NCBI GenBank assembly: GCA_023382455.1
Contig: JAHDVX010000031.1
Location: 1-34,040 of the forward strand
Direction of reading: 5' to 3'
Source of the DNA: Flavobacteriales bacterium
GTDB lineage: Bacteria > Bacteroidota > Bacteroidia > Flavobacteriales_F > PHOS-HE28
Length of the DNA: 34,040 bases
Position numbers and translations under genes: made by a program. Numbering within the stretch: the stretch's first letter is position 1; every line of letters starts with the position of its first letter. Under the pieces are notes generated by a model that had not been told where the DNA came from, did not search any database, and saw nothing but the letters and a program-made list of their open reading frames with translations. Positions 1 through 34,040 of the stretch are shown here, one piece after another.

Positions 1-215
1 GCACCATCCTGTGCGCGGAGCAGGTACGTCCCCGGCGCCAGGCCCGAAAGGTCCAGGGTCCACGCGCCGTCCGTGTTCCGGCCCCATTCCACGGAAAGCG
101 GTTTTCCCTACTTCCAGCGGGATGCCCATGCCCCATTCGCCTTCCCGGGCCGTAACCGTTCGTAATCGTATCTGTTCGCTCAACCAAGCGCTGGTGGGGT
201 TTGAACTGGAAACCC
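1..215 (-). pseudogene. Frameshifted T9SS C-terminal sorting tail, cut by window edge
   Basis: Read on the minus strand, bases 1-107 encode a T9SS type A sorting-tail end (GAWTLDLSGLAPGTYLLRAQ), running out of the window. The frame is closed by TAG at 108-110. The natural upstream part (SNPTSAWLSEQIRL, later GIPLEVGK) lies in another frame, and removing one base of the T4 run at 102-105 would join the two. The first 55 bases match 49/55 with 1728-1782, the tail of the M28 peptidase. No protein body is present: the Fic stop codon lies just upstream. It is best read as the 3' remnant of a secreted-protein gene whose body was lost. A sequencing error in the homopolymer is the alternative for the frameshift, but would not restore the missing body. 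Confidence 0.6.
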
Positions 216-234
216 GTGGCACTCGAAATGCCGC

Positions 235-1320
235 TCAGGACCCTGTGGTGCCCAACAATTCAAACAGGGGCTGATTGAGGTAGAAATTGGTGCGCCCCAC
301 TTTCACTTTGCCCAGTAGCTTCATGTCAACCAGGATGTTCAAGTAGCGCGTGGCGGTCAGGCGCGTCACCTGCATGTCGCGCATCATGAAGTCGATCTTG
401 GTGTAGGGGTGGCGGAAGAGGTTGTTGAGCAACTCTTGGCTGTACAGGCGCGGCTGCTCCGTGCGGATACGTTGTTTGTAGCGCTGCATGAGCGAGCGTA
501 TGTCCTTCACCAGGGCGACGGTCTGCTGCGCAGTCCGCGCAATGGCCTCGAGCATGTAAAGGAGCCAGGGTTCCCAGTTGCCATCGTCGCGCACGGCTTG
601 CAACAAGCGATAGTATTCCGCCTTGTGCCGTATGATGTAGCGGCTCATGTACAGGATTGGCAGGTCCAGCAGGCCGCAGCGCACCAGATAGAGGATGTTG
701 AGGATGCGTCCGGTACGGCCGTTGCCATCGTAGAAAGGGTGGATGCTTTCGAACTGATGGTGGGCGATCGCCATCTTGATGAGCGGGTCCGCTTCCATCA
801 GGCCGTCGCTGTTGAGGAAGGTCACCAGATTGTTCATCAGCGCCACGATCACGGTGTGGTCTTGGGGCGGCGTGTACACGACCGTTCCTGTGCGGTCGTT
901 CTTCAGTACGGTGCCGGGCAACTTGCGTAAGCCGGCGCTGTTCGCCTCCAAGGCGGCCTGCACGCGCAGAATGGTGTTGAGCCCGATCCCACCGGATTGG
1001 CGCACTTCATCGAAGCCGAGTTTCAGCGCGTGGGCGTAGCGGTGCACTTCTTTTGCCCCCGGAGTAGCGAAGGTCTTGGCGAGGTAGTCGCTGCGGTACA
1101 CTTCGTCATCCGTGGTGATAATGTTCTCGATGGCCGAACTGTCCTTCGCTTCCTGCAGGGAAAGTGTATCGACCAATATCTGTTCGTTGGGGATGGTGGC
1201 CGCAACTCCCTTTAATTCCGCCAAGTAGCGGTGGGCCTCGGCCAACCTCCTCAGCACGGCGATGGTCTCCACCTCCCCGCTTGGAGGCAGCGATGCGGGT
1301 GTATAGGAAGTAGCGGCCAT
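235..1320 (-). CDS. Fic family protein with C-terminal winged helix
   Basis: 361-residue Fic-domain protein. The Fic active-site motif HPFYDGNGRTGR is complete at residues 194-205. The family usually transfers AMP from ATP to hydroxyl side chains of target proteins. An N-terminal SSAIEN at 61-66 fits the [S/T]xxxE[G/N] inhibitory helix, placed N-terminal to the Fic core as in class II Fic proteins, so activity is probably self-restrained. Residues ~290-355 look like a winged-helix DNA-binding domain (RDMQVTRLTATRYLNIL), common in chromosomal Fic proteins. The ATG at 1320 directly follows AT-rich palindromes, suggesting autoregulation. It stands alone with no FicA-like antitoxin. It sits between two T9SS tail sequences, the remnant at 1-215 and the M28 peptidase end. 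The target protein is unknown. Confidence 0.9.
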   Translation of the reverse strand: MAATSYTPASLPPSGEVETIAVLRRLAEAHRYLAELKGVAATIPNEQILVDTLSLQEAKDSSAIENIITTDDEVYRSDYLAKTFATPGAKEVHRYAHALKLGFDEVRQSGGIGLNTILRVQAALEANSAGLRKLPGTVLKNDRTGTVVYTPPQDHTVIVALMNNLVTFLNSDGLMEADPLIKMAIAHHQFESIHPFYDGNGRTGRILNILYLVRCGLLDLPILYMSRYIIRHKAEYYRLLQAVRDDGNWEPWLLYMLEAIARTAQQTVALVKDIRSLMQRYKQRIRTEQPRLYSQELLNNLFRHPYTKIDFMMRDMQVTRLTATRYLNILVDMKLLGKVKVGRTNFYLNQPLFELLGTTGS

Positions 1321-1371
1321 CTATACAGGTTCATGCAAATATGTATAGAAAATGTTGATTATGTATACATA
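1321..1371. promoter_or_regulatory. AT-rich operator candidate upstream of the Fic gene
   Basis: In a GC-rich context this stretch is AT-rich and carries a perfect 12-bp palindrome, TATGTATACATA (1360-1371), and an inverted repeat CTATAC (1321-1326) / GTATAG (1343-1348). Both share the half-site GTATA/TATAC. On the minus strand CATATTTG (1336-1343) is one base off the Bacteroidota -7 box TAnnTTTG. The repeats would flank or cover the Fic promoter. Binding by the Fic protein's own winged helix is inference. Confidence 0.5.
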
Positions 1372-1567
1372 TCACGGCAACGTACATAGAAATGGCCAGA
1401 CCTGTGTCCGATGATCCGGCTGGTGTACGGCCCCGGACCGGCCCAACGGACAGCACCCCGACCGTGGTTTTGAGAACGAACCATCCTCCGCCACCGCTCC
1501 ATGCCCCGGCCAAGGCGTTCAGGCGCAAGACCTTGTCGCCGGGGACTAAAGGCTTGCTTAACCCTCC

Positions 1568-1595
1568 CACAGGGTCTCACGCAGTGGACCCTGTG
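1568..1595. repeat. Hairpin repeat A, copy 1
   Basis: Perfect 9-bp stem CACAGGGTC / GACCCTGTG with a 10-nt loop. A second hairpin with the same CAGGGTC/GACCCTG core lies 32 bp downstream. It sits in the 370-bp gap between the Fic gene and the M28 peptidase end. No T-run follows on either strand, so a plain intrinsic terminator is not obvious. Apart from the operator region and the two hairpins, nothing recognisable was seen in 1372-1690. Confidence 0.65.
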
Positions 1596-1627
1596 ACCTC
1601 TTGATTATCGCGGGGCATACCTGGTAC

Positions 1628-1655
1628 CGCAGGGTCTCGAGGTGAAGACCCTGCG
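1628..1655. repeat. Hairpin repeat A, copy 2
   Basis: Perfect 10-bp stem CGCAGGGTCT / AGACCCTGCG with an 8-nt loop, 28 bp long like copy 1. The two share CRCAGGGTCTC at the left arm and GACCCTGYG at the right, so they look like copies of one short palindromic element and not independent terminators. Confidence 0.65.
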
Positions 1656-1690
1656 AGAGGGCACATATCGGGCCGCTCACATGGCATCCT

Positions 1691-2884
1691 TCACGGCCAG
1701 CGCACCAGGCGGCCTGTCAGCAACTTCGCACCATCCTGCGCGCGGAGCAGGTAAACGCCCGGCACCAGGCCCGAAAGGTCCATGATCCAGCCGTTACTCG
1801 CGATCCGTGAGGTCAGCACATCCCGGACCGCTCTTCCAGTCGGGTCCGTGATCACCGGAAACACATCCGCCATTGTACCGGCAGGCATGCGCACCTCCAC
1901 CTTGTCCCGCGCGGGATTCGGATAGATCGCCAACGCCCCGTTGCCCCGATCTTCCGGCATGCCTGCATCGATCACCGGAACGGCCATCACCGCCGCCGTG
2001 CCGATGGCCAGCTGCGCCAGTCCGCGCCAATAGGCCGTGTCCAAGTACTGCAGTTGGTCGCTGGGCGTGTGGTAGTGCGGGTTGGGGTCGTCGTCGAAGT
2101 CCTCGATCACCAGGATGGCCCCGTAGCCTTGGTTCCAAAAGGACGCGTGGTCGCTGTATGTCTCGCCGGGATTGTTGATGGCGATGGGCAGGCCCAACCC
2201 GTACGTGGTGTTCACCACCAGCGCCGAATCCTTGATGGCGATGCTGTTCGCCACGGGCCGTGTGTGGATCCGCATCAGGCCGTCCCCATCACCATCGTAG
2301 CCGATGGCGTCCATGTTGATCACCGCCGTGATCTCCTCATCGTTGCCCGCCGCGGCCGCCGCGTGGTAAGCGCTGCCGATCAGGCCCTGCTCCTCCTCGT
2401 CCCACAAGGCGAACACCAGCGTGTTCTCGAAGGTGGTGCCGGCCAACACCCGTGCGGCTTCCAGCACGGAGCACACGCCGCTGCCGTCATCATCCGCGCC
2501 GGGCGCGGTGGTGCCGCCGGGCATGGCATCGTAATGCGCACAGATCAGCACCTTTCGTTCCGGGTGCACCTGGCCTTCCTTCACTGCCAGCACGTTCTGC
2601 CCTGCCGCCCCGAACGGCTGCACCATCGGTGCAAAGCCCATGCGCGCGAATTCCTGCTGCAGCCATTGCGCCGCCAGCGCATTGCCGGGTTGGTACTTGT
2701 TCCGCGACAGGATGAGTTCGTCACCGTTGCCCACGTCCACCGGTACCTCGCCCGAAAGCCTTTCCAGGCGCCACACCAGGGAGTCGGCGTTCACGGCGTT
2801 GAGCGCTTGCTGGACGACCGGGACCTGCGCGTTCGTGCGAATCACCAAGCCCAAGGCCCACACTACCAAGAGCGCTTCCCGCAT
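1691..2884 (-). CDS. Secreted M28 family metallopeptidase with T9SS sorting tail
   Basis: 397-residue zinc aminopeptidase-type protein (peptidase family M28). A signal peptide runs to about residue 20 (MREALLVVWALGLVIRTNAQ). Expected metal ligands are all present in order: His117 in CAHYD, Asp in GADDDGSG (~131), the Glu pair in WDEEEQG (162-165), Asp192 in NMDAIGYD and His near 270-272 in PHYHTPSD. A T9SS type A tail starts near IYPNPARDKVEVRMP (320-334) and ends with a GVYLLRAQDGAKLLTGRLVR pattern, so the product is exported by type IX secretion or anchored on the surface. The frame is open further upstream, but this ATG gives the signal peptide and lies 4 nt after a -7-like box. Its 3' end resembles the broken tail at 1-57. 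Confidence 0.92.
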   Translation of the reverse strand: MREALLVVWALGLVIRTNAQVPVVQQALNAVNADSLVWRLERLSGEVPVDVGNGDELILSRNKYQPGNALAAQWLQQEFARMGFAPMVQPFGAAGQNVLAVKEGQVHPERKVLICAHYDAMPGGTTAPGADDDGSGVCSVLEAARVLAGTTFENTLVFALWDEEEQGLIGSAYHAAAAAGNDEEITAVINMDAIGYDGDGDGLMRIHTRPVANSIAIKDSALVVNTTYGLGLPIAINNPGETYSDHASFWNQGYGAILVIEDFDDDPNPHYHTPSDQLQYLDTAYWRGLAQLAIGTAAVMAVPVIDAGMPEDRGNGALAIYPNPARDKVEVRMPAGTMADVFPVITDPTGRAVRDVLTSRIASNGWIMDLSGLVPGVYLLRAQDGAKLLTGRLVRWP

Positions 2885-2888
2885 GGTA

Positions 2889-2896
2889 CCAAGGTA
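2889..2896 (-). promoter_or_regulatory. -7 box of M28 peptidase gene (TACCTTGG)
   Basis: One mismatch to TAnnTTTG. The box ends 4 nt before the ATG at 2884, so the transcript would start at or next to the start codon. The whole block TACCTTGGTACCATG is nearly the same as the one before the AraC-type regulator at 3591. Confidence 0.5.
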
Positions 2897-3061
2897 GGGG
2901 ATCGGGCATAAGTGGTCCCCGGGTACCCGGTCGATCCCGGCGGGATCCTTTGTGACGTGACCCCGGCACCGATCCTTCCGAAGGACAATACCTTCGTTCA
3001 ACAAGGATCCATCCATTGCCCGCCCATACGGCTTGGCGAGAAACGACATGAGCAAGTACGC

Positions 3062-3517
3062 ATGAACACCGCCGAACGCCCCGAGGACGTGCCCCGGCTC
3101 TTCGTTGAGTTCTGGAACCAGCGGCGCGTGGACCTGATGGCGGCGCTCTTCGACGAGGATGCCGACTTCGTGAACGTGGTGGGCCTGTGGTGGGAGAACC
3201 GCGCGGACATTTTCAAGGCGCACGACTACGGCCTGAAGGTGATCTTCAAGGATTCCACCCTGAAGGTGGGCCGTGTGAAGTTGAAGATGCTCGCGGAGGA
3301 TGTGGCCGTGGTGCATGCGCGCATGACGCTATCCGGACAAACCGATCTGGGCGACAAGGCCCATACGCGGCGGACCATCTTCAGCTTCACGGTGCGACGC
3401 TCCGGTGATGCATGGTACTGCGCATCGGCCCAGAACACGGACATCGTGATCGGCGCGGAAACGCTCATCCGCACCGCCAGCGGCGAACTTCGGCCGGCGG
3501 ATTACCGGAAGAAGTGA
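3062..3517 (+). CDS. SnoaL-like / SgcJ-type nuclear transport factor 2 fold protein
   Basis: 151-residue cytoplasmic protein resembling the SgcJ/EcaC (DUF4440, SnoaL-like) group of NTF2-fold proteins. Features seen: an N-terminal helix pattern (DVPRLFVEFWNQRRVDLMAALFD), then DADFVNVVGLWWENRADI and a C-terminal sheet ending in AWYCASAQNTDIV. Family members bind or isomerise small molecules, or are of unknown function; no substrate can be assigned. The ATG at 3062 begins the family-like part. The open frame continues upstream but overlaps the divergent peptidase promoter. No signal peptide. Confidence 0.8.
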   Translation: MNTAERPEDVPRLFVEFWNQRRVDLMAALFDEDADFVNVVGLWWENRADIFKAHDYGLKVIFKDSTLKVGRVKLKMLAEDVAVVHARMTLSGQTDLGDKAHTRRTIFSFTVRRSGDAWYCASAQNTDIVIGAETLIRTASGELRPADYRKK

Positions 3518-3578
3518 GCAGTGCTTTCACCCCGACCGCGGCGTGGGCGGGCATGGAGAGATCCCTTCTCCGCTGCAC

Positions 3579-3586
3579 TACCTTCG
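3579..3586 (+). promoter_or_regulatory. -7 box of HMA-AraC regulator gene (TACCTTCG)
   Basis: A TAnnTTTG-like box ending 4 nt before the ATG at 3591. An inverted repeat GGAGA (3555-3559) / TCTCC (3567-3571) lies just upstream and could be an operator. Confidence 0.5.
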
Positions 3587-3590
3587 TACC

Positions 3591-4151
3591 ATGCTGCTCA
3601 CCATCCGCAACATGGTCTGCGACCGCTGCAAGTCGGCCGTGTGGCGCGTGCTCACCGGCCACGGCCTGAGCGTGCGCCAGGTGGACCTGGGCGAGGTGGA
3701 GGTGGAGGGGCAACCTTCCTTGGCCGAATTGCACCGGGTGAACGACGCGTTGCGTGCCGAGGGCTTTGAACTGGTGGACGACCGCGATGCCGCATTGATC
3801 GCACGCGTGAAGGCCGTCATCGTGAAGCTGGTGCACCACAGCGGTGATGCGGACGGCCGGGTGAAGCTGGCCGAGCATCTCTCCGATGCCCTGCACAAGG
3901 ACTACTCCACGCTCAGCGCGCTCTTCAGCCAAGTGGAAGGCATCACCATTGAGCACTACTTCCTGCTGCAACGCCTGGAGCGCGTGAAAGAGATGGTGCG
4001 CTACGGTGAGCTTACCCTCAGCGAGATCGCCGATCGCACCGGCTTCAGCAGTGTGGCCCACCTGAGCAACCAGTTCAAGAAGCTCACCGGCATGACGCCC
4101 ACGGCCTTCAAGCAGATTGGCAATCGTAAGGAGTTGGACAAGGTGGGGTGA
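3591..4151 (+). CDS. HMA-AraC fusion transcriptional regulator (probable copper sensor)
   Basis: 186 residues. The N-terminus (1-65) reads as a heavy-metal-associated (HMA) domain: IRNMVCDRCKSAV gives a Cys10-x2-Cys13 metal site followed by a ferredoxin-like pattern. The C-terminus (about 95-176) is an AraC-type double helix-turn-helix, clearest in LTLSEIADRTGFSSVAHLSN and QFKKLTGMTPTAFKQ. A direct metal-sensing activator is the natural reading. The nearest plausible targets are copZ-copA and the DUF3347 gene downstream, which share an upstream box. The TA modules at 4183-5328 now separate it from copZA. The last 55 bp (4097-4151) are repeated at 4759-4813. The ATG at 3591 excludes 16 upstream residues that would overlap the -7 box. 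Confidence 0.88.
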   Translation: MLLTIRNMVCDRCKSAVWRVLTGHGLSVRQVDLGEVEVEGQPSLAELHRVNDALRAEGFELVDDRDAALIARVKAVIVKLVHHSGDADGRVKLAEHLSDALHKDYSTLSALFSQVEGITIEHYFLLQRLERVKEMVRYGELTLSEIADRTGFSSVAHLSNQFKKLTGMTPTAFKQIGNRKELDKVG

Positions 4152-4167
4152 GGGCTGTTGGGTTCCC

Positions 4168-4175
4168 TACCTTTG
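4168..4175 (+). promoter_or_regulatory. -7 box of MazF-module (TACCTTTG)
   Basis: Exact match to TAnnTTTG, ending 7 nt before the antitoxin ATG at 4183. No clear -33 TTTG was seen at the expected distance. Confidence 0.6.
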
Positions 4176-4182
4176 AAGAGCG

Positions 4183-4437
4183 ATGAATATCCAAGCACTG
4201 AAGCTTGAACTGGTCCGGGAGTTGGTGAACACCTCCGATGTGACCGTGCTGGCCAAAGTGAAGCGGCTGCTGGAACTCATCCGGACCAAGCAACCGGGCG
4301 ATCACACCGATCATGACGAAGAGCTGATCGCTGCAGCGGCTGTTTTTGGCGGATCCGCATACAATGATGATGAACCGGACATCAGTGGGCTGGTACTGAA
4401 GGAACCGAATCCCAACTATGGGGATGAAGGCGGGTGA
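4183..4437 (+). CDS. Antitoxin of MazF-like module
   Basis: 84 residues. The N-terminal half is helical (ALKLELVRELVNTSDVTVLA, then KVKRLLELI) and the C-terminal half is acidic and rich in Gly/Asn/Asp, as expected for a labile antitoxin tail wrapping a toxin. It overlaps the downstream MazF-like gene by 20 nt, which supports co-translation. The N-terminal helices resemble those of the ParE-module antitoxin at 5107-5328 (TKLDLIERIIATTDEKILER, then VGKVLE), although the two toxins are unrelated. No named family is certain. Confidence 0.75.
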   Translation: MNIQALKLELVRELVNTSDVTVLAKVKRLLELIRTKQPGDHTDHDEELIAAAAVFGGSAYNDDEPDISGLVLKEPNPNYGDEGG

Positions 4438-4759
4438 TGTTGTGCGCTGGGCCTTTGTCCAGGGCGATGGGCAGCGCAAGTATCGACCCGCCATTCTGGT
4501 CGCATCAGTACCACCTTTCAACGACTGGCTGGTCTGTGCGGTAAGCACACAAGTCCAACGTGAAGTGGCTGGGCTGGATGTGCGGATCGACGAGCGTCAT
4601 CCGGACTATGCACACATGGGACTGCGTTTCCCCAGTTTGATCCGGGTGGCCCAGCTTACAACGCTTCCTGAACGGGTCATCGAGGGAAGTATCGGTGAAG
4701 TATCCGGCACTACACTTGACACGATCAAGGCGCGCCTTTCCAGGTGGCTAAAAGAATAG
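4418..4759 (+). CDS. MazF/PemK-like endoribonuclease toxin
   Basis: 113 residues with a MazF/PemK pattern: GDVVRWAF at the start, basic KYRPAILV (21-28) with the conserved Arg-Pro, STQ at 43-45, then VAQLTTLPERVIEGSIGEVS toward the C-terminus. The family cuts mRNA at short sequence sites. The start is ATG 4418 or 4424, both inside the antitoxin gene. The stop TAG at 4757-4759 touches the duplicated regulator tail that begins at 4759, so the module abuts that copy directly. Confidence 0.85.
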   Translation: MGMKAGDVVRWAFVQGDGQRKYRPAILVASVPPFNDWLVCAVSTQVQREVAGLDVRIDERHPDYAHMGLRFPSLIRVAQLTTLPERVIEGSIGEVSGTTLDTIKARLSRWLKE

Positions 4760-4813
4760 CCCACGGCCTTCAAGCAAATGGGCAGCCGCAAGGATCTGGA
4801 CAAGGTGGGGTGA
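4759..4813 (+). pseudogene. Second copy of the HMA-AraC gene 3' end
   Basis: These 55 bp match 4097-4151 at 48/55 positions and have the same length. In the regulator frame they read PTAFKQMGSRKDLDKVG then stop, against PTAFKQIGNRKELDKVG in the intact gene. Three of the seven differences are silent and the rest are conservative changes (I to M, N to S, E to D), so the copy looks like the tail of a real homologue. No start or DNA-binding domain precedes it. The MazF module is thus bracketed by two regulator tails. GGTGG (4804-4808) and CCACC (4815-4819) could form a small hairpin before the convergent ParE gene. Confidence 0.8.
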
Positions 4814-4819
4814 ACCACC

Positions 4820-5110
4820 TCACCGTCGCTTCAACGGCCGTCGGCTTGCATGGTAGATGTTGTACACGACAACCGTTTCTCCATCCAGTTCAAACACGAT
4901 GCGATAGGGGAATTTTGGCACGGGGGCATACCTGAACCCATTCTCCCGCACCTGGTACTTCGCCGCGATCGTGGTCAAATGCTCCAGCGCGGCCAGCACG
5001 GCCTTGTCAAATCGTGAACCCAGACCTTGTTGTTCCAAGTCGTAGTGCAAAGAAGCATCCTGCCACTCCAGCCACGCTTCATCGCGCAGCTCCAAGGGCC
5101 GCTGCTTCAT
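4820..5110 (-). CDS. RelE/ParE superfamily toxin
   Basis: 96 residues with the ParE/RelE outline: an N-terminal helix pair (WLEWQDASLHYDLEQQGLG), SRFDKAVLAALEHL, then the C-terminal sheet KFPYRIVFELDGETVVVYNI ending YHASRRPLKRR. The family poisons gyrase (ParE) or cuts ribosome-bound mRNA (RelE); sequence alone cannot decide. The ATG at 5110 overlaps the antitoxin stop as ATGA, so the pair is translationally coupled. Convergent with the MazF module. Confidence 0.85.
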   Translation of the reverse strand: MKQRPLELRDEAWLEWQDASLHYDLEQQGLGSRFDKAVLAALEHLTTIAAKYQVRENGFRYAPVPKFPYRIVFELDGETVVVYNIYHASRRPLKRR

Positions 5111-5328
5111 TTCCGTCCGTTCTTCAGCATCCGCTTCACCTCCGGCAACGAATAGCCCTTGCCTCTGCCTTGGCGGCGGCGGTCCCGACGTTCTTCGAGC
5201 ATGGCCAGGTGTTCCGGCGTGAAGGTGAACTCGCCCTCCTTGCTTTCAAGCACCTTGCCCACTCGTTCCAGGATCTTTTCGTCCGTGGTGGCGATAATGC
5301 GCTCGATCAGGTCCAGCTTGGTGAACAT
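5107..5328 (-). CDS. Antitoxin of ParE/RelE-like module
   Basis: 73 residues. The N-terminus is helical (TKLDLIERIIATTDEKILER). The C-terminus is basic (EERRDRRRQGRGKGYSLPEV), an arrangement typical of antitoxins that hold a toxin with a disordered tail. ATG 5328 is chosen because a -7 box TATCTTCG lies 4 nt upstream. A longer frame starting at 5373 would run over that box. It is first in the operon and precedes the toxin with a 4-nt overlap. Confidence 0.78.
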   Translation of the reverse strand: MFTKLDLIERIIATTDEKILERVGKVLESKEGEFTFTPEHLAMLEERRDRRRQGRGKGYSLPEVKRMLKNGRK

Positions 5329-5332
5329 GTTA

Positions 5333-5340
5333 CGAAGATA
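5333..5340 (-). promoter_or_regulatory. -7 box of ParE-module (TATCTTCG)
   Basis: One mismatch to TAnnTTTG, ending 4 nt before the antitoxin ATG. The promoter is back to back with the copZA control region that starts at 5371. Confidence 0.5.
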
Positions 5341-5370
5341 CGCCCAAAGCGCAACGGATTCTATTGGATG

Positions 5371-5395
5371 CAAACCTTCCCCATCAGGATGTAAC
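5371..5395 (+). promoter_or_regulatory. Shared copper-regulon box upstream of copZA
   Basis: CAAACCTTCCCCA, four variable bases, then GATGTAAC. The same arrangement occurs at 8477-8501 before the DUF3347 lipoprotein. In both places the distance from the first base to the TTTG of the candidate -7 box is exactly 50 nt (5371 to 5421; 8477 to 8527). The candidate -7 here is GACCTTTG (5417-5424). The box would lie at about -60 to -35, where AraC-type activators bind, and the HMA-AraC protein at 3591 is the natural candidate (inference). Confidence 0.7.
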
Positions 5396-5447
5396 GCGCA
5401 CCGCCACCACCGGCCGGACCTTTGTGCCGTTGATCAAGCACATTCCC

Positions 5448-5687
5448 ATGAACACTTCCGGCCAACCCACCGAGAAACTGCGCTTCACCACCACCGGCAT
5501 CACCTGCGGCGGCTGCGCCAACAGCGTGCGCACCATCCTGGGCCGCATGGCCGGCGTGGTGCATGTGGCCGTAGATCTGGCCGGAAACACAGCCGAGGTG
5601 GAAGTGGAACGCGGCTCCGTGACCGCCGAGGAACTCGCCACCGCGCTGAAGCCCGCAGGCTACGGCCTGATCACTTCCAACCATTGA
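5448..5687 (+). CDS. copZ: CopZ-like heavy-metal-associated metallochaperone
   Basis: 79-residue single HMA domain: FTTTGITCGGCANSVRTIL places the Cys20-x2-Cys23 metal pair, followed by VAVDLAGNTAEVEVE and the C-terminal LKPAGYGL. Such proteins carry Cu(I) to P-type ATPases. copA starts 8 nt after the stop, so the two form an operon. The ATG at 5448 was chosen because the family begins here; 28 further upstream codons would overlap the promoter and shared box. Cytoplasmic. Confidence 0.88.
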   Translation: MNTSGQPTEKLRFTTTGITCGGCANSVRTILGRMAGVVHVAVDLAGNTAEVEVERGSVTAEELATALKPAGYGLITSNH

Positions 5688-5695
5688 ATCCGCCC

Positions 5696-8248
5696 ATGGT
5701 GAACAACAAGACCACCGTGCTGCTGCCCGTGGAGAACATGGACAGCGAGCATTGCGCACTGATCGTGGACAAAGCCGTAGGCGCCGTGCCCGAAGTGCAG
5801 CAACACCACGTGGAGCTGAACAACCGCCAGGCCGTGATCGTGAGCGAACAGCCCGTGGAGGCCGTGCGCAATGCCGTGAAGGCCATCCGCGACAACGGAT
5901 ACGGCGTGCCCACGCTCAAGCGCACCTTCCCCTTAACCGGCATGACCTGCGCCAGCTGCGTGGCCAGCGTGGAAAGCATGCTGCAGGCCACGTTCGGCGT
6001 GCTCAGCGCTGCCGTGAACCTGGCCACCAACAGCGTGCTGGTGGAATACGTGCCGGGCGTAGTGGACGAAGCGCGCATGCAGGCCGTGATCCAAAGCATC
6101 GGCTACGACCTGGTGATCGGCAACGCGCAGGATGCCACCGCCGACCTGGAACTGATCGCGCGGGAACGCATGGCCTCATTGAAGAAACGCCTTTGGGCCT
6201 CCGTCGCGCTCAGCATCCCGTTGATGGTGGTGGGCATGGGCTTCATGCACGCGCCGTGGTCGCCGTGGGTGCAGTGGCTGCTGGCCACGCCCGTGCTGCT
6301 GTTCTTCGGCAGGCAATTCTTCGTCAACGCCTGGAAACAGGCCAAGCACCGCACGGCCAACATGGACACGCTGGTGGCCCTCAGCACCGGCGTGGCCTAC
6401 GGCTTCAGCGTGTTCAACACGCTATGGCCGCAGTTCTGGACCAGCCGCGGGCTGGAGGCGCACGTGTACTTCGAGGCCGCCGCGGTGATCATCACCTTCA
6501 TCCTGCTGGGCAGGTATTTGGAGGAGCGCGCCAAGGCCGGTACCGGCAGCGCCATCAAGAAGCTGATGGGCCTGCGCCCCAACACGGTGCTGCGCGAGGG
6601 CGCCGACGGTCGCACGCACGAAGCGCCCATCGCGGAGGTGAGCGTGGACGATATCCTGCTGGTGCGCCCCGGCGAAAGCATCGCCGTGGACGGCGAGGTG
6701 GTCGATGGCGAGAGCTACGTGGACGAGAGCATGATCAGCGGCGAGCCCGTGCCGGTGGCCAAGAGCGCCGGGGCCCCGCTGCTGGCGGGCACCATCAACC
6801 AAAAGGGCAGCCTGCGGATGCGCGCCCAGAAAGTGGGCTCCGCCACGCTGCTGGCGCAGATCGTCCGCACCGTGCAGGAAGCGCAGGGCAGCAAGGCGCC
6901 CGTGCAGAAGCTCGTGGACAAGGTCGCCGCCGTGTTCGTGCCGGCGGTGATGGGCATCGCCGTGCTCAGCGCCATCGCGTGGTGGATCCTCGGCGGCGAG
7001 CACGCCTTCACGCAAGGGCTGCTTGCGCTGGTGACTGTGCTGGTGATCGCCTGCCCCTGCGCGCTGGGCCTGGCCACGCCCACCGCCATCATGGCCGGCA
7101 TGGGCAAGGGCGCCGCCAACGGCATCCTCATCAAGGACGCCGAGAGCCTGGAACGCGCCCGCAAGATCACCGCCATCGTGCTGGACAAGACCGGCACCAT
7201 CACTGAGGGGAAGCCCGAGGTGGTGGACGCCATGGGATTGGACGACGCCGAGGCCGCCGCTGCCTTGCTCGCCATTGAATCGCGCTCGGAGCATCCGCTG
7301 GCGGAGGCGGTGGTGCGGCATTTGCGCACCAACGCCATAGCGTCGACCCACCGGGTCGACTCGCCTCAGGATAGCCATCAAAACGGCCACAGCGCCCCTG
7401 TACGGTCGACCCATTGGGTCGACGCGACAGGTGCAACGATCGACGCGACGGCTGCCAGCGGAACGATAGCAGCCCCCTCCGCCACCGCCTTCGAATCCCT
7501 CACCGGCAAGGGCGCCAAAGCCGACATCAACGGCACCACTTGGCATGTGGGCAACCAGCGGCTGCTGGAGGAGAACGGCATCCGCATCGCGCCCGAATGG
7601 CGGGTGAAGGAGCAGGAATGGGCTGAGGCGGCCCACACGGTGATCTGGCTGGCCGATGACAAACAGGTGCGTGCGGCGGTGGCCATCGCGGACCGCATCA
7701 AGCCTTCTGCCCAGGAAGCCATCGCCAAGCTGAAGGCCAACGGCATCAAGGTGTACATGCAAACCGGCGATGCGCGCCGCACGGCGCAGGCCGTGGCCAA
7801 GGCCGTGGGCATCGACGACTTCCGCAGCGAGGTGCTGCCCAAGGACAAGGCCGCCTTTGTCACCGGCCTGCAGCAGATGGGCCACGTGGTGGCCATGGTG
7901 GGCGATGGCATCAACGACAGCGAGGCGTTGGCCAAGGCCGACGTGAGCATCGCCATGGGCAAGGGCAGCGACATCGCCATGGACGTGGCCCGTATGACGC
8001 TCATCAGCACGGACCTCAACACCATCCCGCGCGCCATCACGCTCTCGCGCAAGACGGTGCGCCTGATCCGCCAGAACCTCTTCTGGGCCTTCATCTACAA
8101 CATCATCGGCATCCCCATCGCCGCCGGGGTCCTTTACCCCGTCAACGGCTTCCTGCTGGACCCCATGATCGCCGGCGCCGCCATGGCCCTCAGCAGCGTG
8201 AGCGTGGTGAGCAACAGCCTGCGGTTGCGGTGGGTGGGGTTGGATTGA
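5696..8248 (+). CDS. copA: Copper-translocating P1B-type ATPase
   Basis: 850-residue Cu(+)-exporting ATPase. Two N-terminal HMA domains: the first is degenerate (VENMDSEHC, one Cys only) and the second intact (GMTCASC at 82-88). Then come eight predicted membrane helices, actuator loop ISGE (347-350), CPC ion-binding motif (453-455), phosphorylation motif DKTG (497-500), SEHP of the nucleotide domain (531-534), GTG-type loop near 604, and GDGIND (736-741). Between SEHPLAEAVVRHLR and the TGKG region there is an insert of about 45 residues not expected in the family. It carries two in-frame palindromes encoding STHRVD and STHWVD. The ATG at 5696 follows copZ by 8 nt; earlier in-frame starts overlap copZ. 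Confidence 0.95.
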   Translation: MVNNKTTVLLPVENMDSEHCALIVDKAVGAVPEVQQHHVELNNRQAVIVSEQPVEAVRNAVKAIRDNGYGVPTLKRTFPLTGMTCASCVASVESMLQATFGVLSAAVNLATNSVLVEYVPGVVDEARMQAVIQSIGYDLVIGNAQDATADLELIARERMASLKKRLWASVALSIPLMVVGMGFMHAPWSPWVQWLLATPVLLFFGRQFFVNAWKQAKHRTANMDTLVALSTGVAYGFSVFNTLWPQFWTSRGLEAHVYFEAAAVIITFILLGRYLEERAKAGTGSAIKKLMGLRPNTVLREGADGRTHEAPIAEVSVDDILLVRPGESIAVDGEVVDGESYVDESMISGEPVPVAKSAGAPLLAGTINQKGSLRMRAQKVGSATLLAQIVRTVQEAQGSKAPVQKLVDKVAAVFVPAVMGIAVLSAIAWWILGGEHAFTQGLLALVTVLVIACPCALGLATPTAIMAGMGKGAANGILIKDAESLERARKITAIVLDKTGTITEGKPEVVDAMGLDDAEAAAALLAIESRSEHPLAEAVVRHLRTNAIASTHRVDSPQDSHQNGHSAPVRSTHWVDATGATIDATAASGTIAAPSATAFESLTGKGAKADINGTTWHVGNQRLLEENGIRIAPEWRVKEQEWAEAAHTVIWLADDKQVRAAVAIADRIKPSAQEAIAKLKANGIKVYMQTGDARRTAQAVAKAVGIDDFRSEVLPKDKAAFVTGLQQMGHVVAMVGDGINDSEALAKADVSIAMGKGSDIAMDVARMTLISTDLNTIPRAITLSRKTVRLIRQNLFWAFIYNIIGIPIAAGVLYPVNGFLLDPMIAGAAMALSSVSVVSNSLRLRWVGLD
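7342..7360. repeat. Palindromic repeat B, copy 1 (inside copA)
   Basis: Perfect 8-bp arms GTCGACCC / GGGTCGAC around ACC. It lies in frame within the copA nucleotide-domain insert and encodes STHRVD. Copies at 7405 and 14536. Confidence 0.85.
7405..7423. repeat. Palindromic repeat B, copy 2 (inside copA)
   Basis: Same arms GTCGACCC / GGGTCGAC around ATT, exactly 63 nt after copy 1, so in the same frame. It encodes STHWVD. The upstream flank GTACG resembles the GTACC before copy 3. Confidence 0.85.
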
Positions 8249-8260
8249 GGGGAGTGATCT

Positions 8261-8436
8261 GGGCGTGCCCCTTTCCCCACACGCACCCCCAGCACGGGTC
8301 GGGTGCTTCGCTGTAGCCGGACTTGTCGCGGCCAGCGGTTGCGGGGCTGCGGGGGCTTCCTGCGGTCGCCTCCTCGCTCCACGCGTCCGCAAGGCCGCGC
8401 CTGCGCCGGGCTGCCGCTGCGCCCCCTCACGCGGGC
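8261..8436. repeat. GC-rich dispersed intergenic repeat (probable)
   Basis: The 301-bp gap 8249-8549 after copA has no gene. It begins GGGCGTGCCCC, contains CGGGTCGGGTGCTTCGCTGT and ends with GGGCTGCCGCTGCGCCCCCT followed by CACGC. This order (GGGCGTGCC, CGGGTCGGGC, GGGCT..CCGCT.., CTCACGC) recalls a dispersed intergenic repeat I know from other Bacteroidota genomes. That is recollection, not a search result. The rest of the gap (8437-8549) holds the shared copper box and the DUF3347 promoter. Confidence 0.4.
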
Positions 8437-8476
8437 ATCGCACACATTCCGCTAAGAACTGCTCTCTCCCCTCATA

Positions 8477-8501
8477 CAAACCTTCCCCAAGATGATGTAA
8501 C
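8477..8501 (+). promoter_or_regulatory. Shared copper-regulon box upstream of DUF3347 gene
   Basis: CAAACCTTCCCCA, four variable bases, GATGTAAC: 21 of 25 positions identical to 5371-5395, including all fixed positions. The candidate -7 TTGCTTTG is at 8523-8530, with the same 50-nt spacing as at copZ. This indicates joint control of copZA and the DUF3347 gene. Confidence 0.7.
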
Positions 8502-8549
8502 ACCCGCCCTTCCGCACCATCGTTGCTTTGTGGCGTGAATCCACGGACC

Positions 8550-9107
8550 ATGAAACCCATCCCCCTCCTCACTGCCCTGCTGCTCGCAGCTTGTGGCACC
8601 GGGGCGACCAACGAGCACGACCATGCGGCCGGCCATGCCACGCACACGCACAATGTTGTTGCGGACGCGCAGGCCAGCGCGGATCCCCTGGCGCCGGTGC
8701 TCGATGCCTACTTCCGGCTGAAGGATGCCTTGGTGACCGGGGACTCGGTGCAGGCGCCCCAGCTGGCCGTGAAGCTGGACGGCAGCATTCACAACATTGA
8801 CAAGGACGCCTTGCCTGCCAGCCAACAAGCTGAGTGGGAGGAGGTGATGACCTCCCTGATGCCCACGCTGCATCCCTACGGCGTCACCAAGGGATTGGAG
8901 CAGCAACGCACCCTCTTCGCACAGCTGACGCCCGGCATGAAGCGGATCGCGGAGTTGGCCACCTCCGATGCGCCGGTGTACCTGCTGCACTGCCCCATGT
9001 ACCACGGTGGCGCGGATTGGCTGAGCCGCGAGAAGGCGGTGAAGAACCCGTTCTACGGCTCGGCGATGCTCACCTGCGGGAGCGTGAAGGAGACCGTCGC
9101 ACGATAG
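8550..9107 (+). CDS. DUF3347 lipoprotein, His-rich, probable periplasmic copper binding
   Basis: 185 residues. A lipoprotein signal peptide with lipobox LLAAC (Cys15) predicts membrane anchoring. A His-rich stretch follows (EHDHAAGHATHTH), then a DUF3347 domain: DAYFRLKDALVTGDS near the start, the conserved HCPMYHGGADWLS, and NPFYGSAMLTCG at the end. DUF3347 occurs in copper-efflux proteins and next to copper ATPases. Cys/Met/His in the HCPMYH and MLTCG motifs are likely metal ligands. It shares the upstream box with copZA, which argues for a periplasmic copper role. The ATG at 8550 gives the signal peptide. Confidence 0.88.
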   Translation: MKPIPLLTALLLAACGTGATNEHDHAAGHATHTHNVVADAQASADPLAPVLDAYFRLKDALVTGDSVQAPQLAVKLDGSIHNIDKDALPASQQAEWEEVMTSLMPTLHPYGVTKGLEQQRTLFAQLTPGMKRIAELATSDAPVYLLHCPMYHGGADWLSREKAVKNPFYGSAMLTCGSVKETVAR

Positions 9108-9120
9108 GTCGACTTGGCTG

Positions 9121-9142
9121 TCCGGCCAGGCTTCGTGCCGGA
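9121..9142 (+). terminator. Hairpin after the DUF3347 gene
   Basis: Stem TCCGGC / GCCGGA with a 10-nt loop, 14 bp after the stop. No T-run follows, so terminator function is uncertain. A lone GTCGAC half (9109-9114) just upstream resembles one arm of repeat B. Confidence 0.3.
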
Positions 9143-9234
9143 TCGTGCACGGACATAGGGCCAGGACGCAGCCTCATCGGGCCGGCTTCAGGCATCTTCC
9201 CGGCCGCCTTCGTGCGTCATCCCTTCCAATCCGC

Positions 9235-10734
9235 ATGCGCCTCCTCCTCCTGCTCGCCGCCATGGCCACCTACACGGCACATGCGCAATGGTTTCCGCTA
9301 TGGCAACACCGTTTTCCGGCCCCCGACTTCCTCACCGGCTTCGGTGATGTGGGCACCGGCCTGGACCTGCGCAATGACAGCCTACTGGTAGGCCATAGCT
9401 GGATGAACGCTTCTTCCACCACATTGTTCGATGCGCCCACGGGACAGCTGAGCTGGTCGGAGAGCGCCGGCGATACGGTATTCCACCAAGGCGGAAGGGC
9501 ATTTTTCGGCGGGGCCGTGCTGGGCAGCGAACGGGTGGCCGCCGCCAACGGCATCGATGTGCGCACCCGGCTGCAAATGCTGGACGGCACCTTGCTTTGG
9601 AGCCTGGGCGGCGGCCTAAGCGATGTGCAATTCATGGCCGGGCCGCTGGTGGATGCCGCTGCGGACACCGCCTGTGCGTTGGCCTACGCCGGGAATGTGC
9701 TGCACGGCTTCCGCTACGACCATTCGGGGGCTGCCGGTGCGTGGCAAAACCCGCAACCGCTGCCATGGACCGGCTTCAACGCCTGCCTGGCCAACGATGC
9801 CCTGCTGCTCACGGCCATGATGGACCATCCGAACAGTTTCAGCGATGTGCCCCGCCTGATGCGCCTGGACCCGGCTACCGGGGCGGTGCTTTGGGCTCAT
9901 TGGCTGTGTGATACCATGGCCTTCCTGGTGAACGCGCCGGCCATCACCGTGCCCTGGCAGGGCGATACCGTGCTCACGGCCTTCACTACGTATACGGGCA
10001 ATGTGGAACTGCGCCTGACCTCCGGAGCTGATGGCAGTGTGCCATGGTCCTTCACCGACCCCCTCGGCTTCACGCCCTACCTGGCCTCCGTGGCGGCAGT
10101 TCCTTCCGAAGGCCGCATCTACCTGGCGTTGGACAACGGCACGGTGATGGCCTACACCGCCGCCGGTGACCGCCTATGGATGGACACGCTTTACACCGCG
10201 GCACCATACAAGGCCGCCATGGTACTGGCCAACCAAAATCGGGTGGTGGGCATCTCCGCCCAGCACCAAGGCTTGCCGCAGGGGCAGGACTTCCACCTGC
10301 GGACGCTGGACCCGCAGAACGGGGCCGTGCTGGCCCAGGCCTGGGTGAACGACTCCGTGAACACCCACGACCTGCTGGAGGATGCCCTGCTTCATGAGGA
10401 CAGGCTATACCTGCTCACCGCAGTCACCTTCGACACCCTGAGCATCCTCAACGAGAGCACCACGTTGATGCTGTCCGCCTTCGACCTGTCGGGTTCAACG
10501 GCCATCCAAGTCTCGGATGCCCCATCCATCCCCATCCGGGCGGTGATCACCGATGGCAGCATCCGGCCGTTGATGGACCCCGCCGTACGGCGCTGGATGC
10601 TGCGTGATGTCCAGGGGCGCTTGGTGGCCGATGGCAACAGCACGTTCGTGGATGCCGCTTATGCCAAGGCGGACGCAGGCCGGTACATCCTATTCGGGAG
10701 TGATGGCGGGAATCGGATGCTTGTGAAACCCTGA
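9235..10734 (+). CDS. Exported beta-propeller protein (PQQ-like repeats), possible T9SS cargo
   Basis: 499 residues with a signal peptide (MRLLLLLAAMATYTAHA). The body shows repeated propeller-blade motifs typical of PQQ-like/BamB-like domains: FDAPTGQLSWSE, LDGTLLWSL, LDPATGAVLWAHW, GADGSVPWSF, LDPQNGAVLAQAW. The last ~60 residues (WMLRDVQGRLVADGNSTFV to YILFGSDGGNRMLVKP) look like a T9SS type A sorting domain, so secretion by type IX is likely. No enzymatic residues were recognised, and the function is unknown. The ATG at 9235 is chosen for the signal peptide. Convergent with the next gene. Confidence 0.82.
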   Translation: MRLLLLLAAMATYTAHAQWFPLWQHRFPAPDFLTGFGDVGTGLDLRNDSLLVGHSWMNASSTTLFDAPTGQLSWSESAGDTVFHQGGRAFFGGAVLGSERVAAANGIDVRTRLQMLDGTLLWSLGGGLSDVQFMAGPLVDAAADTACALAYAGNVLHGFRYDHSGAAGAWQNPQPLPWTGFNACLANDALLLTAMMDHPNSFSDVPRLMRLDPATGAVLWAHWLCDTMAFLVNAPAITVPWQGDTVLTAFTTYTGNVELRLTSGADGSVPWSFTDPLGFTPYLASVAAVPSEGRIYLALDNGTVMAYTAAGDRLWMDTLYTAAPYKAAMVLANQNRVVGISAQHQGLPQGQDFHLRTLDPQNGAVLAQAWVNDSVNTHDLLEDALLHEDRLYLLTAVTFDTLSILNESTTLMLSAFDLSGSTAIQVSDAPSIPIRAVITDGSIRPLMDPAVRRWMLRDVQGRLVADGNSTFVDAAYAKADAGRYILFGSDGGNRMLVKP

Positions 10735-10830
10735 TCAGCAACAGTTCTTTCCCGTCAAGCTGAATCCGTGGAAAAAGTCGGGGCAGCCGTATGTCCGACC
10801 GCCCCGGGTGCATTTGGGAACACTTCGCAC

Positions 10831-11724
10831 CTACTGCTTCACCACACGGATGGCACTACGTCCTGAACCATCCTTTGCCACCAGCATGTAAGGGCCGGCG
10901 GCAACACTTCCGAGGTCAAGCTGCAATGGGCCACCCCGGTGGATCCCTCCGAGCAGCACACGGCCTTGCAGGTCCGCCAGCTGCCATTGGGCGCCACTGG
11001 CCAGGCCCGTCACCAACACGTTGTCTGTGGCGGGGTTCGGCATTGCGCTCAAAACAGGGGCATGGCCAAGGTCGGCAACACCCATCGTGGCATCACCATA
11101 GACAATCACCAGGCCATCACTATCGACATGGCCCAGGGGTTCAAGCGGGTTGCTGTGATAGAAGTCGATGTTGCCGCTTGAACTCGTCACCTTCACCACA
11201 TTGGTGTACGTGCCGGTGGGAAGGATCACGGTACCGTAACCGGTATAGGCGCGTGTCACCGAGCTCGACGAACCGCCGGACATGTAACTGTCCACGTAGG
11301 AATCCTGGTAGGCCAGTGGGAATTGAAGTGGTGTCTTGGGAACAGTGTATACCTCGGGACTCGTGCCGCCCACGTCCTCCGCCAACATGTCCAAGCTGGA
11401 AGCGGTCAGCAGGAAATAGGTATAGCTCGTTCCCAGCGGTGTGCTGACCACCTGCGCAAGATTGGAGGTGGGGTAGGAGCTGGCGTAAGGGGTGGAGGCC
11501 GGATCCACGAAGGATGCCGTGCCGGCATTCATCTGCAGGGTGATGCTGCTGAAGTTCCAGGTGATGTTGGCGCCATCGGCGGTGGGATCCGCCGTGCCCG
11601 GCTCCGTCATGAGGTGCACCGGAAAGGTCTTGCCGATCAGGTCGAGGTTGCCGTATTCCAGCACGGGTTGTGCCGTGGCACCCATGGCGATGGCCGTGAG
11701 GAGGGAAGTAATGACAGGTTTCAT
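10831..11724 (-). CDS. Secreted protein with T9SS type A sorting tail, function unknown
   Basis: 297 residues. Signal peptide MKPVITSLLTAIAMGATAQ, a Ser/Thr-rich beta-type body with no known domain recognised, and a C-terminal T9SS type A tail (SAMPNPATDNVLVTGL, then QLADLQGRVLLGG, ending SGRSAIRVVKQ). The ATG at 11724 gives the signal peptide; an in-frame start at 11790 would bury it. The 96-bp convergent gap 10735-10830 contains CGGGGC (10778-10783) and GCCCCG (10801-10806), possibly a shared terminator stem. Confidence 0.8.
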   Translation of the reverse strand: MKPVITSLLTAIAMGATAQPVLEYGNLDLIGKTFPVHLMTEPGTADPTADGANITWNFSSITLQMNAGTASFVDPASTPYASSYPTSNLAQVVSTPLGTSYTYFLLTASSLDMLAEDVGGTSPEVYTVPKTPLQFPLAYQDSYVDSYMSGGSSSSVTRAYTGYGTVILPTGTYTNVVKVTSSSGNIDFYHSNPLEPLGHVDSDGLVIVYGDATMGVADLGHAPVLSAMPNPATDNVLVTGLASGAQWQLADLQGRVLLGGIHRGGPLQLDLGSVAAGPYMLVAKDGSGRSAIRVVKQ

Positions 11725-11876
11725 GTGGTGTGATTGGTCCGGTAAAGGTGAGCGCTTCGCTTGCCCGAAACCAACCTGTGTGGGGATCACATCAACCGGT
11801 TCTTGTTCATCGCCCGGAATGGCCGGATAGCCTCTTGACCGGCAATCGGGCTTTCGCCCCTTCCTGGTCGGCCTGG

Positions 11877-12533
11877 TCAGAAGCGGCCTACCTTCAAGGT
11901 GACCGCGCCGCTGAAGCCGCGCAGTGCGTCCTTCGGTGTTGCCGGCAGGTCAATGTCCGAGGTGAAGCGGTAGGAGGCGCCAACAGCGAGGCGCACGATG
12001 CGGACCAGGCTCAATTCCACCTCCACGCCCGGTTCGAGCACAAAGAAGGCTTGGCCACGATCGAACCAATCCACTCGGTGGGTGGTGTCGGCCCCAGGTT
12101 GCCAAGGCGTGAAGGTCTGGTAGGCGCATACGCCAGCACCGATCAGCACCGGCAAGGTCACGTGCACCGGGCTGCGGTAGCCGATGACGGGTTCCAGCAA
12201 CAGACCTCCGTAGCCCATGCGGAGTTGGCTGGTATGGCGCACGGTCTCGCCCTGTTCCACCAGGTAGGCATCGTACCCTTTGTTCGGTACATCCGTTACC
12301 AGCCCGTAGCCGGCGATGCCCAAGGTGAACCGGTGGTCCACCAGCCAACCGCCCTTGATGCCGGTCAGCAGCGATGGTTTGCCCATTACCTCGGTCAGGG
12401 CCACGGACGGCGCCCCCCAGCCACCATTATCATGTTCGCTGCCGGAACCGAACAGGGTCCTGGGTTCATTGGGGTCTTGCGCCAGTGTGATCGTGGCCGG
12501 CAGGATCAAGAGGAGAAGAAGGAGTGTACGCAT
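11877..12533 (-). CDS. Exported hypothetical protein, probable outer-membrane beta-barrel
   Basis: 218 residues. Strong signal peptide (MRTLLLLLLILPATITLA). The body alternates hydrophobic and polar residues with many aromatic/Gly turns (GIKGGWLVDHRFTLGIAGYG, LRMGYGGLLLEPVIGYRSP) and ends in SGAVTLKVGRF, a C-terminal Phe typical of outer-membrane barrels. The family is not recognised. The open frame extends far upstream across the divergent ArsR gene, but only the ATG at 12533 gives a signal peptide. Confidence 0.75.
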   Translation of the reverse strand: MRTLLLLLLILPATITLAQDPNEPRTLFGSGSEHDNGGWGAPSVALTEVMGKPSLLTGIKGGWLVDHRFTLGIAGYGLVTDVPNKGYDAYLVEQGETVRHTSQLRMGYGGLLLEPVIGYRSPVHVTLPVLIGAGVCAYQTFTPWQPGADTTHRVDWFDRGQAFFVLEPGVEVELSLVRIVRLAVGASYRFTSDIDLPATPKDALRGFSGAVTLKVGRF

Positions 12534-12579
12534 GGGTCGTTCAGGTTTGTTGCCCTGATGACAATGCACAAGCTCGTTA

Positions 12580-12594
12580 CCCCTATTCCAGGGG
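12580..12594. other. Hairpin in the ArsR divergent region
   Basis: CCCCT / AGGGG with a 5-nt loop, followed by AATTTTTTG. It looks like an intrinsic terminator but no plus-strand gene ends here, so an operator for the divergent exported protein is an alternative. Confidence 0.35.
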
Positions 12595-12599
12595 AATTT

Positions 12600-12631
12600 T
12601 TTGTATTTAACCAATAGGTTAACTACATTTG
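12600..12631 (+). promoter_or_regulatory. ArsR operon promoter with embedded operator
   Basis: -33 box TTTG (12600-12603), 20-nt spacer, -7 box TACATTTG (12624-12631): a full Bacteroidota promoter. The inverted repeat TTAACC-AATA-GGTTAA (12607-12622) fills the spacer, so a bound dimer would block polymerase. The downstream ArsR-family protein is the expected repressor. The ATG is 16 nt after the -7 box. Confidence 0.75.
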
Positions 12632-12647
12632 ACCCAAGAACCCCGCC

Positions 12648-13025
12648 ATGGACCGCCTCTCGCTCACCTTCTCCGCACTGGCCGACCCCACGCGCCGGGC
12701 CATCCTGGCGCGGCTTTCCAGCGGCCCGGCCTCGGTGAACGAGTTGGCCGCGCCCTTCCGCATGAGCCTGCCGGCGGTAAGCAAGCACTTGAAGGTGTTG
12801 GAGCGCGCGCAGCTGATCGCCCGGGGCAAGGAGGCCCAATGGCGGCCGTGCGCCATCAAGGCGGAACCGCTGAAAGAAGCCACCGATTGGATGGAGCAGT
12901 ACCGCCAGTTCTGGGAGGCCCGCTTCGATCGGCTGGAGGAGTACCTGAAGGAATTGCAAATGCAAGAGAAACCAGCGGCCAAGAAGGTCGCATCCAAACG
13001 CAGGAAACATGGAAACAGCAAATAG
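12648..13025 (+). CDS. ArsR-family winged-helix repressor
   Basis: 125 residues. ADPTRRAILARLSSGPASVN opens the winged helix; the recognition helix is in LPAVSKHLKVLERAQLI (41-57), followed by a wing. It lacks the ELCVCDL metal site of classic ArsR and has only one Cys, so it is probably not a metal sensor. This matches the ArsR subtype paired with SRPBCC/AHSA1 genes. The C-terminus is Lys/Arg-rich. Its 3' end overlaps the first SRPBCC gene by 17 nt. It probably represses its own operon through the inverted repeat in its promoter. Confidence 0.92.
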   Translation: MDRLSLTFSALADPTRRAILARLSSGPASVNELAAPFRMSLPAVSKHLKVLERAQLIARGKEAQWRPCAIKAEPLKEATDWMEQYRQFWEARFDRLEEYLKELQMQEKPAAKKVASKRRKHGNSK

Positions 13026-13494
13026 TATCCACGAAGGCGCTGTCGGTGATCGTGAGATCGTGATCAGCCGCACCGTGAAGGCTGCCCGTTCATTGGTGTG
13101 GGCAGTGTACACCCAGGTGGACCACCTGGACCGCTGGTGGGGGCCGGACGGCTTCACCAACAAAACGTTGAGCCTGGATCTGCGCGTGGGCGGCCAGTGG
13201 AAGTACACCATGACCGCAGCTGACGGCACGGTGTTCCCCAACCTGATCACCTACACGGAGATCACACCCATCGATCGGTTGGGATACGAGCATGGCGACT
13301 GGGAGAATCCCCGCATGTTCTTCGGCACCATCACCTTCACCGACGCGGAAGGGGGAACGATGGTCACCATCCGCATGATCCTCCCGACGAAGGAGGAACG
13401 AGACCGCACCGTGGAGCAGTACGGCGCTATAGAAGGCGGCAAGCAGACCCTCGCGAAATTGGACAACTATCTCAGAACCCTTCAGAATCCCTGA
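13009..13494 (+). CDS. SRPBCC (AHSA1-type) protein 1
   Basis: 161 residues of the START/Bet v1-like SRPBCC fold: REIVISRTVKAARSLVWAVY, the typical DRWWGPDGFTN turn, VGGQWKYTM, then FGTITFTDAEGGTMVTIRMI and a long C-terminal helix. The fold forms a hydrophobic pocket for small ligands; the ligand is unknown. It starts inside the ArsR gene (17-nt overlap) and ends 3 nt before the next SRPBCC gene, so it is co-transcribed. Cytoplasmic. Confidence 0.9.
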   Translation: METANSIHEGAVGDREIVISRTVKAARSLVWAVYTQVDHLDRWWGPDGFTNKTLSLDLRVGGQWKYTMTAADGTVFPNLITYTEITPIDRLGYEHGDWENPRMFFGTITFTDAEGGTMVTIRMILPTKEERDRTVEQYGAIEGGKQTLAKLDNYLRTLQNP

Positions 13495-13497
13495 GCA

Positions 13498-14001
13498 ATG
13501 ACCCAGCCCGCACCTTTCAACTTCATCGTCGCCAAGGACGCGAAGACCATCACCGTGGAACGCGTCTTTGCCGCCAAGCTCGATACCGTGTGGGCTGCAT
13601 GGACCCAGCCCGACATCCTCTGCAAATGGTGGGCGCCCAAGCCCTATCAGTGCATCATCACCACGCTCGACTTCCGCGCCGGTGGACGCTGGTCCTACAG
13701 CATGCAAGGGCCCGAAGGCGACCGCCACTACTGCTTTTTCGACTACGAAGAAGTGAGGCCGAAGACCTATTACTCCGGCCGCGATGCCTTTTGCGACGAG
13801 CAGGGCAACCTGAACACCGCATTGCCGAGCATGTATTGGGAGCTGAACTTCAAGGACCAAGGGGAAAGCACATCGGTCCGCATCCTGATCCGCTTCAATT
13901 CGGAAGAAGACCTCGAGGCCATCGTGAAGATGGGCTTCAAGGAAGGTTTCGCCCAGGGCATGGATCAATTGGATGAATTGCTGGCCGACGAATCGTTGTG
14001 A
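13498..14001 (+). CDS. SRPBCC (AHSA1-type) protein 2
   Basis: 167 residues with the same fold: KTITVERVFAAKLDTVWAAW, CKWWAPKPYQ in place of the usual WWGP, FRAGGRWSYSMQGPEGD, and a C-terminal helix EGFAQGMDQLDELL. It follows protein 1 after 3 nt. It is clearly a paralogue but well diverged, so a different ligand is likely. Confidence 0.9.
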   Translation: MTQPAPFNFIVAKDAKTITVERVFAAKLDTVWAAWTQPDILCKWWAPKPYQCIITTLDFRAGGRWSYSMQGPEGDRHYCFFDYEEVRPKTYYSGRDAFCDEQGNLNTALPSMYWELNFKDQGESTSVRILIRFNSEEDLEAIVKMGFKEGFAQGMDQLDELLADESL

Positions 14002-14062
14002 GCATTCGTAGCCGCGAAACCAACGCGTAACTCGTAACACACTAACCCACAATACTTTCCCC

Positions 14063-14524
14063 ATGATCACCACTCCCAACATCATTACCACCCAGGAAGT
14101 CGCCACCACCGTGATCCACCTCCTGATCCCCTGCCAGGACATGGGCAAGTACATGGACCCCGCGATCCAGGAGGTCATCAAGACCATCACCGGGCAAGGC
14201 ATTCAGATCACCGGCCCGATGTTCTGCTACCACCACCGCCGCCCCGGTGACACCTTCGATTTCGAGATCGGCTTTCCGGTGAACAAGGCGATCAAGGAAG
14301 AAGGCCGCGTGAAGAACAGCAAGCTGCCAGCGGTGAAGGTGGTGCGCAGCGTGTATCAAGGCCCCTACGAAGGCTTGGCCCAGGCTTGGCCTGCGCTGCA
14401 GCAATGGGTGCGCGCAAACGGACACGGCGAAACGGGCCGGTTCTGGGAGAGCTACCTGAACAACCCCAATGAAGTGAAAGACCCGAAGGATTACCGCACG
14501 GAATTGAACTGGATCGTGGGCTGA
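14063..14524 (+). CDS. GyrI-like small-molecule-binding protein
   Basis: 153 residues resembling stand-alone GyrI-like/AraC effector-binding domains: two repeats around GPMFCYHHRRPGDTFDFEIG and VVRSVYQGPYEGLAQAWPAL, with C-terminal FWESYLNNPNEVKDPKDYRT. The family binds cationic or aromatic small molecules; some inhibit gyrase or hydrolyse toxins. Here it lacks a DNA-binding domain. A TACTTTCC sequence (14053-14060) just before the ATG may be an internal promoter. It lies in the SRPBCC operon. Confidence 0.82.
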   Translation: MITTPNIITTQEVATTVIHLLIPCQDMGKYMDPAIQEVIKTITGQGIQITGPMFCYHHRRPGDTFDFEIGFPVNKAIKEEGRVKNSKLPAVKVVRSVYQGPYEGLAQAWPALQQWVRANGHGETGRFWESYLNNPNEVKDPKDYRTELNWIVG

Positions 14525-14535
14525 TCCCATGTACC

Positions 14536-14554
14536 GTCGACCCACCGGGTCGAC
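14536..14554. repeat. Palindromic repeat B, copy 3
   Basis: GTCGACCC / GGGTCGAC around ACC, the same 19 bases as copy 1 in copA, now in the 43-bp gap between the GyrI-like gene and SRPBCC protein 3. Confidence 0.85.
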
Positions 14555-14567
14555 CTACCATAACCCA

Positions 14568-15095
14568 ATGAAGAAGGCAACCGAAAGAATGCCATTGAAC
14601 CCCGGCCAAACCGCCGAGGCCGATCCGCGAGCCATTACGGACGGACGAACCCTCGTGCTCACGCGCATGCTCAATGCCCCGCGCGAGCTGGTGTTCCAAG
14701 CATGGACCGACCCCAAGCACCTGGTGCACTGGTGGGGTCCTTCGGACTTCACCCTGCCCCATTGCGAACAGGACTTCCGCTTGGGCGGCAACTACCGCTT
14801 CTGCATGAGATCTCCGGATGGCAGCGATCATTGGGTGCGCGGCGAGTACACCTACATCGACCCGCCATCCCGCTTGGTCTTCACCTGGCTGCGCGAGGAC
14901 GCCGAAGGCGACATCTGGTGCGACACCGTGGTCTCCATCACGTTGGAAGAGCAAGGCGGTCGCACCAAGCTGATCCTGGAGCAGACCACCTTCGCCACCG
15001 TTGCGCATTGCGAGGAACATGCCTTCGGCTGGAACCAATGCCTGGACCGTTTGGTCCATTTCGTGGAACGCTCAACCAACAACCTTGAACGATGA
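14568..15095 (+). CDS. SRPBCC (AHSA1-type) protein 3
   Basis: 175 residues: TLVLTRMLNAPRELVFQAW, HWWGPSDFTLP, FRLGGNYRFCMRSPDG, SITLEEQGGRTKLILEQ and a C-terminal helix. It starts after palindrome B copy 3; an in-frame ATG at 14529 lies before the palindrome and would add residues encoded by it, so 14568 is preferred. Its stop overlaps the VOC gene start (ATGA). Confidence 0.88.
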   Translation: MKKATERMPLNPGQTAEADPRAITDGRTLVLTRMLNAPRELVFQAWTDPKHLVHWWGPSDFTLPHCEQDFRLGGNYRFCMRSPDGSDHWVRGEYTYIDPPSRLVFTWLREDAEGDIWCDTVVSITLEEQGGRTKLILEQTTFATVAHCEEHAFGWNQCLDRLVHFVERSTNNLER

Positions 15096-15589
15096 AACTG
15101 CAGAAGATCCAATCCTGCCTCTGGGTGGACGGCAAGGCCGAGCAAGCCGTGAAATTCTACACGGGCATCTTCCCCAAGTCGCGCGTAGGCACCACGGTGC
15201 GGGTAACGCCAGAAGCGGGCAAGGCGCATGGCGCCAAGGCCGGCTCGGTGCTCACGGTGGAGATCGAGCTCCTGGGCCAACGTTTCCTGGTACTTGCGGG
15301 CCGTCCGCCCGCGATCGTGCCCAGCTATGCGTGCTCCTTCATCATCCTCTGCAAGGACCAGAAGGAAGTGGACCACTATTGGAAGAAGCTCGGATCTGGC
15401 GGGCCGAAGGAGATGCAGAACTGCGGCTGGCTCCAGGACAAGTTCGGCGTGATCTGGCAGGTGGTGCCGGAACGCTTCATGAAGATGGTCGCGGACAAGG
15501 ACGCCCGCAAAGTGGACCGCGTGATGAAGGCGATGATGCCGATGAAGAAGCTGGACCTGGCCAAGCTGGAGAAGGCGTACAAGGGGTGA
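15092..15589 (+). CDS. VOC-fold protein (PhnB / '3-demethylubiquinone methyltransferase' family)
   Basis: 165 residues: IQSCLWVDGKAEQAVKFYTG and IFPKSRVG at the start, then LGQRFLVLAGRPP, SFIILCKDQKEVDHYWKKL and the LQDKFGVIWQVVPERFMKM end. This is the glyoxalase-like family usually mislabelled as a methyltransferase; no methyltransferase motif is present. Its true reaction is unknown. It overlaps SRPBCC protein 3 by 4 nt, so it is translationally coupled. Confidence 0.88.
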   Translation: MKLQKIQSCLWVDGKAEQAVKFYTGIFPKSRVGTTVRVTPEAGKAHGAKAGSVLTVEIELLGQRFLVLAGRPPAIVPSYACSFIILCKDQKEVDHYWKKLGSGGPKEMQNCGWLQDKFGVIWQVVPERFMKMVADKDARKVDRVMKAMMPMKKLDLAKLEKAYKG

Positions 15590-15626
15590 ATCATTGAGAT
15601 CGGTTCACCACAATGATGTGAAACGC

Positions 15627-16220
15627 ATGAAGAAGACCAGCCCAAGTTCTATCGACCCGGAGATCCTCACCTTCGAAACCGCCGCCGATTGGCACGCCTG
15701 GCTCACCAAGCACCACGCCAGCTCCACAGGCATCTTCATCCGCATCGGCAAGAAGGGAAGCGGACTCCTCTCCATCACCGCGCCCGAAGCACTGGAAGTG
15801 GCGCTCTGCCACGGCTGGATCGACGCCATCCGCAAGGCGGGCGACGACAAGACCTTCCTGCAGCGCTACGTGCCCCGCGGCCCGCGCAGCATCTGGAGCG
15901 AGATCAACAAGAAGAAGGTGCAGGAGCTGATCAAGGCCAAGCTGATGCGCCCCGCCGGACTGGCCGCCGTGAAGCGCGCCAAGGAGAACGGACAATGGGA
16001 CAACGCTTATGCTCCGGCCAGCACCATCACCGTGCCGCCCGACCTGGAGGCCGCATTGAAGAAGAACAAGAAAGCCCGCGAGTTCTTCGCCACCTTGAAG
16101 GGAAGCAACCGCTACGCCTTCTTGCACCGGCTCGTAACGGCCAAGAAACCCGAGACCCGCGCCAAACGCCTGGCCACCTTCATCGGCATGATGGAGCGAG
16201 GGGAGGTGTTCTATCCGTGA
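15627..16220 (+). CDS. YdeI / OmpD-associated family protein
   Basis: 197 residues. DWHAWLTKHHASSTGIFIRI, ALEVALCHGWIDAIRK and RYVPRGPRSIWSEINKKKV match the YdeI-like N-terminus. The C-terminal DLEAALKKNKKAREFFATL and TRAKRLATFIGMMERGE match the OmdA (bacteriocin-protection) motif. E. coli YdeI is linked to peptide-antibiotic resistance; here the role is unknown. The ATG at 15627 is preferred over an upstream in-frame start at 15594. Confidence 0.88.
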   Translation: MKKTSPSSIDPEILTFETAADWHAWLTKHHASSTGIFIRIGKKGSGLLSITAPEALEVALCHGWIDAIRKAGDDKTFLQRYVPRGPRSIWSEINKKKVQELIKAKLMRPAGLAAVKRAKENGQWDNAYAPASTITVPPDLEAALKKNKKAREFFATLKGSNRYAFLHRLVTAKKPETRAKRLATFIGMMERGEVFYP

Positions 16221-16258
16221 GAAGGTCCTTGAGAACGAACCCATGCAACGAACCGCCG

Positions 16259-16684
16259 ATGAAAGCCGCCAGCACAAAAGCCTACCTGGAGCAACTGCCC
16301 GCCGACCAGCGAAAGGCCTTGGAGCGATTGCGCAAACAGATCCTGGCGGCAGCGCCCGGCACCGAGGAGCACTTCGGCTATGGTCTGCCGGGCTTCAAGT
16401 ACAACGGCCATCCCATGCTGTACATCGGTGCGGCAAAGAACCATTGCGCCCTATACGGCTCCGTGCCCATCGGTTTCAAGGATGCGCTGAAGGATTTCAA
16501 GTCCAGCAAGGGCGCCATCCAGTTCACGCCGGAGGTCCCGCTGCCCGAAGCACTGGTGAACGAGATGGTGAAAGCGAAACGGGATGAGATCTTGGAGCGG
16601 TGGCCCATGAAGGATGTGGGGAAAGGGATAGGGGTGAGGAAGTCCAACAAGGAGGCGGCCAGGAAGGCTGCGAAGAAGCAATGA
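16259..16684 (+). CDS. DUF1801 (YdhG-like) protein
   Basis: 141 residues with the DUF1801 core: AYLEQLPADQRKALERLRKQ, EEHFGYGLPGFKYNGHPMLY, CALYGSVPIGF and a Lys/Ala-rich tail. Some relatives are described as iron chaperone-like, but the function is not settled. The stop overlaps the next ATG (ATGA), coupling it to SRPBCC protein 4. Confidence 0.86.
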   Translation: MKAASTKAYLEQLPADQRKALERLRKQILAAAPGTEEHFGYGLPGFKYNGHPMLYIGAAKNHCALYGSVPIGFKDALKDFKSSKGAIQFTPEVPLPEALVNEMVKAKRDEILERWPMKDVGKGIGVRKSNKEAARKAAKKQ

Positions 16685-17130
16685 ACACCATGGACATGGA
16701 GGGTCTTGAGGTGCACAGCACGCGGACCATCAAAGCGCCACGCGAGCGGGTCTTCGCCGCCTGGACCGACCCGGATCAGCTCGCCCGCTGGTGGGGCCCA
16801 AAGGGATTCACCAACACCATCCACCGCTTCGAGTTGAAGCCGGAAGGTATCTGGGACTTCACCATGCACGGTCCGAACGGCCAGGACTTCCACAATACCT
16901 GTGTCTTCAAGCGTATCGAAGCACCGGACTACCTGGAGTTCGACCACCTGAAGGAGATGCACTTCTACAAAGCCATGGTGCGCTTCATCGAAGTGAAGGG
17001 CGGCACCCGCATCGATTGGGCCATGCGCTTCGATACGGTGGAGGAACTCGCGCCGATCCGCAATTTCATCGCGCGGGCGAACGAGGAGAACATGGCCAAG
17101 CTTCAGGCATTGCTTGACGATCAACGCTGA
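16681..17130 (+). CDS. SRPBCC (AHSA1-type) protein 4
   Basis: 149 residues: VHSTRTIKAPRERVFAAWTD, ARWWGPKGFTNTIHRFELKP, WDFTMHGPNGQDFHNTCVF, then VKGGTRIDWAMRFDTVEELA and a C-terminal helix. It is closest in outline to protein 1 (both WWGP..GFTN). ATG 16681 overlaps the DUF1801 stop. Confidence 0.9.
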   Translation: MNTMDMEGLEVHSTRTIKAPRERVFAAWTDPDQLARWWGPKGFTNTIHRFELKPEGIWDFTMHGPNGQDFHNTCVFKRIEAPDYLEFDHLKEMHFYKAMVRFIEVKGGTRIDWAMRFDTVEELAPIRNFIARANEENMAKLQALLDDQR

Positions 17131-17138
17131 CCAACGCG

Positions 17139-17159
17139 ATTCCGGGTCAAGCCCGGAAT
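17139..17159. repeat. Palindromic repeat C (ATTCCGGG-TCAAG-CCCGGAAT)
   Basis: Perfect 8-bp stem with a 5-nt loop filling the gap between SRPBCC protein 4 and the DoxX-like gene. In translation it gives the GLDPESR-type peptide I recall as a widespread dispersed repeat in many bacterial phyla; this is recollection, not a search. Confidence 0.7.
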
Positions 17160-17166
17160 GACGACC

Positions 17167-17544
17167 ATGAAAAAGCTCAACATCAGCTACTGGATCATCA
17201 CCGCGCTCTTCAGCGCATTCATGCTCTGGTCCAGCTTCGGAGGGCTCAAGCTGGACGAACAGACCGTGGCCTTTCTCCATGACCACCTGGGCTATCCGCT
17301 CTATTTCATCCGGCTGATCTCCGTGGCCAAGATCATCGGGGCCATTGCCATCCTGCTGCCGTTCGTACCTGCCCGCGTGAAGGAATGGGCCTACTTCGGT
17401 TTCTTCATCGACCTCCTGACCGCCGCATATTCCTTCCGGGCCGTGGGCGATCCGGTGAGCGGCTGGGCGCCTATGTTCCTGTTCATTGCCATACTCATCG
17501 CCGCTTACCTTTTACACCACAAGCGTCTGGCCGCGCAGGCGTGA
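17167..17544 (+). CDS. DoxX-like integral membrane protein
   Basis: 125 residues with four hydrophobic segments: SYWIITALFSAFMLWSSFGG, YFIRLISVAKIIGAIAILLP, WAYFGFFIDLLTAAYSF and APMFLFIAILIAAYLLH. This fits the DoxX-like family of small inner-membrane proteins of unclear function. It is the first membrane protein of the operon. An ATG at 17158 lies within the repeat C edge; 17167 (MKKLN) is more likely. Confidence 0.85.
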   Translation: MKKLNISYWIITALFSAFMLWSSFGGLKLDEQTVAFLHDHLGYPLYFIRLISVAKIIGAIAILLPFVPARVKEWAYFGFFIDLLTAAYSFRAVGDPVSGWAPMFLFIAILIAAYLLHHKRLAAQA

Positions 17545-17571
17545 TCCCCATTGCCACCAACACTTCACAAC

Positions 17572-18096
17572 ATGCTCTACATCCTCGTCATGCTCGGGCT
17601 CATCCTCGTGGGCCTGTTCATCGCGGCTTCCCAAAAGCCGGATACCGTTCACTACGAACGCAGCACCGTGATCAACGCACCGCCGGACCGCATCCTGCCG
17701 CACATCAGCGATTTCCGCAAGTGGGCCGCCTGGAGCCCTTGGGACAAAATGGATCCGGCCATGAAGCGTTCGTTCAGCGGTGCCGAAAGCGGTGTGGGTG
17801 CACGCTATGCCTGGGTGGGCAACAAGAAGGTGGGCGAAGGCAACATGTTGATCAACGAGGTCAGCACCCAGGGCGTGAAGCTCGACCTCAACTTCCTCAA
17901 GCCGTGGAAGGCGGAGTGCAAGGTGCAGCTCGCCTTCACGCCAAGCGGCAACGGCACGCAGGTGCGTTGGATCATGGACGGCCCCAATTCCTTCATGGGC
18001 AAGCTCTTCAGCCTGTTCGTGAACATGGACAAGATGATCGGCAAGGACTTCGAGACCGGCCTTTCGGGATTGAAGGCGGTGGTGGAGAAGGCGTAA
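17572..18096 (+). CDS. Membrane-anchored SRPBCC (polyketide cyclase-like) protein 5
   Basis: 174 residues. An N-terminal membrane segment (MLYILVMLGLILVGLFIAAS) is followed by an SRPBCC domain: VHYERSTVINAPPDRILPHI, FRKWAAWSPWDKMDPAMKRS and a C-terminal FETGLSGLKAVVEKA. It differs from the AHSA1-type members and belongs with polyketide cyclase/dehydrase-like proteins. It follows the DoxX-like gene after 27 nt and is the last member of the continuous plus-strand run. Confidence 0.86.
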   Translation: MLYILVMLGLILVGLFIAASQKPDTVHYERSTVINAPPDRILPHISDFRKWAAWSPWDKMDPAMKRSFSGAESGVGARYAWVGNKKVGEGNMLINEVSTQGVKLDLNFLKPWKAECKVQLAFTPSGNGTQVRWIMDGPNSFMGKLFSLFVNMDKMIGKDFETGLSGLKAVVEKA

Positions 18097-18131
18097 CGGG
18101 AACTCAGCGCCAGCACGTCAGTGGCGAGGGA

Positions 18132-18569
18132 TCACCGTTTTCGCCGCACCGCGTACTTCAGCAGGAAGTCCTCCGGCGGAAGCACCTCCATTTTCGCGAA
18201 GTGCCAGTCCCGGCGATCGTAGGTGACGATGCTCGTACATCCGGCATCAACAGCCGAGAAATACTGGAAGCCGTCCTCGATATCGGCAATGGCCGGGTTG
18301 GCGAAGGTGGCTTCCACGGCCTTGGGGCCCATGGTGGTGACCTTCAATTTCTCCGATAGCAGCGTGATCTTCTTTCTTGCCAGTTTTCGGCCATTCTTCT
18401 TCTCGGCAAAGAAGGCCCCGATGGCCAAGCACAACGGCGAGGTGAACACGTCGAATCGCGGATCATCGGCCAGGCTGAGCACCCGGGCGCAGGCACCGAA
18501 ACGTGGGTACTCATTGCAGAGCACCGTCACCAGCACGTTGGCGTCGAGGAAGATCTTTTGCGCAGGCAT
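18132..18569 (-). CDS. PIN-domain (VapC-like) toxin
   Basis: 145 residues. Acidic PIN residues are in place: Asp9 in FLDANVLV, Glu20, the central AIADIEDGFQYFSAVDAG (Asp96/Asp99) and VTYDRRDW near 116-122. The family cleaves RNA with Mg2+. The upstream partner gene encodes a ribbon-helix-helix-type antitoxin. The pair runs against the flanking SRPBCC genes, suggesting it inserted between them. Unusually it is 45 bp from its antitoxin, and that gap is filled by a palindromic repeat. Confidence 0.86.
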   Translation of the reverse strand: MPAQKIFLDANVLVTVLCNEYPRFGACARVLSLADDPRFDVFTSPLCLAIGAFFAEKKNGRKLARKKITLLSEKLKVTTMGPKAVEATFANPAIADIEDGFQYFSAVDAGCTSIVTYDRRDWHFAKMEVLPPEDFLLKYAVRRKR

Positions 18570-18575
18570 GCATAT

Positions 18576-18612
18576 CTCCCCTCGCCATGGGTGAGGGGCC
18601 GGGGGTGAGGTG
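18576..18612. repeat. Palindromic repeat D between antitoxin and toxin genes
   Basis: Stem CCCCTCGCC (18578-18586) / GGTGAGGGG (18590-18598), nine pairs with one G-T, loop ATG, followed by CCGGGGGTGAGG. Translated it gives the MGEGPGVR-type peptide, which I recall as a hallmark of a dispersed repeat found in many bacteria. It fills the vapB-vapC gap. Confidence 0.65.
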
Positions 18613-18614
18613 TA

Positions 18615-18878
18615 TTACTTCCTTCCCCGGCTCGCCAGGTAATCCTTCTTCAGGTTCCTATTGGCCGCGTTCTTGCGCACGTAGGTCGCTTCGCCTTCCG
18701 CCACCTGGCTGATCCAATCGCTTACGGGCAGTTCATCCAGGCTGCGGTAGCGCTTGTCCGTCACCTTGGCCAACATGAACTCGATGAGCCGCGACAGGCT
18801 GATGTTGTTGGCTTCGGCGAAGGCCTTGGCCCGTTCGGCCACGCCTGCATCGAAGCTGAGGGTGAGCTTGGTGTCCAT
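18615..18878 (-). CDS. VapB-type antitoxin (DUF6364-like)
   Basis: 87 residues. The N-terminal KLTLSFDAGVAERAKAFAEA and NNISLSRLIEFMLAKV fit a ribbon-helix-helix DNA-binding fold; the C-terminal part (YRSLDELPVSDWISQVAEGE) resembles DUF6364. It is expected to bind both the PIN toxin and its own promoter. The -7 box TATCTTTG lies 19 nt before the ATG, and GTTA (18913-18916) / TAAC (18922-18925) upstream is an operator candidate. Confidence 0.82.
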   Translation of the reverse strand: MDTKLTLSFDAGVAERAKAFAEANNISLSRLIEFMLAKVTDKRYRSLDELPVSDWISQVAEGEATYVRKNAANRNLKKDYLASRGRK

Positions 18879-18897
18879 GGCATGATGAATTCTACGG

Positions 18898-18905
18898 CAA
18901 AGATA
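18898..18905 (-). promoter_or_regulatory. -7 box of VapBC module (TATCTTTG)
   Basis: Exact TAnnTTTG match on the minus strand, 19 nt before the antitoxin ATG. The surrounding AT-rich 18895-18925 contains the short inverted repeat GTTA-N5-TAAC. Confidence 0.6.
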
Positions 18906-18990
18906 TACATTCGTTACGTATTAACAGCCCTGGACCACCAAGATGCTCGTTCGGCGGTCTTGGAAGCGTGTGCGTTGTATACCGGTCCCG

Positions 18991-18998
18991 TACTTTCG
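18991..18998 (+). promoter_or_regulatory. -7 box of SRPBCC gene 6 (TACTTTCG)
   Basis: One mismatch to TAnnTTTG, 7 nt before the ATG at 19006. It gives this SRPBCC gene its own promoter, separate from the ArsR operon. Confidence 0.5.
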
Positions 18999-19005
18999 GG
19001 GTGCC

Positions 19006-19509
19006 ATGGAACCCCCCGCCGCCCAACGTGCTCGAAACAATGTCGCCACCCCGGCCCCGGACGAGATCCGCATAACCCGTGTCTTCTCCGCGCCCCGCAA
19101 GCTGGTGTGGCAGGCATGGACCACGCCCGGCATGCTGGTGCACTGGTTCGGCTGCGCGGCCTTCAGTACGATTGATGCGGAAGCCGATGTGCGCGAAGGC
19201 GGCACTTGGCGCGTGGTGATGCGCGCGCCGGATGGCGTGGGCTATCCGGCCTACGGTACCTACACGGCAGTGCGCCCCATCGATCACCTGGCCTTCACCC
19301 ACCAGTGGGAAAAGCAAGTGGTGGAGGTGAACCCGGCGAACCACACCACACAGGTCACGGTGGACCTGTACGATGAGGGCGAGCGGACCCGCATGGAATT
19401 CCGCCAGACGGGCCTGGCCACGGAAGCCTCGCGTGAAAGCCACATCGGCGGCTGGTGCGACAGCATGGATGCGTTGGGGGAGACCATTGTGCAGCAGGTC
19501 CTCCGCTGA
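19006..19509 (+). CDS. SRPBCC (AHSA1-type) protein 6
   Basis: 167 residues: EIRITRVFSAPRKLVWQAW, VHWFGCAAFSTID (the usual WWGP is changed to WFGC), VREGGTWRVVMRAPDGVGYP, TVDLYDEGERTRMEFRQTGL and a C-terminal helix. The start at 19006 follows a -7 box; an upstream in-frame start at 18943 lies beyond it. It is separated from the rest of the SRPBCC cluster by the inverted VapBC module. Confidence 0.88.
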   Translation: MEPPAAQRARNNVATPAPDEIRITRVFSAPRKLVWQAWTTPGMLVHWFGCAAFSTIDAEADVREGGTWRVVMRAPDGVGYPAYGTYTAVRPIDHLAFTHQWEKQVVEVNPANHTTQVTVDLYDEGERTRMEFRQTGLATEASRESHIGGWCDSMDALGETIVQQVLR

Positions 19510-19516
19510 GCGCCGC

Positions 19517-20704
19517 TCACAGGTCGAGCATCACGCGTAATTGCATCTGCAGGATCTCGCCCATGGTGGTGCACCGCTTGAAGTCTGCGCAGCGGTGGTA
19601 AGAGGCCAGCTCCTTGCGGAGCAGGGCCACATGCTCCGTTAGGCTGATGCGCTCGCCGTGCATCACGTCCAGCAATTCCTCCACCTGCTCGGCGGCCACC
19701 TGGTAACGCTTGCGCAGCAGGGATCGTTCCTCCTGGGCATATTGTTCGGCCGTCTCCGGCCCGATGTGCTCCCGGGCCAAGGCCACGTACGCCAGGTTCT
19801 CCTTGTAGAACTGCGGCAAATAGATGCGGTGCCGACCCTCGAAGCTCTGCTGGTCGAAGTCGATGCTGCGCAGGCGGTACTGCACCTGGTCGAAGTCCTG
19901 CACCATGCCCACCACGAAGTTGTAGGCCCGCATGTCGCCCAGCAGACGCACGAAGCAGCGTTCATTGAACTTCACGAACTCCTTGCACAGCCGCACGGCG
20001 TTGAAGTCGCCCCCGTACCGCTCCGGCGCCTTGATGAAGTCGTCGCCCGGCACGCCGATGATGTGCTCCTCCACCAGGGTGCCGCCCGTGCAGATGTAGT
20101 TGATCTTGTTGGGGCTGAGCAAGTGCTCCAGCTCCAGGCCGTACACCCGGCTCGCGTCGGCCTTCTTGATGTAGTAGTAGTCGTGGTTGTCGTTCAGCTG
20201 GTTCAGGATCTTCACGCGGAAGGGCTGGCTGTTCCCGAATCCGCAGAAATCGATGCTGGCCACCTGTAAGTGGGGCAGGGGCTTGCCGCCGCCGGTGAGG
20301 ATGCAGTAGAGCTCCACCAGCCGATGGCGGGTGTCCTCCATTTCCGAAGGGCGGAGCATCACGGTGGTCCATAGCGTCTCCCGCCCATCGACCCCCCGGT
20401 GTGCCATCAGCCCGTCGTGCCGCAGCAGGTCGTCGTAGGCAATGGGCAGCGGGCTGCGGCGCCCATGTTTGCCCAGGTAGTTCCCCAATCCTTCCCCGAT
20501 CGCATAGTTCGGCTTGCGCCGGGCGATGTGGTTGGTGTGCCGGTGTTCGCTGCCCGGCGTACGGAGGGGATGTGCACTGCTGCGCATGGCCGATGGGGCG
20601 CGAAGCTCCGTTGTTACGGTCTTCACGCCCGCCGGTTGCGCGGGCTGACCGCGTTTTCGGCCTTTATTTTGCCTTTCGCCGCCGTGTGCCGAACGTTCAA
20701 CCAT
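19517..20704 (-). CDS. Conserved hypothetical protein, candidate protein-kinase-like fold
   Basis: 395 residues from ATG 20704 (a shorter start at 20587 is possible). No named family is recognised, but key kinase-fold elements appear in the right order: YYYIKKADASRVYGLELEHL (candidate strand-3 Lys and helix-C Glu, ~178-193), GGTLVEEHIIGVPG (hinge-like, ~207-220), LLGDMRAYNFVV (catalytic-loop-like GDxRxxN, 256-262) and SIDFDQ (metal-binding DFD, 281-285). HipA/APH-type kinases share this layout. The C-terminal 90 residues are helical. The N-terminal ~60 residues are basic and low complexity. It is divergent from ppsA. The kinase assignment is inference from motifs. Confidence 0.55.
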   Translation of the reverse strand: MVERSAHGGERQNKGRKRGQPAQPAGVKTVTTELRAPSAMRSSAHPLRTPGSEHRHTNHIARRKPNYAIGEGLGNYLGKHGRRSPLPIAYDDLLRHDGLMAHRGVDGRETLWTTVMLRPSEMEDTRHRLVELYCILTGGGKPLPHLQVASIDFCGFGNSQPFRVKILNQLNDNHDYYYIKKADASRVYGLELEHLLSPNKINYICTGGTLVEEHIIGVPGDDFIKAPERYGGDFNAVRLCKEFVKFNERCFVRLLGDMRAYNFVVGMVQDFDQVQYRLRSIDFDQQSFEGRHRIYLPQFYKENLAYVALAREHIGPETAEQYAQEERSLLRKRYQVAAEQVEELLDVMHGERISLTEHVALLRKELASYHRCADFKRCTTMGEILQMQLRVMLDL

Positions 20705-20753
20705 AATTTTCCGTTTCACCCGGCTGCAAAACAAGTGTAACAACCCGATCTCC

Positions 20754-23210
20754 ATGAACAACGCTCCTTACCTGAAATGGCTCCATGAGGTTGAACTGAG
20801 CGACATCCCCACCGTGGGTGGCAAGAATGCCAGCCTGGGAGAGATGATCCAGAACCTGGGCAAACTGGGCGTACAGGTGCCGGGCGGGTTCGTTGTCACC
20901 GTGGCCAGCTACGAGGCGTTCATCGCCCACAACGTGCTCGATCAGAAGATCAAGGACATTGTGGCCGGGCTTGACGTGGATGACGTGGAGAACATCCGCC
21001 GCACCGGCCTGGCCGTGCGCACCCTGATCAAGAACGGCAAGTTCCCCGAGGAGATCTGGAAGGGCATCATGGCCCGGTACGACGAGCTCTCGCAGCAATA
21101 CGGCCAGGAGGCCACCGACGTGGCCGTGCGCAGCAGCGCCACCGCCGAGGACCTGCCCGACGCCAGCTTCGCCGGCCAGCAGGAAACCTTCCTCAACATC
21201 CGCGGGCACCAGGACCTGATCGCCGCCGTGCGCAACTGCTTCGCCAGCCTGTGGACCGACCGTGCCATCGTGTACCGCCAAAGCCGCGGCTACGACCACT
21301 TCCAAGTGGGCCTCAGCGTGGGCGTGCAGAAGATGGTGCGCTCCGACGTGGGCAGCAGCGGCGTGGCCTTCAGCCTGGATACCGAGAGCGGCTTCAAGGA
21401 CGTGGTGGTGATCAACGGCAGCTACGGCCTGGGCGAAATGGTGGTGCAGGGCGCGGTGAGCCCCGACGAATGGATCGTCTTCAAGCCCACCCTGGCACAG
21501 GGCTTCACCAGCATCATCGAGAAAAAGCTGGGCAACAAGGACCGCAAGATGGTCTACGGCGTGGAGCCCGGCGAGCCCACGCTCACCATCCCCGTGGAGC
21601 GCGCCCAGCGCAACCGCTTCTGCCTGAACGATGAGCAAGCCCTGGAGATCGCGCGCAGCGTGGCGGCCATCGAGAAGTACTACAGCGACAAGAAGGGCCA
21701 TTGGTGCCCCATGGACGTGGAGTGGGCCGTGGACGGCCTCAGCAAGAAGCTTTTCATCGTGCAGGCCCGGCCCGAGACCATCCACAGCCGCAAGGATGCC
21801 GACCGCGTGGTGGAATACAAGATCGACAAGCCCGAGGGCGTGAAGGAGATCACCCGCGGCATCGCCATCGGCGACCGCGTGGGCGCCGGCAAGGTGCGCA
21901 TCCTCTTCAGCCTCGACGGCCGCGGCGGCGACGGCGATGGCAAGGACTTCCAGCAAGGCGACGTGCTCGTCACCGACATGACCGACCCCGACTGGGAGCC
22001 GATCATGAAGAAGGCCAGCGCCATCATCACCAACAAGGGCGGCCGCACCTGCCACGCCGCCATCGTGGCCCGTGAGATGGGCGTGCCCGCCATCGTGGGT
22101 TGCGGCAATGCCACCGACCTGCTGGACACCGGCATGGAGGTTACAGCCAGCTGCTGTGAAGGCGACACCGGCGTGATCTACCAGGGCATCATCCCCAGCA
22201 CCGTGGAGGAAACGCTCCTGGCCGACCTGCCCGCCACGCGCACGCCCATCATGCTCAACGTGGCCAGCCCCGACCTGGCCTTCAAGTTCAGCGGCCTGCC
22301 CAACGCCGGCGTAGGCCTGGCCCGCGAGGAGTTCATCATCAACAACTACATCCAGGCACACCCGCTGGCGCTGCTGCAGCACAAGGAGCTCGGCGACACC
22401 AACCTCAGCGGAAAGATCAGCTACCTGATCAACGGCTACGAGGATGAGGAGACCTTCTTCATCAAGAAGCTCAGCTACGGCATCGCCAAGATCGCCGCGG
22501 CCTTCCACCCCAACAAGGTGATCGTGCGCTTCAGCGACTTCAAGAGCAACGAATACCGCAACCTGCTCGGGGGCGAGCACTTCGAGCCCGAGGAGGAGAA
22601 CCCCATGATCGGCTGGCGCGGCGCCTCGCGCTACTACAGCGACGTATACAAGGAGGCCTTCGGGCTGGAGTGCAAGGCCATCAAGCGCGTGCGCGAGAAG
22701 ATGGGCCTGAAGAACGTGGTGGTGATGGTGCCCTTCTGCCGCACGGTGGAGGAGCTGCAAAGCGTCATCAAGGTGATGAAGCAGTACGGCCTGGAGCGCG
22801 GCAAGGAGGGCCTGGAGCTCTTCCTGATGGCCGAGATCCCAAGCAACATCATGATGGCCGAGGAGTTCAGCGCCCATATCGACGGCTTCTCCATCGGCAG
22901 CAACGACCTCACGCAGCTCACCCTCGGCCTGGACCGTGACAGCGCGCTGGTGAGCCACATCTACAACGAGCGCAACCCCGCGGTGAAGCGCATGCTGAAG
23001 CTGCTGATCGAGACCGCCAAGCGCACCGGCACCAAGGTGGGCATCTGCGGCCAGGGCCCCAGCGATTTCCCCGACTTCGCGCAGTTCCTGGTGGAGCTCG
23101 GCATCGACACCATCAGCGTCACCCCGGACAGCCTGCTGAAGACCAAGCGCGCCATCGCCGAGGTGGAACAGCAGATCAAGGCGGGGAAGGCGAAGGTGAC
23201 GCAAGGCTGA
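20754..23210 (+). CDS. ppsA: Phosphoenolpyruvate synthase
   Basis: 818 residues, usual for PpsA. It makes phosphoenolpyruvate from pyruvate and ATP, giving AMP and phosphate, in gluconeogenesis. Seen in order: N-terminal ATP-binding domain with VGGKNASLGEM, VAVRSSATAEDLPDASFAGQ and SYGLGEMVVQGAVSPDEW; the phosphohistidine swivel motif GGRTCHAAIVARE with His434; and the C-terminal PEP-binding barrel with MVPFCRTVEE, SIGSNDLTQLTLGLDRDS and catalytic Cys765 in GICGQGPSD. Codons end almost only in C or G, consistent with strong expression. Divergent from the kinase-like gene (49-bp gap). Cytoplasmic. Confidence 0.95.
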   Translation: MNNAPYLKWLHEVELSDIPTVGGKNASLGEMIQNLGKLGVQVPGGFVVTVASYEAFIAHNVLDQKIKDIVAGLDVDDVENIRRTGLAVRTLIKNGKFPEEIWKGIMARYDELSQQYGQEATDVAVRSSATAEDLPDASFAGQQETFLNIRGHQDLIAAVRNCFASLWTDRAIVYRQSRGYDHFQVGLSVGVQKMVRSDVGSSGVAFSLDTESGFKDVVVINGSYGLGEMVVQGAVSPDEWIVFKPTLAQGFTSIIEKKLGNKDRKMVYGVEPGEPTLTIPVERAQRNRFCLNDEQALEIARSVAAIEKYYSDKKGHWCPMDVEWAVDGLSKKLFIVQARPETIHSRKDADRVVEYKIDKPEGVKEITRGIAIGDRVGAGKVRILFSLDGRGGDGDGKDFQQGDVLVTDMTDPDWEPIMKKASAIITNKGGRTCHAAIVAREMGVPAIVGCGNATDLLDTGMEVTASCCEGDTGVIYQGIIPSTVEETLLADLPATRTPIMLNVASPDLAFKFSGLPNAGVGLAREEFIINNYIQAHPLALLQHKELGDTNLSGKISYLINGYEDEETFFIKKLSYGIAKIAAAFHPNKVIVRFSDFKSNEYRNLLGGEHFEPEEENPMIGWRGASRYYSDVYKEAFGLECKAIKRVREKMGLKNVVVMVPFCRTVEELQSVIKVMKQYGLERGKEGLELFLMAEIPSNIMMAEEFSAHIDGFSIGSNDLTQLTLGLDRDSALVSHIYNERNPAVKRMLKLLIETAKRTGTKVGICGQGPSDFPDFAQFLVELGIDTISVTPDSLLKTKRAIAEVEQQIKAGKAKVTQG

Positions 23211-23335
23211 TCCGCACCTTCAGCAGGGCGGATCGAACGCGGGGCAAGCGGAGTGCCCTTGACCAGTGGAAGACTACGCGTGCGCACGGGTGCGCCGATC
23301 CGCTTCCCGCGTATGGCACCTTTTGCCGAGGCACC

Positions 23336-25315
23336 CTACAGGCTGACCACCCGTTCCACGAAGACCCTTTCCGCCGTGTGCAACACCACCACGTAGGTGC
23401 CCTTGCCAGGGAGCAACAGGCTCCATTGCCTGCCGCTACCGCGGCGCTCGGCCACCTTGCGGCCGCCAGCATCGTACACCTCGATGCCCGTGATGCGGCC
23501 GTCCAGCCCGCTGATCTGCAGCACACCGTTCGTAACGGGGTTGGGGAAAACGTGCACGCCCAGTTCCCGCAGGTCGTCCACGCCCACCGTCATGTCCGTG
23601 TGCGTGGTGGTCTGCACCAGCACCGGCGCCTTGTCCGCCGCCAAGTACATGTCCTTGAAACTGTCTATCTCCGGGCTGGTTTGCGTGAACATGTCGGCCA
23701 CGGAACGCGGCGGCACGCTCTGGTACCACACCGTGGCGGTGATGTTGATCAGCCCGATCTCCCCGCCCATGGGCACATGGTAGTGCACGATGTCCGAACC
23801 ACTGCCCTCCACGCCCATTTCATCGTGGTTGAAGTCGGGGTCGGTGAGCGCGGTGCCCACGATCATGGTGGTGTCGTAGGTGCTGTGGTTCACGCTGAAG
23901 CCGGCGGGGGCCAAGCGGTTGTCCTTCAGCGGCGCCTTGGCGCGCTCCAGCACGGTGGTGAAGCCGTCGTTCACGTCGCCCATCACCATTTCGTAGATCT
24001 GCACCTGGTCCGCGGAGGTGATGGCGTCGTAGTGGGGTTCCCACAGCGGGTCGTGCCCCGCGATGTCACCGTCCGGGGTGGGGGCGCCGTTGTTGTAAAG
24101 GGTATCACCACCGGCATTGGTCACCACCAGTTGCACCCAGGCGCGGCGCGAGGGATAGCCGCTGGGGAACTTGTGGCCGGCCAGGTTGGTGAGCTTCACA
24201 TCGATGAAGGCGGTGTCCTGGTCGCGGGCGGCCACGCTCACCTCGGTCATCAGCGTATGCTGCTGCAGCATGCGCAGAGTGCGCGCGATGGAGGAATCGA
24301 ACTGCTCGGGATAGGCGGTGACGCGAAGGGCGTTGGCGTTGTCCTTCAGTATGTTCAGCATGAAGGTGTTGGCCCCGGCGAAGTGGTGCTCGCCGAAGGG
24401 CGTTTTCCGGGCCAGGAAGGCGTAGTTGGCCGAGAGCACCACGCCGAAACTGTCGTTCAGCAGCGGCACGTGGCAGCCTTGGCAGGTGATGCCGGTGGCC
24501 GGGTGTTCCTCATTGTTGAACTCCGAGTTGAGCCATTCGTGGTAGGTGGCCTGTTCCACAAACTGGTCGCCGGTGTGGTTGCCGTCGAAGTCCACGGTCT
24601 CGGTGATCAGGGTGTGGCACCCCGCGCAAAGGCCGGCATCCAGGATCTGGGCGCCGTACTTGGGCACGTAGTTCACGAAGGATTCCATGGGCGCCCCGAA
24701 AATGTCATCATCCGCATAGGGGCCGTAGATGGGCCGCCCCAGCGTGTCCAGCTGCAGCTGCCCGGAGAAGAAGTTGCCGATGCCCTCCTCCTTTTGCATG
24801 TGGCAGGGCACGCAGCTCACGCCGTCCAGGGCGATGTCGTCCTGCTCCATGTAGGCGATCGAGTACGGGCCTTGGCCGGTGAAATGATGCTCGAAGTTGC
24901 CCATCGGGGCATGGCAGGTGGTGCACTTGTCCTCCAGCAGTACCTGGTGGGCGGGGTTCACCAGCACTTCGTGGCTCACCTTGGCGCGCCAGAAGGGGTC
25001 GCGGGCGCTGTTGGCCATCATGCTGCTGCGCCAGGAATCGGATACGTTCACGTCACGGCCGTCCACCGTGGTCATGGCCATGCCCATGGGGTCATGGCCG
25101 TGGCAGCCGTTGCAATGGCCGCTGCCCACGAAGTAGGTGTTCTGGCTGGAGTCCAACGGCAGTGCGGCCCGGTAGTCGTCCAGCTCGGCCTGGGTGTGGA
25201 AGGTGGCGCGCGCCGTGGGCACATGGCCGTCGGTCCATGCCACGGACAGGGCGACGGAGCCCAGGATCACGGAGGATACGGCAGCTTTGACGGGCAGGGA
25301 GTAACGGTGCTTCAT
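23336..25315 (-). CDS. Secreted pentaheme cytochrome c with T9SS sorting tail
   Basis: 659 residues. An N-terminal signal anchor/peptide (LPVKAAVSSVILGSVALSVA) is followed by five CxxCH heme sites at 68-72, 131-135, 168-172, 230-234 and 278-282. The pattern SWRSSMMANSARDPFWRAKV near the first heme is typical of multiheme cytochromes of the c554-like kind. Residues ~340-560 form a beta-rich domain. The end (VHVFPNPVTNGVLQISGLDG to RVFVERVVSL) is a T9SS type A tail. Secretion through T9SS places the hemes on the cell surface, so outer-surface electron transfer or a redox enzyme role is likely; the substrate is unknown. ATG 25315 gives the signal peptide. A TATCTTGC box (25339-25346) lies 23 nt upstream. 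Confidence 0.9.
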   Translation of the reverse strand: MKHRYSLPVKAAVSSVILGSVALSVAWTDGHVPTARATFHTQAELDDYRAALPLDSSQNTYFVGSGHCNGCHGHDPMGMAMTTVDGRDVNVSDSWRSSMMANSARDPFWRAKVSHEVLVNPAHQVLLEDKCTTCHAPMGNFEHHFTGQGPYSIAYMEQDDIALDGVSCVPCHMQKEEGIGNFFSGQLQLDTLGRPIYGPYADDDIFGAPMESFVNYVPKYGAQILDAGLCAGCHTLITETVDFDGNHTGDQFVEQATYHEWLNSEFNNEEHPATGITCQGCHVPLLNDSFGVVLSANYAFLARKTPFGEHHFAGANTFMLNILKDNANALRVTAYPEQFDSSIARTLRMLQQHTLMTEVSVAARDQDTAFIDVKLTNLAGHKFPSGYPSRRAWVQLVVTNAGGDTLYNNGAPTPDGDIAGHDPLWEPHYDAITSADQVQIYEMVMGDVNDGFTTVLERAKAPLKDNRLAPAGFSVNHSTYDTTMIVGTALTDPDFNHDEMGVEGSGSDIVHYHVPMGGEIGLINITATVWYQSVPPRSVADMFTQTSPEIDSFKDMYLAADKAPVLVQTTTHTDMTVGVDDLRELGVHVFPNPVTNGVLQISGLDGRITGIEVYDAGGRKVAERRGSGRQWSLLLPGKGTYVVVLHTAERVFVERVVSL

Positions 25316-25383
25316 GGCTGGGCTCTTACGCGTACGCCGCAAGATAGGTGCCCGCCACGGGAAAAAACAACGGCAAGCGCGGC

Positions 25384-25944
25384 TCAGGAGCCCCGCTGTG
25401 CACCCTTGTGCATGGTCTGCGTCTTGGCTTTGCTGGCTCCGCTGGACTTGGGTGCCGCAGCCTTCACCGGACCGGCCTTGGCCTTGGCGGGCGCCTTGGC
25501 GGCCTTCACTTTCTTTTCCTCCTTGGCCTCTTCACCTTCCCCGGCCTTTTCGCCCTTCTTGGCCTCGTCCAGCACACCAGCGGCGGCCAGCATCTGGTAC
25601 CATACGAAGAACTTGCGCACGTCGCTCGAATAGATCCGGTCCCGGTCGTAGTTCGGCAGCGCTTCCCCGAGTTTGTCGTAGAGGGCCTCAAGGTCACCCT
25701 TGGGGTCCACCGACAGATTGCCTTTCTCCTTGGCGTGCAGGTTTCCCAGCACGGTGGAGAGCGGCACGTCATCTCCCTTGGTGTACATGCTCACCTCGTC
25801 CAGCGAGCTCACGCGCACACTGGAATGGACCGGGATCCGCTTCTTGTCGGTGAGCGATTCCGCGATCAGGGCTTGGCGGCCTTGGGCCACTACCCGGAAG
25901 AGGCCTGAGCGGCCGGAGATGGAGATGATCTTGGACAGGTCCAT
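25384..25944 (-). CDS. DUF5606 family protein
   Basis: 186 residues. The N-terminus MDLSKIISISGRSGLFRVV and LIAESLTDKKRIPV matches the Bacteroidota DUF5606 family; the middle (YDRDRIYSSDVRKFFVWYQM) is the second conserved block. The tail from ~135 is a Lys/Ala/Glu-rich, low-complexity extension that may bind nucleic acid. Function is unknown. It has its own -7 box TATGTTTG 18 nt upstream. Confidence 0.85.
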   Translation of the reverse strand: MDLSKIISISGRSGLFRVVAQGRQALIAESLTDKKRIPVHSSVRVSSLDEVSMYTKGDDVPLSTVLGNLHAKEKGNLSVDPKGDLEALYDKLGEALPNYDRDRIYSSDVRKFFVWYQMLAAAGVLDEAKKGEKAGEGEEAKEEKKVKAAKAPAKAKAGPVKAAAPKSSGASKAKTQTMHKGAQRGS

Positions 25945-25962
25945 TTCAGGGGATTGCAGCCA

Positions 25963-25970
25963 CAAACATA
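25963..25970 (-). promoter_or_regulatory. -7 box of DUF5606 gene (TATGTTTG)
   Basis: Exact TAnnTTTG match, 18 nt before the ATG at 25944, giving a short 5' leader. Confidence 0.6.
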
Positions 25971-26037
25971 GCCACGCGCGGCCGTCGTTGTTCAGGAAGC
26001 CCGGCTTTCCACGGGGATAGCCGCCTGGTGCCGGGCC

Positions 26038-27342
26038 TCAGGTCTTCTGCTTGCGTTTGCGCGCCGCAGGGAATAGGATGTTGTTGAGGATCAGCCGGTA
26101 ACCCGGTGAGTTGGGGAACAGGCTGAGGTCTGTGGGGGGGTCACCCACCATGTGCTGATAGTCCTCGGGGTCGTGGCCGCCATAGAAGGTCCATTGGCCC
26201 AGGCCGAATTCGCCGTGGATGTATTTGGCCGTGCCTTGGGGCTTGTTCTCGCCCATGACGGTGACACCGGGCTTTACCAGGCTCGAACGGAAGGCGGTGG
26301 TCTGGCCCATGAAGCCGTGGATCACCTGCTCGTGGTCCTGGCAGAGCATGGTGGGCACCACGTCCCACTTGGCGCTGAAGTCGAAAAGGGTGAAGAAGTC
26401 GCGCGTCTCACCGATGCGTGAATGGATGTCGGTGGCGTCGATGTCGCTGAACTCGTAGATCATCGGGTCGATGATCAGCTTGAAGCCGGTGAAGGCGAAG
26501 CTCTTGGCATAGTCCAGCTTCTGTTGGGCCTGCGGGTCGGCGGGGTCCCCGTCGAAGGGCGTGTCGCAGATGTCCACGCCTTCCGCCGCCAGGGCGATGT
26601 CATAGCTGTCCGTGCCGCTGCACATGGTGAAGAGGTAGCCCCCGCCGGCCACGTAGTCGCGGATCTTGCCGGCCACGGCAGCTTTCATCTGGCTCACTTT
26701 GGCGAACCCGGTCTCGCGTGCCATGGCCTCGGCCTCGCGCACCTGCTCCTGATACCAGGGAGCATTGCGGAATTGGCGGTAGAACTTGCCGTACTGCCCG
26801 GTGAAGTCCTCGTGGTGCAGGTGGAGCCAATCGTATTTCGGCAATACGTCGCTGAGCACCTCCTTGTCGTAGATGCGCTCGTAGGGTATCTCGGCGTAGG
26901 TCATCACCAAGGCCACCGCATCATCCCACGGTTGGAAGCTTTCCGGGGCGTACACGGCGATCTTGGGGGCCTTTTCCAGCTTCACCACTTCCATGTTCAC
27001 CTCCGGGTTGGCGATCTCGGCCAGAATGGCGTTGGCCTGGGCGTCGGCGATCACGTTGAAGCTGATGCCGCGCACGGTGCATTCCTTCTCGACCGCACCG
27101 ATGCGCTCCAGCATGAAACTGCCGCCCCGGTAGTTCAGCAGCCAATCCACCGTCACGTCGCTTTCCAAGGCCCAGTACACGATGCCGTATGCCTTCAGGT
27201 GGTCCGCCTGCGACTTGTCCATCGGGATCAGGATCTTGGCGGCCGAGGCCGGCAGCACGAAGGTGGCCGCGAGGAGGGCCGCGAACAGGAACTTGAACAC
27301 CGGGTGCAGCGGGTTGCCGTCAGAACGGCGCGTCGTTTCCAT
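26038..27342 (-). CDS. Exported protein of the Bacteroidota 'asparagine synthetase B'-labelled family
   Basis: 434 residues. A hydrophobic export segment (FKFLFAALLAATFVLPASA) precedes AKILIPMDKSQADHLKAYGI and VDWLLNYRGGSFML, the start I recall for a family widely labelled 'asparagine synthetase B' in Bacteroidota. No class-II glutamine amidotransferase Cys1 or AsnB ATP-pyrophosphatase motif is seen, so the label is doubtful. GGGYLFTMCSGTDSYDIAL and FYGGHDPEDYQHMVGD suggest a Rossmann-like amidotransferase-type fold, but this is unproven. The start (27342, or 27348 in the same frame) overlaps the dnaB end, so it is co-transcribed with dnaB. Confidence 0.75.
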   Translation of the reverse strand: METTRRSDGNPLHPVFKFLFAALLAATFVLPASAAKILIPMDKSQADHLKAYGIVYWALESDVTVDWLLNYRGGSFMLERIGAVEKECTVRGISFNVIADAQANAILAEIANPEVNMEVVKLEKAPKIAVYAPESFQPWDDAVALVMTYAEIPYERIYDKEVLSDVLPKYDWLHLHHEDFTGQYGKFYRQFRNAPWYQEQVREAEAMARETGFAKVSQMKAAVAGKIRDYVAGGGYLFTMCSGTDSYDIALAAEGVDICDTPFDGDPADPQAQQKLDYAKSFAFTGFKLIIDPMIYEFSDIDATDIHSRIGETRDFFTLFDFSAKWDVVPTMLCQDHEQVIHGFMGQTTAFRSSLVKPGVTVMGENKPQGTAKYIHGEFGLGQWTFYGGHDPEDYQHMVGDPPTDLSLFPNSPGYRLILNNILFPAARKRKQKT

Positions 27343-28858
27343 GGTCATCGTTCATCTTGCTGGGCATGGTGATGGTCTGCACGCCTTCGTGCCCAAATCC
27401 CATGCCCATTCCGCCGCCGAAGTGCATGTCACCGGTCTCCAGGTCGGTGAACTTCGCCAGTTCGGCTATGAAACGCAAGCGAACGTTGTCAATTGCCCCG
27501 TTGCGGTGCTTGGCCACGATCACCTCCCCGATGCCCGCCGTGGAGCCGTGGGCGTCCTCCTCGATCTTGTAGTACTCGGGGCGGTAAAGGAAGCAGACCA
27601 GGTCGGCATCCTGCTCGATGGCGCCGGATTCGCGAAGGTCGCTGAGCATGGGCCGCTTTTCGCCACCGCGGGTCTCCACCGCCCGGCTCAGCTGGCTCAG
27701 GGCGATGATGGGCACGTTGAGTTCCTTGGCGATGCTCTTGATGGAGCGTGAGATGCTGCTGATCTCCTGCTCGCGGTTGCCGCCTCGGGAGGCTTCCGCC
27801 CCGGCGGTCATCAATTGCAGGTAGTCGATGATGATGAGTTGCACGTCGTGCTGGCTCTTCAGGCGCCGGCACTTGGCGCGCAGCTCGAAGATGTTGAGTG
27901 CGGGCGTGTCGTCGATGTAGATCGGCGCATTGGTCAGCCGGGCGATCTGCTGGTGCAGCAGGGCGAACTCGCTCTCGTTGAGCTCGCCCTTGCGGAGCTT
28001 TTCGGAACTCAGCCCCGATTCGCTCGCGATCAGGCGGGTGACCAGCTGGGTGCTGCTCATTTCCAGGCTGAACACGGCCACGGCCTGGTTGTGCTCCACG
28101 GCGATGTTGCGGGCCATGCTGAGCACGAAGGCTGTTTTGCCCATGGCGGGGCGGGCGGCCACGATGATCATGTCGCTGGGCTGCCAGCCGCCCGTGAGCT
28201 TGTCCAGCTGGGTGAAGCCGGTGGGCACCCCGCTCATGCCGCCGCCCTTGTTCTTGGTGGCCTCGATCTGGGCGATGGCGCCCTGGATCAGGTCGCTCAT
28301 CGGCTCGTAGTTGCGGCGCAGGTTGCCGCTGGTGACGGCGAACATCTCCTGCTCGCTGCGGTCCAGCAGTTCGAACACGTCGGTGCCCTCGTCGTACGCA
28401 TCGCGGATGGTGTCCGCGCTGATGCGGATCAGCTCGCGCATGATGTGCTTCTGGCTGATGATGCGCGCGTGGAACTGGACGTTGGCGCTGCTGGCCACCT
28501 TGCCCGTGAGCTGGCTGATGTAGAACGCTCCGCCCACCACATCGAGCTCGGCGCGCTTCTTCAGCTCCTGCGTCACGGTGAGGATGTCGATCGGCTGGTC
28601 CGTGCGGAACAGGTGCTGGATGGCGTCGAAGATGCGCCGGTGCGCATCCACGTAAAAGCTCTCGGGGCTGAGGATGTCGATGGCCTCGTTCACCGCGTTC
28701 TTCTCCAGCATCATGGCCCCCAACACCGCCTGCTCGAGCTCGGGTGCCTGGGGCTGAAGCCGGCCGCCTTCCATGGCGGGGTCGAGCGCGGCGGGCGTGG
28801 TACGGCGCGGCCGGCCCATGGTGCGGGGGCCGGAAACGGTGGATGGGAATTCCTTCAT
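27320..28858 (-). CDS. dnaB: Replicative DNA helicase DnaB
   Basis: 512 residues. The N-terminal domain contains ELEQAVLGAMMLEKNAVNEA and the linker leads to the RecA-like motor: Walker A ARPAMGKT (235-242), Walker B LIIIDYLQLM (341-350), and the conserved LSQLSRAVETRG and SDLRESGAIEQDAD. It unwinds DNA ahead of the replisome as a hexamer. No intein. A Gly/Met-rich C-terminal tail (GGGMGMGFGH) is typical for Bacteroidota. The start at 28858 is preceded by a -7 box 46 nt upstream, and its 3' end overlaps the next gene. Confidence 0.95.
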   Translation of the reverse strand: MKEFPSTVSGPRTMGRPRRTTPAALDPAMEGGRLQPQAPELEQAVLGAMMLEKNAVNEAIDILSPESFYVDAHRRIFDAIQHLFRTDQPIDILTVTQELKKRAELDVVGGAFYISQLTGKVASSANVQFHARIISQKHIMRELIRISADTIRDAYDEGTDVFELLDRSEQEMFAVTSGNLRRNYEPMSDLIQGAIAQIEATKNKGGGMSGVPTGFTQLDKLTGGWQPSDMIIVAARPAMGKTAFVLSMARNIAVEHNQAVAVFSLEMSSTQLVTRLIASESGLSSEKLRKGELNESEFALLHQQIARLTNAPIYIDDTPALNIFELRAKCRRLKSQHDVQLIIIDYLQLMTAGAEASRGGNREQEISSISRSIKSIAKELNVPIIALSQLSRAVETRGGEKRPMLSDLRESGAIEQDADLVCFLYRPEYYKIEEDAHGSTAGIGEVIVAKHRNGAIDNVRLRFIAELAKFTDLETGDMHFGGGMGMGFGHEGVQTITMPSKMNDDHGNDAPF

Positions 28859-28904
28859 GTCGGGTGGTCGGCACGGTGATGGAGAGGCCCACCGTGCAAG
28901 GTGG

Positions 28905-28912
28905 CAAAGGTA
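28905..28912 (-). promoter_or_regulatory. -7 box of dnaB (TACCTTTG)
   Basis: Exact TAnnTTTG match on the minus strand, 46 nt before the dnaB ATG, predicting a leader of about 40 nt, longer than at most genes here. Confidence 0.6.
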
Positions 28913-29019
28913 GCCGCGCCGCAGGGAGCGGTCCGGTCCCGGGCCAGCCTTCTTTGCCCACACTTTCAACAGCCCTTGATCGGTGGATCGTGGACGGAAC
29001 GCCAAGGCCGCGCCTGCCG

Positions 29020-29027
29020 TTACTTTG
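29020..29027 (+). promoter_or_regulatory. -7 box of lipoprotein gene (TTACTTTG)
   Basis: One mismatch to TAnnTTTG, ending 5 nt before the ATG at 29033. Confidence 0.45.
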
Positions 29028-29032
29028 TGGGG

Positions 29033-30334
29033 ATGCGTTATCAACAAGCCCTGTTGCTGCCCGTGCTTGCGGGGGTGCTCTGCGCCGGATGCCGGAAGGA
29101 GCAGGCCAACGGCGCGCCCGGCATCACCATTTTGCAGCCGGCGGAGTTCGCCTCGGTCGCCCTTCCGGACACCCTGATGGTGACCGTTCAGGCACAGGAC
29201 GACCACGGGTTGGTCCAAGTGGCCGTCACCTTGCTGGACGCCAACGGCATCCCGGTGGTGGCCACGGCCTCAGCCTCGGCATCGGGCACCTCCGCCACAC
29301 GCACCATCGCCCTGCCCATCGTGTCCGAACAGTTGGAAAGCGGCCCCTACAAGTTGCTGGCCACCGCGTACGACGGTGAACTGGCCGGCAAGGATTACCG
29401 AAGCATCCATATTTCCGCCGTGCCGTTGCGCGTGCGCATGGTGTTCACCCTGGCCGCACCGCAGCCGGGCACGGTGGACCTGTACCGCACCGACAGCACG
29501 GGCCAGACCGTACTGGCAGCCAGCTTTTCCATGGACCTGGGCGGTGCCGCCGTGAGCAGCCTTGCGCAGCGACTGTATGTCGCCGGCGCCGCAACAGGCC
29601 CTATGTGGGCCCTGCTGCCGGACCAGCTCGGCACGGCCTGGCAGCTGCCCAACCTCAGCTCCATCGGCGCGCCCTGGTTCACCAGTGTGGACCTCTGCGC
29701 GGACGGCCGTGTGTACGTGGGGCAGGACGATGGAACCCTGCGCGGCTACACGGCGGCGAACGGCACCGGTGGTTCGGTGGCCCATCTTTCCCCGGGATTC
29801 CGTGCAACGAGATGCGCCACGGTGGGCGACCTGCTGGTGAGCACGCAGCGCCACTTCGTCAACCAGGAGAACCGCCTGGGCATCCACTTCCGCCTTTCCG
29901 GAAGCTTGGTGCAGGAGCAACCCTTGGACGTGGACCCCGTGGGGCTTTATGTGCGTGATGCGGAGCATGTGCTCGTGTTCGGCAATCGCAACGGCCAAGG
30001 CCGCCTGCTGGATCGCACGCTCGTGGGTGGAGGCACATGGGAAGTCTATGTGTGGCCGCAGCCCATCACGGCGGTGGCGGCGGTCGGCTCGCAAAGCTGG
30101 CTGGTGGCCTTGGCCGATGGCGGCTTGCAGCGCTTCACCTACGGGGGAAGCGGGGCCGTGCCCCTTGGAAGCACGCCGGTGCTGTCCACCTTGGCTTTCG
30201 ACGCCGTGAACGGGTGGGTGTATGGCGGCACCGGGTTCCAGGTGCTGCGGATCGACCCCGGATCCGGGGCCACGGAGGCGGCATGGATGGTGAACGGCCC
30301 CGTGCTCCGCGTGCTGCCCTTGTTGAACCGTTAA
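29033..30334 (+). CDS. Lipoprotein with Ig-like and propeller-like domains, function unknown
   Basis: 433 residues. Signal peptide MRYQQALLLPVLAGVLCAGC with the lipobox cysteine at 20. An Ig-like segment (ITILQPAEFASVALPDTLMV, then KLLATAYDGELAGKDYRSIH) precedes a C-terminal repeat region with blade-like motifs (VDLCADGRVYVGQDDGTLRG, LVALADGGLQRFTYGGSGA, VNGWVYGGTGFQVLRIDPGS), probably a beta-propeller. No enzyme motif is seen. It is divergent from dnaB and convergent with the pabA-type gene. The ATG at 29033 gives the lipoprotein signal. Confidence 0.82.
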   Translation: MRYQQALLLPVLAGVLCAGCRKEQANGAPGITILQPAEFASVALPDTLMVTVQAQDDHGLVQVAVTLLDANGIPVVATASASASGTSATRTIALPIVSEQLESGPYKLLATAYDGELAGKDYRSIHISAVPLRVRMVFTLAAPQPGTVDLYRTDSTGQTVLAASFSMDLGGAAVSSLAQRLYVAGAATGPMWALLPDQLGTAWQLPNLSSIGAPWFTSVDLCADGRVYVGQDDGTLRGYTAANGTGGSVAHLSPGFRATRCATVGDLLVSTQRHFVNQENRLGIHFRLSGSLVQEQPLDVDPVGLYVRDAEHVLVFGNRNGQGRLLDRTLVGGGTWEVYVWPQPITAVAAVGSQSWLVALADGGLQRFTYGGSGAVPLGSTPVLSTLAFDAVNGWVYGGTGFQVLRIDPGSGATEAAWMVNGPVLRVLPLLNR

Positions 30335-30365
30335 GGCTTAGTGAGGCGGCATGAAAGAATCGGAC

Positions 30366-30414
30366 GGTTCAAGGTGCGAGAGTGCGAGAGGAGCGGCCCT
30401 CGCACTCCTGAACC
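30366..30414. repeat. Long imperfect hairpin in convergent gap
   Basis: GGTTCA (30366-30371) pairs with TGAACC (30409-30414), and AGTGCGAG (30381-30388) pairs with CTCGCACT (30400-30407). An extra TGCGAG (30375-30380) duplicates the left arm internally and would bulge out. It lies between the convergent lipoprotein and amidotransferase genes, so a shared terminator is possible, but the internal duplication looks more like a repeat element. Confidence 0.5.
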
Positions 30415-30472
30415 TTTGCACCACATCGTCCTTCCACCGGATGGAAAAGGAGAACGGATCTTCCGCACAGGT

Positions 30473-31039
30473 TCAGTAACTGGCGAGCCAATTCCGGATG
30501 ATCGTTTCACCGGCCGGGGAGAGCACGCTCTCCGGATGGAACTGCACGGCCGTGGACGGAAAGCGCTTGTGGCGCACCGCCATGATCACACCTTCCGCAC
30601 TGCGGGCGGTCACCGCCAGGTCGGCGGGCAGCTTCACCGGGTCGGCGGCCCAACTGTGGTAGAGACCCACGGGGAAGGAGGCCTCCAAGCCTACGAAGAG
30701 CGGATCCACCGGCTGCGCCGGAATACAAGGTACCGCCACGCCGTGCCGCACGGACGAAAGGTTGATCAAATTGCCGCCGCATGCCTCCACAAGGGCTTGA
30801 AGGCCCAGGCATACACCAAGGATGGGGTGCGAAGGGAGGAGCTGCCGCACCAGCTCTGGCATGATACCGGCCTCCGATGGCAAACCCGGACCCGGGGAAA
30901 GCACAATACGTTGGTAGCTGGCGGCCTCTTCCACGGTGAGGGCATCGTTGCGGCGCACATCCACTTGGGCAAAGCGCCCCAGCAGGTGCTCCAGGTTCCA
31001 CGTGAAGCTGTCGTAGTTGTCCAGCAGGAGGATGCGCAT
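30473..31039 (-). CDS. pabA: Glutamine amidotransferase subunit of aminodeoxychorismate/anthranilate synthase
   Basis: 188-residue class I glutamine amidotransferase. LLLDNYDSFTWNLEHLLG at the start, SPGPGLPSEAG, nucleophile Cys77 in GVCLGLQA, and His168/Glu170 in QFHPES form the complete triad. It supplies ammonia from glutamine to PabB (folate) or TrpE (tryptophan). No pabB/trpE partner is in the window, so the choice of pathway is open; the symbol is provisional. It begins 4 nt after the DUF4260 stop, so the two form an operon. Confidence 0.88.
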   Translation of the reverse strand: MRILLLDNYDSFTWNLEHLLGRFAQVDVRRNDALTVEEAASYQRIVLSPGPGLPSEAGIMPELVRQLLPSHPILGVCLGLQALVEACGGNLINLSSVRHGVAVPCIPAQPVDPLFVGLEASFPVGLYHSWAADPVKLPADLAVTARSAEGVIMAVRHKRFPSTAVQFHPESVLSPAGETIIRNWLASY

Positions 31040-31043
31040 GCTT

Positions 31044-31406
31044 TCAATGGCCGGCGGCCTTGCCGATCCAGCCCAAGTGGGTGTGCTGGAAATGGTCTCC
31101 GAATTTCAGCCCGAAGCCGAACAGGCGGTCCAGGCAGGAGTGCCCGTAGAGGATCACCCCGGCCACCAATGCGCCCGGCACCCAGCCGAAGGCCCCGAGG
31201 GTGGCCACCAGCAGGGCGATGCCTTTGTGGTGGAACAGGTTGTAGGTGAGTGCCCCCGTGCGCCGCCCGGCCAAGTAGCCCAACATGCCGATGTCGGGGC
31301 CAAGCGCCAGCAACAGATAGGCCCACCAAGGAACACCGTGCATGGCCAATGTGCCGATGCACACACCCAGCTGGGCGAGTTCCTCCAATTTCAACAAGGA
31401 CTTCAT
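31044..31406 (-). CDS. DUF4260 small membrane protein
   Basis: 120 residues with three or four hydrophobic stretches: LAQLGVCIGTLAMHGVPWWA, YLLLALGPDIGMLGYLAG, IALLVATLGAFGWVPGALVA, and a conserved C-terminal HSCLDRLFGFGLKFGDHFQH. This matches the DUF4260 family of unknown function. It is first in an operon with the amidotransferase. TTTCTTCG (31411-31418, minus strand) ends 4 nt before the ATG and may be a weak -7 box. Confidence 0.84.
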   Translation of the reverse strand: MKSLLKLEELAQLGVCIGTLAMHGVPWWAYLLLALGPDIGMLGYLAGRRTGALTYNLFHHKGIALLVATLGAFGWVPGALVAGVILYGHSCLDRLFGFGLKFGDHFQHTHLGWIGKAAGH

Positions 31407-31529
31407 GTCACGAAGAAAAGGAGCAGGGAGGCGCCGGGTACCGGAATTGGGATTGACGGTAAAGGGCAATGGTGCAGTGTGCGGCCGGAGTACATGGGGC
31501 AGATGATGAGGCGTTGCCCGTTGGCGACA

Positions 31530-32291
31530 TTACCAGGTGATCCCCACCGGGCAATGGTCGCTGCCCATCACCTCGTTCAGGATGAAGGCGTCCTTCACCT
31601 TCTGCTCGAATCCTTTGCTCACCAGCACGTAGTCGATCCGCCAGCCCACGTTGCGCGCCCGGGCTTGCATGCGGAAGCTCCACCAACTGTACTTCACCGC
31701 CTCGGGGTGGAAATGGCGGAAGGTGTCCGTGAAGCCGGCATCGAGCAGCTTGGTCATGCCGTCGATCTCCACCTGCGTGTAGCCGGCCGTCTTGTTGTAG
31801 TTGTCCTTGGGCCGCGCGATGTCGATGGGCTGGTGCGCCACGTTCAGGTCGCCGGTGAAGATCACGGGCCGTTTGCCCGAGGCGAGCTTGGACAAGTAAG
31901 TACGCAGCGCATCGTCCCATTGCTGGCGGTAGTCCAGGCGGCGCAGGCCCTCGCCGCTGTTGGGCACGTAGGCGCACACCACGATGTGGTCCTTGAAGGT
32001 GGCGGTGATCACGCGCCCCTCGGTGTCGTGCTCCGCGATGCCTATGCCCATGTCCACCCGCACAGGTTCCTCCTTGCTCAGGATGGCGGTGCCGGAGTAG
32101 CCTGCGCGATCAGCGCTGTTGGCATGGACGTGGTAGCCCTTCAACTCCGCCAGTGCCTCGGCCACCTGGGCTTCCGTGGCCTTGGTCTCCTGGAAGCAGT
32201 AAATGTCGGCGTCCAGTCCGCGGATCGTGTCCAACAGGCCCTTTTTCACCGTGGCCCGCACGCCGTTCACATTGAAGGAGATCAGTTTCAT
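31530..32291 (-). CDS. xthA: Exodeoxyribonuclease III (AP endonuclease family)
   Basis: 253 residues, usual length. Catalytic elements are complete: N7 in FNVNGVRA, Glu35 in CFQETKA, Tyr108 in AYVPNSGEGLRRLDYR, Asp148/Asn150 in FTGDLNVAH and Asp245-His246 in GSDHCPVG. It acts at abasic sites and degrades DNA 3' to 5' in base-excision repair. TATTTTCG on the minus strand (32311-32318) is a -7 candidate 19 nt upstream of the ATG. Confidence 0.94.
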   Translation of the reverse strand: MKLISFNVNGVRATVKKGLLDTIRGLDADIYCFQETKATEAQVAEALAELKGYHVHANSADRAGYSGTAILSKEEPVRVDMGIGIAEHDTEGRVITATFKDHIVVCAYVPNSGEGLRRLDYRQQWDDALRTYLSKLASGKRPVIFTGDLNVAHQPIDIARPKDNYNKTAGYTQVEIDGMTKLLDAGFTDTFRHFHPEAVKYSWWSFRMQARARNVGWRIDYVLVSKGFEQKVKDAFILNEVMGSDHCPVGITW

Positions 32292-32310
32292 GGATGGGAG
32301 GGAAGGGGGA

Positions 32311-32318
32311 CGAAAATA
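32311..32318 (-). promoter_or_regulatory. -7 box candidate of xthA (TATTTTCG)
   Basis: One mismatch to TAnnTTTG, 19 nt before the ATG at 32291. Confidence 0.4.
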
Positions 32319-32349
32319 CAGGGCAGCCCATCGCCCCTTTCAGCATGAA

Positions 32350-32607
32350 TCACCGATAGGCTTGCTTTCGATCGGAGACCTTCTCCACTCGCACCAGTTT
32401 GATCTGATCTCCGATAAAGTAGATGACCCGGTAGTTCCCTATGCGGATCCGCCAAAGGTCCTTGTGTCCAGTCAGTTTCTTGCAGCCTGGCGGTCGTGGA
32501 TCTTCAGCCAAGCGGCCCACTGCCTAACCCACACGCAGCGCGATGGGCACCGGAAGCTTGTTCAACTCCCTGACCGCACTTCGTAGCCATTCGATCCGAT
32601 AGCTCAC
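32350..32607 (-). pseudogene. RelE-type toxin gene broken by an in-frame amber codon
   Basis: Starting at GTG 32607, which overlaps the antitoxin stop as GTGA, the frame reads YRIEWLRSAVRELNKLPVPI then ALRVG, TAG (32526-32524), then AVGRLAEDPRPPGCKKLTGH, KDLWRIRIGNYRVIYFIGD and a normal end in DRKQAYR. The full length would be 85 codons, right for RelE. Everything except codon 28 matches a RelE toxin, including WRIRIGNYRVIY. One C-to-T change (CAG to TAG) explains the break. The toxin is probably inactive, or made only by reinitiation (a GTG lies two codons after the stop) without its first helix. Confidence 0.85.
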
Positions 32608-32816
32608 TTCCGATCAGCCCGTTTGCGAAGATCCCGCATCACCTTCTCGTGTGGCACGCTCGGCTGACCACGGCGTTCTACCGCGATCAAACCGTCCAAG
32701 TATTCTTCCACGGCATCCGGTTCCTTTACCAAGGTGGCCAGATCGATCTGGACGTAGCGACGATTCTCCGTTTCATCGGTGACCAGTTTGATCCCCTTGA
32801 CGTGCTGCTTTCCCAT
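32604..32816 (-). CDS. RelB-like antitoxin, intact
   Basis: 70 residues: KGIKLVTDETENRRYVQIDL, then LATLVKEPDAVEEYLDGLIA, and a basic tail (EKVMRDLRKRADRK). It is placed before the RelE remnant with a 4-nt overlap, as in RelBE operons. The start at 32816 follows a perfect -7 box by 4 nt. It is intact although its toxin is broken, so it may persist as a free antitoxin or repressor. Confidence 0.75.
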   Translation of the reverse strand: MGKQHVKGIKLVTDETENRRYVQIDLATLVKEPDAVEEYLDGLIAVERRGQPSVPHEKVMRDLRKRADRK

Positions 32817-32820
32817 ATTT

Positions 32821-32828
32821 CAAAGGTA
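32821..32828 (-). promoter_or_regulatory. -7 box of RelB-like gene (TACCTTTG)
   Basis: Exact TAnnTTTG match ending 4 nt before the ATG at 32816. Confidence 0.6.
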
Positions 32829-32891
32829 TGCAGAGGGTTGTAGAAACGCCCGATCGTGATAAAGATCCCTTTTCTCCCGGCCCAGTGCCGC

Positions 32892-32899
32892 TATCTTCA
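32892..32899 (+). promoter_or_regulatory. -7 box of Tll0287-like gene (TATCTTCA)
   Basis: A two-mismatch TAnnTTTG-like box ending 4 nt before the ATG at 32904, divergent from the RelB-like promoter. The position supports it more than the sequence. Confidence 0.35.
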
Positions 32900-32903
32900 C
32901 CCC

Positions 32904-33479
32904 ATGCGCCACCTGCTTTCGATAGCCGCAATGTCGGCCCTGCTCGCCTCCTGCACTGCGCCGGAGGCTCCCTTCGATGAAGCCGCCGCCATCCAACGCG
33001 GGCAAGGCATCGCCAAGGCCACGTTCGAGCAAATGTTCGCCCGGGTGAAAGCCCAGATGGAAGCCGTCGGCCCCACCGGTGCGGTGGAGTACTGCTCCGT
33101 GGCGGCATTGCCCCTGGTGGACTCGCTTTCCGCAGTGCAAGGCGTGCACATCAAACGCACCAGCGACCGCCTGCGCGCCCCGCACGATGCCCCCGATGCC
33201 GATGAGCGCCGCCGCCTGGACCAAGTGCTCGCCATGCTGGCCGAAGGCGCCAAGCCCACGGACATTCCGCCGCAAGCCTTGGTGCTCGGTGACAGCATCG
33301 CCTTCTACCAGCCCATCCTGATCAACATGCCGAACTGCCTGAAGTGCCACGGCACGCCGGGACTGGAGGTGGACAGCGCCACCATGGCCATACTGGCGCG
33401 GAAGTACCCCAACGATGCCGCCACCGGCTACGCCGTGGGCGACTTCCGCGGGTTGTGGAGCATGCGCTGGAAACGGTAA
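32904..33479 (+). CDS. Lipoprotein with Tll0287-like (DUF3365) heme domain
   Basis: 191 residues. Lipobox LLASC (Cys17). The body resembles the Tll0287-like/DUF3365 domain: QRGQGIAKATFEQMFARVKA, GAVEYCSVAALPLVDSLSA and HIKRTSDRLRAPHDAP. One c-type heme site CLKCH is present at 145-149, followed by a domain end (GYAVGDFRGLWSMRWKR) typical for the family. It is likely a periplasmic heme sensor or electron carrier; the partner is unknown. The ATG at 32904 is needed for the signal peptide. Confidence 0.86.
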   Translation: MRHLLSIAAMSALLASCTAPEAPFDEAAAIQRGQGIAKATFEQMFARVKAQMEAVGPTGAVEYCSVAALPLVDSLSAVQGVHIKRTSDRLRAPHDAPDADERRRLDQVLAMLAEGAKPTDIPPQALVLGDSIAFYQPILINMPNCLKCHGTPGLEVDSATMAILARKYPNDAATGYAVGDFRGLWSMRWKR

Positions 33480-33553
33480 AGGTTCGTACCTGCGGGCAGC
33501 CGCTTTGGCAAGGAGGTGATCGGAAGCCCGACCTATTTGGCATTTGCCGGTCT

Positions 33554-33561
33554 TAACTTGG
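33554..33561 (+). promoter_or_regulatory. -7 box of the SDR-tail gene (TAACTTGG)
   Basis: One mismatch to TAnnTTTG, ending 4 nt before the ATG at 33566. Confidence 0.45.
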
Positions 33562-33565
33562 ATGA

Positions 33566-33859
33566 ATGAAACGCCATGTACCAGCCCTTTTGTTGATGGT
33601 TGCATTGCCGATCGGTCTGGCCGCTCAGGCCGGGGGACGCATACCGTTGTCCGCGCAAAAGAGCGTGCTGACGCAGGAGATGGAGCAGCGCATGCTGGCC
33701 CATACACCGACCAAGCGGCTGGGCACCCCGGACGACATCGCCGGGGCCATCCTCTACTTCGCGGCGCCGATTTCCGCCTGGGTCAGCGGGCAAACCCTCT
33801 TCGTGAACGGGGGCGGCGTGCAGACGTTGGATCGAGCGGACCCGCCCTTCCGTAGTTGA
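33566..33859 (+). CDS. Chimera: signal peptide fused to the C-terminal end of an SDR dehydrogenase
   Basis: 97 residues. Residues 1-21 (MKRHVPALLLMVALPIGLAA) are a signal peptide. From about residue 33 the sequence SVLTQEMEQRMLAHTPTKRL, GTPDDIAGAILYFAAP and WVSGQTLFVNGGGVQ is the last third of a short-chain dehydrogenase (SDR), like the end of bacterial 7-alpha-hydroxysteroid dehydrogenases. The NAD-binding TGxxxGxG and catalytic YxxxK parts are absent, so it cannot be an active SDR. An SDR tail on an exported peptide is unusual. It may be a gene remnant captured by a new promoter and signal sequence. A -7 box directly precedes it. Confidence 0.7.
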   Translation: MKRHVPALLLMVALPIGLAAQAGGRIPLSAQKSVLTQEMEQRMLAHTPTKRLGTPDDIAGAILYFAAPISAWVSGQTLFVNGGGVQTLDRADPPFRS

Positions 33860-33867
33860 CTGCACAG

Positions 33868-33892
33868 GTCCCGGAGGCTCCTGGGACGTTTT
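33868..33892 (+). terminator. Intrinsic terminator candidate after the SDR-tail gene
   Basis: GTCCC (33868-33872) / GGGAC (33883-33887) with extra inner pairing, followed by G and TTTT (33889-33892). It lies 9 nt after the stop codon. Confidence 0.5.
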
Positions 33893-33917
33893 CGTCCGGA
33901 CCGATCAATGACCTTCC

Positions 33918-33953
33918 GATCTTCTGATCACCTGATCATCTGATCGGTTGATC
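33918..33953. repeat. GATC repeat with exact 8-bp period
   Basis: GATC occurs at 33918, 33926, 33934, 33942 and 33950, each 8 bp apart, with variable bases between (mostly NNCT). It lies in the convergent gap before the acs end. Each GATC is self-complementary, so alternative hairpins are possible. Confidence 0.7.
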
Positions 33954-33964
33954 GCCTGGCCCCC

Positions 33965-34040
33965 TCACACCCTTCCCGCCTTGACCTCCTCCACCACCGC
34001 AGGGTCCAGCAGGGTGGTGGTGTCGCCCACGTTCTTCATT
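33965..34040 (-). CDS. acs: Acetyl-CoA synthetase, C-terminal end only
   Basis: The last 24 codons at the window edge read NVGDTTTLLDPAVVEEVKAG then RV and stop, the usual C-terminus of AMP-forming acetyl-CoA synthetase (GDTTTLxDPxVVxxL). The rest of the gene lies beyond the window. Confidence 0.7.
   Translation of the reverse strand, partial: MKNVGDTTTLLDPAVVEEVKAGRV

What the first reader, a model, noticed from the sequence alone, without database searches (positions are those of the whole stretch)
32350..32816. RelBE module with intact antitoxin and amber-broken toxin
One C-to-T change at codon 28 stops an otherwise perfect RelE frame from GTG 32607 to 32350. The antitoxin and its promoter are intact. 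It is a snapshot of toxin decay, or a case where suppression or reinitiation gives little toxin. Gene callers will miss this toxin.
Basis: seen in the sequence. Interest (0 to 1): 0.5.

Follow-up and report, generated by a model that had tools for sequence, protein, structure and literature searches.

The report
Decayed RelE toxin beside intact antitoxin
A bacterial self-poisoning gene pair in which the poison gene has been cut short by one stop codon while its antidote gene is still whole: an ordinary, fairly recent case of gene decay of a well-known kind.

Summary
On the minus strand a 70-codon antitoxin gene (32816-32604) overlaps a RelE-family toxin frame (GTG 32607 to TGA 32350) with one in-frame TAG at codon 28 (32526-32524). 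Pfam, sequence and fold evidence agree on RelE, and nine aligned genus relatives are 66-88% identical without a stop. One detail is not supported: none of the nine has CAG at codon 28 (eight Glu, one Ala), so "one C-to-T change" is not what comparison suggests. Best reading: recent loss of the toxin in a RelBE islet that the sister species lacks at this site. Toxin dN/dS to the nearest relative is about 0.04. Of 13 close modules, four have a broken toxin, by different lesions, and 12 have an open antitoxin. Genus-wide, toxins are not significantly more interrupted than antitoxins once the two rows that prompted the search are dropped (p 0.10). Suppression is unlikely: TAG is a normal stop, RF1 is intact, 0 of 39 tRNAs found are CUA. 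TA decay by nonsense mutation is in print. Base 32526 could not be checked against reads.

The parts
32604..32816 (-). antitoxin gene, 70 aa, ATG to TGA, RelB-like by position and weak similarity
   Evidence: relatives lie beside RelE genes in the genus; a close relative scores weakly with NCBIfam RelB model NF050103, 18.8 bits, cut-off 50
32350..32607 (-). RelE-family toxin frame, GTG to TGA, interrupted by one TAG (pseudogene)
   Evidence: fold of its G005 relative matches solved RelE structures; relatives' profile matches RelE chains
32524..32526 (-). in-frame TAG at codon 28, in helix alpha-2 of the fold predicted for a relative
   Evidence: nine aligned relatives have Glu (8) or Ala (1) here
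32350..32520 (-). 56-aa open remainder from GTG 32520, two codons after the TAG; possible but unproven reinitiation product
   Evidence: Pfam PF05016 28.3 bits over profile positions 39-89
32821..32828 (-). TACCTTTG, Bacteroidota-type -7 promoter element (name recalled), 4 bases before the antitoxin ATG
   Evidence: TAnnTTTG in 12 of 13 close modules
32324..32890 (.). 567-bp segment carrying the module, where the sister species G034 has 36 bp
   Evidence: blastn blocks on both sides, 90% and 94% identical
32320..32337 (-). weak terminator-like hairpin after the toxin
   Evidence: 1 found, 0.5 expected by shuffling, so not significant

Best explanation
This is a chromosomal RelBE-type type II toxin-antitoxin islet, lying between a divergent pair of genes (exodeoxyribonuclease III and a Tll0287-family gene), whose toxin was recently inactivated by a nonsense mutation. 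Translation of the toxin stops after 27 residues, so no working RelE is made; the antitoxin and its promoter motif remain and can still be expressed. Shown: the frame, the stop, the open antitoxin, the relatives without the stop, the empty site in the sister species. Inferred: that the stop abolishes toxicity, that the antitoxin is still made, and that the loss was neutral or mildly favoured because it ends the cost of a selfish module.
For: The TAG is the only internal stop and there is no indel against the intact relatives. Toxin dN/dS to G005 is 0.043, about as between intact pairs (0.040-0.075 for G005 against G033a, G033b and G020), so the frame was under selection until recently (dS near saturation). 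Of the 13 best rows (36 rows in all), the toxin is broken in 4: nonsense here; a 60-nt in-frame deletion in G003; a ~165-nt repeated palindromic insertion in G042; truncation after about 17 codons in G017 (cause not examined). The antitoxin is open in 12 of 13. The module is absent at this site in the sister species. TAG terminates normally: 57 of 260 sampled ORFs; RF1 full length; no CUA anticodon among 39 tRNAs.
Against: The same genome has a second PF05016 toxin with a single TAG, 2 of 4 in all. No reads were available, so a base error is not excluded. 'Toxins break more than antitoxins' is not established: 12 of 108 toxin rows against 1 of 56 antitoxin rows gives p 0.037, but without the own-genome rows that prompted the queries it is 10 of 106 against 1 of 54, p 0.10, and p 0.17 without one row (G016) whose flagged stop I did not see; the RelE/RelB pair alone gives p 0.62, and Y1 transposases show 6 of 113. 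The antitoxin diverges faster on this branch in some comparisons (13 against 3 unique residues versus G005, outgroup G002, p 0.02; p 0.02-1.0 over eight, uncorrected), which toxin loss alone does not explain.
Confidence: 0.85

Rival explanations
1. Assembly or sequencing error, or a minority allele taken into the consensus: the toxin is really intact in the population.
For: A single wrong base could be enough; the frame is otherwise under strong constraint. The contig belongs to a draft genome of 51 contigs.
Against: Genome estimated 99.95% complete and 0.08% contaminated, though that says little about single bases. Relatives lack a whole toxin by other, larger lesions, so loss is plausible by itself.
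Confidence: 0.09
2. Leaky amber codon: low-level read-through or suppression makes a little full-length toxin, and the TAG is a tuning device.
For: Two of four PF05016 toxins in this genome carry a single TAG; 9 of 12 rows flagged with stops in two toxin searches are TAG; low dN/dS.
Against: TAG excess is not significant (p 0.08; 5 of 9 flagged rows listed in the wider family search, p 0.75). The stops I looked at lie at different codons. TAG is a regular stop, RF1 is intact, no CUA tRNA among 39 found; tRNA-Asp and tRNA-Ile are not among the 39, so the set is incomplete.
Confidence: 0.03
3. Termination-reinitiation: ribosomes stop at TAG and restart at GTG 32520, making a 56-residue C-terminal RelE piece that binds the antitoxin or mRNA.
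For: GTG lies two codons after the TAG in frame; 17 of the 20 invariant columns of 18 relatives lie in the piece.
Against: The position is an ordinary valine in 8 of the 9 nearest relatives, so the GTG is no new start; the piece would lack beta-1, alpha-1 and most of alpha-2.
Confidence: 0.03

Closest known systems
RelBE / RelE family of type II toxin-antitoxin modules
   Same: Antitoxin-first operon with overlapping genes, RelE fold; best solved relatives are RelE of Thermus thermophilus (2khe), Pyrococcus horikoshii (1wmi) and M. tuberculosis RelBE (3g5o, 9g12)
   Different: Toxin interrupted at codon 28, so the module as read cannot be a working RelBE pair
Decay of chromosomal TA systems in E. 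coli, e.g. ccdO157 (Mine et al. 2009, cited in PMC7167474 and PMC2654758, passages seen; the paper itself is not held)
   Same: Chromosomal islet degenerating by nonsense mutation or deletion, as the reviews put it
   Different: Different toxin family and a distant bacterial group; here only one genome per species is held, so polymorphism within the species is unknown
Orphan antitoxins (Klebsiella survey PMC7192599; E. coli survey PMC10790755; passages seen)
   Same: Antitoxin without a working partner at its locus
   Different: Here the toxin remnant is still nearly whole

Membership tests
RelE toxin (RelE/ParE superfamily, PF05016) | Profile match over the whole domain | tested here: met
   37.6 bits against cut-off 23, profile 1-89 of 89, with X at the stop
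RelE toxin (RelE/ParE superfamily, PF05016) | RelE fold | tested here: met
   Tested on the intact G005 relative, not on the broken protein: model pLDDT 90.2; the first 9 of 14 Foldseek hits at E<=0.001 are RelE chains
NCBIfam RelE_StbE (TIGR02385) | Score above curated cut-off | tested here: not met
   No match at E 0.1 for the window protein or the G005 relative; three more distant genus members score 20.0-26.8, below 27.9
RelE toxin (RelE/ParE superfamily, PF05016) | Ribosome-dependent mRNA cleavage | not testable with these tools
   needs an assay
RelBE operon | Antitoxin gene directly upstream, co-directional, overlapping or nearly so | tested here: met
   GTGA overlap at 32607-32604; same arrangement in relatives
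RelBE operon | RelB antitoxin family | tested here: inconclusive
   No Pfam, NCBIfam or PADLOC hit at E 0.1 for the window antitoxin; sub-threshold RelB hit for a close relative
RelBE operon | Intact toxin gene | tested here: not met
   TAG at codon 28
Suppressed or recoded amber gene | CUA tRNA, absent or altered RF1, or TAG rare as a stop | tested here: not met
   0 of 39 tRNAs found are CUA (set incomplete); RF1 full length, 483 bits; TAG ends 57 of 260 sampled ORFs

The most novel reading that the evidence does not exclude
In this genus amber codons in RelE/ParE toxins are a tolerated or even selected 'quiet' state: low-level UAG read-through leaves a trace of toxin, or a reversible off state, while the antitoxin persists; the two amber-bearing modules of this genome would be an example.
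Probability: 0.03. Interest if true: 0.6.

Novelty: new member of a known kind. Interest (0 to 1): 0.17.

Why it matters
Taken alone it is an ordinary pseudogene. Its modest value is as one of several toxin lesions of different kinds in the same small family within one genus (nonsense, in-frame deletion, repeat insertion, truncation), with the antitoxin open in 12 of 13. That makes the family a usable test bed for how TA modules die and whether left-over antitoxins are kept by selection; the numbers here are too small to decide that.

Tried and rejected
Recoding or suppression of TAG: judged unlikely on stop usage, RF1 and tRNA content. A programmed amber at a fixed site: rejected, since the stops I looked at in other toxins lie at different codons, and four of four close relatives of the second own-genome case have Tyr (TAC) there. 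TAG enrichment among broken toxins: not significant. A general excess of stops in toxins over antitoxins: first seemed present (p 0.037), but not significant without the own-genome rows (p 0.10). A genome-wide screen for interrupted ORFs in the 434-kb sample was uninformative, because antisense frames look coding at 62.6% GC (137 candidates). Its stop-usage count (253 TGA, 111 TAG, 64 TAA) has the same flaw; the greedy non-overlapping count is used instead, and its ORFs were not checked as genes either. One search used unoriented loci and was discarded; one search repeats it with strands. In one search the G032 row was read on the wrong strand and the G016 row was skipped; both were redone, where the G016 alignment showed no stop. 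A target-site duplication at the edges of the 567-bp segment was looked for by eye and not seen. Plasmid relatives were found only below 60% identity (17 records), so no recent plasmid source was found in that collection.

Literature searched: (listings); passages seen in PMC7192599, PMC10790755, PMC7167474, PMC2654758, PMC10305079; outline and abstract of PMC2680264. I make no claim that this locus is unpublished.

Full report
What is there. On the minus strand the window holds an open 70-codon gene, 32816-32604, whose stop overlaps a GTG start at 32607 (GTGA). From that GTG a frame runs to TGA at 32350 and is open except for one TAG at codon 28, 32526-32524. Read with X at the stop, the frame matches PF05016 (ParE/RelE toxin) over residues 5-84 at 37.6 bits, cut-off 23. 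The antitoxin matches no curated family by itself, but relatives in the genus sit directly upstream of RelE genes, and one of them gives a weak RelB hit below cut-off.

It is RelE. In 45 genomes of the genus the read-through query finds 44 matches in 24 genomes; the nearest are 88% (G005) and 86% (G006) identical over all 85 residues without a stop. A profile of 18 relatives without stops (A1) finds solved RelE structures (best 2khe, E 8.3e-12). The AlphaFold model of the G005 protein (pLDDT 90.2; strand 5-7, helices 9-16 and 20-32, strands 51-56, 59-65, 69-76) matches RelE chains first in Foldseek. NCBIfam RelE_StbE is not reached: no hit for the window protein, and 20.0-26.8 bits against 27.9 for three more distant relatives.

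The mutation. Codon 28 is GAA in five, GAG in three and GCA in one of nine aligned sequences from eight relatives. The stop falls in helix alpha-2 of the G005 model.

How recent. Toxin dN/dS between this genome and G005 is 0.043 (45.5 synonymous and 17.5 nonsynonymous differences), no higher than between intact pairs. dS is near saturation, so this is rough, but it suggests that most of the divergence happened under constraint and that the stop is recent on that scale. Relative-rate counts on the toxin show no significant acceleration in this lineage (p 0.38-1.0 over eight comparisons). The antitoxin looks faster on this branch in some comparisons (p 0.02-1.0 over eight, uncorrected); I have no explanation for that.

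The site. In the sister species G034 (XthA 96% identical; the next relatives 81% or less) both flanks align at 90% and 94%, but where this genome has 567 bp with the module (32890-32324), G034 has 36 bp. XthA was found in 40 of 45 genomes; of the 30 loci fetched, with up to 1.5 kb on each side, only this genome has the antitoxin-toxin pair directly beside xthA. One other, G020, has its toxin 1.2 kb upstream of xthA on the same strand with another open frame between, which could be coincidence or a trace of an older shared position. So gain here and loss in G034 cannot be told apart. TAnnTTTG stands 4 bases before the antitoxin ATG, and such a motif is found upstream in 12 of 13 close modules; it is recalled as the Bacteroidota -7 element. 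The sigma-70 scan is empty.

Other broken modules. Of the 13 best antitoxin rows (36 in all), the toxin is broken in four: nonsense (this genome), a 60-nt in-frame deletion (G003), an insertion (G042) and truncation after about 17 codons (G017, whose antitoxin also has a TAA). The G042 insertion is about 165 nt, folds into a long hairpin, has 27-nt arms at 85%, and has relatives at 18 distinct places each in G043 and G006 (the 31 matches reported for G043 include both strands of the palindrome), so it is a repeated palindromic element. Stops flagged inside matches over the genus: 3 of 44 for this toxin, 9 of 64 for the second own-genome toxin, 1 of 36 and 0 of 20 for the two antitoxins, 6 of 113 for Y1 transposases, 0 of 40 for XthA. 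I looked at all 12 toxin rows; the stop was seen in 11 and not in G016, and in G002 it lies at the very end of the match. Pooled toxins against antitoxins give p 0.037, but p 0.10 without the own-genome rows that prompted the queries, and 0.17 without G016 as well; the RelE/RelB pair alone gives 0.62. So a general 'toxin first' bias is suggested by this family, not shown. In 80 loci from genome contigs, 3 of 85 tblastn alignments carry an in-frame stop.

Suppression. The genome has a second PF05016 toxin with a single TAG (C17, codon 8, GTGA overlap with an open antitoxin), so 2 of 4. Its four closest relatives have Tyr (TAC) there. The wider family search lists nine flagged rows, 5 TAG, 2 TAA, 2 TGA, out of 199 matches of which not all are listed; these were not all inspected. 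In the two toxin searches the flagged count is 9 TAG, 2 TAA, 1 TGA; against the one-step nonsense expectation of 14 in 29 from the G005 toxin this gives p 0.08, and 5 of 9 gives p 0.75. TAG ends 57 of 260 greedy non-overlapping ORFs of at least 150 codons in a 434-kb sample. RF1 is full length (483 bits). None of the 39 tRNAs found has anticodon CUA, but tRNA-Asp and tRNA-Ile are not among them, so the set is incomplete. Suppression is therefore unlikely, not excluded.

Precedent. Reviews state that chromosomal TA systems of E. coli decay by deletion or nonsense mutations, naming ccdO157 (passages of PMC7167474; PMC2654758), and surveys find orphan antitoxins abundant in Klebsiella and E. coli (passages of PMC7192599 and PMC10790755). 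This locus is a new instance of that. Read support for base 32526, toxicity, and expression of the antitoxin remain untested. On rechecking, the confidence of the main reading went from 0.86 to 0.85, because the genus-wide toxin-against-antitoxin contrast weakened.

Noticed in passing
L001:1269-1791 (G000 contig C17, about 12213-12735): Second toxin-antitoxin pair of the same genome with one in-frame TAG (codon 8) in a ParE-like toxin and an open antitoxin with GTGA overlap.
   Followed up: yes
L135:1733-1897 (G042); relatives at 18 distinct places each in G043 and G006: About 165-nt palindromic repeat (27-nt arms) inserted in a RelE gene. Looks like a MITE or REPIN-type element (names recalled).
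   Followed up: partly
L142:1307-1501 (G003): In-frame 60-nt deletion of toxin codons about 29-48 beside an open antitoxin; would give a short protein without the conserved CKKL stretch.
   Followed up: partly
G033 contig C2:166004-169662: Two open copies of the RelBE module about 3.2 kb apart, with a Y1 transposase match 0.4 kb after the second.
   Followed up: no
G000 contig C12:5124-5838 (L046): Two equal-scoring Y1-transposase-like matches exactly 520 bp apart, and the same ORF pieces twice: probable tandem duplication.
   Followed up: no
window 32604-32816: Antitoxin diverges faster on this branch than the toxin in some relative-rate comparisons.
   Followed up: partly
L167:1-2259 (G020): In G020 the toxin lies 1.2 kb upstream of xthA on the same strand, with another open frame between.
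   Followed up: partly
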